Assembly (NCBI GenBank): GCA_013817245.1
Contig: JACDDA010000001.1
Span: forward strand, 496,001-560,000
Direction of reading: 5' to 3'
DNA length: 64,000 bases
DNA from: Gammaproteobacteria bacterium
Lineage (GTDB): Bacteria; Pseudomonadota; Gammaproteobacteria; HTCC5015
Made by a program: the position numbers and the translations under genes. Shown piece by piece: positions 1 to 64,000 of this stretch. Within the stretch, counting starts at the first letter, position 1. Each line of letters starts with the position of its first letter. The notes below the pieces were generated by a model that saw only the letters and a list, made by a program, of their open reading frames with translations, was not told the origin of the DNA and ran no database searches.

Positions 1-231
1 CGTGGTTACAAGGAAGAAGGCACCATCACTACGCCCTTTGATATGACCGTGCTAAACGATCTGGATCGCTTTCATCTGGTGATGGACGCCATCGACCGTC
101 TGCCACAGACCGGTGAGAAAGGGATTTATTTAAAGCAACAGCTCAAGGATAAATTGATCGAGCACCGGCATTACATCAATAAATACGGTGAGGACTTGCC
201 GGAAATACGCAACTGGAAATGGCGCGAGTGA
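1..231 (+). CDS. xfp: Phosphoketolase, C-terminal end (partial)
   Basis: The frame is open from base 1 and ends at TGA 229-231, giving the last 76 residues of a gene that begins before the window. The residues [15 protein letters not shown] and the closing EIRNWKW are typical of the C-terminus of xylulose-5-phosphate/fructose-6-phosphate phosphoketolase. That enzyme is thiamine-diphosphate dependent, cytosolic, and splits sugar phosphates to acetyl phosphate. The catalytic and cofactor domains lie outside the window, so activity cannot be judged. The stop overlaps the ATG of the next gene (ATG at 231), suggesting an operon. GC content is clearly higher than in the rest of the window. A second, diverged copy of the same gene end is found at 6784-6916. 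Confidence 0.88.
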
Positions 232-1562
232 TGAATAGCCCTCGACGCGTCTGGAACCATTTGTGGTCGAGCTTCTGGTTCTTGCCGTCAATGATTGTCG
301 TGATGTGCATGGTCTTTGCGGTAGTCATGATCGAAGCAGACTCTATGACGAGCGATCAATTCCTGGCGCAGTGGCCACGCCTGTTTGGAGCCGGAGCGAC
401 GGGCGCGCAAGCGCTAATGTCCACCATCGCTAGTTCGATGATGTCGGTGATTGGCGTCACATTCTCCGTGGTCTTGGTGGCGCTGGCACTGGCTTCGAGC
501 CAATACACATCACGCATATTGCGGAACTTCATAAATAGTCGGACTACGCAGGCCATTCTTGGCATATTCGCTGGTAACTTTGTCTACTGCTTGATCGTCA
601 TTCGCGCCATTCGCAGTGGCGATGAGGGCGCGTTTGTCCCGAATCTCGCGGTGTTCATGGGGGTAGTACTCGCAATCGTCAGCGTTGGCGTTCTCATCTT
701 CTTCATCCATCACATCGCCTCCTCGATCCAAGCGTCTGCCATCATTTCGTCCGTAGCCAAAGAGACCATTAGCGTCATTGATAAACTTTTTCCCCAGCAA
801 CTCGGGCAGGAGCCGGGCGAAGACGTCGACGCTCCGCCGCAACAGACGTCGTCGGAGCGAGAATGGCACCCTATTACGGTCACGGAGAGCGGTTACATCC
901 AGAGTGTGGATTACGAAGCGCTCCTGCAGGTAGCCCGTGAGCAAGCAACAATCGTTCGCATGGAGCACGCCATCGGCGAGTTCGCGGTCGAAGAAACGGC
1001 GCTCGTGTCCGTCGCTCTCGCAGGTCCACCGAATCGAGCAACGATTGCAGACTTGCAGGCGGCTTTCAGTATCTACAGCTACCGTACCGTGGAGCAGGAC
1101 GCTGCCTTCGGTATCCGGCAACTCGTCGATGTCGCGTTGAAAGCACTCTCGCCGGGCGTCAACGACGTCACCACCGCCATAACGTGCGTGGATTATTTGA
1201 CGGCGATTCTCTCGCGGCTTGCGACTCGACAGATACCTTCAACTCATCGTTACGATGACGGGGAACTGCGAGTGATCGCCAAGGGACCAAGTTTCGAGAG
1301 CTTGCTGAGCGAAGCGTTTGACCAGATCCGCAGCAGCGCGAGTGGCAATGTCGCCGTCATATCGCGAATGCTTGGAGCTCTTCAAACAATAGAAAGTTTG
1401 ACGAATCGCCCGGACCGACGGCGGGCGCTGCGCGAGCAGGTAGAGTTAATCGCTGAACTTGCTGGACGCACCGTTGAATCCCTCCATGAACGATCGAAAA
1501 TAGACGCGCGCCTGGCACCGGTGCGCTCGGCGCTCAAGACCGTGCCTGCGGAGTCAACATGA
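231..1562 (+). CDS. DUF2254 family membrane protein
   Basis: About 443 residues. Four hydrophobic segments lie in the first 170 residues, including a WSSFWFLPSMIVVMCMVFAV segment near the start, followed by a soluble C-terminal region. This layout and the segment SPGVNDVTTAITCVDYL match the DUF2254 family of predicted membrane proteins, whose function is unknown. I chose ATG 231, which overlaps the phosphoketolase stop (TGATG); an in-frame ATG at 219 would add four residues. The stop (TGA 1560-1562) in turn overlaps the ATG of a 51-codon frame, so translation of the block appears coupled. GC-rich codon use matches its island neighbours. Family assignment is fairly sure; the function is not known. 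Confidence 0.8.
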   Translation: MNSPRRVWNHLWSSFWFLPSMIVVMCMVFAVVMIEADSMTSDQFLAQWPRLFGAGATGAQALMSTIASSMMSVIGVTFSVVLVALALASSQYTSRILRNFINSRTTQAILGIFAGNFVYCLIVIRAIRSGDEGAFVPNLAVFMGVVLAIVSVGVLIFFIHHIASSIQASAIISSVAKETISVIDKLFPQQLGQEPGEDVDAPPQQTSSEREWHPITVTESGYIQSVDYEALLQVAREQATIVRMEHAIGEFAVEETALVSVALAGPPNRATIADLQAAFSIYSYRTVEQDAAFGIRQLVDVALKALSPGVNDVTTAITCVDYLTAILSRLATRQIPSTHRYDDGELRVIAKGPSFESLLSEAFDQIRSSASGNVAVISRMLGALQTIESLTNRPDRRRALREQVELIAELAGRTVESLHERSKIDARLAPVRSALKTVPAEST

Positions 1563-1714
1563 AAACGACCAGGGGAAAAAACGTCCTTCGGAGTTGGTCT
1601 TTCTCTCGGTTGGACAGACGCCCGCACGACGAGCATCGTCGGGCGCTCAGCACGGAACCAGAACCCCAAAGCCAGCAATCACAACAACCTAGCAAGGACA
1701 CAGACCATGAATGA
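1559..1714 (+). CDS. Possible small basic/Gln-rich protein, coupled to its neighbours
   Basis: A 51-codon frame starts at ATG 1559, overlapping the DUF2254 stop as ATGA, and ends at TGA 1712-1714, eight bases inside the next gene (ATG 1707). The predicted peptide has an Arg/Lys-rich first half (MKTTRGKNVLRSW) and a polar tail rich in Gln, Ser, Pro and Asp. It has no signal peptide and no membrane segment. I recognise no family. The only support is the double overlap, which fills the 144-base gap exactly and is typical of translationally coupled operons. It could instead be a chance frame acting only as a coupling leader. Confidence 0.4.
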   Translation: MKTTRGKNVLRSWSFSRLDRRPHDEHRRALSTEPEPQSQQSQQPSKDTDHE

Positions 1715-2876
1715 CTCGACATCCCTGACCTCACTCACGAAAGAATCGCTCACCGAGCTCGTGGCCCCTCAATCGGCACCGTGTTTGTCACTGTACCAAC
1801 CGACGCACCGACGGTACCCAGAGAATCAGCAGGACCCGATCCGGTTTCGTAACCTCGTCAAGGAGTTAGAAACATCGCTTCTACAGGCCTATCCCTCAAT
1901 GGAGGCTCAATTGCTTCTAAAGCCATTCGAAGCACTCGCATCCGACAATGACTTCTGGAACCACACGCTCGACGGACTAGCGGTGCTGGGCACACCGGGC
2001 CTTTTTCGGGTGTTCCGCCTGCCGCGCGCTGTCGCCGAGCTGGCTGTCGTGGCCGACAGCTTTCACATCAAGCCGTTGTGGCAGTTCCTTCAGTCGGTCG
2101 ACCGCTATCAAGTCCTCGGGTTAAGCCGAGACAAGATTCGTCTTTTTGAAGGAGATCGTGACGCTCTTGAAGAGATCGAGCTGGCCGCCGGGGTACCTCG
2201 CACAATCACCGACGCGCTCGGTTCGGAGCTTACCGAGCCGCACCAGACGGTCGCATCCTACGGAGGAGTTGGTGGGTCGAGCAACGCGATGCACCACGGC
2301 CACGGCGGAAAGAGCGACGAAGTGGACATCGACGCCGACCGATTCTTCCGCTCGATTGACCGGGCGGTGCTGGAGCACCACTCGCGCGCCACAGGTCTGC
2401 CGCTGATCCTAGCCGCGCTACCGGAACATCACCATCGTTTCCACAGCGTCAGTCAGAACCCATTTCTGCTAACTGAGGGGATCAAGGTCAATCCTGATGC
2501 CGTGAAGAACGATGCCCTGCGCACGCTCGCTTGGCAGGTCATCGAGCCGCAGTACGAGGCGCGGCTCGCAAAACTGATAAACGACTTCGAGCAAGCCACA
2601 GCGACGGGGCGCGGCAGCGACAAACTGCCGGAGATCACGGCAGCCGCCGCCTCAGGGCGCGTCGCCACATTATTCATCGCGGCTGATTGTCAGATCGCTG
2701 CTCACCTAGACGAGGGGACCGGGAAGGTTGTCGGCGACGCGCTGAACAATCCACGAGTCGATGATGTGCTCGATGACTTGGGCGAACTGGTTAGCAGAAT
2801 GGGTGGCGACGTCTTGGTCATCCCGGCGGCGAGAATGCCCACACGTACGGGCGTGGCTGCAATCTATCGATACTGA
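1707..2876 (+). CDS. baeRF-family protein (eRF1-like bacterial release-factor relative)
   Basis: 389 residues, soluble, starting at ATG 1707. The N-terminal pattern CLSLYQPTHRR followed by QQDPIRFRNLVKELE, and the C-terminal VIPAARMPTRTGVAAIYRY, fit the bacterial archaeo-eukaryotic release factor (baeRF) families, probably the baeRF3/7 type. These are relatives of eRF1/Dom34 predicted from comparative genomics to act on stalled or modified ribosomes; experimental function is unclear. A His-rich stretch (AMHHGHGG, near residue 192) sits in a presumed loop. It is followed 26 bases later by an HPF/RaiA-type gene, so two ribosome-linked proteins are adjacent. The family call rests on recalled patterns and the subtype is uncertain. 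Confidence 0.7.
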   Translation: MNDSTSLTSLTKESLTELVAPQSAPCLSLYQPTHRRYPENQQDPIRFRNLVKELETSLLQAYPSMEAQLLLKPFEALASDNDFWNHTLDGLAVLGTPGLFRVFRLPRAVAELAVVADSFHIKPLWQFLQSVDRYQVLGLSRDKIRLFEGDRDALEEIELAAGVPRTITDALGSELTEPHQTVASYGGVGGSSNAMHHGHGGKSDEVDIDADRFFRSIDRAVLEHHSRATGLPLILAALPEHHHRFHSVSQNPFLLTEGIKVNPDAVKNDALRTLAWQVIEPQYEARLAKLINDFEQATATGRGSDKLPEITAAAASGRVATLFIAADCQIAAHLDEGTGKVVGDALNNPRVDDVLDDLGELVSRMGGDVLVIPAARMPTRTGVAAIYRY

Positions 2877-2902
2877 ACCCATTCAACAAAGGAATCAGAC
2901 TC

Positions 2903-3220
2903 ATGCAAATTCAAGTCAATACCGACAAAAATATTGAAGGACACGAGGAACTCGTGGCCCAAGTAGAGGCTACGATCACCAAGTCTCTAAGCCACTTCAA
3001 AACTCACATCACACGCGTGGAAGTACATCTCAGTGACGAAAATGGCGACAAGAATAGTCATAACGACAAACGGTGCATAATGGAAGCCCGCCTCGAGGGG
3101 CGGCAGCCTATTGCCGTGACCTGCCAGGCGTTGACCCCGGCCCAGGCAGTCGCCGGTGCGGCAGATAAGATAAAGAGCGCGCTCGAGAGCACGGTGGGGC
3201 GGCGCGGCGAGCATCGCTAG
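2903..3220 (+). CDS. HPF/RaiA-type ribosome-associated protein
   Basis: 105 residues. The start MQIQVNTDKNIEGHEEL, the strand VTRVEVHLSDENG-like segment (ITRVEVHLSDENGDK) and the helix ending in AADKIKSALES fit the beta-alpha-beta-beta-beta-alpha fold of hibernation-promoting factor/YfiA. These proteins bind the 30S decoding region and stop or dimerise ribosomes in starvation. It is a short form without the C-terminal dimerisation domain. It is placed between the baeRF-type gene and the P-type ATPase, with short gaps on both sides (26 and 22 bases). A housekeeping hpf normally sits beside rpoN, so this is more likely an accessory paralogue carried by the island. Confidence 0.75.
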   Translation: MQIQVNTDKNIEGHEELVAQVEATITKSLSHFKTHITRVEVHLSDENGDKNSHNDKRCIMEARLEGRQPIAVTCQALTPAQAVAGAADKIKSALESTVGRRGEHR

Positions 3221-3242
3221 CGCTGTTCGCCAAAAAGTCCCA

Positions 3243-6038
3243 ATGTCGACAAAGAACAAAATCGAGATATCCGGCACCGACACTCCGGCAGAGACGTGGC
3301 ACACGCTGGCCGTTGATGTAGCTGCACAGCATTTGCGAACCGACGGAATACGTGGTTTGACGAATGCCGAGGCAGCACAGCGCCTCGAGCGGTTCGGCGC
3401 CAATCAGCTGGAGCAGACACGGGGACGGACTGTCTTCGCCATCCTTTTCAACCAGTTCAAGAGTTTCCTTGTGTTGCTGCTCTTTGTGGCCGCCGGGATT
3501 GCCTTCGCCATGAGCGAGCATCTCGAAGCGGGTGCAATCCTGGTGGTCGTCGTGCTGAACGCGACGATCGGCTTCCTCACGGAATGGAAAGCTGAGCAAA
3601 CGCTGACGGCTCTTCAGAAGCAGGCGGTGCAGATCGCTCGCGTAGTCCGCGACGGCGCGGAACGTGAGCTCCCCGCCGCCGCACTGGTGCCCGGGGATTT
3701 GGTCGTCCTTGAAGCGGGCGCACGTGTCCCCGCGGATGGGCGAATCATTGAGAGTGCGCAACTAAAGATCGAGGAAGCCGCGCTCACCGGGGAGTCGAAG
3801 GCGGTCACCAAGTCGACCGAGCCGATCGCGGACGCGAAGGCACCTCTCGCGGACCGGCTCAACCTAGCGTTCATGGGTACGACTATCATAAATGGTCGCG
3901 GCCATCTTCTCGTTACGGGCACCGGTGTCGCGACCGAGATGGGAAAGATCGGGGTCCTTATCGACGAAGCGAAGAACAACGACTCGCCTCTCGAGAGGAA
4001 ATTGGACCGCCTCGGTCGGCTGTTGCTTGTGATCGTGCTGGTGCTGTGCGCGATCATTATTTTTGCTGGTTGGCTTCGCGGTCATGGCTTCCTTTACATG
4101 CTTGAAGTGGGCATCTCGCTCGCGATCGCCGCGGTGCCCGAGGGGCTCCCCGCCGTTTCCACGATGACGCTTGCGCTCGGGATGCAGCGCATGGCGCGCA
4201 TGGGCGCCCTGATTCGGCGGCTGCCCGCGGTCGAAACGCTCGGCTCCACGACGGTCATCTGCACCGATAAAACGGGGACGCTGACTCGCAATGAGATGAC
4301 GGTGTCGGTGTTCGTACTGGATAGGAGACGGATCGACGTGACCGGCACCGGCTACTCGTCGGTGGGTGAGTTTCAAGAAAACCATCAACCGGTTGACCCG
4401 CATGCTGATGCACACCTCACGCTTGCGCTACGCGTCGGCGTCTTGTGCAACGACGCGAAAGTCGCTCACGCCGATGGCAAGGACACGGTGCTTGGCGACC
4501 CTACCGAGGCGGCGTTGATCGTGGCGGCCGAAAAGGCGGGCATGAAAGAGGATGCGCTCGAAGCCGAGTTCCCCCGCCTCAGCGAGCAGCCATTCGACAG
4601 CGCTACGAAGCGTATGGCCACCGTGCACCGGACGCCTGAAGGCCGGCTGATCACCTTTGTGAAAGGGGCGCCGTCCACGTTACTCGAGGCGAGCTCGTCC
4701 CAGGTTGGTGCCAACGGCGTGACGCCCCTTACCGCTGACGATCGCGCCCGCTGGGATACGATGAATCAGGACCTCGCGGGGGCCGCACTACGCGTACTCG
4801 CCTTGGCCTATCGAGACATGCCCGAAGGCCAGAGCGAGCATGACGCTGACGCTACGAAACAGCTAACCTTTGTCGGTCTCGTCGGCATGACCGATCCACT
4901 GCGCGAGGAAGCGAAAGCCGCGATCGCCACGTGTCGCGCAGCGGGCATTCGTTCGGTAATGATCACCGGCGACCAGCAGATCACCGCGGCCGAGATCGCC
5001 CGTCAGCTCGGCATCGACCGCGATTTGAACGGCCAGCCACTTCGAATTGTGCACGCACGTGAGCTGAACAATCTCGACGCCGCGGGATGGCAGAAAACCG
5101 TGCAGGGCGCTGCAGTCTTTGCCCGCGTGTCGCCCAAGCACAAGCTTCAGATTGTCGAAGCGCTGCAGGCGCAGGGGCAGATTGTGGCCATGACCGGCGA
5201 CGGTGTGAACGACGCTCCGGCCTTGAAAAAGGCCGATATCGGCGTCGCCATGGGCATCAAAGGGACCGAGGTCGCCAAAGAAACGGCGGACATGGTCATC
5301 GTCGACGACAACTTCGCCACGATTGTCGGCGCGGTCGAACAGGGAAGGATTATCTATGCGAACATCCTCCGGTTCATCCGCTACCTCTTCTCGTGCAATT
5401 TGGCCGAGATCCTCACCGTGTTCATCGCTCTGATGGTTGGCTGGCCGCTGCCGCTCGGCGCACTTCAGATCCTGTGGCTGAACATGATCACTGACATCTT
5501 CCCTGCGCTCGCGTTGGCCCTTGAGCCGTCGGCGCCCGGCATGATGAGCCGGCCTCCGCACGATCCGAAGGCCCCTCTCCTGCCGGCGCGGCTTTTGGTC
5601 ATGATCGGCTGGCAGGGGTCACTGCTCGCCGCGGTCACGTTGCTGGCGTTCTTCCTCGGCATGCGCATGCACGGTGCGGAAGGAGAGGGGCTGAAGCACG
5701 CGATCACGGTGACCTTCATGACGCTTGCGTTCGCCCAGGTGGTTCACGTCTTTAGCTCACGCTCAGAGACGCGCTCGACATTCGACGCACGTCTCTTCAA
5801 GAACGGCTGGCTGTGGGGAGCCGTGGCGCTGTGCGTTCTCCTGCAGCTCGCGGCGGTTTACGTTCCGTTCTTGAGCGCCATTCTTCACACCGTTCCACTT
5901 GATGTGAAAGATTGGGGCGTCGTGGCCGGTTGCGCGCTCCTACCCCTCGCCGTCGTGGAAGTTGTGAAACTGATCCAGCGTCGCTTCTTCTCCAGGAGCA
6001 ACGGCCCAGCCACGCAACTATCCAAGCGCGCGGCGTAG
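3243..6038 (+). CDS. P2-type cation-translocating ATPase
   Basis: 931 residues. It has the full P-type layout: an N-terminal cation ATPase domain, TGES in the actuator domain (near residue 182), the membrane motif VPEGLPAV (near 297), phosphorylation site DKTGT (Asp near 342), a nucleotide-binding domain, and [10 protein letters not shown] (near 650), followed by a C-terminal membrane bundle. The PEGLP motif points to the P2 group (Ca2+, Na+/K+ or H+-like pumps) rather than heavy-metal pumps, which have CPC. The substrate cannot be fixed from sequence. All catalytic motifs are intact. It is the last gene of the GC-rich block, and the gene-free junction region follows. Confidence 0.92.
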
Positions 6039-6239
6039 CGGCAGATAGCGACAGCGCAGGTCGGTCGCCGTACCGACTCCTCGCACGCACGCTCTGTGCG
6101 AAACGACGTCACCTGCTGGTGATATCCCCAAGCCACCTTTGTAGAGGCGCTTCGTCCGATCAAGACGCTGTGTATGCGATCCAAAATTCGCTCGAATTCG
6201 CGAGATACAGGAAGCACTTCTGGAGGTTGATCGCGAACG
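6039..6239. other. Gene-free tail of the GC-rich island
   Basis: About 200 bases downstream of the ATPase stop. GC-rich at first, then mixed. No convincing frame, terminator or family match was found. It ends where recognisable priA sequence begins, so an ancient breakpoint probably lies close to 6238. Confidence 0.4.
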
Positions 6240-6401
6240 ATGAAAAAACGCGCTGGCCGTTATCGCGCGCTATTACTGCAAGCGCAACAACGTAACCATT
6301 TACAACACATCTTAAAAAACTTATCGAACAATTAAGCCAACTGCCCACTGCAAAAATCAGTGCGTTGGTCGCTTGACGTGGATCCAGTGGATTTATTTTA
6401 A
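6240..6401 (+). pseudogene. priA: Remnant of the 3' end of priA (primosomal helicase), frameshifted
   Basis: Reading three frames in turn gives MKKRAGRYRALLLQAQ, then EQLSQLPTAK, then VRWSLDVDPVDLF and a stop at 6399-6401. This is the usual C-terminus of the replication-restart helicase PriA (a GRYR segment and a final VRW.LDVDP). Two frame changes are needed: one base is missing near 6329, and one is extra near 6358. Only about 54 codons remain and nothing upstream of 6238 resembles PriA. In pseudomonads and related bacteria priA lies just before argS and a SPOR gene, exactly the genes that follow here at 9446, so this marks the original locus. An intact priA must be sought elsewhere. Confidence 0.72.
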
Positions 6402-6783
6402 ATATGTCAAATTTCATTTTATTAACACGCATAAAATGAGATGGCATTACTTAAAAACATGTCAGAACATATGAATAGTTAAATTTCTAATCGAGAAATA
6501 AGAACTGAACGTTATTCGATAATCAATTATTAAACCATAATTTTTCGAGAGCTTTAAAAAACAAACAATCAGGAAAATAAAAAATCGCTGCAACAAATAA
6601 TAAATAAACTTTCGCTGTGATTCCAAGAAAGAAAAACAATAGTAAAAGCAACTTATTTTCTTGACGACACACCCGCATCAACAAACACGCACTCCCACAC
6701 CACAACCGTTTCCTCACAAATCGTCATAAAATCACCAAGTTTTTTGCCTCGCCTATTTACAGTCATCGCCCTAAGCGACAACT
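6402..6783. other. AT-rich gene-free stretch
   Basis: Strongly AT-rich DNA between the priA tail and the second phosphoketolase remnant. Short open frames exist on both strands but show no start signals or recognisable protein. I see no tRNA, terminator or clear repeat. It contrasts in composition with the GC-rich remnant that follows, so at least one junction lies between them, near 6770. Confidence 0.4.
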
Positions 6784-6916
6784 TACCTGTTCCATCACCT
6801 GACCTGCCATCGCATCAACCACGACAATATCTACGTGCGCACTACAAGGAGAAGAGGCCATCACCACGCCGTTCGACATGACGGTGCTCAACGAACTGAG
6901 CCACTTCCATCTGGTG
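6784..6916 (+). pseudogene. xfp: Second, truncated and frameshifted phosphoketolase 3' fragment
   Basis: The fragment encodes LFHHLTCHRINHDNIYVR and then, after frame changes, [19 protein letters not shown]. It is collinear with the end of phosphoketolase seen at 1-120 ([19 protein letters not shown]). A frame break occurs around 6840-6860, where bases are missing relative to the first copy. Similarity stops abruptly after 6916 and the last 30 or so residues are absent. The two copies differ at many third positions, so this is not a recent duplication. It is GC-rich like the island and lies just outside the glycosyltransferase stop codon. It is non-coding today. Confidence 0.75.
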
Positions 6917-6958
6917 CCTGAGAATGTTTGGTTATGGATTTTGACTAACCAGGAAATA

Positions 6959-8161
6959 TTATTTTTTGTTTCTATCTGAAAAAAAGCGTACAAGACTGGA
7001 GACTATTTTTCGAGACCCTGGAATTTTTAATATTTTTTCTTTCAATCTAAACAGTACGGAATTTTTCCAAGCATTATTTTCGGCGCGCAATGCATTATTT
7101 TCGGTTTGTAGTGCTGTAGCTTGTGCATTTAGCCACCGGGGAGCTAATGTCATGTTTTTTGACTCCGACAAGCCCCGTATATACTTTGCGTTCGCCTGTC
7201 CTTCGGCATTTGGATTGAAGCTGTATTCTTGTTGATGCTCAATTAAAATTTCTGAATATACATTTAAAATTTCATCGACAGTTGATTCGCAGTCGACAAG
7301 TGATCGTAATCGTGAAGATGTTTTTGCCGCATCTTCTGCATCATATTGAGCAAGCCGTGTAATTACGGCTTCAGCAGAAACAAGTTCGTTGAAAGTACGA
7401 ATTCCAAAATTGAGTCGGCGGAGAGCGTCAAGTTTTTTTAAGGTGACGAGTGGGCCAAGACGATCATTGTTGTGGAGAATAACAGCAGTCCCCACTGCCA
7501 TTGCCTCCAACGCACATTTAGCTTTAGCGAATACAATATCATAGTTCTTCAATAATTCATGTGGAGCTGCAGTTGAGTTGCGCATGCCGGTTCCGGCCGT
7601 ATCTAAATTAATATTTAACTGCGTGCATGCGTCCTGAATGTTTTTGTAAAATAAATTATCTTGTGTGTAATTACCAAATAACAAGGCATTCTTCGGTTTT
7701 TTAGGCAGTGGGCTTCTAGGTAGGAATTTAGTCAAGTCAACAAAGTTAAGTATGACGTGCACTTTATTTTCTGGAATTGCGTGTTCAAGGATAAGACGGT
7801 CGCGGCATGTATCATCTACTGCAATGTAGCGAAGAATTCTTGGATGCAACGGAGGCATTTCTTCCCAGGGCAACCATCCATGGCAAAAATATACAGCGGG
7901 TACGCCGGGAAATTTATTTAATGCCGTCATCGTCTCAAGATGATGCTGTCCATGAATTAAATCTGGGGGTGTTGATATACGGTCAAGATCATCTACCACT
8001 GCTACAGTCGCGGCACGCAATTCTTCTGCAACTTTTCCTAGACGCGGGCTATACGCAATTACGGTATGCCCGCGTTTGAGAAGCGATATTGCAACATCTC
8101 TTGCATACAGCTCTGATCCCGCGCGTTCATCGAGCGTATTATTTGTTATTAGAATTTTCAT
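6959..8161 (-). CDS. Glycosyltransferase family 4-like protein
   Basis: 400 residues. The N-terminus MKILITNNTLDERAGSELYA is the usual first strand and Gly loop of GT-B fold enzymes. KCALEAMAVGTAVILHN near residue 215-230 corresponds to the E-x7-E donor-site region. It would transfer a sugar from a nucleotide sugar to an unknown acceptor at the cytoplasmic face. The C-terminus has a short heptad-like stretch (ATALQTENNALRAENNAW) followed by a basic tail, which may mediate oligomerisation. The ATG overlaps the stop of the upstream PIG-L-like gene by four bases (ATGA), so the two are co-translated. The pair sits in the priA-argS junction and is probably acquired. Confidence 0.8.
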   Translation of the reverse strand: MKILITNNTLDERAGSELYARDVAISLLKRGHTVIAYSPRLGKVAEELRAATVAVVDDLDRISTPPDLIHGQHHLETMTALNKFPGVPAVYFCHGWLPWEEMPPLHPRILRYIAVDDTCRDRLILEHAIPENKVHVILNFVDLTKFLPRSPLPKKPKNALLFGNYTQDNLFYKNIQDACTQLNINLDTAGTGMRNSTAAPHELLKNYDIVFAKAKCALEAMAVGTAVILHNNDRLGPLVTLKKLDALRRLNFGIRTFNELVSAEAVITRLAQYDAEDAAKTSSRLRSLVDCESTVDEILNVYSEILIEHQQEYSFNPNAEGQANAKYIRGLSESKNMTLAPRWLNAQATALQTENNALRAENNAWKNSVLFRLKEKILKIPGSRKIVSSLVRFFSDRNKK

Positions 8162-8970
8162 TGAGTATGCAATTTCACTTGTTCAAGATAATCGCGCAAA
8201 TCGGCGGCAATCGAAAGCATATGCTCGTTGCGGCGAAGTACAAAATGATATTTCCCTTCAGCAACGCGTTGTTCTCCATGTTTCTCATAATAAGGCATTT
8301 CGTCGGGTAGCCCATCTGTAATGTTGTTGTCAGTCCACCGTAACAGTTCTTTACGAAATGCGTCAGGTGGACATTGACTAAATGTTTCTACAACATCGAT
8401 TTCTAAGCCTTCGTAACTTTTTAATAATTGTAACTTTCGTTCAAACATGTCGTCATCGAGTGTCAGTAAAATTGAACGTTCAACGTTCAACGTTTCGGTA
8501 GAGAATGTATCTGGCGGTCCGGTAAGCACAAAATCATAAGAAGGAATCATTTTATTGGTACGAATATAAATTAATTGAATTGCCGTGTTAATGACTAACC
8601 GACACACATCATGGGCGGGGTTGTACCCTTCTGCTGCATCGCCAACTACGTATGCATTGGGTTCTTGCGACAAAACGTCTGAAATTAATTCTGCCATTTG
8701 GATAAACACATCTGTTCTACGGTTTAATATTGCCTCATAAATATACTTGTCTGTATATGCGCCAAAAATCGCACCTGGTTTAGCTTCTGTTTCATCTAGA
8801 ATTCGCTTGGTTTCTTTTAGGCGAGATTGGCTGGAACGTCCCGAGCCGTCGGTTAGAATTAATACGCTTGGATGAGCTTGTGTTAACCAATTGAATACAC
8901 GCAGCTCGTGTCTTGGATGCGCAATGATCAGAACAGCTTTTTTATCATGAAGATCAGTTTTAAATTCCAC
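8158..8970 (-). CDS. PIG-L-like deacetylase relative, 5' end uncertain
   Basis: About 270 residues from GTG 8970. The segment KKAVLIIAHPRHELRVFNWL resembles the first motif of PIG-L/LmbE N-acetylglucosamine deacetylases (AHPDDE), but the acidic pair is replaced. EGYNPAHDVCRL may carry a third metal ligand. It may therefore be a diverged or non-hydrolytic member that works with the overlapping glycosyltransferase. The open frame extends upstream to 9054, but bases above about 9003 belong to an IS3-type element end, so that extension is not native. GTG 8970 has no clear ribosome-binding site. The native start could have been lost when the element inserted. Confidence 0.6.
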   Translation of the reverse strand: MEFKTDLHDKKAVLIIAHPRHELRVFNWLTQAHPSVLILTDGSGRSSQSRLKETKRILDETEAKPGAIFGAYTDKYIYEAILNRRTDVFIQMAELISDVLSQEPNAYVVGDAAEGYNPAHDVCRLVINTAIQLIYIRTNKMIPSYDFVLTGPPDTFSTETLNVERSILLTLDDDMFERKLQLLKSYEGLEIDVVETFSQCPPDAFRKELLRWTDNNITDGLPDEMPYYEKHGEQRVAEGKYHFVLRRNEHMLSIAADLRDYLEQVKLHTQ

Positions 8971-9002
8971 GTTTAAACATGTCTTGCGAGTTTTAGAGGA
9001 GG

Positions 9003-9386
9003 TGGCTTTCCCACGGCAGGGGGACACTTTCTCATAATCCAGCTGCCCGTTCAAACGCTCCTGGACTCACATTTCCCAGATACTGATGCCGTCTAGCGCT
9101 ATTATAAAAACTCCAATATAAATCGAAATATTCCTGCCGTTGCATCTGCGTGTGTTTTGAAATTGATTGCCATTCAGCTTCTGAAGGTGAAGCCGCTTTA
9201 ACCCATTTATAAAGACTTTATGCCAACAGCCTAATCCCCGGCTACATCATTGACGGTGTAACCCAATCAACAACTTACTTAACTGTTTCTTCACGGGATT
9301 CTGCAGTATATTTTCTGCTCATTTGTGCCTCTCCAACCCAGTTTAAAATTAACTATAAATTTGTCCACCAGACCACGGCAAGTCCA
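9003..9386 (-). mobile_element. Internally deleted IS3-family element
   Basis: On the minus strand, 9322 begins MSRKYTAESREETVK, and the same region later reads SLYKWVKAASPSEAE, as in IS3-family OrfA. The sequence then passes straight to the end of OrfB, FYNSARRHQYLGNVSPGAFE, with a stop at 9032. OrfA carries several stops and most of OrfB (including the DDE core) is deleted, so no transposase can be made. The ends at 9362-9386 and 9003-9026 form an imperfect inverted repeat starting TGG and ending GGACA. I see no convincing target-site duplication. The remnant separates the PIG-L-like gene from argS. Confidence 0.7.
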
Positions 9387-9445
9387 ACCCAACCCTTATG
9401 CTACAATGCGCCGCTTTATTGCTGACTCCGACCTAAAGAATTGCC

Positions 9446-11212
9446 TTGAAAACTCAACTTGAAAACTTGCTCCAACAAGCCTTAACGCAGTTGCAAAATG
9501 ACGGCGTGCTGACGGCTGAGCAGACGCCCGCTGTGCAATTAACCCGCAGCAAAGATCCCGAACACGGTGACTTTGCGACGAATTTTGCGCTGATGGCGGC
9601 GAAAAATTGTGGTTTGAAACCCCGCGAACTTGCAGAAAAATTAGTGGCGGTGTTACCCACCGATTCGGTGGTGATCAAAACTGAAATCGCCGGCCCCGGT
9701 TTTATTAATTTCTTTTTAAGCCAAGACGCGACTCACACTATTATCCCCACCATTTTGCAACAAGCAGAAAACTTTGGCCGCAGCACTATCGGGCATAAAG
9801 ATAACAAAGCACAAACTGTATTAGTGGAATTTGTATCGGCGAATCCTACCGGCCCTTTGCATGTTGGCCATGGTCGCGGTGCCGCGTATGGCGCAGCGCT
9901 CGCCGATTTATTGAGCTTCGCGGGTTTTAATGTTGAACGCGAATATTATGTGAATGATGCCGGACGCCAAATGGATATTCTGGCGACCAGCGTGTGGTTA
10001 CGTTATTTAGCGTTAACGGGGGAAGTATTACCCTTTCCCACTAATGCCTATCGTGGTGATTATGTTGTCGATATTTCTCAACAATTAAAAACCCAATACG
10101 ATGCGCGGATGCAACGTGCGGCCCATGCGGTATTGGCAGACTTGCCGCTAGACGCACCCGAAGGCGATAAAGAACTTTATATTGATGCGTTAATCGCACG
10201 CGCTAAAGAATTATTAGGTGATGATTATCGAATTGTTTTTGATTGTGGTTTAAACGATATTCTCGCGGACATTCGCGATGATCTTGCGGAATTTGGCGTA
10301 CATTATCAACGCTGGTTTTCGGAACGTTCATTAACTGAAAGCCATGCGGTTGAAAAAGCATTGCAACGTTTGCAAAGCAACGAATACTTATACGAACAAG
10401 ATGGCGCACTGTGGTTTCGCAGCACTGCATTTGGCGATGAAAAAGATCGCGTCGTTCGACGTGATAACGGTCAGATCACATATTTTGCGTCGGACATTGC
10501 GTATCATTTAGAAAAACTCGAACGCGGTTATGATCGCTTAATTGATATTTGGGGCGCGGATCATCACGGTTACATCGCGCGCGTCAAAGCAGCTATTAAT
10601 GCGCTCGGCAGCGATGCGGATAAACTCGATGTGTTATTAGTGCAATTCGCGATTTTATATCGTGGCAGTGAAAAAGCGTCGATGAGTACGCGCTCCGGTG
10701 AGTTTGTAACCTTGCGTGAATTACGCCATGAAATCGGCAATGACGCAGCGCGTTTTTTCTATATCATGCGCCGTTGTGACCAACACATGGATTTTGATTT
10801 GGATTTAGCCAAATCAAAATCAAACGAAAATCCGGTTTATTATGTGCAATACGCACATGCGCGCATTGCCAGCGTGTTACGTGAACTAAACACGCAAACA
10901 CCGGCGTTTAGCGAAGCAAATGGTTTGGCCAATTTAAATTTATTAACCGAACCACACGAACAAGCGTTAATAAAAATGCTAGCGCGTTTTCCAGAAATTA
11001 TTAATAGCGCGGCGCGCGCGGCCGAACCTCATCAAGTCACTTATTATTTACGCGATTTAGCGACGGCGTTTCATAGTTATTACAATGCGCATAAATTTTT
11101 GTTAGATGATATTGCCAAACGCGATGCGCGTTTGTGTTTAGTTCAGGCCACACGCCAAGTATTACGTAATGCATTAACACTGATCGGCGTATCTGCGCCG
11201 GACAGCATGTAA
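9446..11212 (+). CDS. argS: Arginyl-tRNA synthetase
   Basis: 588 residues, a cytosolic class I synthetase charging tRNA-Arg. The N-terminal additional domain is followed by the HIGH-type motif in [12 protein letters not shown] (near residue 138). A degenerate KMSKS loop, [11 protein letters not shown] (near 409), is normal for many ArgRS. The helical anticodon-binding domain ends in [17 protein letters not shown]. Length is close to E. coli ArgS. The start is TTG at 9446, giving [13 protein letters not shown], which matches the family N-terminus; no ATG fits. A possible -10 (TACAAT, 9402-9407) lies upstream. A SPOR gene follows after 26 bases, the classical priA-argS-SPOR order. Confidence 0.97.
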
Positions 11213-11238
11213 CTCACCGAATAGGTTTTAAAAAATAT

Positions 11239-11820
11239 ATGGCACAGAAAAATGGTTATCCGGGTTGGGCCTATTTATTAGCTGGTTTAATGATCGGTTT
11301 ATTTGTGGCTTTTATTGTGTATTTGCAAAATCAACCTACGCCTAATAACACGGCCTCGTTAGAACCGCCAAAAAATGATACGCCCGCTAGCAAACCAGAA
11401 AAAACTGAATTCGATTTTTATAAAATCCTGCCTGAAATAGAAGTCGTAGTGCCTGATTTAGAAGTAAAACCTAAAAAGAATCCTACGCCATCGGTTGTGA
11501 ATACAACTCAACCGAGTAATACAACGCCCGCAAACAATACCCAGGTATTTACGCCGCCCAAAGCCAACGCAGAATTAGCGAAAGGCGAACATTATATTTT
11601 ACAAGTAGGCTCATTTAAAAAATTTGAAGAAGCCGACAAGTTGAAAGCACGTTTAGCATTTATGGGTTTAGAAACTCAAATTCAAAAAGTCAGTGTTGAT
11701 AATGCGACGTGGCATCGCGTGCGCGTTGGCCCTTATCAAAACAATCAAGATTTAAATGTAGTGCGCCAACGCTTGCAAGATAACAATATGCAAGCGGTGA
11801 CTTTAAAAGTCAGCAATTAA
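11239..11820 (+). CDS. SPOR-domain protein, FtsN-like
   Basis: 193 residues. It has a short cytoplasmic tip, one membrane segment (WAYLLAGLMIGLFVAFIVYL, residues 10-29), a Pro/Asn/Thr-rich periplasmic linker, and a C-terminal SPOR domain from about residue 118 (YILQVGSFKKFEEADKLKA) to the end. SPOR domains bind denuded septal peptidoglycan, and proteins of this plan directly after argS are the FtsN-like divisome activators of gammaproteobacteria. It lies in an operon with argS (26 bases) and the EamA gene (6 bases). The essential FtsN helices are not clearly visible, so I give no gene symbol. Confidence 0.85.
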   Translation: MAQKNGYPGWAYLLAGLMIGLFVAFIVYLQNQPTPNNTASLEPPKNDTPASKPEKTEFDFYKILPEIEVVVPDLEVKPKKNPTPSVVNTTQPSNTTPANNTQVFTPPKANAELAKGEHYILQVGSFKKFEEADKLKARLAFMGLETQIQKVSVDNATWHRVRVGPYQNNQDLNVVRQRLQDNNMQAVTLKVSN

Positions 11821-11826
11821 GCATTT

Positions 11827-12747
11827 ATGCGTTACGCGCAAAACATTGCGCTAGGTGCAGTATTAATTGTGGGTTCCGAATTAATGTTAGCCGGCATGGG
11901 CGCGGCCATTCGAACCGCGGCCGATGGTTCACAAGGCCTACCAAATGAGATGATTGTGTTTTTGCGCAATGCACTCGGTTTATTGTTATTGCTTCCCTAT
12001 GTCATGTATCACGGTTTTGATATTTTAAAAACCTCTACGCCTGGTTTGCATTTCTCTCGCGCCGCTGTTGGCGTGTCTGCTATGTATTGTTTTTTTTATG
12101 CTTTAGCGAATTTGCCGTTAGCGCAAGGCGTTATTTTAAAAATGACTACGCCGATTTTTATGCCATTGATTGCCTATTTTTGGTTAAAAGATCGCGCACC
12201 TTTACTGGCCATTGCGGCGATACCGTTAGGATTTTTGGGTGTGTGGTTAATTGTGAATCCCAACACTGAGATGGGTAGTGGCAATTTTAATCTTGCGGCG
12301 ATGGCGGGTTTATTCGGCGGTTTATTAGCCGCTGGTGCAAAAACGAATGTGCGCAAATTAGGTGAAACAGAATCTACTGTGCAAGTCGTTTTTTATTTCG
12401 CGTTATTTGCAACGTTAATCTCGGCAATACCTGTCACGTGGGCATGGCAGACACCGACGAATACGCAATGGGGATTTTTATTATTAATTGCTGCGGGCGC
12501 TACCGCAGGACAATTAATGATGACACGCGGTTATGCGATTGCACCTATTTCTATAGTTGGGCCATTTACTTATTCCAGCGTTATTTGGGCGTCTTTAATT
12601 GGTTATTTGTTATGGGGCGAAACACTGGGTGCGCATTTTATTATCGGCACCTTATTAATTATTGCAGCAGGTGTATTTGCTACACGCGGTAAAACATTTT
12701 TCTCACGCGCGTCTAAAAATCCTGCGGTAAGCGCACTTGAGCCTTAA
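11827..12747 (+). CDS. EamA/DMT-family transporter
   Basis: 306 residues with about ten hydrophobic segments in two repeats, the plan of drug/metabolite exporters with duplicated EamA domains. Typical features are FYALANLPLAQGVILKMTTP in the first half and SVIWASLIGYLLWGE in the second. It is an inner-membrane exporter of unknown substrate. It starts 6 bases after the SPOR gene, so it is probably cotranscribed with argS. A weak hairpin (AGCCTTA/TAAGGCT, 12740-12758) overlaps the stop. Confidence 0.88.
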   Translation: MRYAQNIALGAVLIVGSELMLAGMGAAIRTAADGSQGLPNEMIVFLRNALGLLLLLPYVMYHGFDILKTSTPGLHFSRAAVGVSAMYCFFYALANLPLAQGVILKMTTPIFMPLIAYFWLKDRAPLLAIAAIPLGFLGVWLIVNPNTEMGSGNFNLAAMAGLFGGLLAAGAKTNVRKLGETESTVQVVFYFALFATLISAIPVTWAWQTPTNTQWGFLLLIAAGATAGQLMMTRGYAIAPISIVGPFTYSSVIWASLIGYLLWGETLGAHFIIGTLLIIAAGVFATRGKTFFSRASKNPAVSALEP

Positions 12748-12826
12748 ATCATAAGGCTTGTTGCTATTGCCAAGACTCTGTTGCAAGCTTATTCGTCGTC
12801 ATTTCTATTTTTGTTGAGGTTCGCAC

Positions 12827-13609
12827 ATGCAAACCATTACGCGTAAAGCCGTTGGCGGCGCATTAGCAACCGCGCCTACATTTACGAATTTGGCGGATGA
12901 ACGTTTACATCGCAAACAACGTTTAGCCGCTGCGTTTCGTTTGTTTTCTCACGCCGGATTTGATGAAGGTATCGCCGGCCATATCACGGTACGCGATCCA
13001 GAAAATCCACAGCATTTTTGGGTAAATCCATTTGGCGTGCATTTCGCAACACTACGCGTGTCTGACTTAGTGTTAGTCAATCATACCGGCGAATTAATTC
13101 AAGGCACTCACGCAGTCAATGGCGCAGCTTTTGCGATTCACTCGCGCTTGCATCTGGCCAGACCTGATGTAGTCGCCGCTGCACACGCGCATTCGATACA
13201 CGGCAAAGCGTGGGCATCACTAGGCAAACCCTTAGATCCCATCAGCCAAGATGCATGCGCATTTTTTGAAAACCATGCGGTATTTAATTCTTTTAGCGGT
13301 GTCGTCGTTAACGAAACAGAAGGTGATCGCATCGCCCGCGCATTAGCACAAAACAACGCGTTAATTTTACAAAATCATGGTTTGTTAACGGTAGGCGCGA
13401 GTGTTGATGCGGCGGCTTATTTATTTTTATCGATGGAGCGTTGTTGCCAAGTTCAGTTATTAGCGGAAGCTGCGGGTACGCCACAATTAATTTCTACGGA
13501 TATTGCACGCGAAACCAAACACTACATCGCGTCAGATCATTCACTATGGTACAGCTTTCAACCTTTATACGATTTTATTGTGGGGCGTTATCCGGACTTG
13601 CTGGATTAA
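12827..13609 (+). CDS. Class II aldolase/adducin family protein
   Basis: 260 residues. The class II aldolase fold is shown by GFDEGIAGHITVRDP near the N-terminus, the zinc-ligand region AAAHAHSIHGKAW (residues about 118-130) and a third His in LILQNHGLLTVG (about 180-191). Characterised relatives are fuculose- or ribulose-phosphate aldolases and epimerases; the substrate here is unknown. GTTGAGGTTCGCAC precedes the ATG. The 3' end overlaps the 3' end of motB on the other strand by 35 bases. Confidence 0.85.
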   Translation: MQTITRKAVGGALATAPTFTNLADERLHRKQRLAAAFRLFSHAGFDEGIAGHITVRDPENPQHFWVNPFGVHFATLRVSDLVLVNHTGELIQGTHAVNGAAFAIHSRLHLARPDVVAAAHAHSIHGKAWASLGKPLDPISQDACAFFENHAVFNSFSGVVVNETEGDRIARALAQNNALILQNHGLLTVGASVDAAAYLFLSMERCCQVQLLAEAAGTPQLISTDIARETKHYIASDHSLWYSFQPLYDFIVGRYPDLLD

Positions 13610-14597
13610 CATTGTGAATATCCGCACTAATTCTTTGACCCTCGGGCGGCGTTAAATCTTCAATAGGCGCCGCATCACTATCACTATTCGGCGGTCGTCC
13701 TTCTTGATTGGCTTGATCAGCTTGACTGCCTTGTTCACGCGCGGCGGCTTTTTCTGCTTCTGCTTTTAGTAAAATAATATTAATTCGCCGATTGATCGGA
13801 TTATACGGATTATCTTTGTCGTATAAGACCGACGAACCCAAACCCACCACACGACTAATTTTATCACTGGGCAAACCCGCGCTAATAATTTGGCGGCGCG
13901 CAGCATTTGCACGATCGGCTGATAACTCCCAATTACTATAACCCGTGGTATTTGCATAAGGCGTCATATCCGTATGACCACTAATACTAATTTTATTCGG
14001 TGATTGATTAAGAATTTTCACAATTTCTGCAAACAAGGGTTTTGTATATTTTTCTGGCGCGGAACTACCATTGGCAAACATAGGACGATTTTCTTTGTCC
14101 ATGATTTGAATACGCAATCCTTCATTAGTAATATCAATTAATAACTGATCTTTAAAACTGCTAAGCGCTGCATTGGTATCTAATGCGGATTTCAATTGCG
14201 AAAACATCGCTTGCATACTATCTAGTTCTTTTTGCGCCGCCGCTTCGGCGGAATCTTCTGCAGGGTCTTCAACTTCCGGTGCGTCTGGATTTTGCTCTAA
14301 GGGATTATTACCTTCACCCCGCGCAATTTCTAACTGCCCGCCCATTTCAATCATCGATGAACTGATGCCACCCGATGCTTCAATGGCGCTAGGATTTTGA
14401 AAATAATCTGAAATAGCGGATTTTTGTTCTGGCGTTGTTGAACCCATCATCCACATCAACATAAAAAACGCCATCATCGCTGTCACAAAATCTGCGTAAG
14501 CAACTTTCCATGAACCACCGTGATGGCCATGGCCACCTTTTTTAATGCGCTTAATAACAATGATCGGCGCAAGGCTGGATTTATTATCCTTGGCCAT
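13575..14597 (-). CDS. motB: Flagellar stator protein MotB
   Basis: 340 residues. A basic His-rich N-terminus (KKGGHGHHGGSWKVAYADFV) leads into one membrane segment, TAMMAFFMLMWMMG, with the proton-binding Asp of the YADFVTAMMAFF motif. A Glu/Ala-rich plug and linker follow, then an OmpA-like peptidoglycan-binding domain (ISGHTDMTPYANTTGYSNWELSADRA) and a polar tail. With MotA it forms the ion-driven stator. It starts 33 bases after motA. The tail is long and Asp/Glu/Gln-rich compared with E. coli MotB. Confidence 0.95.
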   Translation of the reverse strand: MAKDNKSSLAPIIVIKRIKKGGHGHHGGSWKVAYADFVTAMMAFFMLMWMMGSTTPEQKSAISDYFQNPSAIEASGGISSSMIEMGGQLEIARGEGNNPLEQNPDAPEVEDPAEDSAEAAAQKELDSMQAMFSQLKSALDTNAALSSFKDQLLIDITNEGLRIQIMDKENRPMFANGSSAPEKYTKPLFAEIVKILNQSPNKISISGHTDMTPYANTTGYSNWELSADRANAARRQIISAGLPSDKISRVVGLGSSVLYDKDNPYNPINRRINIILLKAEAEKAAAREQGSQADQANQEGRPPNSDSDAAPIEDLTPPEGQRISADIHNVNPASPDNAPQ

Positions 14598-14630
14598 GCG
14601 TTAAGTTCTCATCCTTGTGAACAACGTGCA

Positions 14631-15488
14631 TCACGCTCGCTCGCTTTTTAAATATTCTTCTAATTCTTTAAAGCTAGGACGTTCAGTAGAAGGGATCGCT
14701 TTGCGTCCGAACTCCACCGCAACCGGTGGCGCGTAACCATTTAAAAACGCCACCAAACACGTTTTAATTGATTTAAAAAATAATGATTCATCATTTGCAA
14801 TATGCGACATAGAAGCCGCAATTGGCGCGACAAAACCATAGGCTAATAACACGCCTAATAAAGTACCTACTAAAGCCGCTGCGACGTGCGCACCAATTTC
14901 TTCGGTTTTCCCGCCTAACGCACCCATGGTAATAATAATCCCCAATACTGCAGCCACAATACCAAACGCCGGCAATCCATCGGCTAATTGAGTGACAGCT
15001 GTATCGGGATAATGCGATTCTTCATGATGGCTATCTAATTCAATACTCATCAAATCTTCTAGTTGCATAGCATTTAAATTACCGCTGACCATCATGCGCA
15101 AATAATCCGTCACAAAATCCAAAACGTGATGGTTCTTTAAAATCGCGGGGTAACGGGTGAATAATGCGCTTTCGTGTGGGTTTTCAACATCGGCATCAAA
15201 AGTAATTAAACCATCTTTACGCGCTTTAACAAAAATGTCGTACATCAGCGCCAACATGTTCATGTACATTTTTTTATTGTACGGCGTGGCTTTTAAAGAA
15301 CGCAGAAAATCACGAAGAACCGCTTTCATAATTTTAGCGGGGTTAGCAATAATCAAAGCGCCAACACCTGCGCCGCCAATAACCAACAATTCATAGGGTT
15401 GCCACAACGCCGCCAAATGCCCGTGCGATAGGACGAAACCGCCTGCGACCGAGCCTAGTACTACGATAATGCCGATAATTAACTTCAT
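14631..15488 (-). CDS. motA: Flagellar stator protein MotA
   Basis: 285 residues. Four membrane segments in the MotA pattern: MKLIIGIIVVLGSVAGGFVL at the start, then a large cytoplasmic loop, then ADGLPAFGIVAAVLGIIITM and a fourth segment LLGVLLAYGFVAPIAA. It couples proton flow to torque in the inner membrane. GGGAT lies just before ATG 15488. A sigma-28-type promoter about 50 bases upstream (15539-15565) fits late flagellar control. No other flagellar gene is in the window. Confidence 0.96.
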   Translation of the reverse strand: MKLIIGIIVVLGSVAGGFVLSHGHLAALWQPYELLVIGGAGVGALIIANPAKIMKAVLRDFLRSLKATPYNKKMYMNMLALMYDIFVKARKDGLITFDADVENPHESALFTRYPAILKNHHVLDFVTDYLRMMVSGNLNAMQLEDLMSIELDSHHEESHYPDTAVTQLADGLPAFGIVAAVLGIIITMGALGGKTEEIGAHVAAALVGTLLGVLLAYGFVAPIAASMSHIANDESLFFKSIKTCLVAFLNGYAPPVAVEFGRKAIPSTERPSFKELEEYLKSERA

Positions 15489-15538
15489 AACATCCCTGTT
15501 TAGAAACGAGTAAATATACGATTCTGAAGACTTATTGT

Positions 15539-15565
15539 TTGGCGGCTTGGAAGGATGATTCTTAA
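15539..15565 (-). promoter_or_regulatory. Sigma-28 (FliA)-type promoter of motAB
   Basis: Read on the minus strand, TTAAG is followed by 14 bases and then GCCGCCAA. The FliA consensus is TAAAG, 14 bases, GCCGATAA. It lies 51 bases upstream of the motA ATG, leaving a normal leader. Confidence 0.65.
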
Positions 15566-16006
15566 CTTCAAAATACCTTCAAATTATTAGTGGGGCTGAC
15601 TCAAGGCGCAGATGCGGGCTTAACGCCTTGGTTAGCGGCGACTCCTCCTTCATATTTAAGATTTTTTTACGAAAGGCTCGTTCTGCGACAATTTGCCCAG
15701 TGAGGGTCTGCCACGTCACTCATCATGAGCGACCGCATTTGTACAATTCACCCAAAATTCGTACCGGATTCGCTCGGCAACATGAAAAATCATCAATAAC
15801 ATTAATTACGTTTAAGCTGCCCGCAGGATTATATTACTCACGCAATTAATAAATTTAGGCTTAACGTGGGGTTTTTCCTTACAACTAAACTAGGTAGCCT
15901 ACATTGGTCTATGGCTACTTATAGTCACTGTATGGACTTAGGTTTTAGTCAAAGTCGACGCGCTAGCAGCAATGAATATAATTTTTATGCTCACACACTT
16001 CGCAGC
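15566..16006. other. Gene-free stretch between motA and the histidine kinase gene
   Basis: About 440 bases without a supported gene. Short frames on the plus strand (for example 15628-15849) lack start signals and family resemblance. I see no strong terminator for the kinase gene ending at 16007 and no clear repeat. Confidence 0.4.
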
Positions 16007-19006
16007 TTAATGCGTGGCATCAGTGCCCGTTTCATCGCAAGGCAGCTCTAAAGTAAAACAAGCGCCTTGACCTTCGCCTGCACTGTAAAAAGTTAAACGA
16101 CCGCCCATGGCGCGTGCAGCATTGGCACTGGCATGCAACCCAAAACCATGACCATCTTTTTTAGTAGTAAAGCCAAATTCAAAAATACTTTTTTGAATTT
16201 TCTCGGAAATACCCTGGCCATTATCTTCAATATCAATATATACACGCTCTTCTAACATACGGGTTGTAATAGTAATGCATCTGTTTTCAATGTTTGCTAT
16301 TTGCAAGGCGTGCTTGGCATTCCGAATAAGATTACCGACGATTTGCAATACATCGTGTTTATCGATATAAAATGCTGGCGTTTTTGCATAATTTCTTTTT
16401 ATTTCAATATCAAAACGATCCACCTTCGGCGCATTCATTTCAATCGCGTCATTAATCAAATAATTAATTTCAATCAATTCTCGCATAGCGCCTACCCGCG
16501 CATAGGTTTGCTGGCGTTTAACAATGTTTTTAATGTGCTCTATGTTGTCAGAGACCGATCGCATCTCTTGCAGAGAAATTTTCTTTTCGCTTTCTATATA
16601 ATCACCAAATTGTTCCATGTATTCGAATAAACGCGAACCTTTAGCATCGTTATTTACGAATTCGGTCAAACTTTTCTGGTTGTCGCGCAACATTTGTACC
16701 GCTTTTCGCAAGCCCTCAGTTTTTATATTTTGCAATTTATCCGCCGTAATCATTGCTGAAACATTGACACTGTTAAGTACATTGCCCACATTGTGCAGAA
16801 CACCCGATGCAACCTCGGCCATGCCTGCTTGGCGTGACGCTCTAATCAATTGATTATTTAGATCGGTTTGTTTTTCTTCTGCCTGCTGTCTTTCAAATAA
16901 TCGTGAAAAAATCAGCGCGGCTTTTTCTAACAATGCTGTCGTTACTGCATCACCTTGACGTGTATGCCAAAAGCCATACTCCAATACAGCAACAATCTTA
17001 TTATCAACGGCTACTGGCATTACCATAGATGATTTAAGACCTATTGCCGCGCCTACTTTTGCTTTGGGAAATTCAAGAAAATCTGCCGGATCACCTAACC
17101 ATAAAGCAGTCGGTGAATTTAACATTTTATACTCGAAAGGATTTTCACCCGGATCTAAATTGTGCTGTTCAGTAAATTCTTTATAAGCAGCGTAATCATG
17201 CGCGCCATCGCTGTACCAAATATTACTGCTAACTAAATTCTTATGCTCGCCTGATACTAAATAAATATGCGCCAAACCTGCATCAATATGCTCCGCAATA
17301 ATACGCAAAGATTTACGCATGGCAACATGCAAATCGAATGTTTGATTAACGGCAATCGCGACCCGATGCAATAAATCAATGGCCGCATATTGCTGCTGGG
17401 TTTCAGCTAAAGCATCCTGTAGTTTTAAATTGGTAGTATTTAATGTTTGTGTATATTGTTGCCGCTCAAATAATTGACCTAAGACCAAACCCGCGCGCTC
17501 TAATACGCTGGCAATTTCATTGCTTGCTTGTTGCTCTTCAAAAAAAATAAACTCTAGAACCGCCGTTACTTTGTCGCCTATTAACACGGGCATCACAATT
17601 GTGCTTTTCACGCCGATCTTTTGACTGAGCATAACCTTAGGGTTTTCTTCATAATTATCAGGTGCAGATAACCAAATAGTCCGAGCTTTTATCGTCACCA
17701 GACGATTAACCATGTTGTCTGCAGGAATATCCATTTCTTCAATTCGTTTTTTAAAATCTTGCCACTCTCCCGGTCGCTCCATATACCAGATCGAGGAAGA
17801 AGTTAATACGCCATCATTTTCTAATAGGTTATTACTGCGTAAATAAATATGGCCTAAAGGGCAATTCAAAAAAGTACACGCGCGATATAAGACTTGTTCT
17901 AATGCTTTATTAATATCTAATGTGGTTTGGTTGGCAATCAACGCCACATCACCGATTAATTGAATGCTGCGAATTTGCCAATCAATATCATTAGTTCGAT
18001 CACGTACGCGTTGTTCTAAATGATTGGTTAATTCTTGCAAGGTGCGACTTTTTCGGACACTTTCTTGCTGCAAGATGGAAATAAGTAACGTGCTGGGCAT
18101 CAACACAGCTACTACTATTTGTACTTGAAAAATCCAAGCGCTAGGGTCTTGAAATGGAAAAGGTCCGTGGCCTTGACTGCCGCCCCAAATTGCAAACAAA
18201 CAAAATATCGCAAAAATTGTAACAATTTCGCGCACACCAAAACGTAGGAATGACCACAACATCAAAGAAAACAAACAAAATGGCGTTTTTAAAATAGGAT
18301 GGTCGTATTGACCCGAAAACATAACATAACCGACTACCAAGCCGGCTATTACTAATGCAAAAAATTCTACGCGTCTAATTAAAGGTCTGTTTTTAAATTT
18401 TTTATTAAGCCATAAACACAACACGGGCGTAATTAATGTCAAAGAAACAATGTCGGCTAACAACCAATTACTAGCGTTATCAAACCTCGCGCTTCCAAAT
18501 GCTGGATTAACTAGAAAAACCGCCATAGTAGTTAATAATAATGCGATGCCTGCTGATAGATAGGCTGAAAAAATATATATAAAGGTAGCGCGCAGCTCTT
18601 CAAAAACAAGTTCTACCTTGGCGAATTTTTTTAGAATCCACATTAACGCTACAACTTGGAAGATTTTTGCCGCGGCAATTAGTGCTACTAAAATCCATAA
18701 ATCCCAATCCTTTACTTGATACATCTCGGCAACGACTGGCGTAATCGCGTATGCAAAACCAAGATATAAACCAGGCGTTATTCGATAACCCCAATAGAAC
18801 ATGCCTAACAAGGCGAAGCCGACCGGCGAACAAATTATTATTAATCGCAATGAAGACGTTGCATCAATCGGCAGCAATAAAAGATAAGTGATCGCGTAAT
18901 AACTAAACGCCACTAACAAATTAATGCCCAATAAAGCGCGCCACGTCACCCACCAAGGCGCGCTACTATTTTTATTAACATTAGGTGAAGTAGAGTTTGT
19001 AAGCAT
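16007..19006 (-). CDS. MASE1-GAF-GAF sensor histidine kinase
   Basis: 999 residues. Residues about 20-310 hold eight or so membrane segments of MASE1 type. A coiled coil (HLEQRVRDRTNDIDWQIRS) leads to two GAF domains (about 350-510 and 545-700) that resemble each other (WYMERPGEW versus WYSDGAHDY, and KSTIVMPVL versus KSSMVMPVA). The H box is ASGVLHNVGNVLNSV (His near 738). The ATPase domain has NLIRNAKHAL, DNGQGI and GHGFGLHASANAARAMGG. No receiver domain and no adjacent response regulator gene are present, so it is an orphan kinase. The signal is unknown. Confidence 0.88.
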   Translation of the reverse strand: MLTNSTSPNVNKNSSAPWWVTWRALLGINLLVAFSYYAITYLLLLPIDATSSLRLIIICSPVGFALLGMFYWGYRITPGLYLGFAYAITPVVAEMYQVKDWDLWILVALIAAAKIFQVVALMWILKKFAKVELVFEELRATFIYIFSAYLSAGIALLLTTMAVFLVNPAFGSARFDNASNWLLADIVSLTLITPVLCLWLNKKFKNRPLIRRVEFFALVIAGLVVGYVMFSGQYDHPILKTPFCLFSLMLWSFLRFGVREIVTIFAIFCLFAIWGGSQGHGPFPFQDPSAWIFQVQIVVAVLMPSTLLISILQQESVRKSRTLQELTNHLEQRVRDRTNDIDWQIRSIQLIGDVALIANQTTLDINKALEQVLYRACTFLNCPLGHIYLRSNNLLENDGVLTSSSIWYMERPGEWQDFKKRIEEMDIPADNMVNRLVTIKARTIWLSAPDNYEENPKVMLSQKIGVKSTIVMPVLIGDKVTAVLEFIFFEEQQASNEIASVLERAGLVLGQLFERQQYTQTLNTTNLKLQDALAETQQQYAAIDLLHRVAIAVNQTFDLHVAMRKSLRIIAEHIDAGLAHIYLVSGEHKNLVSSNIWYSDGAHDYAAYKEFTEQHNLDPGENPFEYKMLNSPTALWLGDPADFLEFPKAKVGAAIGLKSSMVMPVAVDNKIVAVLEYGFWHTRQGDAVTTALLEKAALIFSRLFERQQAEEKQTDLNNQLIRASRQAGMAEVASGVLHNVGNVLNSVNVSAMITADKLQNIKTEGLRKAVQMLRDNQKSLTEFVNNDAKGSRLFEYMEQFGDYIESEKKISLQEMRSVSDNIEHIKNIVKRQQTYARVGAMRELIEINYLINDAIEMNAPKVDRFDIEIKRNYAKTPAFYIDKHDVLQIVGNLIRNAKHALQIANIENRCITITTRMLEERVYIDIEDNGQGISEKIQKSIFEFGFTTKKDGHGFGLHASANAARAMGGRLTFYSAGEGQGACFTLELPCDETGTDATH

Positions 19007-19077
19007 CCTGCCTATACACTAGAAGTTAAAAGAAGGTGGTAATACTATTGCAATTTCTAGTTATTATTTTCGCTAAT

Positions 19078-20268
19078 TTAATCGCGACTATCGTTTAATT
19101 TCTCATCTAATGAGCGTATAAAAAACTCGCGTAATACTGGCGCAAACAAGTCTTTATCAATTAAAAATGAATCATGGCCATGGTGCGTGGATAAATAATG
19201 AAAATCCACCGCATGACCGGCTTTCTTCAAGCCTTCGGCTAATTCTAATTGTTGTTCTATCGGAAACAAAATATCACTTTCAACACCTACAATTAAATTT
19301 CTGCGCGTGTGAATTTTGGCTAGTCCCGCATTCACCGAGCCACCGTGATCCGCGACATCGAATAAATCCATTGCGCGCGATAAATATAAATAACTATTAG
19401 CATCAAAGTGATGTGCAAATTTGCGGGCGTTATGTTCTAAATAAGATTCAATTTCAAATTCTACGCCAAATAAAGATTCATTACGGCGTTCGGCTGGCAC
19501 TCGTGCACGATTAAATCGTTCACGCCATTCATCCGCCGCACGATAAGACAATAAACCTAATTTACGCGCCGTTAACATGCCTTGTTGTGGTTTTTCACCC
19601 GCATAATAATCACCATTATTCCAAGCGGGATCATTACGAACAATTTCACGTTGCAAAGAACGTACTGCAATAGTGAAAGGTAAGGCGCGTGCAGCGGCTG
19701 AAATAGATACTAAATAATCCACTTCGCCGGGATATTGCAAAGCATACGCAAGCGATGACAAACCACCCATGGACGCGCCGACAACCGCATGCAAATGATC
19801 AATGCCTAAAGCCTGCATCGCGTGATGGCCCGCTTTCGCAATATCTTCAACGGTTAATTCGGGAAACTGCAAACCATAGGCTTGACCCGTTGTCGGATTA
19901 AGCGTGTTCGGCCCCGTACTACCAAAACAACCCCCGAGAGAGTTTATGCAGACAACAAAAAATTGCGTGGTATCAATCGGTTTGTTAGGCCCGATCATAT
20001 ACTCCCACCAACCGGGCGTAGCATCTAATGCTGAAGCCGCCGCATGCGCAGTTGGTGACATGCCGGTGAAAACGAGTATGGCGTTATCTTTATTAAGACT
20101 GAGCTCGCCCCATGATTCATAAGCAATGCGCACATTGGCTAAACGACCACCGCGACGCAATACAAAATCGGCCGTGCCGTAATCACCCGGCAAATGTACA
20201 AAATGTGTAGCCGCAGTAATGCCGGTCGCCTCTTTGGGGATTTTTGCAGTTTGCACAACATTAAGCAT
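19078..20268 (-). CDS. metX: Homoserine O-acyltransferase (MetX family)
   Basis: About 396 residues of alpha/beta-hydrolase type. Visible features are the FTGMSPTAHA loop, NSLGGCFGSTGPNTLNP, the nucleophile elbow GASMGGLSS (Ser near 165), and the catalytic Asp/His region VESDILFPIEQQ and HHGHDSFLID. It acylates homoserine in methionine biosynthesis, using acetyl-CoA in classic MetX. Some proteobacterial members use succinyl-CoA, and sequence inspection cannot decide which applies. I chose ATG 20268 over an in-frame TTG at 20280; neither has a strong ribosome-binding site. No other met gene is nearby. Confidence 0.9.
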   Translation of the reverse strand: MLNVVQTAKIPKEATGITAATHFVHLPGDYGTADFVLRRGGRLANVRIAYESWGELSLNKDNAILVFTGMSPTAHAAASALDATPGWWEYMIGPNKPIDTTQFFVVCINSLGGCFGSTGPNTLNPTTGQAYGLQFPELTVEDIAKAGHHAMQALGIDHLHAVVGASMGGLSSLAYALQYPGEVDYLVSISAAARALPFTIAVRSLQREIVRNDPAWNNGDYYAGEKPQQGMLTARKLGLLSYRAADEWRERFNRARVPAERRNESLFGVEFEIESYLEHNARKFAHHFDANSYLYLSRAMDLFDVADHGGSVNAGLAKIHTRRNLIVGVESDILFPIEQQLELAEGLKKAGHAVDFHYLSTHHGHDSFLIDKDLFAPVLREFFIRSLDEKLNDSRD

Positions 20269-20362
20269 AAATAAGCACAACGGTTACATAATAAAAAATA
20301 AGGCGGCTAATGTTGCAGCCCATCAATTTGCTCAGCAATTATATAACAGGAACAACACACCG

Positions 20363-23300
20363 TTACGGCTTATCTTCATGGCCACGTGTAGAACCGAATA
20401 TGTTAGCGAGTTGTACGCGTACATCATGGCCTATCAAATACATACTGGGGATCAACACCAAGGTCAGTGGCGTTGCAAATACCAAACCATAACCCAAGGC
20501 AAGCGCCATCGGCGCCATATTGGCATCAGCGCCACCAATGCCATAGGCGAGTGGTAACAAACCTGCTACTGTTGAAACCGATGTCAAAATAATAGCTCGC
20601 AATCGATCCGCTGTACCACTCGCCACTAATTCATGCAAAGGCATCGTCGGATTTTTCAAACGTTGTTCATTAAAATAATCTACCAACACTAATGCATCAT
20701 TAACGACAACACCCAACATACCAATAACACCCATCATCGCAATGAAACTTAAAGGTTCATTATGCAAGCCAAACGTGATGATCACGCCTAACATACCAAA
20801 TGGGATGGTTGCCAAAACAATAAAAGGTTGGGTGGCCGAATTGAACAACAACATTAATATGAAATAAATACCCATAATTGCCATAAAGAAAATAATCAGC
20901 AACTGTTTTTGCGTAGCTGCCGTTTCTTCTGCTTCACCGCCAACCAATAAGCGCATGCCAGGATATTTTTCAAGATTAATATGCTGCTGCACTTGCGCTG
21001 CCACCGCTACCGCAGTGGTAGTCGCTTTATCGACATCGCCCGAAATCAAAATGATACGCTCACCATTATAGTGATTGTAATTAGCAGGGCCTACACTAGA
21101 CTCCAACTGCGCAACATTTCGCAGAGGAATAAGACGACCAGTGCGATTTGCAATTGAAATATCAAGTACCTGCCGAAGATTACTACGTGCAGTTTTGGTA
21201 AACACCACACGAAAATCAACATCTTCATCACCATAACGCACGGTGGTCGCGATTTGACCCTCATAAGCAGTGCGAATAGCGCGCGCCACATCATCAGCCG
21301 TTAATTCTGCACGCGCTAAATTTGCATAATTTAATTTAATCTCGAGTTGTTCACGACCTAATTTAAAATCGGATTCCACATCTCGTGTGCCCGGAATAGA
21401 TTTCAAATAACCCACCACATCCTGCGCAAGCTTTTGGCGCATAACATCATCAGCACCGATTATTTTTATATCAATCGCATTACCTATCGGTGGCCCATTG
21501 CGGCCGGCGCGATAAATAATTTCATCGTAACCCACAAAGCCAGCTGATTGTTTTTTCAAATCTTCAATGATCTCAGCCGCCATGCGTTTACGACTCGCGT
21601 AAGAAACCAAACGTACTTTTACACTCGCATAATGCTCGCCTTCGGTAGTCACATGATTTTGTGTATGCGCGCCAATTTCCGTAGTAAAAGATGCGAGCTC
21701 GGGTACTGTTTTTACTAACGCCTCGAACTCTTTTACTTTTTGAGAGGTGGTTTCTAATGCCGTGCCATTCGGCAAGGCCACATCAATAACAAACGTGTCG
21801 GCCGTGTCAGCAGGGAATAAAATAAACTCCATATTGTTTTTGGCGTAAAACACCCCAGCTAGCAACGCTAATATAAACGCTACCACCATCATATAACGCA
21901 ATCGCAAAGCTTTATAAATCCAAGCAGCAAAAGCCGTTTTGAGTTTCATAAATAGCCGTACTCTTAACGGCGCAGCATTATGCCGACCGCGATTTTTAAG
22001 GCCTGGGTATAAGTGTGCAGGCAAAGCAAACATAGATTCGATTAAGGAAACGGACAAAGCCAAAATAATCACTAGCGGAATTACAAATGCGAATTTTCCT
22101 AATACTCCGGGCAAAAAGAAAATAGGCACAAAAGCAATTATCGTAGTTAACATGGCGGTTAATACGGGTCTAAATACCTCATTGGTGCCGTTGACCACGG
22201 CATCTATTGCTGAATCACCTTCTTCATAACGACGATAAATATTTTCCGAAACAATAATCGCATCATCGACGACGATACCAATCACGATCACCATCGCTAA
22301 TAAACTAATGATGTCTAAATACGCGCCGAAAAATGGCAGCATATAAATGGTACCGAGCACTGCAATCGGAATACCCAAACCCACCCAGAAAGCCGTGCGG
22401 AAATCTAAAAACAATGACAGCATGATCATAATCAAAACCAAACCCATAATGCCATTAGATAACACGATGCTGAGTCTAGATCGCACCGGATCAGAGCCGT
22501 CATTGGAATACAATACGTGCACATTTTTTAATAATGTGTGTTTTTCTGTTTCTACCATGCCGCGAATGGCATCAACCGTTCTAATAATGTCAGCGGTAGC
22601 TTTTTTAGCAACTACAAATGAAATTGCATTTTCGCCATTAATACGTGCGAGGATTTTTTCTTCTGAAAAATCATCTTTAATATTGGCCACGTCTTTAATT
22701 TTGACTAAAGGCCCGTCAAAGGTTGATTGCACCACAACGTCATTTAATTCAGCCGGCGTTTTAAATTTTGCCAAGGTAACTAAAGTACGTTGATTAATGG
22801 GCGATTCTAAAATGCCTCCGGTGGATTGAATATTACGGCGTTGGATAGCATCAACTACGTTTTGCGAAGATAATTCATACTTTGCTAAAGCTTGAGGCGA
22901 CAATTCAATACGGATCTCTCGATCGCGATAAGCTTGCCGATCAACTTTAGACACGCCCGCAACATTTTCTAATTTCTTTTCTAATTGACGCGCTACATCA
23001 CGCAATTCGGCATAACTCAAAGCATCTGAAGCGATGCCTAGTTCTAAAACGGGGAATTCTGCGGATTTGATTTCATTAACTAATGGAAAGTCTTTAACTT
23101 CGCTGGGCAAATCGACAACTCGCGACACTGCATTACGAATTTCATCTTTTACTTTGTCTTTATCTTCAACATCGGGATCAATTTCTACCCACACCAATGA
23201 ACTATCTTCGCGTGAATAAGAACTATATTGTTTTATGCCGGTAACGCGCTTAATTTCTTTTTCAATTTTATTTGTGACGTTTAATTCGACATCCTCAGGA

Positions 23301-23467
23301 GATGCGCCAGGATATACTGTGCTAATCACCACTTCATCTAAGGTGGCATCGGGAAATTGATCCCGTTTGATATGGCTTAAGGTTCCAAGTCCTACCAGTA
23401 GGATCGCCAAACTAATTAAATAAGCGAGTAAATGACGCTCGGCAAAAAATCGCAGAATGGCGTGCAT
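20363..23467 (-). CDS. RND-family efflux permease
   Basis: 1034 residues with the AcrB plan: a first membrane segment, a large periplasmic porter domain, the middle membrane bundle with the proton-relay pair in VIGIVVDDAIIVSENIYRR, a second periplasmic domain, and the last bundle ending LALGYGLVFATPLTLVLIPS. The N-terminal start KRDQFPDATLDEVVISTVYPGASPEDVE is typical of the hydrophobe/amphiphile exporter group. No membrane-fusion protein or outer-membrane channel gene adjoins it, which is unusual for this class. It is followed 94 bases later by metX, which is functionally unrelated. Confidence 0.92.
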   Translation of the reverse strand: MHAILRFFAERHLLAYLISLAILLVGLGTLSHIKRDQFPDATLDEVVISTVYPGASPEDVELNVTNKIEKEIKRVTGIKQYSSYSREDSSLVWVEIDPDVEDKDKVKDEIRNAVSRVVDLPSEVKDFPLVNEIKSAEFPVLELGIASDALSYAELRDVARQLEKKLENVAGVSKVDRQAYRDREIRIELSPQALAKYELSSQNVVDAIQRRNIQSTGGILESPINQRTLVTLAKFKTPAELNDVVVQSTFDGPLVKIKDVANIKDDFSEEKILARINGENAISFVVAKKATADIIRTVDAIRGMVETEKHTLLKNVHVLYSNDGSDPVRSRLSIVLSNGIMGLVLIMIMLSLFLDFRTAFWVGLGIPIAVLGTIYMLPFFGAYLDIISLLAMVIVIGIVVDDAIIVSENIYRRYEEGDSAIDAVVNGTNEVFRPVLTAMLTTIIAFVPIFFLPGVLGKFAFVIPLVIILALSVSLIESMFALPAHLYPGLKNRGRHNAAPLRVRLFMKLKTAFAAWIYKALRLRYMMVVAFILALLAGVFYAKNNMEFILFPADTADTFVIDVALPNGTALETTSQKVKEFEALVKTVPELASFTTEIGAHTQNHVTTEGEHYASVKVRLVSYASRKRMAAEIIEDLKKQSAGFVGYDEIIYRAGRNGPPIGNAIDIKIIGADDVMRQKLAQDVVGYLKSIPGTRDVESDFKLGREQLEIKLNYANLARAELTADDVARAIRTAYEGQIATTVRYGDEDVDFRVVFTKTARSNLRQVLDISIANRTGRLIPLRNVAQLESSVGPANYNHYNGERIILISGDVDKATTTAVAVAAQVQQHINLEKYPGMRLLVGGEAEETAATQKQLLIIFFMAIMGIYFILMLLFNSATQPFIVLATIPFGMLGVIITFGLHNEPLSFIAMMGVIGMLGVVVNDALVLVDYFNEQRLKNPTMPLHELVASGTADRLRAIILTSVSTVAGLLPLAYGIGGADANMAPMALALGYGLVFATPLTLVLIPSMYLIGHDVRVQLANIFGSTRGHEDKP

Positions 23468-23599
23468 GAATTAATCCTAAAAGTAAGTAGAGCAGAAAAG
23501 TTGTGCTGCATAGCGGCAGCAAAGCTTAAACGATGAGCAACCACGCTGACAACGTAAGACTATTAATATATAGGTATAACTACGCCTGTAGAAAATCGA

Positions 23600-23779
23600 T
23601 TAAGTCTTGTCTTGCGCGAGTAGACGTGCACATTCGGCTTGCCACAAGCCTAATGCTTCTGTGTAGTAATCAAAAATGCAGGGATTACACCCACCCTGAC
23701 AACATTCATCAGGGTGAGGTTCTTGCGGTTTAGGTGGTAATGACGCGGCATCAATAGCTGCCGAAGTCGGTGCTGGCAT
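23600..23779 (-). CDS. Small oxidoreductase-like domain protein
   Basis: 59 residues, ATG 23779 to TAA 23600-23602. The sequence PPKPQEPHPDECCQGGCNPC then IFDYYTEALGLW matches the Cys-rich 'oxidoreductase-like' domain (PF09791), found as tiny stand-alone proteins in proteobacteria and in a eukaryotic mitochondrial protein. Four Cys in CC-x3-C-x2-C could bind metal; the activity is unknown despite the family name. The ATG directly abuts the stop of the DUF4399 gene (TAAATG), which indicates an operon. Confidence 0.8.
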   Translation of the reverse strand: MPAPTSAAIDAASLPPKPQEPHPDECCQGGCNPCIFDYYTEALGLWQAECARLLAQDKT

Positions 23780-24262
23780 TTATTCGGTCACCAGAATGGT
23801 GATTTTATCTGACAATACCGGCGGATTATGCGGGATATGAATTTGGTCGCCGAGCAATAATTGTAAAGTGTGTTTGCCCGGTGTTAAGGTCAATTGAGTT
23901 TCAGTTTGGCCACCACCAAAATGTTTATGCTGGTCGTCAGCCGGCAAAGGTTTGCGCATATCAGGCAAGGTTTCGACATCAATTAATAAATGATGATGGC
24001 CGGTATTTTCTTTTTGAATACCCGCAGGTGCCACGCCCATACCTTTTAAACCAAATTGTACGGTGACTGGATTTTTTAACATTGCGCCATTGTGCGGTGC
24101 AATAAAATACACTTTAGGTGCTACCGAAGCCACGACCGGAATTTCCGTTGGTGCTTTTGTTGGCGCTTTTGCTGGCGTTTCCACTGAAGCTGGGGCGGGC
24201 GTCGCGGCATAAGCGCCGTTTATTAATGCGGTGCTAATGATGATACTGTGCAAAAATTTCAT
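23780..24262 (-). CDS. DUF4399 periplasmic protein
   Basis: About 160 residues. I placed the start at ATG 24262, preceded by GGAGAA and giving the signal peptide MKFLHSIIISTALINGAYA; a longer frame to 24295 lacks this logic. A Pro/Ala/Thr-rich linker is followed by the DUF4399 domain with GHHHLLIDVETLPDM, HKHFGGGQTETQLTL and QLLLGDQIHIPHNPP. These His-rich segments suggest metal or ligand binding, but the family function is unknown. It abuts the small Cys-rich gene downstream. Confidence 0.85.
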   Translation of the reverse strand: MKFLHSIIISTALINGAYAATPAPASVETPAKAPTKAPTEIPVVASVAPKVYFIAPHNGAMLKNPVTVQFGLKGMGVAPAGIQKENTGHHHLLIDVETLPDMRKPLPADDQHKHFGGGQTETQLTLTPGKHTLQLLLGDQIHIPHNPPVLSDKITILVTE

Positions 24263-24311
24263 GATATTTTCTCCATTAAAATAAACGACTAACAACAGTC
24301 TAAAGGGTTTT

Positions 24312-26972
24312 TTATATTACGCTTGATGGGACCGGCAATAAAGCGCGCGATACAATTTCATAAACATCACGCGATAGACCCGGTTTGTTTAATAAGCGTT
24401 CCAGCTGTTCGCGCATTAAAATTTGTCGACCTTCATCAAAACGTCGCCAGGCATTAAATGCCGAAACAATGCGCGCCGCCACTTGCGGATTTTTTTCTTC
24501 CAATTGCCACAAAATATCCGCCAAAAATACATAAGCGCTGCCGTCTTTTGCATGAAAGCCTGCAGGATTGTTCATGCAAAATGCGCCGATTAAAGCACGC
24601 ACTTTATTAGGATTGCTTAGAGAAAAAGTGGGGTTCGCCATTAACGCTTTGACGCGCATTAATGTATCGGGCAGTTGCGCAGTCGCTTGCACCGCAAACC
24701 ATTTATCTAACACCAATCCATCATGTTGCCATTGCGCATAAAAATCATCCAAAATATCAAAACGCATAACACCGTCGACATTCGCCAACAAAGCCAAGGC
24801 GGCGAGTTGATCGGTCATATTATTAGCGTGTCGATATTGCAACAAACATAATTCAATCGCATCTTGTCGTTCGGTCGCGACCAAATAATTTAAACACACA
24901 TTGCGCAAGCGACGGCGCGCTATGCTAATGCCATCGACGTGATAATCCGCACTAGCCATTTCATCGTATTTTTCACGTAATGCGGAGTACAAACGCTTAC
25001 CTATTACACGTTGCAATTTTTTGCGCACAGCTAACAAATCATCTAACGGAATAATAGAATGCTGCTCCATAAGATAACGCTCGGAAGGCAAGCTAATCAT
25101 TTCTGCAATTAAAGCGGGATCTGTTTTGGTTTCATTCAATATGCTATTTAAAAGATTCGAATAATTTTCTGGCACTTGCAAGTCTTGTGCTTGTTGGGCT
25201 AAAGCTAAAAGCTGGTTAATGGTTTTTTCAGACAAACGTTGCATTGCTTCAAACCGATTAAAACTATCGGTATCGTATTGCGCTAAAATTTCTAGCTGTG
25301 CATCCGTATAAGCATATTGAAGTTTTACCGGCGCGGAAAAATTACGCAGTAAAGAAGGGATAGGTTTTTCACTGATGTTTGTATAAACAAACGTTTGTGC
25401 TGCTTCGGCTAAAGACACTATCTGCGTGGGCAATAACTCTACGCCGGTCTCGCTTAATAAGCCTAAAGCTACCGGGATTACAAAAGCTTGTTTGTCAATT
25501 TGTCCCGGGGTTACGGCGCAATGTTGTTGCATATATAAGGTATACGTTTTTTGGGCCGCATCATAATGATCGCTAACCATCAAACTGGGCGTGCCAGCTT
25601 GCGAATACCAACGTTTAAATTGCGTTAAGTCTATATTGTTCGCAGTTTCCATGGCGCTAACAAAATCATCACACGTCACGGCCTGACCATCATGGCGCTG
25701 AAAATAAAGCGCGAGACCTTTTTGAAAACCGGCTTCGCCCAGCAACGTGTGCTGCATGCGAATGACTTCTGCGCCTTTTTCATACACAGTGACAGTGTAA
25801 AAATTATTAATCTCGATATAACTTTCAGGACGAATCGGATGCGCCATCGGGCCCGCATCTTCAGCAAATTGCGCTGTCCGTAACATGCGCACATCATCGA
25901 TGCGTTTAATGGCGCGCGAACCTACATCCGCCGAAAATTCTTGATCTCGAAAAACCGTCAAACCTTCTTTTAAACTTAACTGAAACCAATCACGACAGGT
26001 GACACGATTGCCTGACCAATTATGAAAGTATTCATGACCAATAACGCCTTCGATATGCTCAAAATCGCTGTCCGTTGCTGTTTCGGCTTTGGCTAATACA
26101 AACTTAGAATTAAAAATATTTAAACCCTTATTTTCCATCGCGCCCATATTAAAATCATCGACCGCGACGATCATGTAAATATCTAAATCATATTCTAGCT
26201 GACAGCGTTGTTCATCCCACGCCATTGCACGTTTGAGTGAAGCCATCGCATGCGCGCATTTATCGACATTGTGCGCTTGCACGAAAATCTGCAAACTCAC
26301 TGTCCGTTGTGAACGCGTGACAAAGGTATCGTTTACAGATTGCAGATCGCCAGCAACTAAAGCAAATAAATATGCCGGCTTAGGAAATGGATCTTGCCAA
26401 CGCACCCAATGTTTTGCGCCGTTTTGTCCGCTCGCCATGCGATTACCATTTGATAACAACACCGGATACTGCTGTTGGTCGGCGTGAATTTCTACCGTGA
26501 AGCGAGATAAAACATCGGGGCGGTCTAAATAATAAGTGATGCGCCGAAAACCTTCGGCTTCGCATTGTGTGCAGAAATTACCGCCGGAAATATATAAACC
26601 TTCTAAAGCGGTGTTATTAGCAGGCTGAATGCGGGTTTTAATAATTAAAACGAACTCATCTGGCGCATCTACTATGCGCAAACTTCCGGAGGCTAATTGA
26701 TATTGTGGCGGTTGTAATAAAGCGCCATTTAAACTCACACTCAACAATTCTAATTGTTCGCCTTGCAACACCAAATCTTTTTCACTGTGTTCATGATTAC
26801 GCTGTAACTGTAATTGCGCCGTCACTAGGGTCGCCAACGGATCCAGCTCAAAATGCAAATCGGTTTGCGTAATAAAAAATGCCGGTGGCCGATATTCGCT
26901 CAATAAGATAGTGGCCGGTGCCAATTGAATCGCCGATTGAATCACAGGCTGAATTGTTTCTACGGTATTCAT
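24312..26972 (-). CDS. pepN: Aminopeptidase N (M1 metallopeptidase)
   Basis: 886 residues. It has the exopeptidase motif GAMENKGLN (near residue 276) and the zinc motif HEYFHNW (near 313) with the third ligand Glu downstream in LKEGLTVFRDQEF. Both are intact. Domains are an N-terminal beta saddle, the thermolysin-like catalytic domain, a small beta domain and a helical C-terminal superdomain. It removes N-terminal residues from peptides in the cytosol. AGGAG lies six bases before ATG 26972. Length fits E. coli PepN. Confidence 0.96.
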   Translation of the reverse strand: MNTVETIQPVIQSAIQLAPATILLSEYRPPAFFITQTDLHFELDPLATLVTAQLQLQRNHEHSEKDLVLQGEQLELLSVSLNGALLQPPQYQLASGSLRIVDAPDEFVLIIKTRIQPANNTALEGLYISGGNFCTQCEAEGFRRITYYLDRPDVLSRFTVEIHADQQQYPVLLSNGNRMASGQNGAKHWVRWQDPFPKPAYLFALVAGDLQSVNDTFVTRSQRTVSLQIFVQAHNVDKCAHAMASLKRAMAWDEQRCQLEYDLDIYMIVAVDDFNMGAMENKGLNIFNSKFVLAKAETATDSDFEHIEGVIGHEYFHNWSGNRVTCRDWFQLSLKEGLTVFRDQEFSADVGSRAIKRIDDVRMLRTAQFAEDAGPMAHPIRPESYIEINNFYTVTVYEKGAEVIRMQHTLLGEAGFQKGLALYFQRHDGQAVTCDDFVSAMETANNIDLTQFKRWYSQAGTPSLMVSDHYDAAQKTYTLYMQQHCAVTPGQIDKQAFVIPVALGLLSETGVELLPTQIVSLAEAAQTFVYTNISEKPIPSLLRNFSAPVKLQYAYTDAQLEILAQYDTDSFNRFEAMQRLSEKTINQLLALAQQAQDLQVPENYSNLLNSILNETKTDPALIAEMISLPSERYLMEQHSIIPLDDLLAVRKKLQRVIGKRLYSALREKYDEMASADYHVDGISIARRRLRNVCLNYLVATERQDAIELCLLQYRHANNMTDQLAALALLANVDGVMRFDILDDFYAQWQHDGLVLDKWFAVQATAQLPDTLMRVKALMANPTFSLSNPNKVRALIGAFCMNNPAGFHAKDGSAYVFLADILWQLEEKNPQVAARIVSAFNAWRRFDEGRQILMREQLERLLNKPGLSRDVYEIVSRALLPVPSSVI

Positions 26973-27152
26973 TACTCACTCCTAACATAACGGTCTTAAA
27001 TCTAGCCCTGCCGACGCGACTCCGACCAGACAAAAGCCAAGGGCATCCGCTACAATGTCACATCGAAACGCCAGGCTCATGCGCACTCACATGTACTACG
27101 CCCGGGCAAGACGAGCAGCATAATAGCCCGACCACGCACAAAGTTGTAAGCC

Positions 27153-28322
27153 ATGACGGAACACTCTCTGGTCTTTTCAATATTCCTGATTTTTTCCGGT
27201 GCCGCAGCGGTTGCGACGCTCGCGCTATTCGCCCGTCAATCAATGTTAGTCGCCTATATATTAGTCGGCATGCTGGTCGGCCCTTCGGGTTTTGGTCTCA
27301 TCAATGATGTGGCGTTAATTCGTCAAACTGCCGAGATCGGCATTATCTTTTTACTATTTTTGTTAGGCATGAGCTTAGAACCCAAAGACTTAGTGCATTT
27401 GCTAAAAAAATCTACCATCGTGACTTTAATTAGCTCCGTCATTTTCTTTTTATTAGGCGCCGCTATTTGTTTAGCATTTGGTTACACGCCGGTAGATTCG
27501 GTGATTGTCGGTCTGTGCATGATGTTCTCCAGTACCATTATTGGTTTAAAACTATTACCCACTACCGCGCTGCATCATCAGCATATGGGCGAAGTTATTG
27601 TCAGCGTGTTGTTATTACAAGATATTCTCGCCATTTTAGTTTTATTATTATTACAAACTGTGGGCGGCGAACAATCGGTGCTCAGCGGCATACTGCATAT
27701 TGCACTCGCCTTAGTCGCATTAACCACGTTTGCATTTTTAACGTCGCGTTATGTTTTGCATTATTTGCTGGCGCGTTTTGATCGCATTCAGGAATATGTA
27801 TTTTTATTAGCCATTGGTTGGTGTTTGTTACTCGCCGAACTTGCGGTGTTAGGCGGATTAAGTCATGAGATTGGTGCTTTTATTGGCGGCGTTAGTTTAG
27901 CGATTAGCCCGATTGCCCGTTTTATTACCGAAAGTCTTAAACCGTTGCGCGACTTTTTCTTAATCATATTCTTTTTTACTTTAGGCGCTGGCTTTGAGCT
28001 GTCCGCGTTACAAACAGTTGCCGCCGCGAGCATTGTGCTAGCAGTCACCATGTTGCTTTTAAAACCGCTCGTGTTTCGCAAACTATTACGTCAAGAAGGT
28101 GAAAAAAGTGGACAGGCCACGCAAACAGGCGTGCGTTTGGGTCAAGTGAGTGAATTTGCCTTATTAATCGCGGTAGTTGCATTGCAGGGCGGAATTTTAA
28201 GTCAACACGCCAGTTATCTGATACAAGTCACAACTCTGCTGACATTTATTGCATCGTCCTATTATATTGTTGCACGCTACCCCACACCGATTTCTACTAA
28301 TGAACGCTTACGCCGCGACTAA
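27153..28322 (+). CDS. CPA2-family cation:proton antiporter
   Basis: 389 residues with about twelve membrane segments. The helix pairs around QSMLVAYILVGMLVGPSGFG and LMMFSSTIIGLKLLP, and SHEIGAFIGGVSLAISP, are typical of monovalent cation:proton antiporter-2 proteins such as KefB/KefC and RosB. The C-terminal nucleotide-binding (TrkA-N) domain of KefB/C is absent. It exchanges Na+ or K+ for H+; the ion is unknown. The next gene begins four bases after its stop, so the two are likely cotranscribed. Confidence 0.88.
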   Translation: MTEHSLVFSIFLIFSGAAAVATLALFARQSMLVAYILVGMLVGPSGFGLINDVALIRQTAEIGIIFLLFLLGMSLEPKDLVHLLKKSTIVTLISSVIFFLLGAAICLAFGYTPVDSVIVGLCMMFSSTIIGLKLLPTTALHHQHMGEVIVSVLLLQDILAILVLLLLQTVGGEQSVLSGILHIALALVALTTFAFLTSRYVLHYLLARFDRIQEYVFLLAIGWCLLLAELAVLGGLSHEIGAFIGGVSLAISPIARFITESLKPLRDFFLIIFFFTLGAGFELSALQTVAAASIVLAVTMLLLKPLVFRKLLRQEGEKSGQATQTGVRLGQVSEFALLIAVVALQGGILSQHASYLIQVTTLLTFIASSYYIVARYPTPISTNERLRRD

Positions 28323-28325
28323 CCT

Positions 28326-31300
28326 GTGAACACTCGACATAGCACCTCTTCCACCGTTCGCTTATTAATTGCGGTCAAAGGCCGCACTGACAATATAGAT
28401 GTGCGCGAAGCCCTGAAAAACACTAAAGGCATGGATATAGAATGGGAAAGCGCACGCACCGTTAATGATTTTCTTAAATTTTTAAACACGCCCGACTTTG
28501 ATTTAATTTTGTGTGATACCTCGCTCATCAACAACGACACGCAGGCACGTTTGCTAGCCATCACTAAAAATGATACAGCAACACCGTTAGTACTGCTCTC
28601 GCACGGTATTGATAGCGCAACTCGCAAGCTCGCAAATACTCTAGGCGCTATTCAATTATTTGATATTGATGAATTTGAAACTGAAAGCTTACAAACTTTT
28701 TTAAACTTATTAATCAATTACGGAAAATTGCAGCATGAACACTTACGCTACCGACACGAGTCTAGTGTTTTTGGTTCATTAGCCGGCGCCTATCATTATC
28801 GAATCAATGTTGCTGTCGATGGCAGCATGATGACCGAATGGGTTTCTGATTCGTTTCAACAAGTCACGGGATTTACCATTGATGAAATCAATGAACGCGG
28901 CGGCTGGATTCGATTTATAAATCCCGACGATTTACCCAACATTAAAGAATTTGCTGATACTTTAAAGAAAAACCAAACCACTACGGTGCGTTATCGAGTG
29001 CGCACCGCTTCTGGGGATAGCATTTGGTTGGAAAGTTATGGCCAACCCGAATGGAGCGCCAAAGAAAAACGTGTCGTCAAAGTCGTTGGCGGTGCGCGTG
29101 ATGTTTCTGCTGAAGTATCGGTAGAAGCGCAACACCTACATGAACAGCAACAACAACGCATCATTATTGAATTAAGTCAGCTAGCCACTCAAGCGGAACA
29201 TATCAACGATTTATTTCGGCGTGCAGTGCTCACTATTACACAAGTCATGGACGCATGGTTATGCGAAATTTTTGTCGTAGATGCCGCAGCTAATCGCGTC
29301 GTACTACGCGCCGCAACCGGCGTGCCCTCTAATCTGATTGGCGAGCTGGCGCTAACCTTAGCTGAAAATCATGAAATCGATTTTGTATTAAACAATAACG
29401 TACCCTTAATAATTGAAAACTTAAACCACGAAAAACGCTTTCAGCCATCCGAACATTTATGCAAACAAAAAGCCGTTTCTGGTGTTTGCATACCGATGGC
29501 TGTTAGCAAAAGACCGATTGGTTCGCTTTGTGTTTACCGTGCTGACGATCATGCCTTTACTCAAACTGATATCGAATTTTTACAAGCTATCGCAGCGATT
29601 CTTACCGGCAGTAGTTCGCAAACTCCCGCCGCTGCTAATGACAATTTGATTGAGCGCACCATTAAAAATACAAATGCATCACCCGCAAATGAAAAAATTT
29701 CGCCAATCCTTAATGCAACACCCACCATTGCTTCGCTAGAACAAGCCAATCTAGAATTACAACGCCGCGAAACGATGATCACAGCGATTTCCACAACCTC
29801 GCGTTTATTAATCAATGCTGGTAACTGGCAAGAACCTATGCGTGATGTATTGCGCGAATTGGGTCAAGCCGCGAATGTTGATCGTGCTTATTTGTGTAAA
29901 AACGCGGAAACCATTGATGGCAGACACGCTAGCGACGTGCGCTTTGAATGGAATAATAAAAACATTAAACCCAGCAACTTAGAATCATTAGTCAAAAACA
30001 AACCTAGCAACAAACAAGGTTTTGAACGTTTAGTGCAAACACTGTCTGAAGGCCAAATCATTGCCGCTGCAGTGACTTCTTTGTCTACCTCAAAACAAGA
30101 TTTGCTGCATGAATTAAATGCTGCTTCCGTATTGATCGTACCTATTGCTGTAAAAGGCGAATGGTGGGGTTTAATTGGTTTCGATATGTGCGACACGAAT
30201 CGTGCGTGGTCCAATGCAGAAATAGATGCTTTACGCATCGCCGCCGACAATATCGCTTCAACCATTGAACGTCAACAAAATGAAATGACTTTACACGCCA
30301 TCATTGAAGGTACTGCATCTCAATATGGCAAAGAATTTTTCCGCTCTTTGCTGACGCATCTCGCACAATTGTTTAATGCTGAATTTGCACAACTCGTCGA
30401 AAAGCTTGATGACAAAACATTTTTCACCCATGTCGCGTGGCAAACAGATCACTTTGTTGAACCGTTTTCTTATGCGCGCAAAGGCACGCCCTGCGATACA
30501 TTAACACCCGAAAAAGTGACGTGGTATCCGCGCAACGTCTGCGCCGACTTTCCTAAAGATTCCTGGCTAAAAAAACACAATATTCAAGGTTATATTGGTA
30601 TTCCTATTACCAATACCGAAGGTGTAGCGATCGGTCACATCACTATCATGAGCGCACATCCTCTTACGCCACATCCACGCGATGTAGCAATTTTGCGCAT
30701 GTTCTCGCATCGTGCTGGCGTAGAACTTGAACGCCAAAAAATCGAAATGGAAAATCGCCATCTTGCGCGTATTGCACTTGAAAGTCCTAACATGACATTA
30801 ACCGCCGATTTAAGCGGTAAAATTCATTTCAGTAATCCCGTGTGTCAAAAACTTGCGTCGTCATTGGGTTTAGAGCACATAGAAGATTTGTTGCCCGATA
30901 ATCATGTGGCGCTCATTGAACAAACCAAAGTAGATAATGAAAGCGTTATTAGCGTTGAAAATAGTGTTGGCGATTATATTTTGCAATGGAATTATTATTT
31001 GCAGAGTGACTTGGAACGCGTCCATATTTACGCCGTTGATGTTACCCAGCGCCGTATTCTCGAAGACCAATTGCGCCGCGACGCTTTTCACGATCCGCTG
31101 ACGGATTTACCCAATCGCAGTTTTTTCAAAAAATTATTAGAACACGCTATCGAACGCCAACAACGTCGCAATGATTTTCGTTTTGCAGTATTATTTTTAG
31201 ATCTAGATCGCTTTAAGATAGTTAACGACAGTTTAGGTCATTCTTTTGGCGATCGCTTTTTAAAACAAGTTGCCGAAATATTGCACAATTGTTTGCGCCC

Positions 31301-32381
31301 CGGCGATCATGTCGCGCGTTTTGGTGGCGATGAATTTTCTATTTTACTAGACAATATCACTGACGAACAAGAAATTATCTCCATTACTAATCGCATTCAA
31401 TTTGCGCTCAGCAAACCTATTTTTCTCGACAAGCACGAAACCTTTACTAGCGCTTCGATTGGTATCGCTATTAGCGATCGAGGCTATGAATCAGCGGACG
31501 ACATGATTCGCGATGCCGATATTGCCATGTACAGCGCCAAACAAGCTGGCAAAGCGCAACATGCTATTTTTGATGCGCACATGCATGCTGATATGGTGCA
31601 TACCCTAAAATTAGAATCCGAGTTACGTGCCGCGATTCGACAAAATGAATTGCGGGTTTTTTATCAGCCGATTTATTCTATCGCTAATAAATGTATTGCT
31701 GGCTTTGAAGCATTAGTACGTTGGCAACATCCGAAACGCGGCTTTATTGAACCTAATGAGTTTATTCCGCAAGCTGAAGAATTAAGTATCATCCGCGAAA
31801 TTGATCATTGGGTGCTGAATCAAGCAGCGCGTCAGCTGAGTATTTGGCGGCGTCAGCACGCCCAAGCAAAAAACATTACGGTTAATATTAATTTATCCGC
31901 TATTCATTTTAACAATATGAGCATATTGGCGGAATTAGGTATTGTTTTAAAAGACAATGATTTACCGCCCGATGCGCTAAAATTAGAATTAACGGAAAGC
32001 GTCATTATGAATGCCAGCAATCTTTCTAGCGAAATTTTTAATGTGCTTAATCAACGCGGCATGTACATCAGCATTGATGATTTTGGCGTGGGTTATTCTT
32101 CTTTAAGTCGTTTAGCCCAATTACCAATCGACGTATTAAAGATTGATCGTAATTTTGTGCACTCGATGCTGACCGATAAAAGCAGCTTGAACATCACGCG
32201 CGCCATCATTGATTTGGCGCATGATTTGGAAATGGAAGTCATTGGCGAAGGCGTAGAAGACGCGAAGCAATATCAAATGTTGGCGCGGCTTGGCTGTCAA
32301 TACATACAAGGTTATTATGTATCTAGGCCAGTAGATGCGATTGCCGCCGAAAAACTATTACTCAATCCACCTAAACTATAA
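28326..32381 (+). CDS. Multi-sensor GGDEF-EAL cyclic-di-GMP protein
   Basis: 1351 residues starting at GTG 28326, three bases after the antiporter stop. Order: a receiver-like N-terminus (FDLILCDTSL), PAS (about 145-265, MTEWVSDSFQQVTGF), two or three GAF domains (about 290-800), a second PAS-like segment (about 815-920), GGDEF (FGGDEFSILLDN near 1000) and EAL (GFEALVRWQHP near 1126, then EGVEDAKQYQML and QGYYVSRP). Both output motifs are canonical, so it may make and degrade cyclic-di-GMP. It has no membrane segment. It is unusually long for the class. The start has no clear ribosome-binding site, which suggests coupling to the upstream gene. Confidence 0.93.
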   Translation: MNTRHSTSSTVRLLIAVKGRTDNIDVREALKNTKGMDIEWESARTVNDFLKFLNTPDFDLILCDTSLINNDTQARLLAITKNDTATPLVLLSHGIDSATRKLANTLGAIQLFDIDEFETESLQTFLNLLINYGKLQHEHLRYRHESSVFGSLAGAYHYRINVAVDGSMMTEWVSDSFQQVTGFTIDEINERGGWIRFINPDDLPNIKEFADTLKKNQTTTVRYRVRTASGDSIWLESYGQPEWSAKEKRVVKVVGGARDVSAEVSVEAQHLHEQQQQRIIIELSQLATQAEHINDLFRRAVLTITQVMDAWLCEIFVVDAAANRVVLRAATGVPSNLIGELALTLAENHEIDFVLNNNVPLIIENLNHEKRFQPSEHLCKQKAVSGVCIPMAVSKRPIGSLCVYRADDHAFTQTDIEFLQAIAAILTGSSSQTPAAANDNLIERTIKNTNASPANEKISPILNATPTIASLEQANLELQRRETMITAISTTSRLLINAGNWQEPMRDVLRELGQAANVDRAYLCKNAETIDGRHASDVRFEWNNKNIKPSNLESLVKNKPSNKQGFERLVQTLSEGQIIAAAVTSLSTSKQDLLHELNAASVLIVPIAVKGEWWGLIGFDMCDTNRAWSNAEIDALRIAADNIASTIERQQNEMTLHAIIEGTASQYGKEFFRSLLTHLAQLFNAEFAQLVEKLDDKTFFTHVAWQTDHFVEPFSYARKGTPCDTLTPEKVTWYPRNVCADFPKDSWLKKHNIQGYIGIPITNTEGVAIGHITIMSAHPLTPHPRDVAILRMFSHRAGVELERQKIEMENRHLARIALESPNMTLTADLSGKIHFSNPVCQKLASSLGLEHIEDLLPDNHVALIEQTKVDNESVISVENSVGDYILQWNYYLQSDLERVHIYAVDVTQRRILEDQLRRDAFHDPLTDLPNRSFFKKLLEHAIERQQRRNDFRFAVLFLDLDRFKIVNDSLGHSFGDRFLKQVAEILHNCLRPGDHVARFGGDEFSILLDNITDEQEIISITNRIQFALSKPIFLDKHETFTSASIGIAISDRGYESADDMIRDADIAMYSAKQAGKAQHAIFDAHMHADMVHTLKLESELRAAIRQNELRVFYQPIYSIANKCIAGFEALVRWQHPKRGFIEPNEFIPQAEELSIIREIDHWVLNQAARQLSIWRRQHAQAKNITVNINLSAIHFNNMSILAELGIVLKDNDLPPDALKLELTESVIMNASNLSSEIFNVLNQRGMYISIDDFGVGYSSLSRLAQLPIDVLKIDRNFVHSMLTDKSSLNITRAIIDLAHDLEMEVIGEGVEDAKQYQMLARLGCQYIQGYYVSRPVDAIAAEKLLLNPPKL

Positions 32382-32390
32382 AATAATTTT

Positions 32391-32819
32391 ATGCCTGATT
32401 TTTTACTGCATCCGACGCTTGCCGAAGATTGTATTGTTTTGGGTAATCTAGAAAATAATCTATTATTGTTAATAAACAACAGTTTAGTGCCATGGTTTAT
32501 TTTGGTACCAAAAACGCGGCACAGCGTAACGGAGTTATACGATTTATCGATGCCCGATCAACAACAAGTTTTAAACGGCATCAACACTTTGTCTAAGTTT
32601 ATTAAAGCCCGCTTTAATCCCGACAAATTAAATATCGGCGCCATTGGCAATGTAGTACCGCAACTGCACATTCATGTCATCGGTCGCTATCAACATGACG
32701 CTTGTTGGCCGAAACCCGTGTGGGGCAATCTTGCGCGCACGGCTTACAGCAATGAACGTATTACTGAGATCCGCACGTGGCTCACCGTCGACCTAGGCGA
32801 AAAACTGCTAAGCCATTAA
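32391..32819 (+). CDS. HIT-family nucleotide-binding protein
   Basis: 142 residues. The histidine triad segment is PQLHIHVIGRYQHDACWP (near residues 90-107), and an upstream WFILVPKTRHSVTELYDL matches the HIT fold. HIT proteins hydrolyse or transfer nucleotidyl groups. The first His of the usual HxHxH is replaced by Gln, as in the Fhit/DUF-type relatives. It starts nine bases after the GGDEF-EAL gene and its last four bases overlap the convergent acyl-CoA synthetase. Confidence 0.85.
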   Translation: MPDFLLHPTLAEDCIVLGNLENNLLLLINNSLVPWFILVPKTRHSVTELYDLSMPDQQQVLNGINTLSKFIKARFNPDKLNIGAIGNVVPQLHIHVIGRYQHDACWPKPVWGNLARTAYSNERITEIRTWLTVDLGEKLLSH

Positions 32820-34645
32820 TGTTTTTGGTATAGCTGCTCAATAATATCCGCGAACTGTTCTTTCACTTTCTGACGCTTTATTTTTAATGAAGGTGTCAAC
32901 AAACCATTTTCTACTGTCCACGCCTCAGTCGTTAAATGCACGTTACGAATTTGCGCATAACCGGGGAAATCTTTAAGTGCCTGCCCCATGCGCGCTAAAA
33001 CTAATTCCATAATGGCGGGAGCACGCAAATTATTTTCATCTTTTGGATCTAAGCTTTGTTCTTTCGCTAACACTTGCCACGCATCATTCGCTAACACGGC
33101 AATCGCAGTTAAATAAGGTCGGCCTTCACCAATCACCACCACTTGCTCAAAAAGCGAATCGCCTACTATCGCCATTTCCATATCCGCAGGCGGTAATTTT
33201 TCACCGTTGCTTAATACGATAATATCTTTAAGACGTCCGGTAATATAAATATGGCCGTCTTCATCAATACGGGCTTTGTCTCCGGTGCGCAACCAACCAT
33301 CTTCTGTAAAAGAATTTTTTGTCGCTTCTTCTAAATGCCAATAACCTTGCATCACTGCTGCGCTTTGACTTTGTAATTCATCATCCGCACCTATGCGTAC
33401 TTTTACGCCAGGTAATGCTGGCCCGATGCTAGCGGGTTTATTACTTTGTGGCCGATTAACACTAATCACCGGACTCGCTTCGGTTAAACCATAACCTTGT
33501 AATAAATTAAGTCCTAAACCGATAAACGTTTTAGCCACTTCGAATGGCAATGCCGCGCCGCCACAAATAGCAATGCTTAAGCGTCCACCTAATCGATCTA
33601 ATAATTTTCGCGCGACTAATTTATTTAAAAGTGGCCATAACAAAAAAGTGGGTGACCATCTGCGGCGTTTTTGCTGCCACAAAAACCGTTGCCAACCAAC
33701 TGCTACTGCGGTTTTAAATAAAAAACGGACCATGAAAGGTTTTTCTAATAAGCCATTTTGAATTCTCTGATAGATGCGCTCATAAATACTCGGCACGGAT
33801 ACCAAAATAGTGGGTTTAATATTTATTAAATCTTCTGCTATCAAAGGAATTTCGCGATTATAAGCAACCGTCGCACCGATCATCATCGCAAGGTAATAAC
33901 CCACTGTACGTTCCAGCGTATGCGACAACGGTAAAAATGATAAAAATAAATGACCGGGCCCAAGGTTCATGCTTTGCACGCCCGCCCACGCATTTTCTAA
34001 CATATTGCCATGCGATAACATCACACCTTTAGGATGTCCCGTGGTGCCGGAAGTATAAACAATGCTGGCCAACTGATCGGTGGTGAGTGTTTCAAGCACG
34101 CTGAAATTATGTGCTGCACTGATCTTTATATTGGTTTCGGCTTTACTTAACCATGTTGCCAAATCAATTAAACGTTTATCGTGTTGATGCTCGCTCGCTA
34201 TCGGCGCTAAGCTAATAACATATTGCACTTGCTTTAACGGTTCATCACTCGCTAATAATTGTTGCCACTGCTGACTGGTTTGCACTAACAACAAACGTGC
34301 GCCAGAATTATTTAATACATACGCGGCGTTATCAGGTCGGTCTTGAATATATAAAGGCACACTAACCAAACCCAAACTCATGACCGCTTGATCAAACAAC
34401 ACCCATTCACAAGAATTGGGCAACATAACAGCCGCACGATCACCTATTTTTAAATCAGTCTGCCGTAGCGCACCTTGCCAACGTCCGGCGATGTTGCCGA
34501 TTTCTGTCCAGGTAAAACTTTGCCACTGCTGTGCCTGCCGATCAAAATAACGGTACGCAACATTTTGCGGGTCGCGGCGAATGCGCTCTTGAAACAGTCC
34601 CGGCAAGGTCAACGCTACGGCTGGACGAATAATATGATCATGCAT
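32816..34645 (-). CDS. Long-chain acyl-CoA synthetase (AMP-binding)
   Basis: 609 residues of the adenylate-forming family. The P-loop-like motif YTSGTTGHPKGVMLSHGN (near residue 196) is intact, as are GYGLTEASPV and WLRTGDKARIDEDGHIYITG. KDIIVLSNGEKLPP near the end carries a hinge Lys. It activates fatty acids with ATP and CoA. It is closest by pattern to the FadD15-type membrane-associated synthetases. It converges on the HIT gene with a four-base overlap. Confidence 0.92.
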   Translation of the reverse strand: MHDHIIRPAVALTLPGLFQERIRRDPQNVAYRYFDRQAQQWQSFTWTEIGNIAGRWQGALRQTDLKIGDRAAVMLPNSCEWVLFDQAVMSLGLVSVPLYIQDRPDNAAYVLNNSGARLLLVQTSQQWQQLLASDEPLKQVQYVISLAPIASEHQHDKRLIDLATWLSKAETNIKISAAHNFSVLETLTTDQLASIVYTSGTTGHPKGVMLSHGNMLENAWAGVQSMNLGPGHLFLSFLPLSHTLERTVGYYLAMMIGATVAYNREIPLIAEDLINIKPTILVSVPSIYERIYQRIQNGLLEKPFMVRFLFKTAVAVGWQRFLWQQKRRRWSPTFLLWPLLNKLVARKLLDRLGGRLSIAICGGAALPFEVAKTFIGLGLNLLQGYGLTEASPVISVNRPQSNKPASIGPALPGVKVRIGADDELQSQSAAVMQGYWHLEEATKNSFTEDGWLRTGDKARIDEDGHIYITGRLKDIIVLSNGEKLPPADMEMAIVGDSLFEQVVVIGEGRPYLTAIAVLANDAWQVLAKEQSLDPKDENNLRAPAIMELVLARMGQALKDFPGYAQIRNVHLTTEAWTVENGLLTPSLKIKRQKVKEQFADIIEQLYQKH

Positions 34646-34769
34646 CGCAAGAAATCCTAATCAGTGGTTTTTCCATAATCCATTGTAACCGCTTAAGCCG
34701 CTACTGCGTCTAGTCCGCATGCGTTAATATGCGACCCTTATTTGTTTGTGGTTGGAGCCGACTCGTCTC

Positions 34770-35894
34770 ATGGTGACATTACCTTCCGGGCTGTATCAGC
34801 AACGCTTGCTCACGGCACAATTGCGCAACGATGCGGGTCAATTACACATCGTGGACTTGTTCGATCAGTTACACGCAAGGTTATTGCTCGCTCACGACCA
34901 ACACAAAAATGGACGCAGTATTTGGGCGCGTCTTTTAACCCCGTGGCGCGCGCAAACGAAATACCCTGCGGTTCGCGGCCTGTATCTATGGGGTGATGTC
35001 GGCCGAGGTAAAACATTATTGATGGATATTTTTTATGAAAGCCTACCAAAGCACATTCCTAAAGAACGGCAGCACTTTCACCATTTTATGCAAATGATCC
35101 ATCAACAATTACACAAGCACACTCAACAACAAAATCCTTTAGTGCACATCGCGCGCGAATTAGCGCAAAAATTCCGCGTGTTGTGCTTAGACGAATTTTT
35201 CGTCAGCGATATTGGCGATGCGATGATTCTGGCAAATCTATTAGAAGCATTTTTCGATAATGGCGTGTGCGTTATCACCACTTCAAATCGTATTCCAGAT
35301 GATTTGTACAAAGATGGTTTACAGCGCGCGCGCTTTTTACCGGCGATTGCGCTGATAAAAACGCATTGCCACATCGTCCAACTGGATCATCCCATTGATT
35401 ACCGCTTGCAAACATTACAGCGCGACGGCACGTATCACTGGCCTTTAAATACTGCCGCAGAACAACATTTAAGCGATGCGTTTATGCATCTCACCGAGGG
35501 ACATGCCACCCACGCTCAAGCCAATCACATCCAAATTAATGATCGCGAAATTCCCACGCAAGCACAGGCGGATGGCGTGGTGTGGTTTAGCTTCGGCGCT
35601 ATTTGCGAAGCAGCGCGTAGCCAGATTGATTACATTGAAATTGCACGGGAATACCACACGGTATTAATTTCCAACATTCCCATCATGGATAAATTTTCAG
35701 AAGACGCAGCACGACGCTTTTTAAATTTATTAGACGTATTTTACGATCATCGCGTTAAGCTGATTGTCTCGGCGGCGGCACCTGTTACCGACCTATATTG
35801 CGGCACGCGTTTAAGTTTTGAATTTGATCGCGCCACCAGTCGCCTCATTGAAATGCAATCTGAAGAATACTTACGCCAAAGCCACCAAGCTTAA
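34770..35894 (+). CDS. zapE: Cell division ATPase ZapE (AFG1-like)
   Basis: About 374 residues from ATG 34770; an in-frame TTG at 34746 would add eight residues without family support. Walker A is GDVGRGKTLLMD (near residue 75), Walker B is LCLDEFFVSDIGDA, and further family patterns are SNRIPDDLYKDGLQRARFLP and the C-terminal RLIEMQSEEYL. ZapE acts at the Z-ring under stress in E. coli. Length and motif order agree with the E. coli protein. Confidence 0.93.
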   Translation: MVTLPSGLYQQRLLTAQLRNDAGQLHIVDLFDQLHARLLLAHDQHKNGRSIWARLLTPWRAQTKYPAVRGLYLWGDVGRGKTLLMDIFYESLPKHIPKERQHFHHFMQMIHQQLHKHTQQQNPLVHIARELAQKFRVLCLDEFFVSDIGDAMILANLLEAFFDNGVCVITTSNRIPDDLYKDGLQRARFLPAIALIKTHCHIVQLDHPIDYRLQTLQRDGTYHWPLNTAAEQHLSDAFMHLTEGHATHAQANHIQINDREIPTQAQADGVVWFSFGAICEAARSQIDYIEIAREYHTVLISNIPIMDKFSEDAARRFLNLLDVFYDHRVKLIVSAAAPVTDLYCGTRLSFEFDRATSRLIEMQSEEYLRQSHQA

Positions 35895-35964
35895 CCGCTG
35901 CTCATAAAATTTATTTTAAATACAAAAATTCATGCAAAAGCCTAACAAAATTCCAATAGCGACG

Positions 35965-36091
35965 GCGTATAACTAAATCCGTCAAATGCTTTCAAGAAGA
36001 AATACTCGCATTAAAAAAAGCGGATCATGCTATTGCGGTAGCATTATCAGGATCGAATCAAGCGAGCAATGCCATGGATGATGCGCACTGA
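35965..36091 (+). pseudogene. Possible fragment of a P-type ATPase-like gene
   Basis: An in-frame stretch ending at TGA 36089-36091 reads EEILALKKADHAIAVALSGS then NQASNAMDDAH. The pattern ALK.AD..IA...SGS.QA resembles the segment after the GDGVND motif in P-type ATPases. No start, no upstream motif and no downstream membrane bundle are present. The resemblance is short, so this is a weak call. Confidence 0.3.
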
Positions 36092-36126
36092 CCTCAACCG
36101 CTCCATAGAATTTATCGAGGTACAGC

Positions 36127-36477
36127 ATGCCTATTTTCTCATTACAAACTATCGTGATTTTTTTAGTCACTTACACACTGCTCACCGGTTTGTGTTTACG
36201 TTTGACGCAACAACCCCGAAATCTTGGCAACATACTGCTATTTTTATTCACCGGCCTCATTCCCGCGTATGCACTCGGTTTTTTTTATCAGCAGTGGTTA
36301 AACCTGACGCGCATCGATATAGAACTTAATCTTATATACGGCTACTTATACGGCATGATGTTTGCCGTCGCCTTAGGCTCAAGTTTTGGCAGCTTGTTAA
36401 TCAAACAACACTTTTTACCAGATGAAAATAAAGAAAACGCCGACCACAGCGGTTTTTTATTAGGCGAATTGCCATAA
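36127..36477 (+). CDS. Small membrane protein, paralogue A
   Basis: 116 residues with about three membrane segments: LQTIVIFLVTYTLLTGLCL, NILLFLFTGLIPAYALGFFY and GYLYGMMFAVALGSSFGSLL. I recognise no family. The central TGLIPAY and C-terminal KQHFLPDEN recur as TGLIPGY and YAHFLPEI at the same positions in the gene at 36645, so the two are tandem paralogues. A GAGGTACAGC sequence precedes the ATG. The function is unknown. Confidence 0.6.
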   Translation: MPIFSLQTIVIFLVTYTLLTGLCLRLTQQPRNLGNILLFLFTGLIPAYALGFFYQQWLNLTRIDIELNLIYGYLYGMMFAVALGSSFGSLLIKQHFLPDENKENADHSGFLLGELP

Positions 36478-36644
36478 TGAGTGGTGTATTCAACCATCAT
36501 AAAACAGCGCGTATTCAGATTCGTCACTAGTCCTGCGTTTACAACCACTCAGCTTACAAAAAAGGAATTAACTAGCATTCATACAAACGCCTACTAAAAT
36601 TAACACTAGTTCAGTGTGATTAACCGTTTGTACGAGAGGCCGTC

Positions 36645-37013
36645 ATGATCGCTACCATTACTCCCATCACCCTCACTGCCGTCGCGCTCATGTATTTAAT
36701 ATTTGTTAGCGTATGCCTTGCGCTTGCTGGCGATCATCGACTGCTCACTATTCGGCATACATTAATATTAGCAATAACAGGTTTGATTCCCGGCTATTTC
36801 GCCGCAACGCTTTATCTCAACGCCGTGCGCAACGCTAATCTCTATGCCGATTCTTTACCGAGTTTATTATTGTTCTACGTCGTGCTGGTAGGTGCAGCAA
36901 CTGTTGCGAGTACGCTGATGTATGCTTTATACGCACATTTTTTACCGGAAATAAAAACAACCATGGGCAAAGCTAGTTTTGTGAAATTTAGTAATGTAGC
37001 GCGGAGTAAATAA
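36645..37013 (+). CDS. Small membrane protein, paralogue B
   Basis: 122 residues with three to four membrane segments, including LTAVALMYLIFVSVCLALAG, LILAITGLIPGYFAATLYL and LLLFYVVLVGAATVASTLMY. It shares TGLIPGY and HFLPE, and the overall spacing, with the gene 168 bases upstream. GAGAGGCCGTC precedes ATG 36645. No family recognised. The intergenic 36478-36644 shows no other gene. Coding status is supported by the paralogy. Confidence 0.6.
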   Translation: MIATITPITLTAVALMYLIFVSVCLALAGDHRLLTIRHTLILAITGLIPGYFAATLYLNAVRNANLYADSLPSLLLFYVVLVGAATVASTLMYALYAHFLPEIKTTMGKASFVKFSNVARSK

Positions 37014-37102
37014 CCTAGTCGGTTATTTTTTAAAAATAGCATATATGCGTTTAGCTCGCCCGGTCGTTATAACGCTGTGTTTTCTGTAAAAGCATTTTAT
37101 TA

Positions 37103-37296
37103 GCCGGTTGCGCACCGGCGGGCGGTTACTTTCTTGTCGCGACAAGAAAGTAACCAAAGAAGCGCTCCCCGATGTCACGTACTGGAATGGAATAAAATTC
37201 CATTCCAGTATTTCTTCGTCATCTTTCAAGGCTGACGCGCCGCCTCAACGCAACATCGTGTTGCGATCGGCTCACCTGAACATCCCTGCTCAGGTG
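37103..37296. repeat. Interspersed repeat element built of perfect hairpins
   Basis: Five inverted repeats follow each other: GCCGGT/ACCGGC (37103-37119); a 32-base uninterrupted perfect palindrome (37124-37155) whose half is GGTTACTTTCTTGTCG; a 14-base perfect stem with an AAA loop (37180-37210, arm TACTGGAATGGAAT); CGCAACA/TGTTGCG (37249-37265); and CACCTGA/TCAGGTG (37273-37296). From memory, blocks around GGTTACTTTCTT...AAGAAAGTAACC recur in many gammaproteobacterial genomes and are often annotated as spurious proteins. Only one copy is in the window. Frames through it are not credible genes. Confidence 0.75.
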
Positions 37297-37432
37297 TCGC
37301 TAGCCTTTAAAGATTCCTCAGCGTGCCATAGCGGGCATTATCCCTTCGTTTAGCATATGAGTTAAATAAAGCGCGCTAACTTAATTTAAATGCCGTTTAG
37401 ATAAAGCGGCACAGAATTGAGCAATATATAGG

Positions 37433-37445
37433 ATGGGTTGAGCAA
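37433..37445. repeat. REP-like half copy
   Basis: ATGGGTTGAGCAA, identical to the left arm and loop start of the inverted repeat at 37823-37847. The two copies flank the small gene at 37452-37745. Confidence 0.45.
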
Positions 37446-37451
37446 TTTATC

Positions 37452-37745
37452 TTATTGGCTTTGCCTTGCCCGCGCCCGCAAAGTACGCTGACCCACAATT
37501 TTAAACTCGTCATGAGGAAGACTTTCAATGATAGTAAACTCAGCACCACGTTCCTGAAGAAGCCTGCGAAAACGACTGCACGTCCGATGACACCAAACAC
37601 CAAGATATAAATCTGTAGGCGTGCGGCCTTCAAGATATCCTTCAAAAGTGATTTCAAGCTCTTTAAACGGGAAAAAATGTCGAATAAAAGATCTTTCGCC
37701 AACTATCACATGGCATGAACCTATAACTAGAAATGGAAGTGGCAT
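37452..37745 (-). CDS. Hypothetical protein, 97 residues
   Basis: Soluble, starting MPLPFLVIGSCHVIVGERSF and containing FFPFKELEITFEGYLEG, with a Cys/His in VWCHRTCSRF and a basic end. No family recognised and no signal peptide or membrane segment. Composition is protein-like and codon use resembles the neighbours, but no ribosome-binding site stands out. It is flanked by two copies of a REP-like sequence, so it may be a small transferred gene. A frame overlapping it on the same strand (37397-37702) looks like a shadow. Confidence 0.45.
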   Translation of the reverse strand: MPLPFLVIGSCHVIVGERSFIRHFFPFKELEITFEGYLEGRTPTDLYLGVWCHRTCSRFRRLLQERGAEFTIIESLPHDEFKIVGQRTLRARARQSQ

Positions 37746-37822
37746 TCTAATTGAATAGATATAATTGTTTCCTGCATTCAGGATCTAATACCTTTTAATA
37801 TTAAGCTCCTAAAGTGCGTAGA

Positions 37823-37847
37823 ATGGGTTGAGCAACGCTCAACCCAT
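37823..37847. repeat. REP-like inverted repeat
   Basis: Perfect 11-base arms (ATGGGTTGAGC and its complement) around AAC. The arm recurs at 37433. TGGGTTGAGC-type repeats are common extragenic palindromes in gammaproteobacteria; for the genes transcribed leftwards it lacks a T-run, so it is not a clear terminator. Confidence 0.6.
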
Positions 37848-37949
37848 CATTATTCATCCATGCAACTTAATTGGTGCAATCCATCAATTAACTTTTTAAT
37901 TAGAATTCCTTGCTAATCGAATTATAAATATCATTTCTATTGACGGATA

Positions 37950-38243
37950 TTACACTCGCGCTTTAATTTCATAATGTTTTGTCTTTAACCAGACGTGAAG
38001 AAACCCGGGATCTTCACGTATATCAAGAGAAGCTTCCGTATACTTATTTATTTGTTCCCACCCGCCATCCATTCCGCCAACCATTTTAATTTGCCCATAT
38101 GCTCTCGCTTCAAAACGAATATGATTCCCTTTTTGGCATTTTTTGCAGAGATAATAGATCGTGCTAATTTCTGGCCATGAAAAAGGACTATTCATTAGAG
38201 CTTCTTCTAAGTCGATAGGTGCTTGGCAATATATGCAATTCAT
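37950..38243 (-). CDS. Hypothetical zinc-ribbon-like protein
   Basis: 97 residues. The N-terminal MNCIYCQAPIDLEEALMNS and the later YYLCKKCQKGNH give two CxxC pairs about 28 residues apart, a zinc-ribbon arrangement. The rest (ARAYGQIKMVGGMDGGWEQI, LHVWLKTKHYEIKARV) looks like a beta-rich domain. No family name comes to mind. It stands alone, near two repeats and another orphan gene. Confidence 0.55.
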   Translation of the reverse strand: MNCIYCQAPIDLEEALMNSPFSWPEISTIYYLCKKCQKGNHIRFEARAYGQIKMVGGMDGGWEQINKYTEASLDIREDPGFLHVWLKTKHYEIKARV

Positions 38244-38458
38244 AAGAATACTTAATGCTTCGTACAGGGAGTGAGCATAGAAAGACTAGGCACATACGAC
38301 AAATCAACAAACGTCATCACTGCTCGGCTCTGTCATTTAATTCTTAAAAGTTAGTGTTACGCTTCATCTATATAAATTCCTTAAGCGCATAATTAAAAGA
38401 AATCTAACTAACTTCCCATTTCACCATAGCCCTACATACTTTGCAGGTGTATTTTTCT

Positions 38459-39580
38459 TTAGCGTCCATATTTCTGTTTCCATTCGGCAATTTGTTTTTC
38501 CAAGCCCAAGCCAATTAATTGATTTAAAAACACTAGCAGCGGCATTAATTGTTTAAACAATAAAACGCCTTGTACTTTGGTCAGTTTGTATTCACGGCGT
38601 TCCATCATGGACACGGCTTCAATCAATGTGGGTAGTTTTACTTTGTGCGCGACGTCGTCTTTGTCAGCAGCTACTTGCGGTGCCGGTAGTACTTTGTCGC
38701 CGCCGCTGTTTAATGCTTCTTGTAAGCTGCGTTCGGCTTCTAGCATTAACATTTCAAAACTGCGTTTTACTTTTGGCGGTAGTGCCGACACGCCGATGCT
38801 GGCGGTTAAATCAAACCGAGTGGTGGAATTGCTTATCGTTTTAGAACGTATACGTTTGCGCATGCGCTCGGCGACATCGGCGGCTGCAGCTAAGGTGGTA
38901 TGTGGCATTAAAATAGCGAAGCGGGCTTTTTCTAAACGCGCAACAGTGTCTTCTACGCGGACTTCTTCGGTGATAAAAGAACCGATTTTTTGCAGTAGGC
39001 CTTTGATGATTTTGCTATCGGTTTGTCTGAATTGATCTTCGAATTTATCGAGCTCAACTAGTACCAACGCTAGTTCGCTGACATGTCGATTGGCTTCGGA
39101 CACTTCTTGTTCGCCGCGCTGGAAAAAGAAACGTTTGTTTAGTAGGCGCGTGGTGGGATCAATAGAAACGGATTTTTCATCCATCACCAATTTTTCGCGC
39201 GGTTGAATGTGCGCTTTGGCTTTGGCTTTAAGATAAATAGAGTCAAAAGGTTTGCTAACAAAATCGGTGGCGCCGGCTTGTAAGGCGGATTTGGTTTTCT
39301 CTTCTGCGTCATCGGAGGCGGTGACTAAAATAACGGGCAAGCGTTTTAATTCTTCATCGTCGCTGGAGCGGATGCGTTGCATCAAGCCATGGCCATCGAG
39401 ATGAGGCATATTTAAATCAGTGAAGACGCCACAAATGCTGTCGTCTTGGCGCAAGATGTCCCAGGCTTCTTCGCCATCGCTGGCTTCTTTTACGTCATAG
39501 TCTTCACTTAAAATACGTGAGAACGCTTTAAGTACAACGCGTGAGTCGTCAACAACAAGGACGCGTAATTTTTCAGTCAT
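38459..39580 (-). CDS. Response regulator with degenerate GGDEF domain
   Basis: 373 residues. The receiver domain is complete: acidic pair DDS (11-12), phospho-acceptor Asp55 in FTDLNMP, Thr87 in VTASD and Lys110 in SKPFD. The second domain follows the GGDEF fold (TTRLLNKRFFF, DTVARL, ASIGVSAL), but the signature position reads EKARF (217-221), so diguanylate cyclase activity should be lost. A C-terminal helical tail (about 310-373) is extra. It may act as a phosphorylation-dependent adaptor or nucleotide sensor. No partner kinase is adjacent. Confidence 0.85.
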   Translation of the reverse strand: MTEKLRVLVVDDSRVVLKAFSRILSEDYDVKEASDGEEAWDILRQDDSICGVFTDLNMPHLDGHGLMQRIRSSDDEELKRLPVILVTASDDAEEKTKSALQAGATDFVSKPFDSIYLKAKAKAHIQPREKLVMDEKSVSIDPTTRLLNKRFFFQRGEQEVSEANRHVSELALVLVELDKFEDQFRQTDSKIIKGLLQKIGSFITEEVRVEDTVARLEKARFAILMPHTTLAAAADVAERMRKRIRSKTISNSTTRFDLTASIGVSALPPKVKRSFEMLMLEAERSLQEALNSGGDKVLPAPQVAADKDDVAHKVKLPTLIEAVSMMERREYKLTKVQGVLLFKQLMPLLVFLNQLIGLGLEKQIAEWKQKYGR

Positions 39581-39677
39581 GAGTTAGGGCTTTGATTAGC
39601 AAATGGAGAATGTCGACTATAGCAATACCACTGGCGGGTACCAAGTCTGCAACCGTAACGTGGAATAGTTCAGAAGA

Positions 39678-39716
39678 TAAAAACAGCAGCTTGCCCCAGG
39701 ACGAGGCAAGCTGCCG
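39678..39716 (-). terminator. Rho-independent terminator of typA
   Basis: On the minus strand GCAGCTTGCC and its complement GGCAAGCTGC enclose a nine-base loop and are followed by TGTTTTTATC. It lies about 20 bases after the typA stop. Confidence 0.85.
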
Positions 39717-39737
39717 CTTGCGGATAAAACCTAGTTG

Positions 39738-41555
39738 TTAAGCGCCGCTACGATCGCTGCGTTTACGTTCGTGTTCTTTAAGGAATTTTTTACGAATTCG
39801 AATGCTTAGCGGGGTGATTTCAACTAGTTCATCTTCGTCGATAAATTCTAAGGCTTGTTCTAAGGTCATGCGAATCGGCGGTGTCAGAATAATGTTTTCA
39901 TCTGTCCCGGCGGCACGCATGTTAGTCAGCTGTTTGCCTTTTAACGGGTTTACTACCAAGTCATTGCCACGGCTGTGAATGCCGATAACCATGCCTTCGT
40001 AAACTTCTTCCGCATGGCCAATCATTAAGCGGCCACGTTCTTGTAAGTTAAATAATGAATAACCCAAGGCTTTGCCGGCGCTCATGGCGATTAAAGAACC
40101 ATTGGTGCGTTCACCGACCATTTCAGTGAGTTTTGGACCGTAGTGATCAAACACGTGATAGATCAAACCGGTGCCCGATGTTGCGGTCATGAAATCCGTT
40201 TGCAAACCAATCAAACCGCGCGAAGGAATGGTGTAATCCAAGCGCACGCGACCTTTGCCATCGGGAATCATATCGGCTAACGCGCCTTTTCTAGCGCCGA
40301 GCAATTCCATGATTTTGCCTTGATGCGCTTCTTCAACGTCGACGGTTAATTGTTCATACGGTTCGCGCTGTTCGCCGTCGATTTCACGGAAAATAACTTC
40401 GGGACGCCCCACTGCTAATTCATAACCTTCGCGGCGCATGGTTTCAATCAATATAGATAGGTGTAACTCGCCACGACCTGAAACCCGGAAACGATCGGGG
40501 TCGTCGCCTTTTTCAACGCGCAAGGCCACGTTGTGCAGTAGTTCCGATTGCAAACGCTCCCAAATTTGGCGGCTAGTTAAGAACTTGCCTTCTTTGCCAG
40601 CAAACGGTGATTTATTGACCTGGAACATCATACTAACGGTAGGTTCGTCGACTATCAGCGGGGTCATGGCTTCGGGATTTGCAGGATCACAGACGGTGTC
40701 AGAAATATTTAACGGCGTGATGCCAGTGAAAACAACGATGTCGCCGGCTTGTGCATCAGGTACTTCGATACGTTCCAAACCGTGGAAACCATAAATCTGC
40801 AAAATGCGGCCATTGCGTTTGCTGCCATCAGCACCCACCACCACAACTTGCGAATTGCTTTTTACTCGGCCGCGGGTAATGCGGCCAATGCCCATCACAC
40901 CTACATAGGTGCTGTAATCCAAGCTAGATACTTGCATTTGAAAGGGGCCGTTTGGATCTACATCCGGTACCGGCACATGCTCTACAATGGCTTCAAATAA
41001 AGCCGTCATGTCGCCCGAATCTACAGTCGCATCATTGCCCGCATAACCTTTTAAGGCCGACGCATAAATCACCGGGAAGTCGAGCTGCTTATCCGTTGCG
41101 CCGAGGCGGTCGAACAAATCAAAGGTTTGATCTAAAACCCACGCTGGACGTGCGCCGGGACGATCAATTTTATTAATCACAACGATCGGCGTAAAACCCA
41201 TCGCAAAGGCTTTTTGGGTCACGAACCGCGTTTGTGGCATCGGGCCATCAACTGCGTCTACCAATAACAACACCGAGTCGACCATCGACAATACGCGCTC
41301 TACTTCACCGCCGAAGTCAGCATGGCCTGGGGTATCCACGATATTGATTCGATAATCTCTCCAACGAATCGCCGTGTTTTTCGCCAAAATCGTGATGCCA
41401 CGTTCTTTTTCCAAGTCATTGGAATCCATCACTCGTTCGCCCATACCCGCGCGCGCATCAAAAGTACCCGTCTGGCGCAGCAACTGATCTACAAGGGTGG
41501 TTTTACCGTGGTCAACGTGGGCAATAATGGCAATATTACGAAGTTTCTCAATCAT
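39738..41555 (-). CDS. typA: Translational GTPase TypA/BipA
   Basis: 605 residues. G1 is AHVDHGKT (12-19), switch I is [13 protein letters not shown]3 is [15 protein letters not shown] and G4 is [10 protein letters not shown]. Domains II, III, V and the TypA-specific C-terminal domain follow, with [19 protein letters not shown] and ISHSRGNDL-like [12 protein letters not shown]. It binds 70S ribosomes and helps 50S assembly in the cold and under stress. It is flanked by a clear terminator, so it is probably monocistronic. Length is as in E. coli. Confidence 0.97.
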
Positions 41556-41793
41556 ACCGAATACCTAAAAATATACCGTCCACCGACAGCGGTGAACAAA
41601 AGAGGCCGGATTATACGCATACCACCGTGCACAAGCACCTATCGAAAAGCGACTTTTCGACGAAATATCAGGTATTTAGATAAAGTTAGGACAGAAAACG
41701 ACTTAGCTCGTAAGGGGTATTTGCGCCTTTTTATACAGCTGATCAATATTTATATTTATTGGCGCGCTTTTGATTTTTAAATTTGCCAAAAAT

Positions 41794-43503
41794 TTAGTTA
41801 TCAACTGCGCCGGATTGATCACTGCTGTTCCCAGCGAGCACCACTTTATCGCGGCCCGTGGTTTTTGCTTTATACAGCGCTGTATCCGCGGCTTGGATCA
41901 AGGTTGTTATGTTATCGCCATGCAGAGGATACACAGCAACACCTTGTGATATAGATAATTTTCCTAACGGTTGCGAACCATACTGCAAACGAGTGGCGCT
42001 AATATTCTTACGCAATACTTCCGCCCGCTCCATCGCTTTTTCCACCGACATCTCTGGCATCATCAATATAAATTCTTCACCTCCATAACGACATGCAACA
42101 TCACTACCGCGAATATGCTGAGGCAATGCATCGCCCATTGTTTTAAGCACTAGATCGCCAGCATCATGGCCATGCGTATCATTAAACTGTTTGAAGTGAT
42201 CAATATCAATAATGATGATAGCGAGCGTGGTTGCTTTGCGTTTTGCGCGAAGCAATTCACGGTGAACCGTTTCTTCAAGATAACGTCGATTATACAAACC
42301 CGTTAAAGGATCAGTAATAGATTGGTGACGCAAGGCTTCACGCAAATGCAAGTTAGCGAGCGTAAGCCCTACTTGTTCGGATAATGCGATAGCAATCCGC
42401 TGCTCTTCACTGCCCGACATAATTTTGGAGTTCGATCCATCGGTTGGTTCTAAACAAAACAAACCCAAGGTTTCGTTATTAGCCATTAAGGGAATGCAAA
42501 GATAAGAATTTTTCTGCGTGATATGTTGCTGCATATGATTACAAATAATATCGGTAGCAGGATGATCTACGCTGTGTAATTGCCCTCGACGCAGCGCCCA
42601 ACATTCCATCAAACTGATAGTGTCATTTTGAGTGCTGGGATTATTCCAAGTGACCATGGGATCAAATTGTTCAGAGCTACTATTTTTTACGAACAGAGCA
42701 CCCGCGAGTGTTGGCAAGAGTTGCGGTAAAAATCGACCTAACATTTGATAAGATTCTGTTGTATTCGTGCATGCTTGCAATGCGCCCATCATTTTTTCCA
42801 TGACTTCCATTTCATGATTGCGTCGTTCTAAAGTGGTGACTGTTTCATTTAAAGAACCGGCCGCAATCTGATGAGCTTTTAAAATACCAAATACAATATA
42901 ATAAATTCCACTAAATAAAATAATATCAATAATGGCTAAAGCAATAGTGGACACCGTCACTTTGTCAGAATATTTGTTAAGCTCGCCTTCGCGCATTAAT
43001 AGGCGCTTTCGCTCTGACGACATCATTTCATTAAATATATCGAGCACTTGCGAAGTTAACTGCTTACTTTGGCCGGTTTCAATTAATTTTTTAGTTATGT
43101 CAAAGCCACGGCTCTTTCTAATTTGTAGCAAATGATTCAAATATTCTAACATTTCATATGCGCTGACTTGCGCTGCTTTAACCTGCGCGCTCAAAGCCGG
43201 ATCATCCGCCACTAAAATATTTAGTTCGCCAAATTTTTCATTGATGCTCTGGGTCGACGCATGATAGGACACAAAGTATTCGTCATGCTCGGTCATTATA
43301 TAATTGAGCGCCGCGGCTTGAGTGTCCCGCAAATTAAAAATAATATTATTCAGAATAAATAATATATCTTCAGAATGCTTAACTTCGGCATGCGTGGCAT
43401 TAATGTGCTGCGCGTTTTGATAAGGCACGTAAGAATTAATGGCTAATATGATTAAGCCCAGCAAAAAACCTAATTTAACGCGAGCAGTAATGTCCAAACT
43501 CAA
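41794..43503 (-). CDS. Membrane diguanylate cyclase (CHASE3-like, GAF, GGEEF)
   Basis: 569 residues starting at TTG 43503 (SLDITARVKLGFLLG). Two membrane segments (about 10-27 and 183-205) enclose a helical CHASE3-like periplasmic domain. A short helix, a GAF-like domain (about 230-390) and GGDEF follow. The active site is CRYGGEEFILMMPE (near 473) with TDPLTGLYNRRYLEE before it, so cyclase activity is expected. An RxxD-type inhibitory site is present just before the motif (RGSD). It has no EAL domain. A hairpin (AACCCT/AGGGTT) lies directly before the start. Confidence 0.92.
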   Translation of the reverse strand: MSLDITARVKLGFLLGLIILAINSYVPYQNAQHINATHAEVKHSEDILFILNNIIFNLRDTQAAALNYIMTEHDEYFVSYHASTQSINEKFGELNILVADDPALSAQVKAAQVSAYEMLEYLNHLLQIRKSRGFDITKKLIETGQSKQLTSQVLDIFNEMMSSERKRLLMREGELNKYSDKVTVSTIALAIIDIILFSGIYYIVFGILKAHQIAAGSLNETVTTLERRNHEMEVMEKMMGALQACTNTTESYQMLGRFLPQLLPTLAGALFVKNSSSEQFDPMVTWNNPSTQNDTISLMECWALRRGQLHSVDHPATDIICNHMQQHITQKNSYLCIPLMANNETLGLFCLEPTDGSNSKIMSGSEEQRIAIALSEQVGLTLANLHLREALRHQSITDPLTGLYNRRYLEETVHRELLRAKRKATTLAIIIIDIDHFKQFNDTHGHDAGDLVLKTMGDALPQHIRGSDVACRYGGEEFILMMPEMSVEKAMERAEVLRKNISATRLQYGSQPLGKLSISQGVAVYPLHGDNITTLIQAADTALYKAKTTGRDKVVLAGNSSDQSGAVDN

Positions 43504-43713
43504 AACCCTATCTATAGATGCAGGGTTCTAGCGGCCTTTTTCAATAAGACTTAAAAATATTTGGCTCATTACGGCTGATAGGGAGATGTCTAAGCTGAGT
43601 TTAGATAAGCAATGCCAGAGAGGTAACTTGCACTATTAAACAGTGAATACGTTCTTTGAAATTTAAGTCTTAGCTGCGGCCTATAGCCTCCCAGCTAAAA
43701 TTTCCTAAAAATT

Positions 43714-43935
43714 TTAAGGAGTCGCCTCTAACACGATCACGGTATCCTCATATGCAACATGTTGGCCGAATCGTAACTTGGCTCGTTTGCGCAACTCCAC
43801 CTCTCCGTCAACTTTTACCGCGCCTTTCGCAATTTCAACATGCGCAATACCACCTGAGGACACCAAACCGGTGGCTTTTAATAATTGATCGAGCTGGATG
43901 TGTTCGCCACGAATAGCGAAATTAATAGTAGGCAT
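43714..43935 (-). CDS. Small S4-domain RNA-binding protein (YbcJ-like)
   Basis: 73 residues made up of one S4 domain: IQLDQLLKATGLVSSGGIAHVEI then KVDGEVELRKRAKLRFGQHV. YbcJ-like proteins are small RNA binders of unclear role. AAGGTGCGCC precedes ATG 43935. It stands alone between the cyclase and a repeat region. Confidence 0.85.
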   Translation of the reverse strand: MPTINFAIRGEHIQLDQLLKATGLVSSGGIAHVEIAKGAVKVDGEVELRKRAKLRFGQHVAYEDTVIVLEATP

Positions 43936-44135
43936 GGCGCACCTTTACGAAAAAATTGATCTTAACTTAATTGTACACGCTGGATACAGATACTGAATTA
44001 TAAATATCGCTTGAATCCATCCGAACAATTATAAGAAACGCCAAGTGATGGCGGCTTAAGCAAGGACACGAGGATTGCCGCTGTTATATTTAATATAAAT
44101 AAAATGTCGCGTGGCCTAGCAAAGTGGCTCTGCAT

Positions 44136-44278
44136 AAAATGTAGCCTGGATGAAGCCGAATTTATGCGGCGCAATCCGGGAGGGTTCTTCACAATATCGC
44201 GAAAGACTGACGCATCAAATGATAAGGAATCAAAAATCTCCTCCCAGATTACGCTGCGCTCATCTGGGCTACATTTTA
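44136..44278. repeat. REP/MITE-like element
   Basis: An outer inverted repeat AAATGTAGCC...GGCTACATTT encloses two related blocks, TAGCCTGGATGAAGCCGAA with GCGCAATCCGGGAGG, and their inverted counterpart CCTCCCAGATTACGCTGCG followed by CTCATCTGGGCTAC. This is the widespread 'GTAGCCCGGATGAAGCGCAGC' extragenic repeat in opposite orientation at both ends. The centre (about 44182-44237) is unique. The element lies in the 485-base gap 43936-44420, which otherwise holds no gene that I can support. Confidence 0.75.
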
Positions 44279-44420
44279 CTCAATGCAAAAAATAGTGGCT
44301 CGTGCAAAGGTCTCTAATAGCATGTAGTGCCTGTTGCTTTCGGCTGGCAACAATCTCTTAATATGCTCGCGCTGCTAGTAGAACCTGAGATTCCAGAGGA
44401 AGGCTAGGAAGTAGGAAAAA

Positions 44421-45533
44421 TTACACAGCAAAACCCAACGCTGCAAAATCAATTTCCAATTGCGGCACATGACTTAACAGTTGCAAAGTCGGCGCTTCAT
44501 TACGCAAAGTATAATGTTTACGCAATTCGTCGAAACGCGTTGCCGTTAACGGTTGTGTGCGCATCGCCTCATCATCTTTGGCGATGTCGTACAAGGCATG
44601 ATACGCCGCGCATAATGCTGCTGGCGTATTATTAGGCAAGGCAATTTGTTTATTAATCACTGCAACGGGTTTGTACCACGCCGGCGGCAAAGAAGTACTC
44701 GCCATACAATACTGCCACGCTGCGTGATAGATCTGTTCGGTGCCGCGTAATTTACCTTCTACGCTATAACCGGCGATATGCGGAGTAGCGAGTTTTACTT
44801 TACTCAACAGCTCAGCAGCAATATGCGGCTCGTGCTCCCATACATCTAACACCACGCGTAAATCATTGTGTTTTTGCAAACGAATATTTAAAGCCTCGTT
44901 ATCAATAACCGCGCCGCGTGCAGTGTTGATTAACACGGTCTTAGATTTTAATTTATTAATGCGCGCGGCATTAAACAAATGCTGCGTGGGATAAAGACCC
45001 GCGTGTGTTAACGGCACGTGCAAACTAATCACATCACAGGTTTCGATTATTTCATCTAATGAAACGTATTGAGCATTGTTATCTTGTGCAGCCAAGAAAG
45101 GATCGTTGAGTTTATACTGCCAGCCTAAAATATTTAATTTTTCTGCTAAGCGCGAGCCTACGTTGCCGTTGCCAATAATGCCGATGGTGGTTTTTTGTAT
45201 TTCTGATGATTGCAATACATGACACAAGGCGCTTAATACATATTCGGCCACCGCATTCGCATTACAACCCGGCGCATGCGCAAAACCTATGCCTTGCGCT
45301 GCAAGATAATCTAGATCCACATGATCGGTGCCGATGGTGGCGGAAGCGACGAATCTAACTTTAGAATTTTTAAGTAAGGCTGCATTGACCGGTGTAACGG
45401 AGCGCACTAATAATATGTCTGCATTTTCTACATCAACCGCATTAATAGTGCGGCCCGCTTTTAAATGCACATCGCCTAAACTTGCAAAGGCTTGTTTAAC
45501 TTCGGCGATGTTTTCATCAGCAATAATTTTCAT
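44421..45533 (-). CDS. pdxB: Erythronate-4-phosphate dehydrogenase
   Basis: 370 residues, a D-2-hydroxyacid dehydrogenase of pyridoxal-phosphate synthesis. Start MKIIADENIAEVKQAFASLG is typical of PdxB. The NAD loop is IGIIGNGNVGSRLAEKL, the catalytic Arg is in LINTARGAVIDNEAL and the His in LATPHIAGYSVEGKLRGT. The C-terminal dimerisation domain unique to PdxB is present. ATG 45533 lies 13 bases after the speA stop, so it is probably cotranscribed with it; speA also needs PLP, which this pathway makes. Confidence 0.95.
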   Translation of the reverse strand: MKIIADENIAEVKQAFASLGDVHLKAGRTINAVDVENADILLVRSVTPVNAALLKNSKVRFVASATIGTDHVDLDYLAAQGIGFAHAPGCNANAVAEYVLSALCHVLQSSEIQKTTIGIIGNGNVGSRLAEKLNILGWQYKLNDPFLAAQDNNAQYVSLDEIIETCDVISLHVPLTHAGLYPTQHLFNAARINKLKSKTVLINTARGAVIDNEALNIRLQKHNDLRVVLDVWEHEPHIAAELLSKVKLATPHIAGYSVEGKLRGTEQIYHAAWQYCMASTSLPPAWYKPVAVINKQIALPNNTPAALCAAYHALYDIAKDDEAMRTQPLTATRFDELRKHYTLRNEAPTLQLLSHVPQLEIDFAALGFAV

Positions 45534-45546
45534 AAGGTAAGCAGCC

Positions 45547-47472
45547 TCAATCTTCCAAATAAGTGTAGCCCGACAGACCAGACTCCAGCTCGTGAAAATA
45601 TTGCGCTTTTATGGCGGTGCTTAAATTAGTCGCATCTAATTTTGCACGATATTGTTGCAATAATTTTTCTGTATCGTAATGCACATAACGCAACAACTCA
45701 TCAATGCGATCGCCGGGTTCTGGCTCTGCTAACCGATATTGACCATTTTCGGTCATGCTGACATTAATAGAATGCGTGTCGCCAAATAAATTATGAATAT
45801 CACCTAAAATTTCTTGATAAGCACCTGTTAAGAAAATTCCGATTAAATAAGTTTCATCTTCTTTGATCGCGTGCAATGGCATGGTTTTACGAACAACGCC
45901 GTTATCGACGTATTCTTTAATTTGGCCATCTGAATCGCAGGTCATGTCATGCAAAATAGCGTGTTGCGTTAAAGGTTCCTGCAAGCGCGATAAAGGCAGA
46001 ATGGGAAATGTTTGACCCAAGCCCCATACGTCCGGCACTGATTGGAATACGGAAAAATTACAGAAGTATTTGTCCGCTAATTTTTGATTTAATTCTTCAA
46101 AAATTTCTAAATGACGGCCACTATCTGCTAGTTTATCGCGGATGCGATAAAACAACGCTAAAGCAAAACGTTCGATTTCTGCGCGAGCTAATAAATTTAA
46201 CGTGCCATTATTAAATTGCGTATGCGAAAAACGTAATTGCGCTTTAGCGAGTTGCAATACTGCTACTGCTTCGTCGGGCCCTAAGGCTGCATCCGCTTGT
46301 TCGTATAAACGATCTAACTCAACCACAATGGAATGTGGTTGCGCACCCTTGGCGGAATTTATTTCTGGGCGAGTTTGATGCGTTTGGAATTTTTCAACGT
46401 CAACAACATTAGTGACTAATACGGCATGATGCGCCGTTAATGCACGACCCGATTCGGTAATGATTTCAGGTGTGGGCAAATGATGCTTCGCGCAAACATC
46501 TGCAACTGTGTTAATCACGGCTTCTGCATAATCTTCGGCGCGATAATTAATCGAAAACTCATTCACTGATTGCGTGCCGTCGTAGTCGATACCTAAGCCG
46601 CCGCCAATATCCAACACTTCAATCGCCGCACCTAACTGATGTAACTCAGCATAAATGCGCGCAGACTCACTCACGCCCGCGCGAATATCATCTAAATCTG
46701 CAATTTGTGAACCCATGTGAAAATGTAATAACTTCAAATGCTGCAAACTATTTGCCGCACGTAATTTATCGAGTGCGGCTAATAGTTGGGTTGCCGACAT
46801 TCCAAACTTGCCCAGTTCACCGCCGGTGTTTTGCCATTTACCTTTGCCGATAGAAGCCAGCCGCATACGAATACCCAGCAACGGTTCAATGCCTAAAGCC
46901 GCTGCTTCGCGCAATACCGTTTCGAGTTCACTGACTTGTTCGATGACAATAAAAATCCGTTTGCCTAATTGTCGACCAATCAACGCTAAACGAATGTACT
47001 CACGATCTTTGTAACCATTGCAAATTAAGGTGTCGTGATCATCCGCATCTTGGCGATAAAACGTTTGCGCCAAAATCGCCATTAACTCCGGCTTGCTGCC
47101 TGCTTCTAAACCGACACGGCCTGGATACGCTTGGCTAATTTGTTCTACTACACAGCGTTGTTGATTTACTTTGATGGGATAGACCGCAGTATGGCGCGCG
47201 GTATAGCCGCGCTTCGCACGTGCTTTATCAAAAGCGTCACATAAATTTCGTACTCGGTGTGTCAAAATATCCTGAAAGCGGATTAGCACGGGGAAACCCA
47301 AACCCGCTTGTACTGCGGCTTCGGCGACAGCTTTAAGGGGCCATTGCGCGTTGTTATCCGCCGCGCAGGGACGACAAACCACTTCGCCGTTAGCATCAAT
47401 ATCGAAATAACCTTCACTCCAGTGATCGATATTGAAACGTTCACGGGCTTTGGCGATGGACCACTTTGTCAT
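45547..47472 (-). CDS. speA: Biosynthetic arginine decarboxylase
   Basis: 641 residues, a PLP-dependent fold-III enzyme making agmatine from arginine, the first step of putrescine synthesis. Visible are WSIAKARERFNIDHWSEGYF at the start, the PLP Lys in AVYPIKVNQQRCVVEQI (near 97-101), HFHMGSQIADL, LDIGGGLGIDYDG and the C-terminal CDSDGQIKEYVDNG with the catalytic Cys. Length fits E. coli SpeA. It is divergent from speE, with 132 bases between them holding the promoters. No agmatinase gene is in the window. Confidence 0.96.
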   Translation of the reverse strand: MTKWSIAKARERFNIDHWSEGYFDIDANGEVVCRPCAADNNAQWPLKAVAEAAVQAGLGFPVLIRFQDILTHRVRNLCDAFDKARAKRGYTARHTAVYPIKVNQQRCVVEQISQAYPGRVGLEAGSKPELMAILAQTFYRQDADDHDTLICNGYKDREYIRLALIGRQLGKRIFIVIEQVSELETVLREAAALGIEPLLGIRMRLASIGKGKWQNTGGELGKFGMSATQLLAALDKLRAANSLQHLKLLHFHMGSQIADLDDIRAGVSESARIYAELHQLGAAIEVLDIGGGLGIDYDGTQSVNEFSINYRAEDYAEAVINTVADVCAKHHLPTPEIITESGRALTAHHAVLVTNVVDVEKFQTHQTRPEINSAKGAQPHSIVVELDRLYEQADAALGPDEAVAVLQLAKAQLRFSHTQFNNGTLNLLARAEIERFALALFYRIRDKLADSGRHLEIFEELNQKLADKYFCNFSVFQSVPDVWGLGQTFPILPLSRLQEPLTQHAILHDMTCDSDGQIKEYVDNGVVRKTMPLHAIKEDETYLIGIFLTGAYQEILGDIHNLFGDTHSINVSMTENGQYRLAEPEPGDRIDELLRYVHYDTEKLLQQYRAKLDATNLSTAIKAQYFHELESGLSGYTYLED

Positions 47473-47604
47473 GTTTGGTTGACTTCCTTTAGCTAATCAG
47501 CAACATTGCGCGCCTAACGACGATGCCCACCACTGCGGGCGGTCACTGTCTCATGTTGGCACATGCCAGCAAATGCAGGCGAATCGAAATCTTAATCAAT
47601 AGGT

Positions 47605-48468
47605 ATGACCATGTCATTAAAAGATCCAAATTGGTTTTATGAAAAAATGCCCGATGACGGCACCGCGTTTGGTTTGCGCATCGAAGCAACCTTATTAGAC
47701 GAACAAACACCTTACCAACATTTGCAGGTTTTTCAGACGCAGGGGTTTGGTAAATTCATGGTCTTGGATGGCTGCACGATGGTGACCGAGCGTGATAATT
47801 TTCTTTATCACGAAATGATGTCGCATCCGGCTTTATTCTCGCATCCGCATCCCAAAAATGTCGTCATCATTGGCGGCGGCGATTGCGGTACCTTACGTGA
47901 AGTGCTGAAACATGATTGCGTAGAAAATGCCTGGCAAATTGAAATTGATGAAGCGGTAACCCGCGCAGCTGAAAAATTCTTTCCTGAATTATGTGAAGCG
48001 AATAATGATCCCCGTGCGCATTTACAATTCGAAGATGGCATTGCTTGGATTAATAATGCAGCGCCTGGATCAATCGATTTAATTATTGTTGATAGCACCG
48101 ATCCCGTCGGACCTGCTGAAGGTTTATTTCAAGAACCGTTTTATCGCGCTTGTCATAAAGCCTTAGGCGAACATGGTTTGCTAATTCAACAAAGCGAATC
48201 ACCGTTATTACACGCACAGCGCGTCACCTGGGCGATGCACGATATCACTCGTGCTGCGGGTTTTGTTGATACCAAAACGTTATTTTTTCCACAGCCGATT
48301 TATCCCAGCGGTTGGTGGTCGGCCACTATTGCTGCGAAGCAAACCATTAACTTCAAACGTCGTGAAGCGGCGGAAAAGAAAAACTTTGAAACGGTTTATT
48401 ACAATGCAGAAATTCATACCGCTGCATTTGCGCAACCGGAGTTTTTCAAAAAACGCCAAGCGCGTTAA
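47605..48468 (+). CDS. speE: Spermidine synthase
   Basis: 287 residues. The aminopropyltransferase motifs are NVVIIGGGDCGTLREVLKH, the acidic IEIDEAVTRAAEKFFPEL and the catalytic VDSTDPVGPAEGLF. It joins an aminopropyl group from decarboxylated SAM to putrescine. ATG 47605 gives MTMSLKDPNWFYEKM; a second ATG two codons on is possible. It is divergent from speA and ends at a bidirectional terminator. Confidence 0.96.
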   Translation: MTMSLKDPNWFYEKMPDDGTAFGLRIEATLLDEQTPYQHLQVFQTQGFGKFMVLDGCTMVTERDNFLYHEMMSHPALFSHPHPKNVVIIGGGDCGTLREVLKHDCVENAWQIEIDEAVTRAAEKFFPELCEANNDPRAHLQFEDGIAWINNAAPGSIDLIIVDSTDPVGPAEGLFQEPFYRACHKALGEHGLLIQQSESPLLHAQRVTWAMHDITRAAGFVDTKTLFFPQPIYPSGWWSATIAAKQTINFKRREAAEKKNFETVYYNAEIHTAAFAQPEFFKKRQAR

Positions 48469-48524
48469 TTCCAATTTATTAATTCAAGCGCGTTAATTTA
48501 ATTTATAAAAAAACGACGAAGCAT

Positions 48525-48559
48525 AAAAAAGCCCCTACAGTAATGCAGGGGCTTTTTTT
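48525..48559. terminator. Bidirectional terminator between speE and amtB
   Basis: AAGCCCCT and AGGGGCTT arms with an A-run before and a T-run after, so it can serve both convergent transcripts. Confidence 0.88.
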
Positions 48560-48580
48560 CGTTCGGATATTAATTATTAC

Positions 48581-49897
48581 TTAGAGAATATAACCACGTT
48601 CATTGTGTTCAGATAAATCCAAGCCTACTGTTTCGGCTTCTTCTGTTACACGTAAACCAATCGTCCAGTCGATGAGCTTTAAGATAATTAAGCTCACGAT
48701 AGCAGTCCAAGCAACGGTGACTAATACACCTTTAGCTTGAATCCACACTTGGCTGCCGATTGACATACCTTCAGCTAAACCTACGCCGCCTAAACTTGCA
48801 TCTGCACAAACGCCCGTTAATAACGCACCGACGATACCACCCACAGCATGCACACCAAATGCATCTAATGAGTCATCGTATTTAAATGCGCGTTTCAAAC
48901 GAGTAGCTGCCAAGAAACAAATTACGCCAGCGGCTAAACCAATCAACAATGCGCCCATAGGACCTGCAGTGCCAGAAGCCGGTGTAATCGCTACTAAACC
49001 AGCAACCGCGCCAGATGCAATACCTAACAAGCTAGGTTTGCCATGCGTGATCCACTCAGCAAACATCCACGTTAACGCTGCTGCGGCAGTCGCAACTTGC
49101 GTTACCAACATCGCCATACCAGCAGTGCCGTTTGCAGCCACTGCGCTGCCAGCATTAAAGCCAAACCAACCTACCCACAATAATGCAGCACCGATTAAGG
49201 TGTAGCCTAAATTATGCGGAGGCATAGCAGCGGTGGGATAACCTTTACGTTTACCAATGACTAATGCTGCCACTAAACCGGCAATACCCGCATTGATATG
49301 TACAACCGTGCCGCCTGCAAAATCGAGTACGCCCCAATCCCACAACAAGCCGCCATCACCCGCCCACACCATGTGTGCAATCGGTAAATAAGCGAAGGTG
49401 AACCACAAGGTAGTAAACAACAACATAGATAAAAATTTCATGCGTTCAGCAAAAGCACCTACGATCAACGCCGGTGTAATAATGGCGAAAGTCATTTGAA
49501 AAGTGGCAAACACTGATTCAGGAATGGCGTAACTTAAACTACTCACGCCTACACCTTGCATGAATGCTTTACCGAAGCCACCAATGAAAGAAGCACGGTT
49601 TACAACATCTGCTTGCATGCCGGTCACATCAAACGCGAGACTATAACCATACACCACCCACAACACACTGATTAACGCCGTGATTGCAAAACATTGCATG
49701 AATACCGACAACACGTTTTTTGCACGTACCATGCCCGCATAAAACAATGCTAAGCCTGGAATCGTCATCAACAACACTAATGCGGTTGCAGTTAACATCC
49801 ACGCGGTATCACCCGAATTAAGTTCAGCTGCAAATGCTGAACCCGGTAGAACAGCAGTCAGCAATGTCGCCAACCCCGTTTTTTTATTAACGATCAT
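48581..49897 (-). CDS. amtB: Ammonium transporter
   Basis: About 438 residues. I chose ATG 49897, eight bases after AAGGAG; a GTG three codons earlier sits inside the ribosome-binding site. A cleavable signal (ending PGSAFAAE) precedes eleven membrane segments. Conserved are MTIPGLALFYAGMVRAKNVLS, the twin pore histidines in HINAGIAGLVAAL and FGVHAVGGIVGALLTGV, and DWGVLDFAGGTVVH. It is downstream of glnK, the normal order, and is blocked by GlnK binding when nitrogen is plentiful. Confidence 0.97.
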   Translation of the reverse strand: MIVNKKTGLATLLTAVLPGSAFAAELNSGDTAWMLTATALVLLMTIPGLALFYAGMVRAKNVLSVFMQCFAITALISVLWVVYGYSLAFDVTGMQADVVNRASFIGGFGKAFMQGVGVSSLSYAIPESVFATFQMTFAIITPALIVGAFAERMKFLSMLLFTTLWFTFAYLPIAHMVWAGDGGLLWDWGVLDFAGGTVVHINAGIAGLVAALVIGKRKGYPTAAMPPHNLGYTLIGAALLWVGWFGFNAGSAVAANGTAGMAMLVTQVATAAAALTWMFAEWITHGKPSLLGIASGAVAGLVAITPASGTAGPMGALLIGLAAGVICFLAATRLKRAFKYDDSLDAFGVHAVGGIVGALLTGVCADASLGGVGLAEGMSIGSQVWIQAKGVLVTVAWTAIVSLIILKLIDWTIGLRVTEEAETVGLDLSEHNERGYIL

Positions 49898-49938
49898 GAA
49901 TTTCACTCCTTACATGCGATTCAAAATATGAGAGAAAC

Positions 49939-50295
<357 letters not shown>

Positions 50296-50467
50296 TTAAT
50301 CATCACTGCGCTTTAAATAAAACTCGCACCGTGACACCGTTCAATCTGATCAAGTGGGATTTGTGATCTTCACTTAATCACCTCCGCTGCATCATCCCGC
50401 AGCTCTACACCAAAGTTCTCGCGCTATCCCGCTGCGTGGCGTACTTATTTCTATTGGGGCAGGCAAT

Positions 50468-50484
50468 AGCAGCTACTATGCCAA
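50468..50484 (-). promoter_or_regulatory. Sigma-54-type promoter of glnK-amtB
   Basis: On the minus strand the sequence is TTGGCATAGTAGCTGCT. The -24 GG and -12 GC are separated by exactly ten bases, and 10 or so of the conserved positions of YTGGCACG-N4-TTGCW match. It lies about 190 bases before the glnK ATG, which fits NtrC-controlled glnK genes. Confidence 0.65.
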
Positions 50485-50575
50485 CTTGGGCAAGGCTTTT
50501 TAAAACAGTAAGTTAGCTAAATTCAGATCGAAATTTTTAGATCCAGCCGAGATTTTGAATCTCTATCATCCGCAG

Positions 50576-50627
50576 ATGCCTTTATTTGGTGCGCAGCTTT
50601 TCGCGCAGTCGCACCAAATAAAGGCAT
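50576..50627. repeat. Perfect 18-base inverted repeat upstream of glnK and ubiK
   Basis: Arms ATGCCTTTATTTGGTGCG (50576-50593) and its exact complement (50610-50627) enclose a 16-base loop, which itself contains TGCGC/GCGCA. It lies about 90 bases upstream of the sigma-54-like site and 55 bases before the ubiK start. It has no following T-run, so it is not a standard terminator. Confidence 0.8.
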
Positions 50628-50681
50628 TCACAGAAAGAAATACAATGGCACAATAGAGCCTCACCTTATTGGAGCACTGCC

Positions 50682-50951
50682 GTGGTCAAGCCCAACTTCC
50701 TCAACGAACTTGCTGACAAACTCAGCCAATTGATTCCGCCGCAATTAGCTAATCTTACTAATGCACCCAATCTCGAAGCAGCCAAAGCTGAGATCGAACG
50801 TAATGTTCGCAGCTTGTTACAGGCTTCTTTTCAAAAATTGGATTTAGTCACGCGCGAAGAATTTGATATTCAACGTCAAGTCTTAGAAAAAACGCGCGCC
50901 GAATTAAATAAACTCGAAGCGCGAATCGCTGAATTAGAAAATCAACGTTAA
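50682..50951 (+). CDS. ubiK: Ubiquinone-biosynthesis accessory factor UbiK
   Basis: 89 residues starting at GTG 50682 after GGAG. The BMFP domain is visible in SLLQASFQKLDLVTREEFDIQ followed by a C-terminal coiled coil (LNKLEARIAELENQR). UbiK binds lipids and helps the Ubi complex under aerobic conditions. Length matches the family. It is separated from comM by about 106 bases. Confidence 0.9.
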   Translation: MVKPNFLNELADKLSQLIPPQLANLTNAPNLEAAKAEIERNVRSLLQASFQKLDLVTREEFDIQRQVLEKTRAELNKLEARIAELENQR

Positions 50952-51057
50952 CGTTTACTCGCGCTTTTAAACATGCCGTTCTGAAATAACGCATGTTAAG
51001 ATCGGGCTCACTTCGCGCAGACGAAGGATTATAAATACAACAGGGAGATGTTAAAAA

Positions 51058-52584
51058 ATGTCGTTAGCCGTGCTTTACACTCGCGCTCTCACCGGTTTAC
51101 AAGCGCCACTCGTTACAGTTGAAGTTCACATGAGCAACGGCCTGCCGGCATTATCCATTGTCGGTTTGCCAGAAGCCGCCGTTCGCGAAAGCAAAGATCG
51201 CGTGCGCGCCGCTATTTTAAATTCACGTTTTGAATTTCCTGCACGACGTATCACCGTTAATCTTGCGCCAGCTGATTTACCCAAAGAAGGCGGCCGTTTT
51301 GATTTAGCGATTGCACTCGGCATACTCGCAGCATCACAACAAATTCCGCTCGCGCCTTTAGCACAATACGAAATCATCGGTGAATTATCATTAAGCGGCG
51401 AATTACGCGGCGTGCAAGGTGTATTACCTACAGGCTTAGCCTGCGCTGATAGCGAACGTGCATTGTTATTGCCCGAAGCCAACGCATTAGAAGCGAGTTT
51501 ATTACCCAGCTTACGCGCATATTCCGCTAAACATTTATTAGACGTGTGCGCGCATTTACAAAATGCTGACACACTCACGGCGATTGCACATAACGTCATT
51601 ACTCCACAGCCTCATCAAACTGTTTTGCACGCTGACCTTGCAGACGTACGCGGTCAACAACAAGCGAAACGCGCATTAGAAATTGCTGCAGCCGGCGGCC
51701 ATAATTTATTAATGCGCGGACCACCGGGCACCGGCAAAACCATGTTAGCAAGTCGTCTGGTAGGTTTGTTACCGCCAATGAGCGTGGTACACGCACAAGA
51801 AAGCGCCGCGATTCAATCTATTTCCGATCAAGGATTTGATGCAACGCAATGGGGCGTGCGGCCGTATCGCGCACCGCATCACACCGCATCTGCTGTTGCC
51901 TTAGTCGGTGGCGGTTCAAATCCACGACCGGGTGAAATTTCACTCGCGCATCACGGCGTATTATTTTTAGATGAATTACCAGAATTTGATCGCAAAGTTC
52001 TAGAAGTGTTGCGCGAGCCTTTAGAAAAAGGCCGCATTATTATTTCACGCGCGGCACGCCAAGCAGAATTCCCTGCCGAGTTTCAATTAATCGCGGCGAT
52101 GAATCCTTGTCCTTGTGGTTATTTAGGTGATACACAAAAAAATTGTCGCTGTACGCCGGATCAAGTATTACGTTATCAAAATAAAATTTCAGGCCCAGTA
52201 TTAGATCGCATTGATTTGCATATTGAAGTACCGCGCGTACCGGTGAATGTATTGCAAACGCAAAGTCCTGCCGAGCTAAAACAAAATGAAACGTCTGCAC
52301 TAGTACGTCTGCGCGTCATTGCCGCTTATGAAAAACAAATTAACCGTCAAGGCGTAGTCAATGCACGTTTATCTAACAAAGCGTTAGAACGCCATGCACC
52401 GATGGAAGACGCCGCGCAATTATTATTACAAAGCGCCTTTCAACGTTTAAACCTTTCCGCTCGGGCCTATCACCGCGTGTTACGCATTGCACGTACGATT
52501 TGTGATCTTGCGAATCGCGATTTAATCACTACTCACGATATGGCAGAAGCGATTAGCTATCGCAACTTACAAAAACACATTTAA
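51058..52584 (+). CDS. comM: YifB-family Mg-chelatase-like AAA ATPase ComM
   Basis: 508 residues. The N-terminal Lon-like S5 domain (VEVHMSNGLPALSIVGLPEA) is followed by Walker A GPPGTGKTMLASR (near 221), a Mg-chelatase insert GGGSNPRPGEISLAHHGVLFLDELPEF with Walker B, a four-Cys patch CPCGYLGDTQKNCRC, and a C-terminal helical domain. ComM is a branch-migration helicase that aids integration of DNA taken up by transformation. AGGGAG precedes the ATG. Confidence 0.95.
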   Translation: MSLAVLYTRALTGLQAPLVTVEVHMSNGLPALSIVGLPEAAVRESKDRVRAAILNSRFEFPARRITVNLAPADLPKEGGRFDLAIALGILAASQQIPLAPLAQYEIIGELSLSGELRGVQGVLPTGLACADSERALLLPEANALEASLLPSLRAYSAKHLLDVCAHLQNADTLTAIAHNVITPQPHQTVLHADLADVRGQQQAKRALEIAAAGGHNLLMRGPPGTGKTMLASRLVGLLPPMSVVHAQESAAIQSISDQGFDATQWGVRPYRAPHHTASAVALVGGGSNPRPGEISLAHHGVLFLDELPEFDRKVLEVLREPLEKGRIIISRAARQAEFPAEFQLIAAMNPCPCGYLGDTQKNCRCTPDQVLRYQNKISGPVLDRIDLHIEVPRVPVNVLQTQSPAELKQNETSALVRLRVIAAYEKQINRQGVVNARLSNKALERHAPMEDAAQLLLQSAFQRLNLSARAYHRVLRIARTICDLANRDLITTHDMAEAISYRNLQKHI

Positions 52585-52622
52585 CACGCATTCAATAACC
52601 AAGTGTTTTATTTAGCATTATA

Positions 52623-52651
52623 AAAAAAGCCCCGCTAGGCGGGGCTTTTAA
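52623..52651. terminator. Terminator after comM
   Basis: AAAAGCCCCGC, loop TAG, GCGGGGCTTTT. A-runs and T-runs on both sides allow it to stop both comM and the convergent porin gene. Confidence 0.9.
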
Positions 52652-52672
52652 TTTCTTAAAGAGTGTTACAAC

Positions 52673-53293
52673 TTATAAAACATCAAACTCATATTTCAGA
52701 TCAAAAACTAATTTTGCTTGGTCATCTAAGTCTTCATCAGCGTTAACTAAAGCGGCGCCGACGGTGAAGTCATTTACTTTTTTCTTTAAACCAATTTCAA
52801 AGTAATTGCCGTCAAGGTCATCTCCAAACGCGCCCACTTTTGCATACACATCTTTATAGTTACCGGTCAGAGCAACGAAGGTGTAATCAGTGTCAGGATT
52901 CGTATCAACAACGCCTTTTGCTATTTCAATGCTGGCAAACCATGCCGTAAAGGTTGCGCCAATTTCATAGGCATCGTCATAAGCATCGTCAGAATAGAAA
53001 TAACCTAATACACCACCTTTCAAAGACAGATTTTCAGTAAATGCAAAACCATAACCGGCATATAAATCAGTTTCGATACCGAGCGGCATATCAGCAGCCC
53101 ATGCACCCACATAAGCACCGGCGATGTCGTAATCAATACCAGCATAACCGGTACCGCTTGATTGTTGAACACCGCGATAAACGTAATCGCTCAAACCACC
53201 GACGTTGGCTTTTAATGCTGCTGCTGCAGGTTGTACTGATAAAGCTAAGACCATAAGAGCACTTGCACACGCTACTAAATTAAACTTCTTCAT
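52673..53293 (-). CDS. TorF-family putative porin
   Basis: 206 residues. Signal peptide MKKFNLVACASALMVLALSV to AAAA, then a beta-barrel-like pattern of alternating residues. GLSDYVYRGVQQSSGTGYAG near the mature N-terminus is typical of the TIGR02001/TorF family of small outer-membrane proteins. It ends in an aromatic-rich strand (KLVFDLKYEFDVL). The transported substrate is unknown. Confidence 0.85.
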   Translation of the reverse strand: MKKFNLVACASALMVLALSVQPAAAALKANVGGLSDYVYRGVQQSSGTGYAGIDYDIAGAYVGAWAADMPLGIETDLYAGYGFAFTENLSLKGGVLGYFYSDDAYDDAYEIGATFTAWFASIEIAKGVVDTNPDTDYTFVALTGNYKDVYAKVGAFGDDLDGNYFEIGLKKKVNDFTVGAALVNADEDLDDQAKLVFDLKYEFDVL

Positions 53294-53379
53294 GTGGTTC
53301 CCCGTTCTTTTCAGTTAAATAAAAAATAAACACTCATTGTTTTTGCTTACTACTTAATTTTTTTTGCGGCGCCAAATAT

Positions 53380-55149
53380 TTATGCAGCACGACGACGTAA
53401 TAACAAAGGCAAACCTAACATCATTAAAAATAACCATGATGCAGAACCACTGCCTTTTTGGTTTTCTGCTAATTCATCATCAGCAGCAACCAACGCACCC
53501 GTTAAACTTTGATAGAGACCGCCCGCTAAAAAGGCTAAGTTATTACTCGCGTGCACACCACCCACCGCAAACGCTACGTCATTTAAATCCTTCGAATCAT
53601 AACGAACATTGACGGTATCACCATTTCGCACATAACCGAATGATTGATAGCTTGCACCATTGATCGAAAATTCAGCATTGGTGATAGTCGCAGGAACAAA
53701 AACATTATCATCTAAACCGGCAATGCGAATGCCGCTGGTTGTTTGTACACTGCGATTGAAGGCGCGCTCTTCACCCAATCCAAAGTTTGCCGGCGTTACA
53801 CCCCACGGTTCTGCAATGCCATCGTTATTCGCATCATTCGCCAGATAACGCACTAAAGCAAAACGTCGATTACCACCTACCAAAGGATCATTATAATAAC
53901 CGGCCGCTACAATTTTGCCATCCGGCTGCACCGCAAGAGCATATGCATGAGAACCGTTGTTATTACCGATATTCGTTGTCGCCACCCCGTTAGCACCAAA
54001 ACTGACATCACGGCTGCCATTGGCATTCAAGCGCAATGCGGCCATGGGACCATTAAAATCAGCGGCCGCGACAATTTTACTATCCGGCTGTAACGCCAGC
54101 GCTCTAGAGATCTGATCGTCGCCACCACTGCCGTTAAGGTCTGCTTCAAATCGACCCAACACCCCAAAACTGGTATCCAAACTACCATTACTATTGAAGC
54201 GCACCACGAAGGTATCGCGATCATCAGGACCATCAAACCAGCCGCCCGCGACAATTTTGCCATCCGGTTGAATGGTCACACCATAAAACTCACTGTCTTG
54301 ACCCAAACTGGTCAACGTGATGACGACGCCGTTACTACCAAAACTATTGTCAACGCTGCCATCGGCATTAAAACGCGCTACTAAACCGCCATAATTACCA
54401 TCACTATTATATCCACCACCCACTGCGATAATTTTGCCGTCGGCTTGCAACGCCAAATTGTAGAAAGATTCATCATCACCCAAGTTTTTCCAGGCAATGC
54501 CATCTCCATCAAAAGAGGTATCAAGGCTGCCGTTACTGTTTAAGCGAACCAAGAGCCCATCACTAACGGATACAGGAGAACTACTACCCGCCACGACAAT
54601 TTTACCGTCCGCTTGTAATCCGACAGCGCTAACATGCACGGAACTAGCGTCATCAATAGGATAAAACAATTGATGGCCATTAACGCCAAAACTACTGTCC
54701 AAGCTACCGTTAACATTTAAACGCAGGATCCATACAAAGCTTTTGGTATTTAAAGCGTTTCGGCCGTAACCCGCGCCAATCACTTTTCCATCGGGCTGCA
54801 CTACCACTGCTTCGACACGAGCATTACTTACTGTAATCGACGGGGTCACGAATAATTCACCCGTGCCCCCAAAAGTCGCATCTAAGGTACCGTTGCTGTT
54901 ATGACGAGTGAAAACAGCAAAATTGTTGGGAAACATGCTACGACCCGCTGTTACCAGTTTGCCATTCGGCACGACGGCTGTCGCATTAGCGAATACACGG
55001 TTGCTCGGTGCTGAAGTAGGACTCACTAACACACCACCCGCACCAAAACTCGTATCTAAGCTACCGGGCGCAGCCAGCACACTCGACATAGCACCGAGCA
55101 GTCCAATCATCACCAAGCCACGGGCTATTTTGTTTTTTAATACATTCAT
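53380..55149 (-). CDS. Delta-60 repeat protein with C-terminal sorting signal
   Basis: About 589 residues from ATG 55149 (GGAGAGTGGCG upstream); a longer TTG frame to 55170 is less likely. A signal peptide ends near SSVLAAPG. Seven copies of an S-x-D-x-SFG-x-x-G motif occur roughly every 50-60 residues (for example SLDTSFGAGGV, SLDSSFGVNGH), the delta-60 repeat, each followed by V.QPDGKI. A non-repeat domain follows, and the C-terminus is GSGSASWLFLMMLGLPLLLR with Arg after it, a GlyGly-CTERM-like membrane tripartite tail. It is probably surface-exposed or processed. The role is unknown. Confidence 0.85.
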   Translation of the reverse strand: MNVLKNKIARGLVMIGLLGAMSSVLAAPGSLDTSFGAGGVLVSPTSAPSNRVFANATAVVPNGKLVTAGRSMFPNNFAVFTRHNSNGTLDATFGGTGELFVTPSITVSNARVEAVVVQPDGKVIGAGYGRNALNTKSFVWILRLNVNGSLDSSFGVNGHQLFYPIDDASSVHVSAVGLQADGKIVVAGSSSPVSVSDGLLVRLNSNGSLDTSFDGDGIAWKNLGDDESFYNLALQADGKIIAVGGGYNSDGNYGGLVARFNADGSVDNSFGSNGVVITLTSLGQDSEFYGVTIQPDGKIVAGGWFDGPDDRDTFVVRFNSNGSLDTSFGVLGRFEADLNGSGGDDQISRALALQPDSKIVAAADFNGPMAALRLNANGSRDVSFGANGVATTNIGNNNGSHAYALAVQPDGKIVAAGYYNDPLVGGNRRFALVRYLANDANNDGIAEPWGVTPANFGLGEERAFNRSVQTTSGIRIAGLDDNVFVPATITNAEFSINGASYQSFGYVRNGDTVNVRYDSKDLNDVAFAVGGVHASNNLAFLAGGLYQSLTGALVAADDELAENQKGSGSASWLFLMMLGLPLLLRRRAA

Positions 55150-55431
55150 CGCCACTCTCCAAAAATTCAATTTAGATTATTCGCACAATTCCATTCAGTC
55201 AGCGTCAACTATTACAGGCGCCACTAATCAATATTCTATTAATTATCCGGGATAGTCTTTAAGCCACACCGCGACACGCAGCGAATATGCGATGCCTCTA
55301 TAAAAAATGCAACTGTATTTCCCAGTTATCACCCTATTTGCGGAGCAGCTCTAATAAAACGAGGCAACGTTGCTAACCTTTCTTTGGTTACAATAGTCAC
55401 CTTGATTGATGTGGATTAAGCAACAACTCAT

Positions 55432-56280
55432 ATGGATTATCAAACCGATCCGCTACCGCCCGCTTGGACGGAGATAGAGCTACCTAAAAGCTGGCCAGAT
55501 GAATTACGTTTACTGTGGCCGTGGGATTTGTGGCGTTTTATGCGCAAAGCTTTATTACGACGCTTAAATCCAGTGCAACTAGCAGAGGGTTTGCCCCTTA
55601 ATGTGGCATTGCCGAAATATATTTTGCAAGAATTTCATAATTTGCCGAATGGCAATTACTCGCGCATGGTCAGCAGTGGTTACAGCAAAGGCTTTGATCA
55701 AGCGATGTTAGGCACGCTCCGCGAAGAGCGCAGATTATTAGCAAAAACATTTAAACAATGTAAAAGCGTTTTGGATGTTGGTTGTGGTGGCGGTCATTCA
55801 ACACAAGCCTTACATGAACAAGAGATTACTGATGTATGGGGTTTAGATGCGTCGCCTTATTTGCTGCAGCACGCCGCACGCCGTTATCCTCAGTTGAAAT
55901 TTGTTCAAGGTTTAGCCGAACAAACCACTTTTCCTGCACAACGTTTTGATGGCATTACTGCGTGTTTTGTTTTTCATGAGTTGCCGCCTAAATATGCAGA
56001 TGCGGCGTTAATTGAATTTCGGCGCATTCTCAAACCAGGCGGGCTGATCGCTTTCTTGGAACCTGCAATTGAGCAATTACAGGAACGACCTTGGATTTTA
56101 TTTAAAAAATTCGGTTGGCGGGGAATTTATTTTTATATATTGGCGCGGTTTGTACATGAGCCATTCGTAGAAAGTTGGCACAAACGCAATATTCCCGAAT
56201 GGTTGGATCAACATGGATTTGAATTAATTATGCAAGAAACGCGTTATCCGACATATCACGTGGTTGCACGTTTACGCTAA
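55432..56280 (+). CDS. Class I SAM-dependent methyltransferase
   Basis: 282 residues. The SAM motif I is VLDVGCGGGHSTQALHEQ, with the acidic LDASPYLLQHA, then DGITACFVFHELPPKY and RILKPGGLIAFLEP. The N-terminal 90 residues (PLPPAWTEIELPKSWPDELR) are not part of the core fold and may bind the substrate. The substrate is unknown. It converges on DUF2141. Confidence 0.85.
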   Translation: MDYQTDPLPPAWTEIELPKSWPDELRLLWPWDLWRFMRKALLRRLNPVQLAEGLPLNVALPKYILQEFHNLPNGNYSRMVSSGYSKGFDQAMLGTLREERRLLAKTFKQCKSVLDVGCGGGHSTQALHEQEITDVWGLDASPYLLQHAARRYPQLKFVQGLAEQTTFPAQRFDGITACFVFHELPPKYADAALIEFRRILKPGGLIAFLEPAIEQLQERPWILFKKFGWRGIYFYILARFVHEPFVESWHKRNIPEWLDQHGFELIMQETRYPTYHVVARLR

Positions 56281-56288
56281 ATAAATAT

Positions 56289-56328
56289 AGCGCGGCTGGT
56301 TTTGCACATAACAAAACCAATCCGCGCT
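56289..56328. terminator. Hairpin between convergent genes
   Basis: AGCGCGG/CCGCGCT outside and GGTTTTG/CAAAACC inside, with one mismatched bulge region. The T-run is poor, so terminator function is uncertain. Confidence 0.5.
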
Positions 56329-56335
56329 GATGGCG

Positions 56336-56770
56336 TTATTTGCTTGAAATAAATTTTAACTCAATGACGCGATGAGCATCATCCACGGTAACTTTTGCAT
56401 CTTTAAACTTGGGTGCGCCGCGATTCGGTACTGCGCCATTTGAAAATGCGATATCTTCTTTAGGTATACCAATAAAATTCGTGTCGACTTTACTGTTTGC
56501 ATTGGCATCGTGAATGGCAGTTGCTGCATAAACACCTGGCTTAATATCGCTAAAAACAATCTGTGCTTTTAAACTCGCATCAATCGGAATAATTTTACGC
56601 GCGGCGGGTTTTTCCAAAAAGGTTTTTTCTCCATCAAATAATTCTACAATTAACTGACCTTGGGTATTTTTAATATTGCTAATCGTAATTTGCACATCGT
56701 CGGCAGCTTGCGTCCAGCCAGCCCAGATGCTTATTAATAAAATAAAAGAGGTGTTAATCAAACGTGGCAT
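56336..56770 (-). CDS. DUF2141 periplasmic protein
   Basis: 144 residues. Signal peptide MPRLINTSFILLISIWAGWTQA, then the DUF2141 pattern: ISNIKNTQGQLIVELFDGEK, GVYAATAIHDANANSKVDTNFIG and a final strand VIELKF. The family is of unknown function, beta-sandwich-like and exported. It stands alone. A shorter frame in another register inside it is a shadow. Confidence 0.85.
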   Translation of the reverse strand: MPRLINTSFILLISIWAGWTQAADDVQITISNIKNTQGQLIVELFDGEKTFLEKPAARKIIPIDASLKAQIVFSDIKPGVYAATAIHDANANSKVDTNFIGIPKEDIAFSNGAVPNRGAPKFKDAKVTVDDAHRVIELKFISSK

Positions 56771-57040
56771 CTTAAATTACTCCCTGTCATGGATTGGTTA
56801 GATTCAGTAAATAGTGGGCTAATTAGAGTTTAGTTGGATAGACCATTTCCAAAAAAGATCCCGTGCTTAGAAACTAGTGTAGCGTTTTGCCGGCCGGCTG
56901 CAATGCTCTTTATGCTGTTGCTTATCTATATATATGTTAAATAGGCCGTTCCTAGCATTCAGGCGCCCCCCGCCGCACGACTATCGTTATAATGGCGGCC
57001 GTTTTGTCACTTTGCACATTCTTCAACGAGATTAACTTTC

Positions 57041-58723
57041 ATGAATCAGGAAGCTAAAGCACCGGCGCATTTTATTCGTCATATTATTCGTGACGATCTG
57101 GAAGCAGGTCGACACAGCGCCGTTATGACGCGTTTCCCCCCTGAGCCCAATGGTTTTTTACACATTGGTCATGCTAAATCGATTTGTTTAAATTTTGGCA
57201 TGGCAGAAGAATTTGCCGGTCAATGCAATTTGCGTTTTGACGATACCAATCCTGAAAAAGAAGAACAGCTTTACATTGACGCAATTCAAGACGACGTACG
57301 TTGGTTAGGTTTTAAATGGCATGGCGATATTCGTTATGCTTCAAATTATTTTCAAGCAATTCATGATGCAGCTGTTGAGCTAATCCAAAAAGGATTAGCT
57401 TACGTCGACCATCAAGACGCTGAACAAATTCGCCTAAATCGCGGTACTCTTAAAGAACCTGGCAAAGCCAGTCCTTATCGGGATCGCACTGTCACGGAAA
57501 ATCTTGCGCTCTTTGCGCAAATGCGCAACGGTGATTTTGCCGAAGGCGAATGTATATTGCGCGCAAAAATTGATATGGCATCGCCTAATATTAATTTGCG
57601 CGATCCTATTTTGTATCGCATTCGCAAAGTGACGCATCATCAAACTGGCAATACGTGGTGTATTTATCCCATGTACGATTTTGCGCATGCCTTGAGCGAT
57701 GCTATTGAAGGTATTACTCATTCTATTTGCACCCTGGAATTTGAAGACCATCGTCCACTGTATGATTGGTGCGTAGAAAATGTTAGTTGCGCATCACGCC
57801 CGCATCAATACGAATTCGCGCGTTTAAATTTAAGTTACGCCCTGACCAGCAAACGCAAACTCAAACAATTAGTTGACGAAGGTCACGTAAACAGTTGGGA
57901 TGATCCGCGCATGCCGACAATTGCGGGCTTGCGTCGTCGCGGTTATACACCTGCTGCGATTCGCAATTTTTGCGAATTAATCGGTGTTACTAAAGCAGAT
58001 TCCTTAGTCGACATTAGCATGTTGGAATTTACGATTCGCGATGATCTCGATAAAAATGCTGCACGACGTATGTGTGTGTTGCATCCGCTTAAAGTCGTTA
58101 TTGAAAATTATCCCGATGGTCAAATCGAAAAATTGAATCTGCCAAATCATCCCAAAGACGAGAGTTTTGGTTCGCGTACCGTGCCGATGACACGCGAAAT
58201 TTATATTGATCAAGAAGATTTTGCGGAAATTCCACCGAAAAAATGGAAGCGCTTAAATACCGGCGGCGAAGTGCGCTTGCGCGGTGGTTATGTAATTCAG
58301 TGCAATCAAGTCATTAAAGATGCGCAAGATAATATTATCGAGCTACGCTGCAGCTACGACGCAGATACCTTAGGCAAAAATCCGGAAGGTCGCAAAGTGA
58401 ATGGCGTGATTCATTGGGTTTCCGCTGATTACTGTGTAGATGCGGAAGTTCGAATCTACGATCGCTTATTTACCGAAGCATTACCCGATGCGAATCGCGA
58501 TGACGGCAAAACTTTTTTAGATTTTATTAATCCTGCATCACTGACGGTTTTGCAAAACTGCAAAGCTGAAATGAGTTTGCGTGATTGCGAAGCCGAGGAA
58601 GTATTTCAGTTTGAACGTGAAGGTTATTTTTGTACTGATCGACACGATCATAACGAAACCGCAACAGTATTTAATTTAACGGTGGGTTTACGTGATTCTT
58701 GGGCAAAAGAACAGGAAAAATAA
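57041..58723 (+). CDS. glnS: Glutaminyl-tRNA synthetase
   Basis: 560 residues, a class I synthetase. [17 protein letters not shown] holds the HIGH motif (41-44), the KMSKS loop is [11 protein letters not shown] (near 268), and the C-terminal two-barrel anticodon domain is complete up to [20 protein letters not shown] near the N-terminus and [12 protein letters not shown] are typical of GlnRS as distinct from GluRS. Length fits the E. coli protein. Confidence 0.97.
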
Positions 58724-58728
58724 TTTAT

Positions 58729-59064
58729 TTATTTATATTCAAATACATCTGGCGGCACAGGTAACTGCGCTGCTAATGTCGTCTCGCCAATAGACTGTAA
58801 ATATTTAGCTACATATTGCACAAATAAATCTTCCGGGATTAGCTCATGTTGCAACTGGCTAACGCCATCGCCATACGTAATCAACAGTTTGCCTTGTAAA
58901 CGTTCACCACCTAATTCTTGCCACAACGGAATGGGTAAGTTTTCTGGAAATGCAAACGACGATAAAGAAACTGGGTCATTATATGCTTGACGCTGCAAAA
59001 TACATTCGACTAGTTTTTCTGAAGCACACGATTGAAACAACGTTAGCCATTTTTCCGACAACAT
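58729..59064 (-). CDS. Hypothetical protein, 111 residues
   Basis: A soluble protein starting MLSEKWLTLFQSCASEKLVE and containing LQGKLLITYGDGVSQLQHEL. No signal peptide, membrane segment or known motif was seen. It converges on glnS with five bases between the stops. Codon use matches the neighbours. No function can be inferred. Confidence 0.6.
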   Translation of the reverse strand: MLSEKWLTLFQSCASEKLVECILQRQAYNDPVSLSSFAFPENLPIPLWQELGGERLQGKLLITYGDGVSQLQHELIPEDLFVQYVAKYLQSIGETTLAAQLPVPPDVFEYK

Positions 59065-59156
59065 ATAAAACCTATTCTCGACACTTTCATTGAGCCGAAA
59101 GTGTAGCGAATACAGTCTGCGGAAGCTATCGCCGTATTTAAATTAAAATATTAATT

Positions 59157-59468
59157 TCAAGAAAACAATTTTGCTTCTAACTTCGGCAACATATTCCGAA
59201 AATACGCAATGAACTCTTGCTCACCGGTAACAGGCACCGGCAGCAACATTTCAAAATAACGGCGGCCATAATAGTCATGCATAGCAATAATGTCTTGTTC
59301 GCCTGCTACCACCGTCCAATTGATTTCGTATTGTTGGCCACAACTATCACACAACTGCCCATAACCATAACCACTGGTTTGCGGACTGATACGACTACAC
59401 ATACCAAATACCCAACCTGCGAGCAGGCTATCGTCGCGACCGTCTGCGGCAACAGAGAAATTACGCAT
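59157..59468 (-). CDS. Hypothetical protein with a CxxC pair
   Basis: 103 residues. GYGQLCDSCGQQYEINWTVV contains one CxxC pair, and the C-terminal half reads YYGRRYFEMLLPVPVTGEQE. No family recognised. It follows the other unknown gene on the same strand (gap 92 bases between ends) and may share its transcript. Confidence 0.55.
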   Translation of the reverse strand: MRNFSVAADGRDDSLLAGWVFGMCSRISPQTSGYGYGQLCDSCGQQYEINWTVVAGEQDIIAMHDYYGRRYFEMLLPVPVTGEQEFIAYFRNMLPKLEAKLFS

Positions 59469-59623
59469 AATGAAAAATCACCTGTCCATTGATGTTGTTA
59501 TATTTTTATCGCCTGAGCTAGCGACCATAACGACTAAAGCTTGATGAAATTATGACGAAAGCGGCTTATTTGACGACTGTGTTAAAATAAAATCGCACTT
59601 TCAATTACGGGTCTTGTAAAAAA

Positions 59624-60622
59624 ATGATTGGCCGTCTCATTCCTACCAATGTCATTACCGGTTTTTTAGGTACGGGTAAAACTACCGCTATTTTGCATTT
59701 ATTACATCACGTTAAACCTGCTAATGAACGCTGGGCAATTTTAGTTAATGAATTTGGCGAAATCGGCATTGATGGGGCTTTACTGAGCAACCAAGGCGCC
59801 GCCATCAAAGAAATTACCGGCGGTTGTATTTGTTGTGTCGCCGGCTTACCCATGCAAGTAGGCTTGAATCAATTATTAGCGCAAGAAAAATGGGATCGTT
59901 TAATCATTGAGCTAACGGGCTTAGGTCATCCTGCCCAAGTTTTACGCACCTTGAGAAACGCTCCTTACTCCCAACACTTAGAAGTACGCGCAACCCTAAC
60001 CTTAGTCGATCCGCGCAAACTGCAGGACTCTCGTTATACGAGCCGAGATGAATTCAAAGAACAAATCGCTTGCGCCGATATTATTGTCGCGAATAAAACT
60101 GACGTTTGTTCTCACAGCGATCAACAAGCCTTCGAACATTTTATTGCTACGCAAGCACCCGCCGATATTCAAACGGCGTGGTTACAACAAGGGGAAATTG
60201 CGGCGCGCTATTTAGATATAGCCGCAAGCCCGCGCCATAGTATCCGCCAAAGTAAAAATATATTAGAAGATGATCTAGAGATTTTGCCCCTTAAATTAGA
60301 CGAGGGGCAAAAATTTTTACGTCGCGAACATCGCGATCATGAATATGTCAGCTGCGGCTGGCTATTTTCCAGCAACATTATTTTTTCGTTTGAGGCGATT
60401 TTTACGGTGTTAAATAATGTGCAGTGTGATCGTTTAAAAGCGACCATAAATACTAATCGGGGTATGTATGCCTTTAATGCCGCATACAGCATTCTACACG
60501 TTACTGAAATCCCCTATGTCGGTGATAGTCGTTTAGAGTTAATTAATAGTTATAAATTAGATTGGCAAACTTTAGAGAATCAAATTTTATTATGTAGCAC
60601 GCTAAGATCGCCGCATGACTGA
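59624..60622 (+). CDS. CobW/P47K-family GTPase
   Basis: 332 residues. The P-loop is GFLGTGKTT (13-21), the metal-binding GGCICC is at 66-71 and the Mg-binding NEFGEIGIDG lies between. The base-recognition motif is IVANKTDVC. A C-terminal CobW_C-like domain (GWLFSSNIIFSFEAIFTVL) is present. These G3E GTPases deliver metals, often zinc, to client proteins. It has no His-rich loop. It ends at a terminator. Confidence 0.9.
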   Translation: MIGRLIPTNVITGFLGTGKTTAILHLLHHVKPANERWAILVNEFGEIGIDGALLSNQGAAIKEITGGCICCVAGLPMQVGLNQLLAQEKWDRLIIELTGLGHPAQVLRTLRNAPYSQHLEVRATLTLVDPRKLQDSRYTSRDEFKEQIACADIIVANKTDVCSHSDQQAFEHFIATQAPADIQTAWLQQGEIAARYLDIAASPRHSIRQSKNILEDDLEILPLKLDEGQKFLRREHRDHEYVSCGWLFSSNIIFSFEAIFTVLNNVQCDRLKATINTNRGMYAFNAAYSILHVTEIPYVGDSRLELINSYKLDWQTLENQILLCSTLRSPHD

Positions 60623-60625
60623 CAT

Positions 60626-60658
60626 TAAAAAGCCCGATTAAAAAATCGGGCTTTTTAA
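60626..60658. terminator. Terminator after the CobW gene
   Basis: AAAAAGCCCGATT and its complement around a short A-rich loop, with a T-run. It can serve the convergent gene at 60674 too. Confidence 0.88.
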
Positions 60659-60673
60659 AATTGACGACTAATT

Positions 60674-61126
60674 TTATTGTAAAAACAAATAACGCAATGC
60701 AATGGTTGATAACAGCATTAACAAGACCACGCCATAAAACAAATCAATTTTATATTTAGGCCGAATATTTAACGCATCGCGATTAACGCGCGTCACTTTA
60801 ATCGTTAAGCCTAACAGCGATTCGCCGGTCACCAGTTTCATACCCATATCACGCGCCTTCGCTTCAATATTTTGCGTGTGTTGCACGGCGCCGATTTGCA
60901 AATACAAATACCAAAACCGATCCAATAAATAAAACGCAGCCCACGCGATGCTCGCGGCGGCCAGTGCTAAATAATCTTCTTTTTTACCCCAGACGCTGTC
61001 TACCATCAAAACCACGGTGATCAGCGCAACAGAAATTACGCGATTGCGGGCGACGATTTCATTAAACGCCATCTGTACACGCAGGCTTTGTTTCCAAGCT
61101 TCTAGCAAAATTCGTTGTTCGTTCAT
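60674..61126 (-). CDS. Hypothetical membrane protein, 150 residues
   Basis: Three membrane segments: VISVALITVVLMVDSVW, YLALAAASIAWAAFYLLDRFWYL and the C-terminal FYGVVLLMLLSTIALRYLFL. A cytoplasmic-looking loop (AKARDMGMKLVTGESLLGLTI) lies between the second and third. No family recognised. It may be an RipA-like or SLATT-like small membrane protein, but I cannot support either. Confidence 0.6.
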   Translation of the reverse strand: MNEQRILLEAWKQSLRVQMAFNEIVARNRVISVALITVVLMVDSVWGKKEDYLALAAASIAWAAFYLLDRFWYLYLQIGAVQHTQNIEAKARDMGMKLVTGESLLGLTIKVTRVNRDALNIRPKYKIDLFYGVVLLMLLSTIALRYLFLQ

Positions 61127-61218
61127 GTTAAATCCTTTTTATTCTCGACAATATTAGGTGCAAACATAGCACAATTTGGTGCAGACTCCATGCCGCAACC
61201 GCAAAACCCTGCAGCCGA

Positions 61219-61680
61219 ATGAGAATTTTTATGCCCAGTGAAGTCAAACGCTTACAAGTCTTTCCTTATGACACACAAGGCCAGCCGCTAGCGACCCAAG
61301 AATACCCCGCGCCTAGCTGGGACGACATTGTAAAAGCCATTCAAGAATTAGACGGCTTTCAAAATCCTATGCTGCGCCTGCGCTTAAATGATGACGAAGA
61401 TCCCGATGGTTTAGATATGGAAAGCCTAGGTATTTTAGGCAGCCCCAAAGCTTACGCTATTTTTGGGTATTCATTGTTAGAGCAAGAAGCCACTTATTAC
61501 GCGCCTAAACAAGGTGTCGACTCCGTCGTGGTTTGTAGCAGTGATCAAGGTTATAGCGCACCGGCTAATGAAGTTTGTTTTGAGATCGATATGGTTTTAA
61601 AAATTGCCAAACATTATTATTCGAATGGCGATTTTTTTCCTGGCGCGGGTTGGAAATTAATCGAAGACGAAACCGAATAA
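61219..61680 (+). CDS. Hypothetical acidic protein, possibly Imm1-like
   Basis: 153 residues, strongly acidic (LRLNDDEDPDGLDMESLGIL; end KLIEDETE). The pattern WDDIVKAIQELDG, then AIFGYSLLEQEATYY, then a late hydrophobic helix (VCFEIDMVLKIAKHYYSNG) and a final Trp is loosely like Imm1 immunity proteins. No toxin gene is adjacent, so the idea is weak. The start at ATG 61219 may be replaced by the ATG four codons on. It is followed 29 bases later by the VOC gene. Confidence 0.5.
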   Translation: MRIFMPSEVKRLQVFPYDTQGQPLATQEYPAPSWDDIVKAIQELDGFQNPMLRLRLNDDEDPDGLDMESLGILGSPKAYAIFGYSLLEQEATYYAPKQGVDSVVVCSSDQGYSAPANEVCFEIDMVLKIAKHYYSNGDFFPGAGWKLIEDETE

Positions 61681-61709
61681 ATTTTTTAACGACACGAGTT
61701 TAGAGCACT

Positions 61710-62045
61710 ATGTTGGCAATTGATTATATTGAAATTCCGGTGCACGACCTGCAAGCCGCCAAACAATTTTACGGCGATTTATTCGGCTGGACTTTTGTTG
61801 ATTACGGCGAACAATATACTGCGTTTAGTCATGCACGCGGCCAAGGTGGTTTTAATTATCAAGAAAAACCCAGTGTTGGCGGCGTATTAATCGTGTTGTA
61901 CAGCGAAAACCTACAAGAGACGTTTAACCACGTCGCACGTTACGGCGCGCCTATTACAAAATTTATTTTTGATTTTCCCGGTGGTCGGCGTTTTCAATTT
62001 CGTGATCCTAGCGGGCATGAATTAGCTGTTTGGTCAGAGCAATAA
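61710..62045 (+). CDS. VOC-family (glyoxalase-like) protein
   Basis: 111 residues. YIEIPVHDLQAAKQFYGDLFGW starts the first beta-alpha-beta-beta-beta unit and FPGGRRFQFRDPSGHELAVWS ends the second with the metal Glu. Such proteins act as monomeric units of paired dioxygenase/glyoxalase-like folds. The substrate is unknown. Terminator follows. Confidence 0.88.
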   Translation: MLAIDYIEIPVHDLQAAKQFYGDLFGWTFVDYGEQYTAFSHARGQGGFNYQEKPSVGGVLIVLYSENLQETFNHVARYGAPITKFIFDFPGGRRFQFRDPSGHELAVWSEQ

Positions 62046-62069
62046 ATTTTTTATTACTAAAATTTGAAC

Positions 62070-62118
62070 AAAAAAAACGCCGCGTTTTTTAATTAACGCG
62101 GCGTTTTTAAAAACTCGT
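62070..62118. terminator. Terminator between VOC and cytochrome genes
   Basis: AAACGCCGCGTT and AACGCGGCGTTT around TTTAATT, with A-runs and T-runs on both sides; serves both convergent genes. Confidence 0.88.
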
Positions 62119-62128
62119 ACCAGCAAGT

Positions 62129-62590
62129 TTATTTAATTAAATAATCTACCGCGGCTTTTACTTCAGCATCCGATAACGCAGGATTACCACCTTTCGCTGG
62201 CATTGCACCTTTACCATTTAACGCATGCTGATATAAAACTTCTTTGCCTTGGCTTAAGCGAGCTGCCCATGCCGCTTTATCGCCGCGCTTGGGTGCGCCG
62301 GCAATGCCCGCGTCATGACAAGCCATACAAATGCTGTTGTAGACCTCAACGCCACTTCTAGGCGCGGCTTGAACAGAAACAAGGTTGTCGGCCGCGACCG
62401 CGGCACCCGCAACATTCACTTGTCCAATGGGTGCTAAACGTTCTTTGGCCAGGGCGATTTGAGCTTCGCTTTTGCCATAGTCTTGATCGCCTACCAAATT
62501 AGCGGCAATAAATACCACAACACTTAAACCAACAATACCTACGACCAGCACACACAACAAAAACATAAATTTTTTATCAGTTTTTTCCAC
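62129..62590 (-). CDS. Cytochrome c5-family protein
   Basis: About 153 residues from GTG 62590, preceded by AAGGCAGG; a longer ATG frame to 62656 lacks this site and gives an odd basic leader. One membrane anchor (FMFLLCVLVVGIVGLSVVVF) precedes a periplasmic class I cytochrome domain with CMACH, and Met ligand region GKGAMPAKGGNP. It carries electrons in the periplasm. It ends in VKAAVDYLIK as in cytochrome c5 types. Confidence 0.88.
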   Translation of the reverse strand: MEKTDKKFMFLLCVLVVGIVGLSVVVFIAANLVGDQDYGKSEAQIALAKERLAPIGQVNVAGAAVAADNLVSVQAAPRSGVEVYNSICMACHDAGIAGAPKRGDKAAWAARLSQGKEVLYQHALNGKGAMPAKGGNPALSDAEVKAAVDYLIK

Positions 62591-62783
62591 TGGACTAACC
62601 TGCCTTATTAAATTCGGGGATGAGAAAACGGGGAGGCGCTGCCTCGGGCGGGGCATTATACCCAGCTAGTTGCAGCAGGCAAATCGATTAATCCGCAAGC
62701 CTTGCTGGGCAATCTTTACCTCAAGCCTTACAATACCGCGGCTTGCGCGAAGAGGTCGTTTTTATTTCGAGCAGGCCTATTTT

Positions 62784-62860
62784 GCGCCCGTAGCTCAGTT
62801 GGATAGAGTGTTGGTTTCCGAAACCAAAGGTCGGACGTTCGAATCGTCTCGGGCGCACCA
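62784..62860 (+). tRNA. tRNA-Arg (anticodon CCG)
   Basis: 77 bases with a perfect seven-pair acceptor stem (GCGCCCG/CGGGCGC), D-loop GCTCAGTTGGATAGAGT, anticodon arm TTGGT-TTCCGAA-ACCAA and T-loop TTCGAAT. The anticodon CCG reads CGG. The CCA tail is encoded. A terminator follows at once. Confidence 0.97.
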
Positions 62861-62867
62861 TATCAAT

Positions 62868-62895
62868 AACAAAGCCCGCGTTGGCGGGCTTTGTT
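62868..62895 (+). terminator. Terminator after tRNA-Arg
   Basis: Perfect 12-base stem AACAAAGCCCGC with a four-base GTTG loop, ending in TTTGTT. Confidence 0.85.
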
Positions 62896-62914
62896 GCAAT
62901 ACGTAAAACCTTAT

Positions 62915-63160
62915 TTACTTCACTTCCGCGCTAACCGCCGACATGCTGTACTGAATAGTTACTTTGGCGCCTACTTTTAAATCACCGGTCACTTTCGTTG
63001 CTGCGTTGCGTTCAATTTCCCATTTTTCTTTATCGCGATTTTCTACCACAATTTTTTTATCCGTTAATTCCAAAACCGGGCCCGTCACTTGATACGTTTT
63101 ACCCGCCAATGCGGTGGCACTCATTAAAATCGCAAATAAAGCCAATATCACTTTTTTCAT
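62915..63160 (-). CDS. Small exported protein, 81 residues
   Basis: Start at ATG 63160, after GGAG, gives the signal peptide MKKVILALFAILMSATALA. The mature part KTYQVTGPVLELTDKKIVVE reads as a small beta barrel (OB-like). It ends QYSMSAVSAEVK. A longer frame to 63262 would bury the signal peptide. No named family. Probably periplasmic. Confidence 0.7.
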   Translation of the reverse strand: MKKVILALFAILMSATALAGKTYQVTGPVLELTDKKIVVENRDKEKWEIERNAATKVTGDLKVGAKVTIQYSMSAVSAEVK

Positions 63161-63304
63161 ATACTCTCCAAGGGTTACGATAAATACAAAGGTCGCAGCA
63201 TTGTAACCAGCGACTTTGTATTTGCAAAGCGGCGCACGCCCGACAAATACATAGGCCGACATACTGTTTTTAGTTACACTGCTGGCGCCTTAATATTTGT
63301 AATA

Positions 63305-64000
63305 ATGCTCAACCTATACGCGCTCAGGAATACATTTATTATATTTTTCAAAAAACCTATTGTCTTTAGTTTGCAAGATCTACAAGACAGTATCACGCCA
63401 ACGAATACAGATAACATCAGCGTGTTACGTAATCTTGTGCGTTATCTGCGGCCCCTAGCATACGACGATGTTGAGCAAGCCACCCAAAACATTCATGTTC
63501 TTTGTTATAACTTGCAGACCAATGATCCGCTCAAAACCTATCTTCGTCAGGCGATTTTAGAACTGCTGCGCAAGCATCAACACATTACGCTGTTAACTGA
63601 AACCGGCATTTTCTCGGAGACTGGATTTTTTTCTGAAACAACTCGGCGTATCGCGCATCATTTGTTACCGGATGTGATTAATCATCGTTACTTACAACAT
63701 ATGATTGGTGTTATTTTTAACAATAGACGCGATTGGATATGGGTAAAAGGTGTAGAAAACAGTGTATGGCTAACTTTATTAGAGGCGTTAGAATTAGACA
63801 AAAATTTCGTTAGTAGCAATACCACTGTGCCTTTTTATATTACGCAACTTCGCGAAGCCTTGCGTATCTTGTCATATCGCATTAGTGCCATTGGTTTAGA
63901 TGCCGAGATTATTCATCTCGCGCCCGAACTTGAAGAAGAAACGTCCGCATTTTTAGCGCAAAACATCGAGATAATCCAATTACTAAATAATATTACTGTC
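63305..64000 (+). CDS. PF10136-type 'site-specific recombinase', N-terminal part
   Basis: Open to the window end, 232 codons from ATG 63305. LLTETGIFSETGFFSETTRR then IAHHLLPDVI, followed by WIWVKGVENSVWLTLLEALE, fits the N-terminal region of the PF10136 family (Neisseria Gcr-like), large proteins named site-specific recombinases on weak evidence. No ribosome-binding site is obvious and the true start may vary. Catalytic residues are not defined for the family. Confidence 0.65.
   Translation, partial: MLNLYALRNTFIIFFKKPIVFSLQDLQDSITPTNTDNISVLRNLVRYLRPLAYDDVEQATQNIHVLCYNLQTNDPLKTYLRQAILELLRKHQHITLLTETGIFSETGFFSETTRRIAHHLLPDVINHRYLQHMIGVIFNNRRDWIWVKGVENSVWLTLLEALELDKNFVSSNTTVPFYITQLREALRILSYRISAIGLDAEIIHLAPELEEETSAFLAQNIEIIQLLNNITV

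Follow-up and report, generated by a model that had tools for sequence, protein, structure and literature searches.

Hairpin locus in the window

Positions 37103–37296 of the window (the whole 64,000-nt stretch of DNA that was analysed) had been described from the sequence as five consecutive perfect hairpins, which raises the question of whether such a cluster is a mobile repeat, a structure formed in a transcript, or both. Four of the hairpins are indeed perfect (HP1–HP4), including the 32-base palindrome without a loop (HP2), which is exact, and the stem next to it with a loop of AAA only (HP3, 37180–37210, 14 perfect pairs), but the fifth (HP5) contains one mismatch, an A-C on the plus strand that corresponds to a G-U pair at the same position on the minus strand. 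A scan of the 64-kb window gave few perfect stems of ≥11 bp with a loop of ≤4, and HP2 was the longest of these. The folding energy of the 241-nt stretch was −94.1 kcal/mol compared with −59.4 ± 4.35 in shuffled sequences (z = −7.98, with 0/200 shuffles as low). About 450 bases from the element to which these hairpins belong, an isolated perfect 11-bp hairpin (ATGGGTTGAGCAACGCTCAACCCAT) was present at 37823–37847, and ATGGGTTGAGCAA also occurs near 37432.

When the hairpin stretch was used as query against its own genome, matches were obtained at some 18 places. A complete copy used as query identified 12 full-length copies of ~570 bp and seven further places that have a half copy or arms lying apart, giving a total of ~19 places, which excludes a single-copy structure. 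Element boundaries were set by comparing the copies, and the unit present in the window was found to exceed the originally reported span, running from ~37083 to 37345 and continuing as a remnant of the centre up to ~37392, beyond which the B arm is absent (Table 1). Based on this comparison of copies, the window hairpins are a truncated half of a dispersed element.

Table 1. Features of the element copy in the window (positions are those of the window)
Feature	Position	Strand	Description or basis
Truncated element copy	37083–37392		B-type end, A arm and centre remnant; genome copies compared
B-type end module	37083–37179		~97 bp, with HP1 and HP2; copies elsewhere in genome
HP1 GCCGGTTGCGCACCGGC	37103–37119		perfect hairpin
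HP2	37124–37155		exact 32-base palindrome, loop 0, within end module
Outermost stem, 3′ side	37172–37179	−	partner 37322–37329; A-arm alignment columns 7–14 with 159–166
HP3	about 37179–37211	−	side hairpin of predicted RNA domain, 14–15 bp
RF01731 TwoAYGGAY match	37194–37330	−	46.0 bits, gathering score 43
Stem closing HP4 and HP5, 3′ side	37214–37231	−	partner 37304–37321; A-arm alignment columns 15–32 with 106–124
HP4 CGCAACATCGTGTTGCG	37249–37265	−	second hairpin of domain
HP5 CACCTGAACATCCCTGCTCAGGTG	37273–37296	−	first hairpin of domain
Stem closing HP4 and HP5, 5′ side	37304–37321	−	partner 37214–37231
Outermost stem, 5′ side	37322–37329	−	partner 37172–37179
Remnant of element centre	37331–37392		by-eye comparison with L027 and other copies

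Architecture of the repeat family

From either end inward, the complete element consists of an AT-rich terminus containing AAAAGC(G)TTTCGC, followed by HP1, HP2, HP3, a domain of two hairpins (HP4 and HP5) and the centre. The centre is ~100 bp and is flanked by arms of ~250 bp, which have different sequences (A and B) and face outward, with one A arm and one B arm in each of the complete copies inspected. The inverted ends of ~75 bp are made up of two hairpins (HP1 and HP2), and positions 1–101 of the complete-copy query align in reverse with 496–581, thus forming terminal inverted repeats.

The B-type end module of the window copy was 96–98% identical to sequences at C6:66215, C2:171836, C7:52253 and C6:36680 of the same genome. 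This level of identity over ~97 bp contrasts with the inner arms, which differ by 15–20% between places in the genome, and suggests that the end module alone may have been recently exchanged or spread. A 47-base piece of the B-type end module was also found, with 96% identity, in another family (G014).

Several copies contain additional sequences. Those at L020, L023, L027, L030 and L031 have an insert inside HP2, consisting of GCCATGGATGGC and a hairpin with GCAGGAGC as loop, in opposite polarity, while those at L022, L027, L032 and L035 have an insert after HP2 with two extra GGA-loop hairpins (TTGCAGGGATGCAA and GAACAGGATGTTC), which share the strand of the arm's own sites. A second dispersed repeat, of the type TAGCCTGGATGGAGCC...GGCTCCATCCGGGCTAC, adjoins the element copies at L027, L025, L019, L026 and L035 or lies within their centre. 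The L022 locus, with ~1.1 kb between its arms, was considered as a candidate autonomous parent, but no Pfam match was obtained for the 180-aa and 121-aa ORFs located there, and the arrangement resembles two separate half copies, which argues against such a role.

The arms match the TwoAYGGAY RNA family

Nearly every arm matched the TwoAYGGAY RNA (RF01731) on one strand, which for the window copy is the minus strand. There were 30 matches in the genome, all at element loci, and 21 of these were above the gathering score. TwoAYGGAY has so far been described as a stand-alone RNA candidate (PMC2864571). The arms share its two GGA-loop hairpins enclosed by a longer stem, which are present in the arm family with the second loop of the window copy reading CGA, but differ from a stand-alone RNA in being one half of a mirror-paired dispersed repeat, with hairpin ends and an extra side hairpin.

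Matches to RF01731 were present in 18 of 369 sampled gammaproteobacterial genomes, including the genome studied here, and many carriers have several copies, the numbers per genome being lower bounds; six carriers were examined further. Pairs of closely spaced matches in seven genomes were almost always divergent (24 back-to-back, compared with one convergent and none in tandem). The carriers of another genus have the same plan with different sequences, comprising end hairpins, a CTTTTCTTG...CAAGAAAAG hairpin, the side hairpin, the two-hairpin domain and the centre. Neither the phage nor the plasmid collection contained a match to the element, and an origin from phages or plasmids was therefore rejected.

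Conservation of fold and strand

The predicted fold of the A arms (n = 18) has 59 pairs, with 97.5% of cells pairing and compensatory changes at 16 pairs (11.1 in shuffles), and pairing dropped to only 32–47% when the partner was slid by 1–3 columns, although both the shuffle and the slide controls somewhat overstate significance, since the fold was itself obtained from these same, mutually related copies. With the same reservation, the B arms (n = 13) have 62 pairs with 95.9% pairing, and compensatory changes at 13 pairs versus 8.8 in shuffles. Comparison of copies located five pairs with compensatory changes in HP3. The presence of such changes in both types of arm excludes a lack of arm conservation, and together with the match to an Rfam RNA family it supports the suggestion in the original prediction that the hairpins form a transcript structure.

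The consensus fold was more favourable on the strand matching RF01731 in each of three alignments (−70.8 versus −61.6, −80.2 versus −65.8 and −81.0 versus −73.2). At pairs predicted on both strands, G-U exceeded A-C on the sense strand by 54:20 in total, with the excess found in the A arms and the arms from other genomes, and not in the B arms alone (9:9). The better fold of the sense strand and the summed G-U excess point to one strand being read, either as RNA or as single-stranded DNA.

GGA loops and CsrA

The loop of HP5 on the minus strand (CAGGGATG, 37281–37288) matches CANGGAYG, and the loop of the first hairpin is, as judged by its letters, the published RsmA consensus, and also resembles the SELEX consensus of CsrA, RUACARGGAUGU (PMC7705225). 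Of the arms in the genome, all 18 of type A and 12 of the 13 of type B retain the GGA of this first hairpin, as do the 33 arms listed for other genera (read by eye), and an alignment of 21 arms showed constant CAnGGAyG letters with varying stem letters. The second hairpin had GGA in 15/18 A arms and 13/13 B arms. In the window copy its loop (HP4) reads CGA (CACGATG) where GGA is usual, and CGA was found in 3/18 A arms of the genome and 17/33 arms elsewhere, a frequency that argues against two CsrA sites being strictly required.

On average, arms had 1.8 GGA-loop hairpins on the sense strand and none on the other strand, compared with 0.04–0.08 in shuffles. GGA in hairpin loops beyond chance, several on one strand and with a CsrA/RsmA-type consensus, is likewise a property of the CsrA-sequestering sRNAs CsrB/CsrC and RsmX/Y/Z, from which the element differs in having two GGA hairpins per arm and many dispersed copies, and in showing no promoter or terminator above chance in consensus scans. 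This genome encodes a canonical CsrA, and so does each of the 18 carrier genomes tested, which is weak support for a role of CsrA, since this protein is near-universal in this class. Binding of TwoAYGGAY by CsrA was already proposed in a 2014 paper on RNA motifs (PMC4333381), and the present data agree with that proposal and add the repeat context.

Mobility and genomic placement

At one orthologous site in a related genus, with conserved flanks, the element is present as two arms in two species and as a single arm in two, is reduced to remnants in two more and is missing from four; in the two-arm versions the arms face each other. Such filled and empty sites, together with the ~19 places in the genome, support the earlier suggestion of a mobile repeat. 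The version of a REP with its RAYT transposase did not hold up, as the genome has three Y1_Tnp/RAYT genes, but matches of the element to the three loci were no more than chance-level, and two of the three carry unrelated palindromes of their own. These palindromes contain AAGGGGTCAGA[CG][TC]CCTT and flank the RAYT genes at L037 (1194–1235 and 1997–2037) and L038 (1643–1721 and 2507–2539), and are probably the own REPs of these two genes. REPs are defined as palindromes of 20–40 bp with a GTAG or CGTC tag (PMC3733652). The element shares with REPs, BIMEs and REPINs that it is a dispersed intergenic palindromic repeat occurring in inverted pairs and at gene 3′ ends, but its arms are ~250 bp rather than 20–40 bp.

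Using crude gene calls, 10 of the 17 scored copies in the genome were located between convergent genes and 7 between tandem genes, with none between divergent genes. For comparison, the gaps of ≥100 bp in the window were convergent in 3, tandem in 10 and divergent in 8 cases, again from crude gene calls.

Proposed function and alternative explanations

We propose, with about equal weight for and against, that the element is a non-autonomous mobile repeat residing at the 3′ ends of genes, the arms of which would bind CsrA if transcribed. The repeat family, its mirror architecture, the conserved fold, the first-hairpin GGA and the filled, half-filled and empty site are demonstrated by genome comparison, and the further steps are proposed on this basis. 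The sense strand of each arm (the minus strand in the window) is predicted to fold as a TwoAYGGAY RNA, with an outer stem around both the side hairpin and a further stem that ends in two hairpins, of which the first would nearly always, and the second often, present a GGA loop of the CsrA/RsmA type. Scans of the element for promoter and terminator consensus sequences gave nothing above chance, making read-through from neighbouring genes the likelier route by which the arms would be transcribed. A CsrA dimer may then bind the arms, which in sum could titrate CsrA, or could tie the 3′ ends of neighbouring mRNAs to CsrA. Whether the family goes as far as forming a distributed CsrA sponge (~30 arms per genome), or a wiring of 3′ ends into the CsrA network that is rewired by transposition, is a more tentative suggestion, which we consider possible but doubtful.

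The strongest competing explanation is a purely selfish hairpin element of the REPIN/BIME type that acts as single-stranded DNA. A trans-acting transposase would recognise the arm, including its loop, once one of the DNA strands becomes exposed, and the GGA loop would then be a recognition feature for this nuclease and not a CsrA site. Such an element is expected to consist of mirror-paired dispersed repeats with 3′-end placement and a strand-specific structure, all of which apply here, but the unrelated palindromes at the RAYT genes, an arm that greatly exceeds a REP in length and complexity, and a loop that fits the CsrA consensus letter for letter, including the expected free position, make this explanation rather unlikely. 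The preference for convergent genes and the absence between divergent genes, combined with very stable hairpins, would also fit a bidirectional mRNA 3′-end structure, such as a transcript stabiliser or a block resembling a terminator, which would be under selection where genes converge and would not involve CsrA; this would leave the conserved GGA loop and the multi-helix fold unexplained, and with the terminator scan at chance we think it improbable. Finally, the element could be a MITE that is moved passively by a DDE (IS630-like) transposon with a TA target, in which the RNA-like fold is left over, but we consider this highly improbable. The short non-autonomous format, the inverted ends and the TA seen by eye at each outer end in several of the complete copies resemble a MITE, but a search of the genome for the DDE_3 domain found no such parental transposase, the sequence beside the insertion at the empty site is too diverged to show a target duplication, and the arms are conserved as folds with compensatory changes.

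The RNA domain and the CsrA hypothesis are already known, and it is the dispersed mirror-paired element that appears undescribed, as no description was found in the literature searched, which excluded most subscription journals and the supplements of the 2010 paper and does not prove priority; nor did this literature contain anything relevant on a link between dispersed repeats, MITEs or REPs and CsrA. RF01731 was put forward as an RNA candidate in 2010 and has stayed an orphan, accompanied by a computational CsrA hypothesis, and its recognition as the arm of a dispersed, mirror-paired and apparently mobile element in gammaproteobacteria provides an origin for this RNA and explains its multiple copies. 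It also becomes testable whether a global post-transcriptional regulator can receive its ligands from a mobile repeat, or have them rewired by it.

A separate repeat of ~270 bp (query 1705–1976), which is very abundant in the genus of G270 with many copies per genome, was also found inside one copy of the element.
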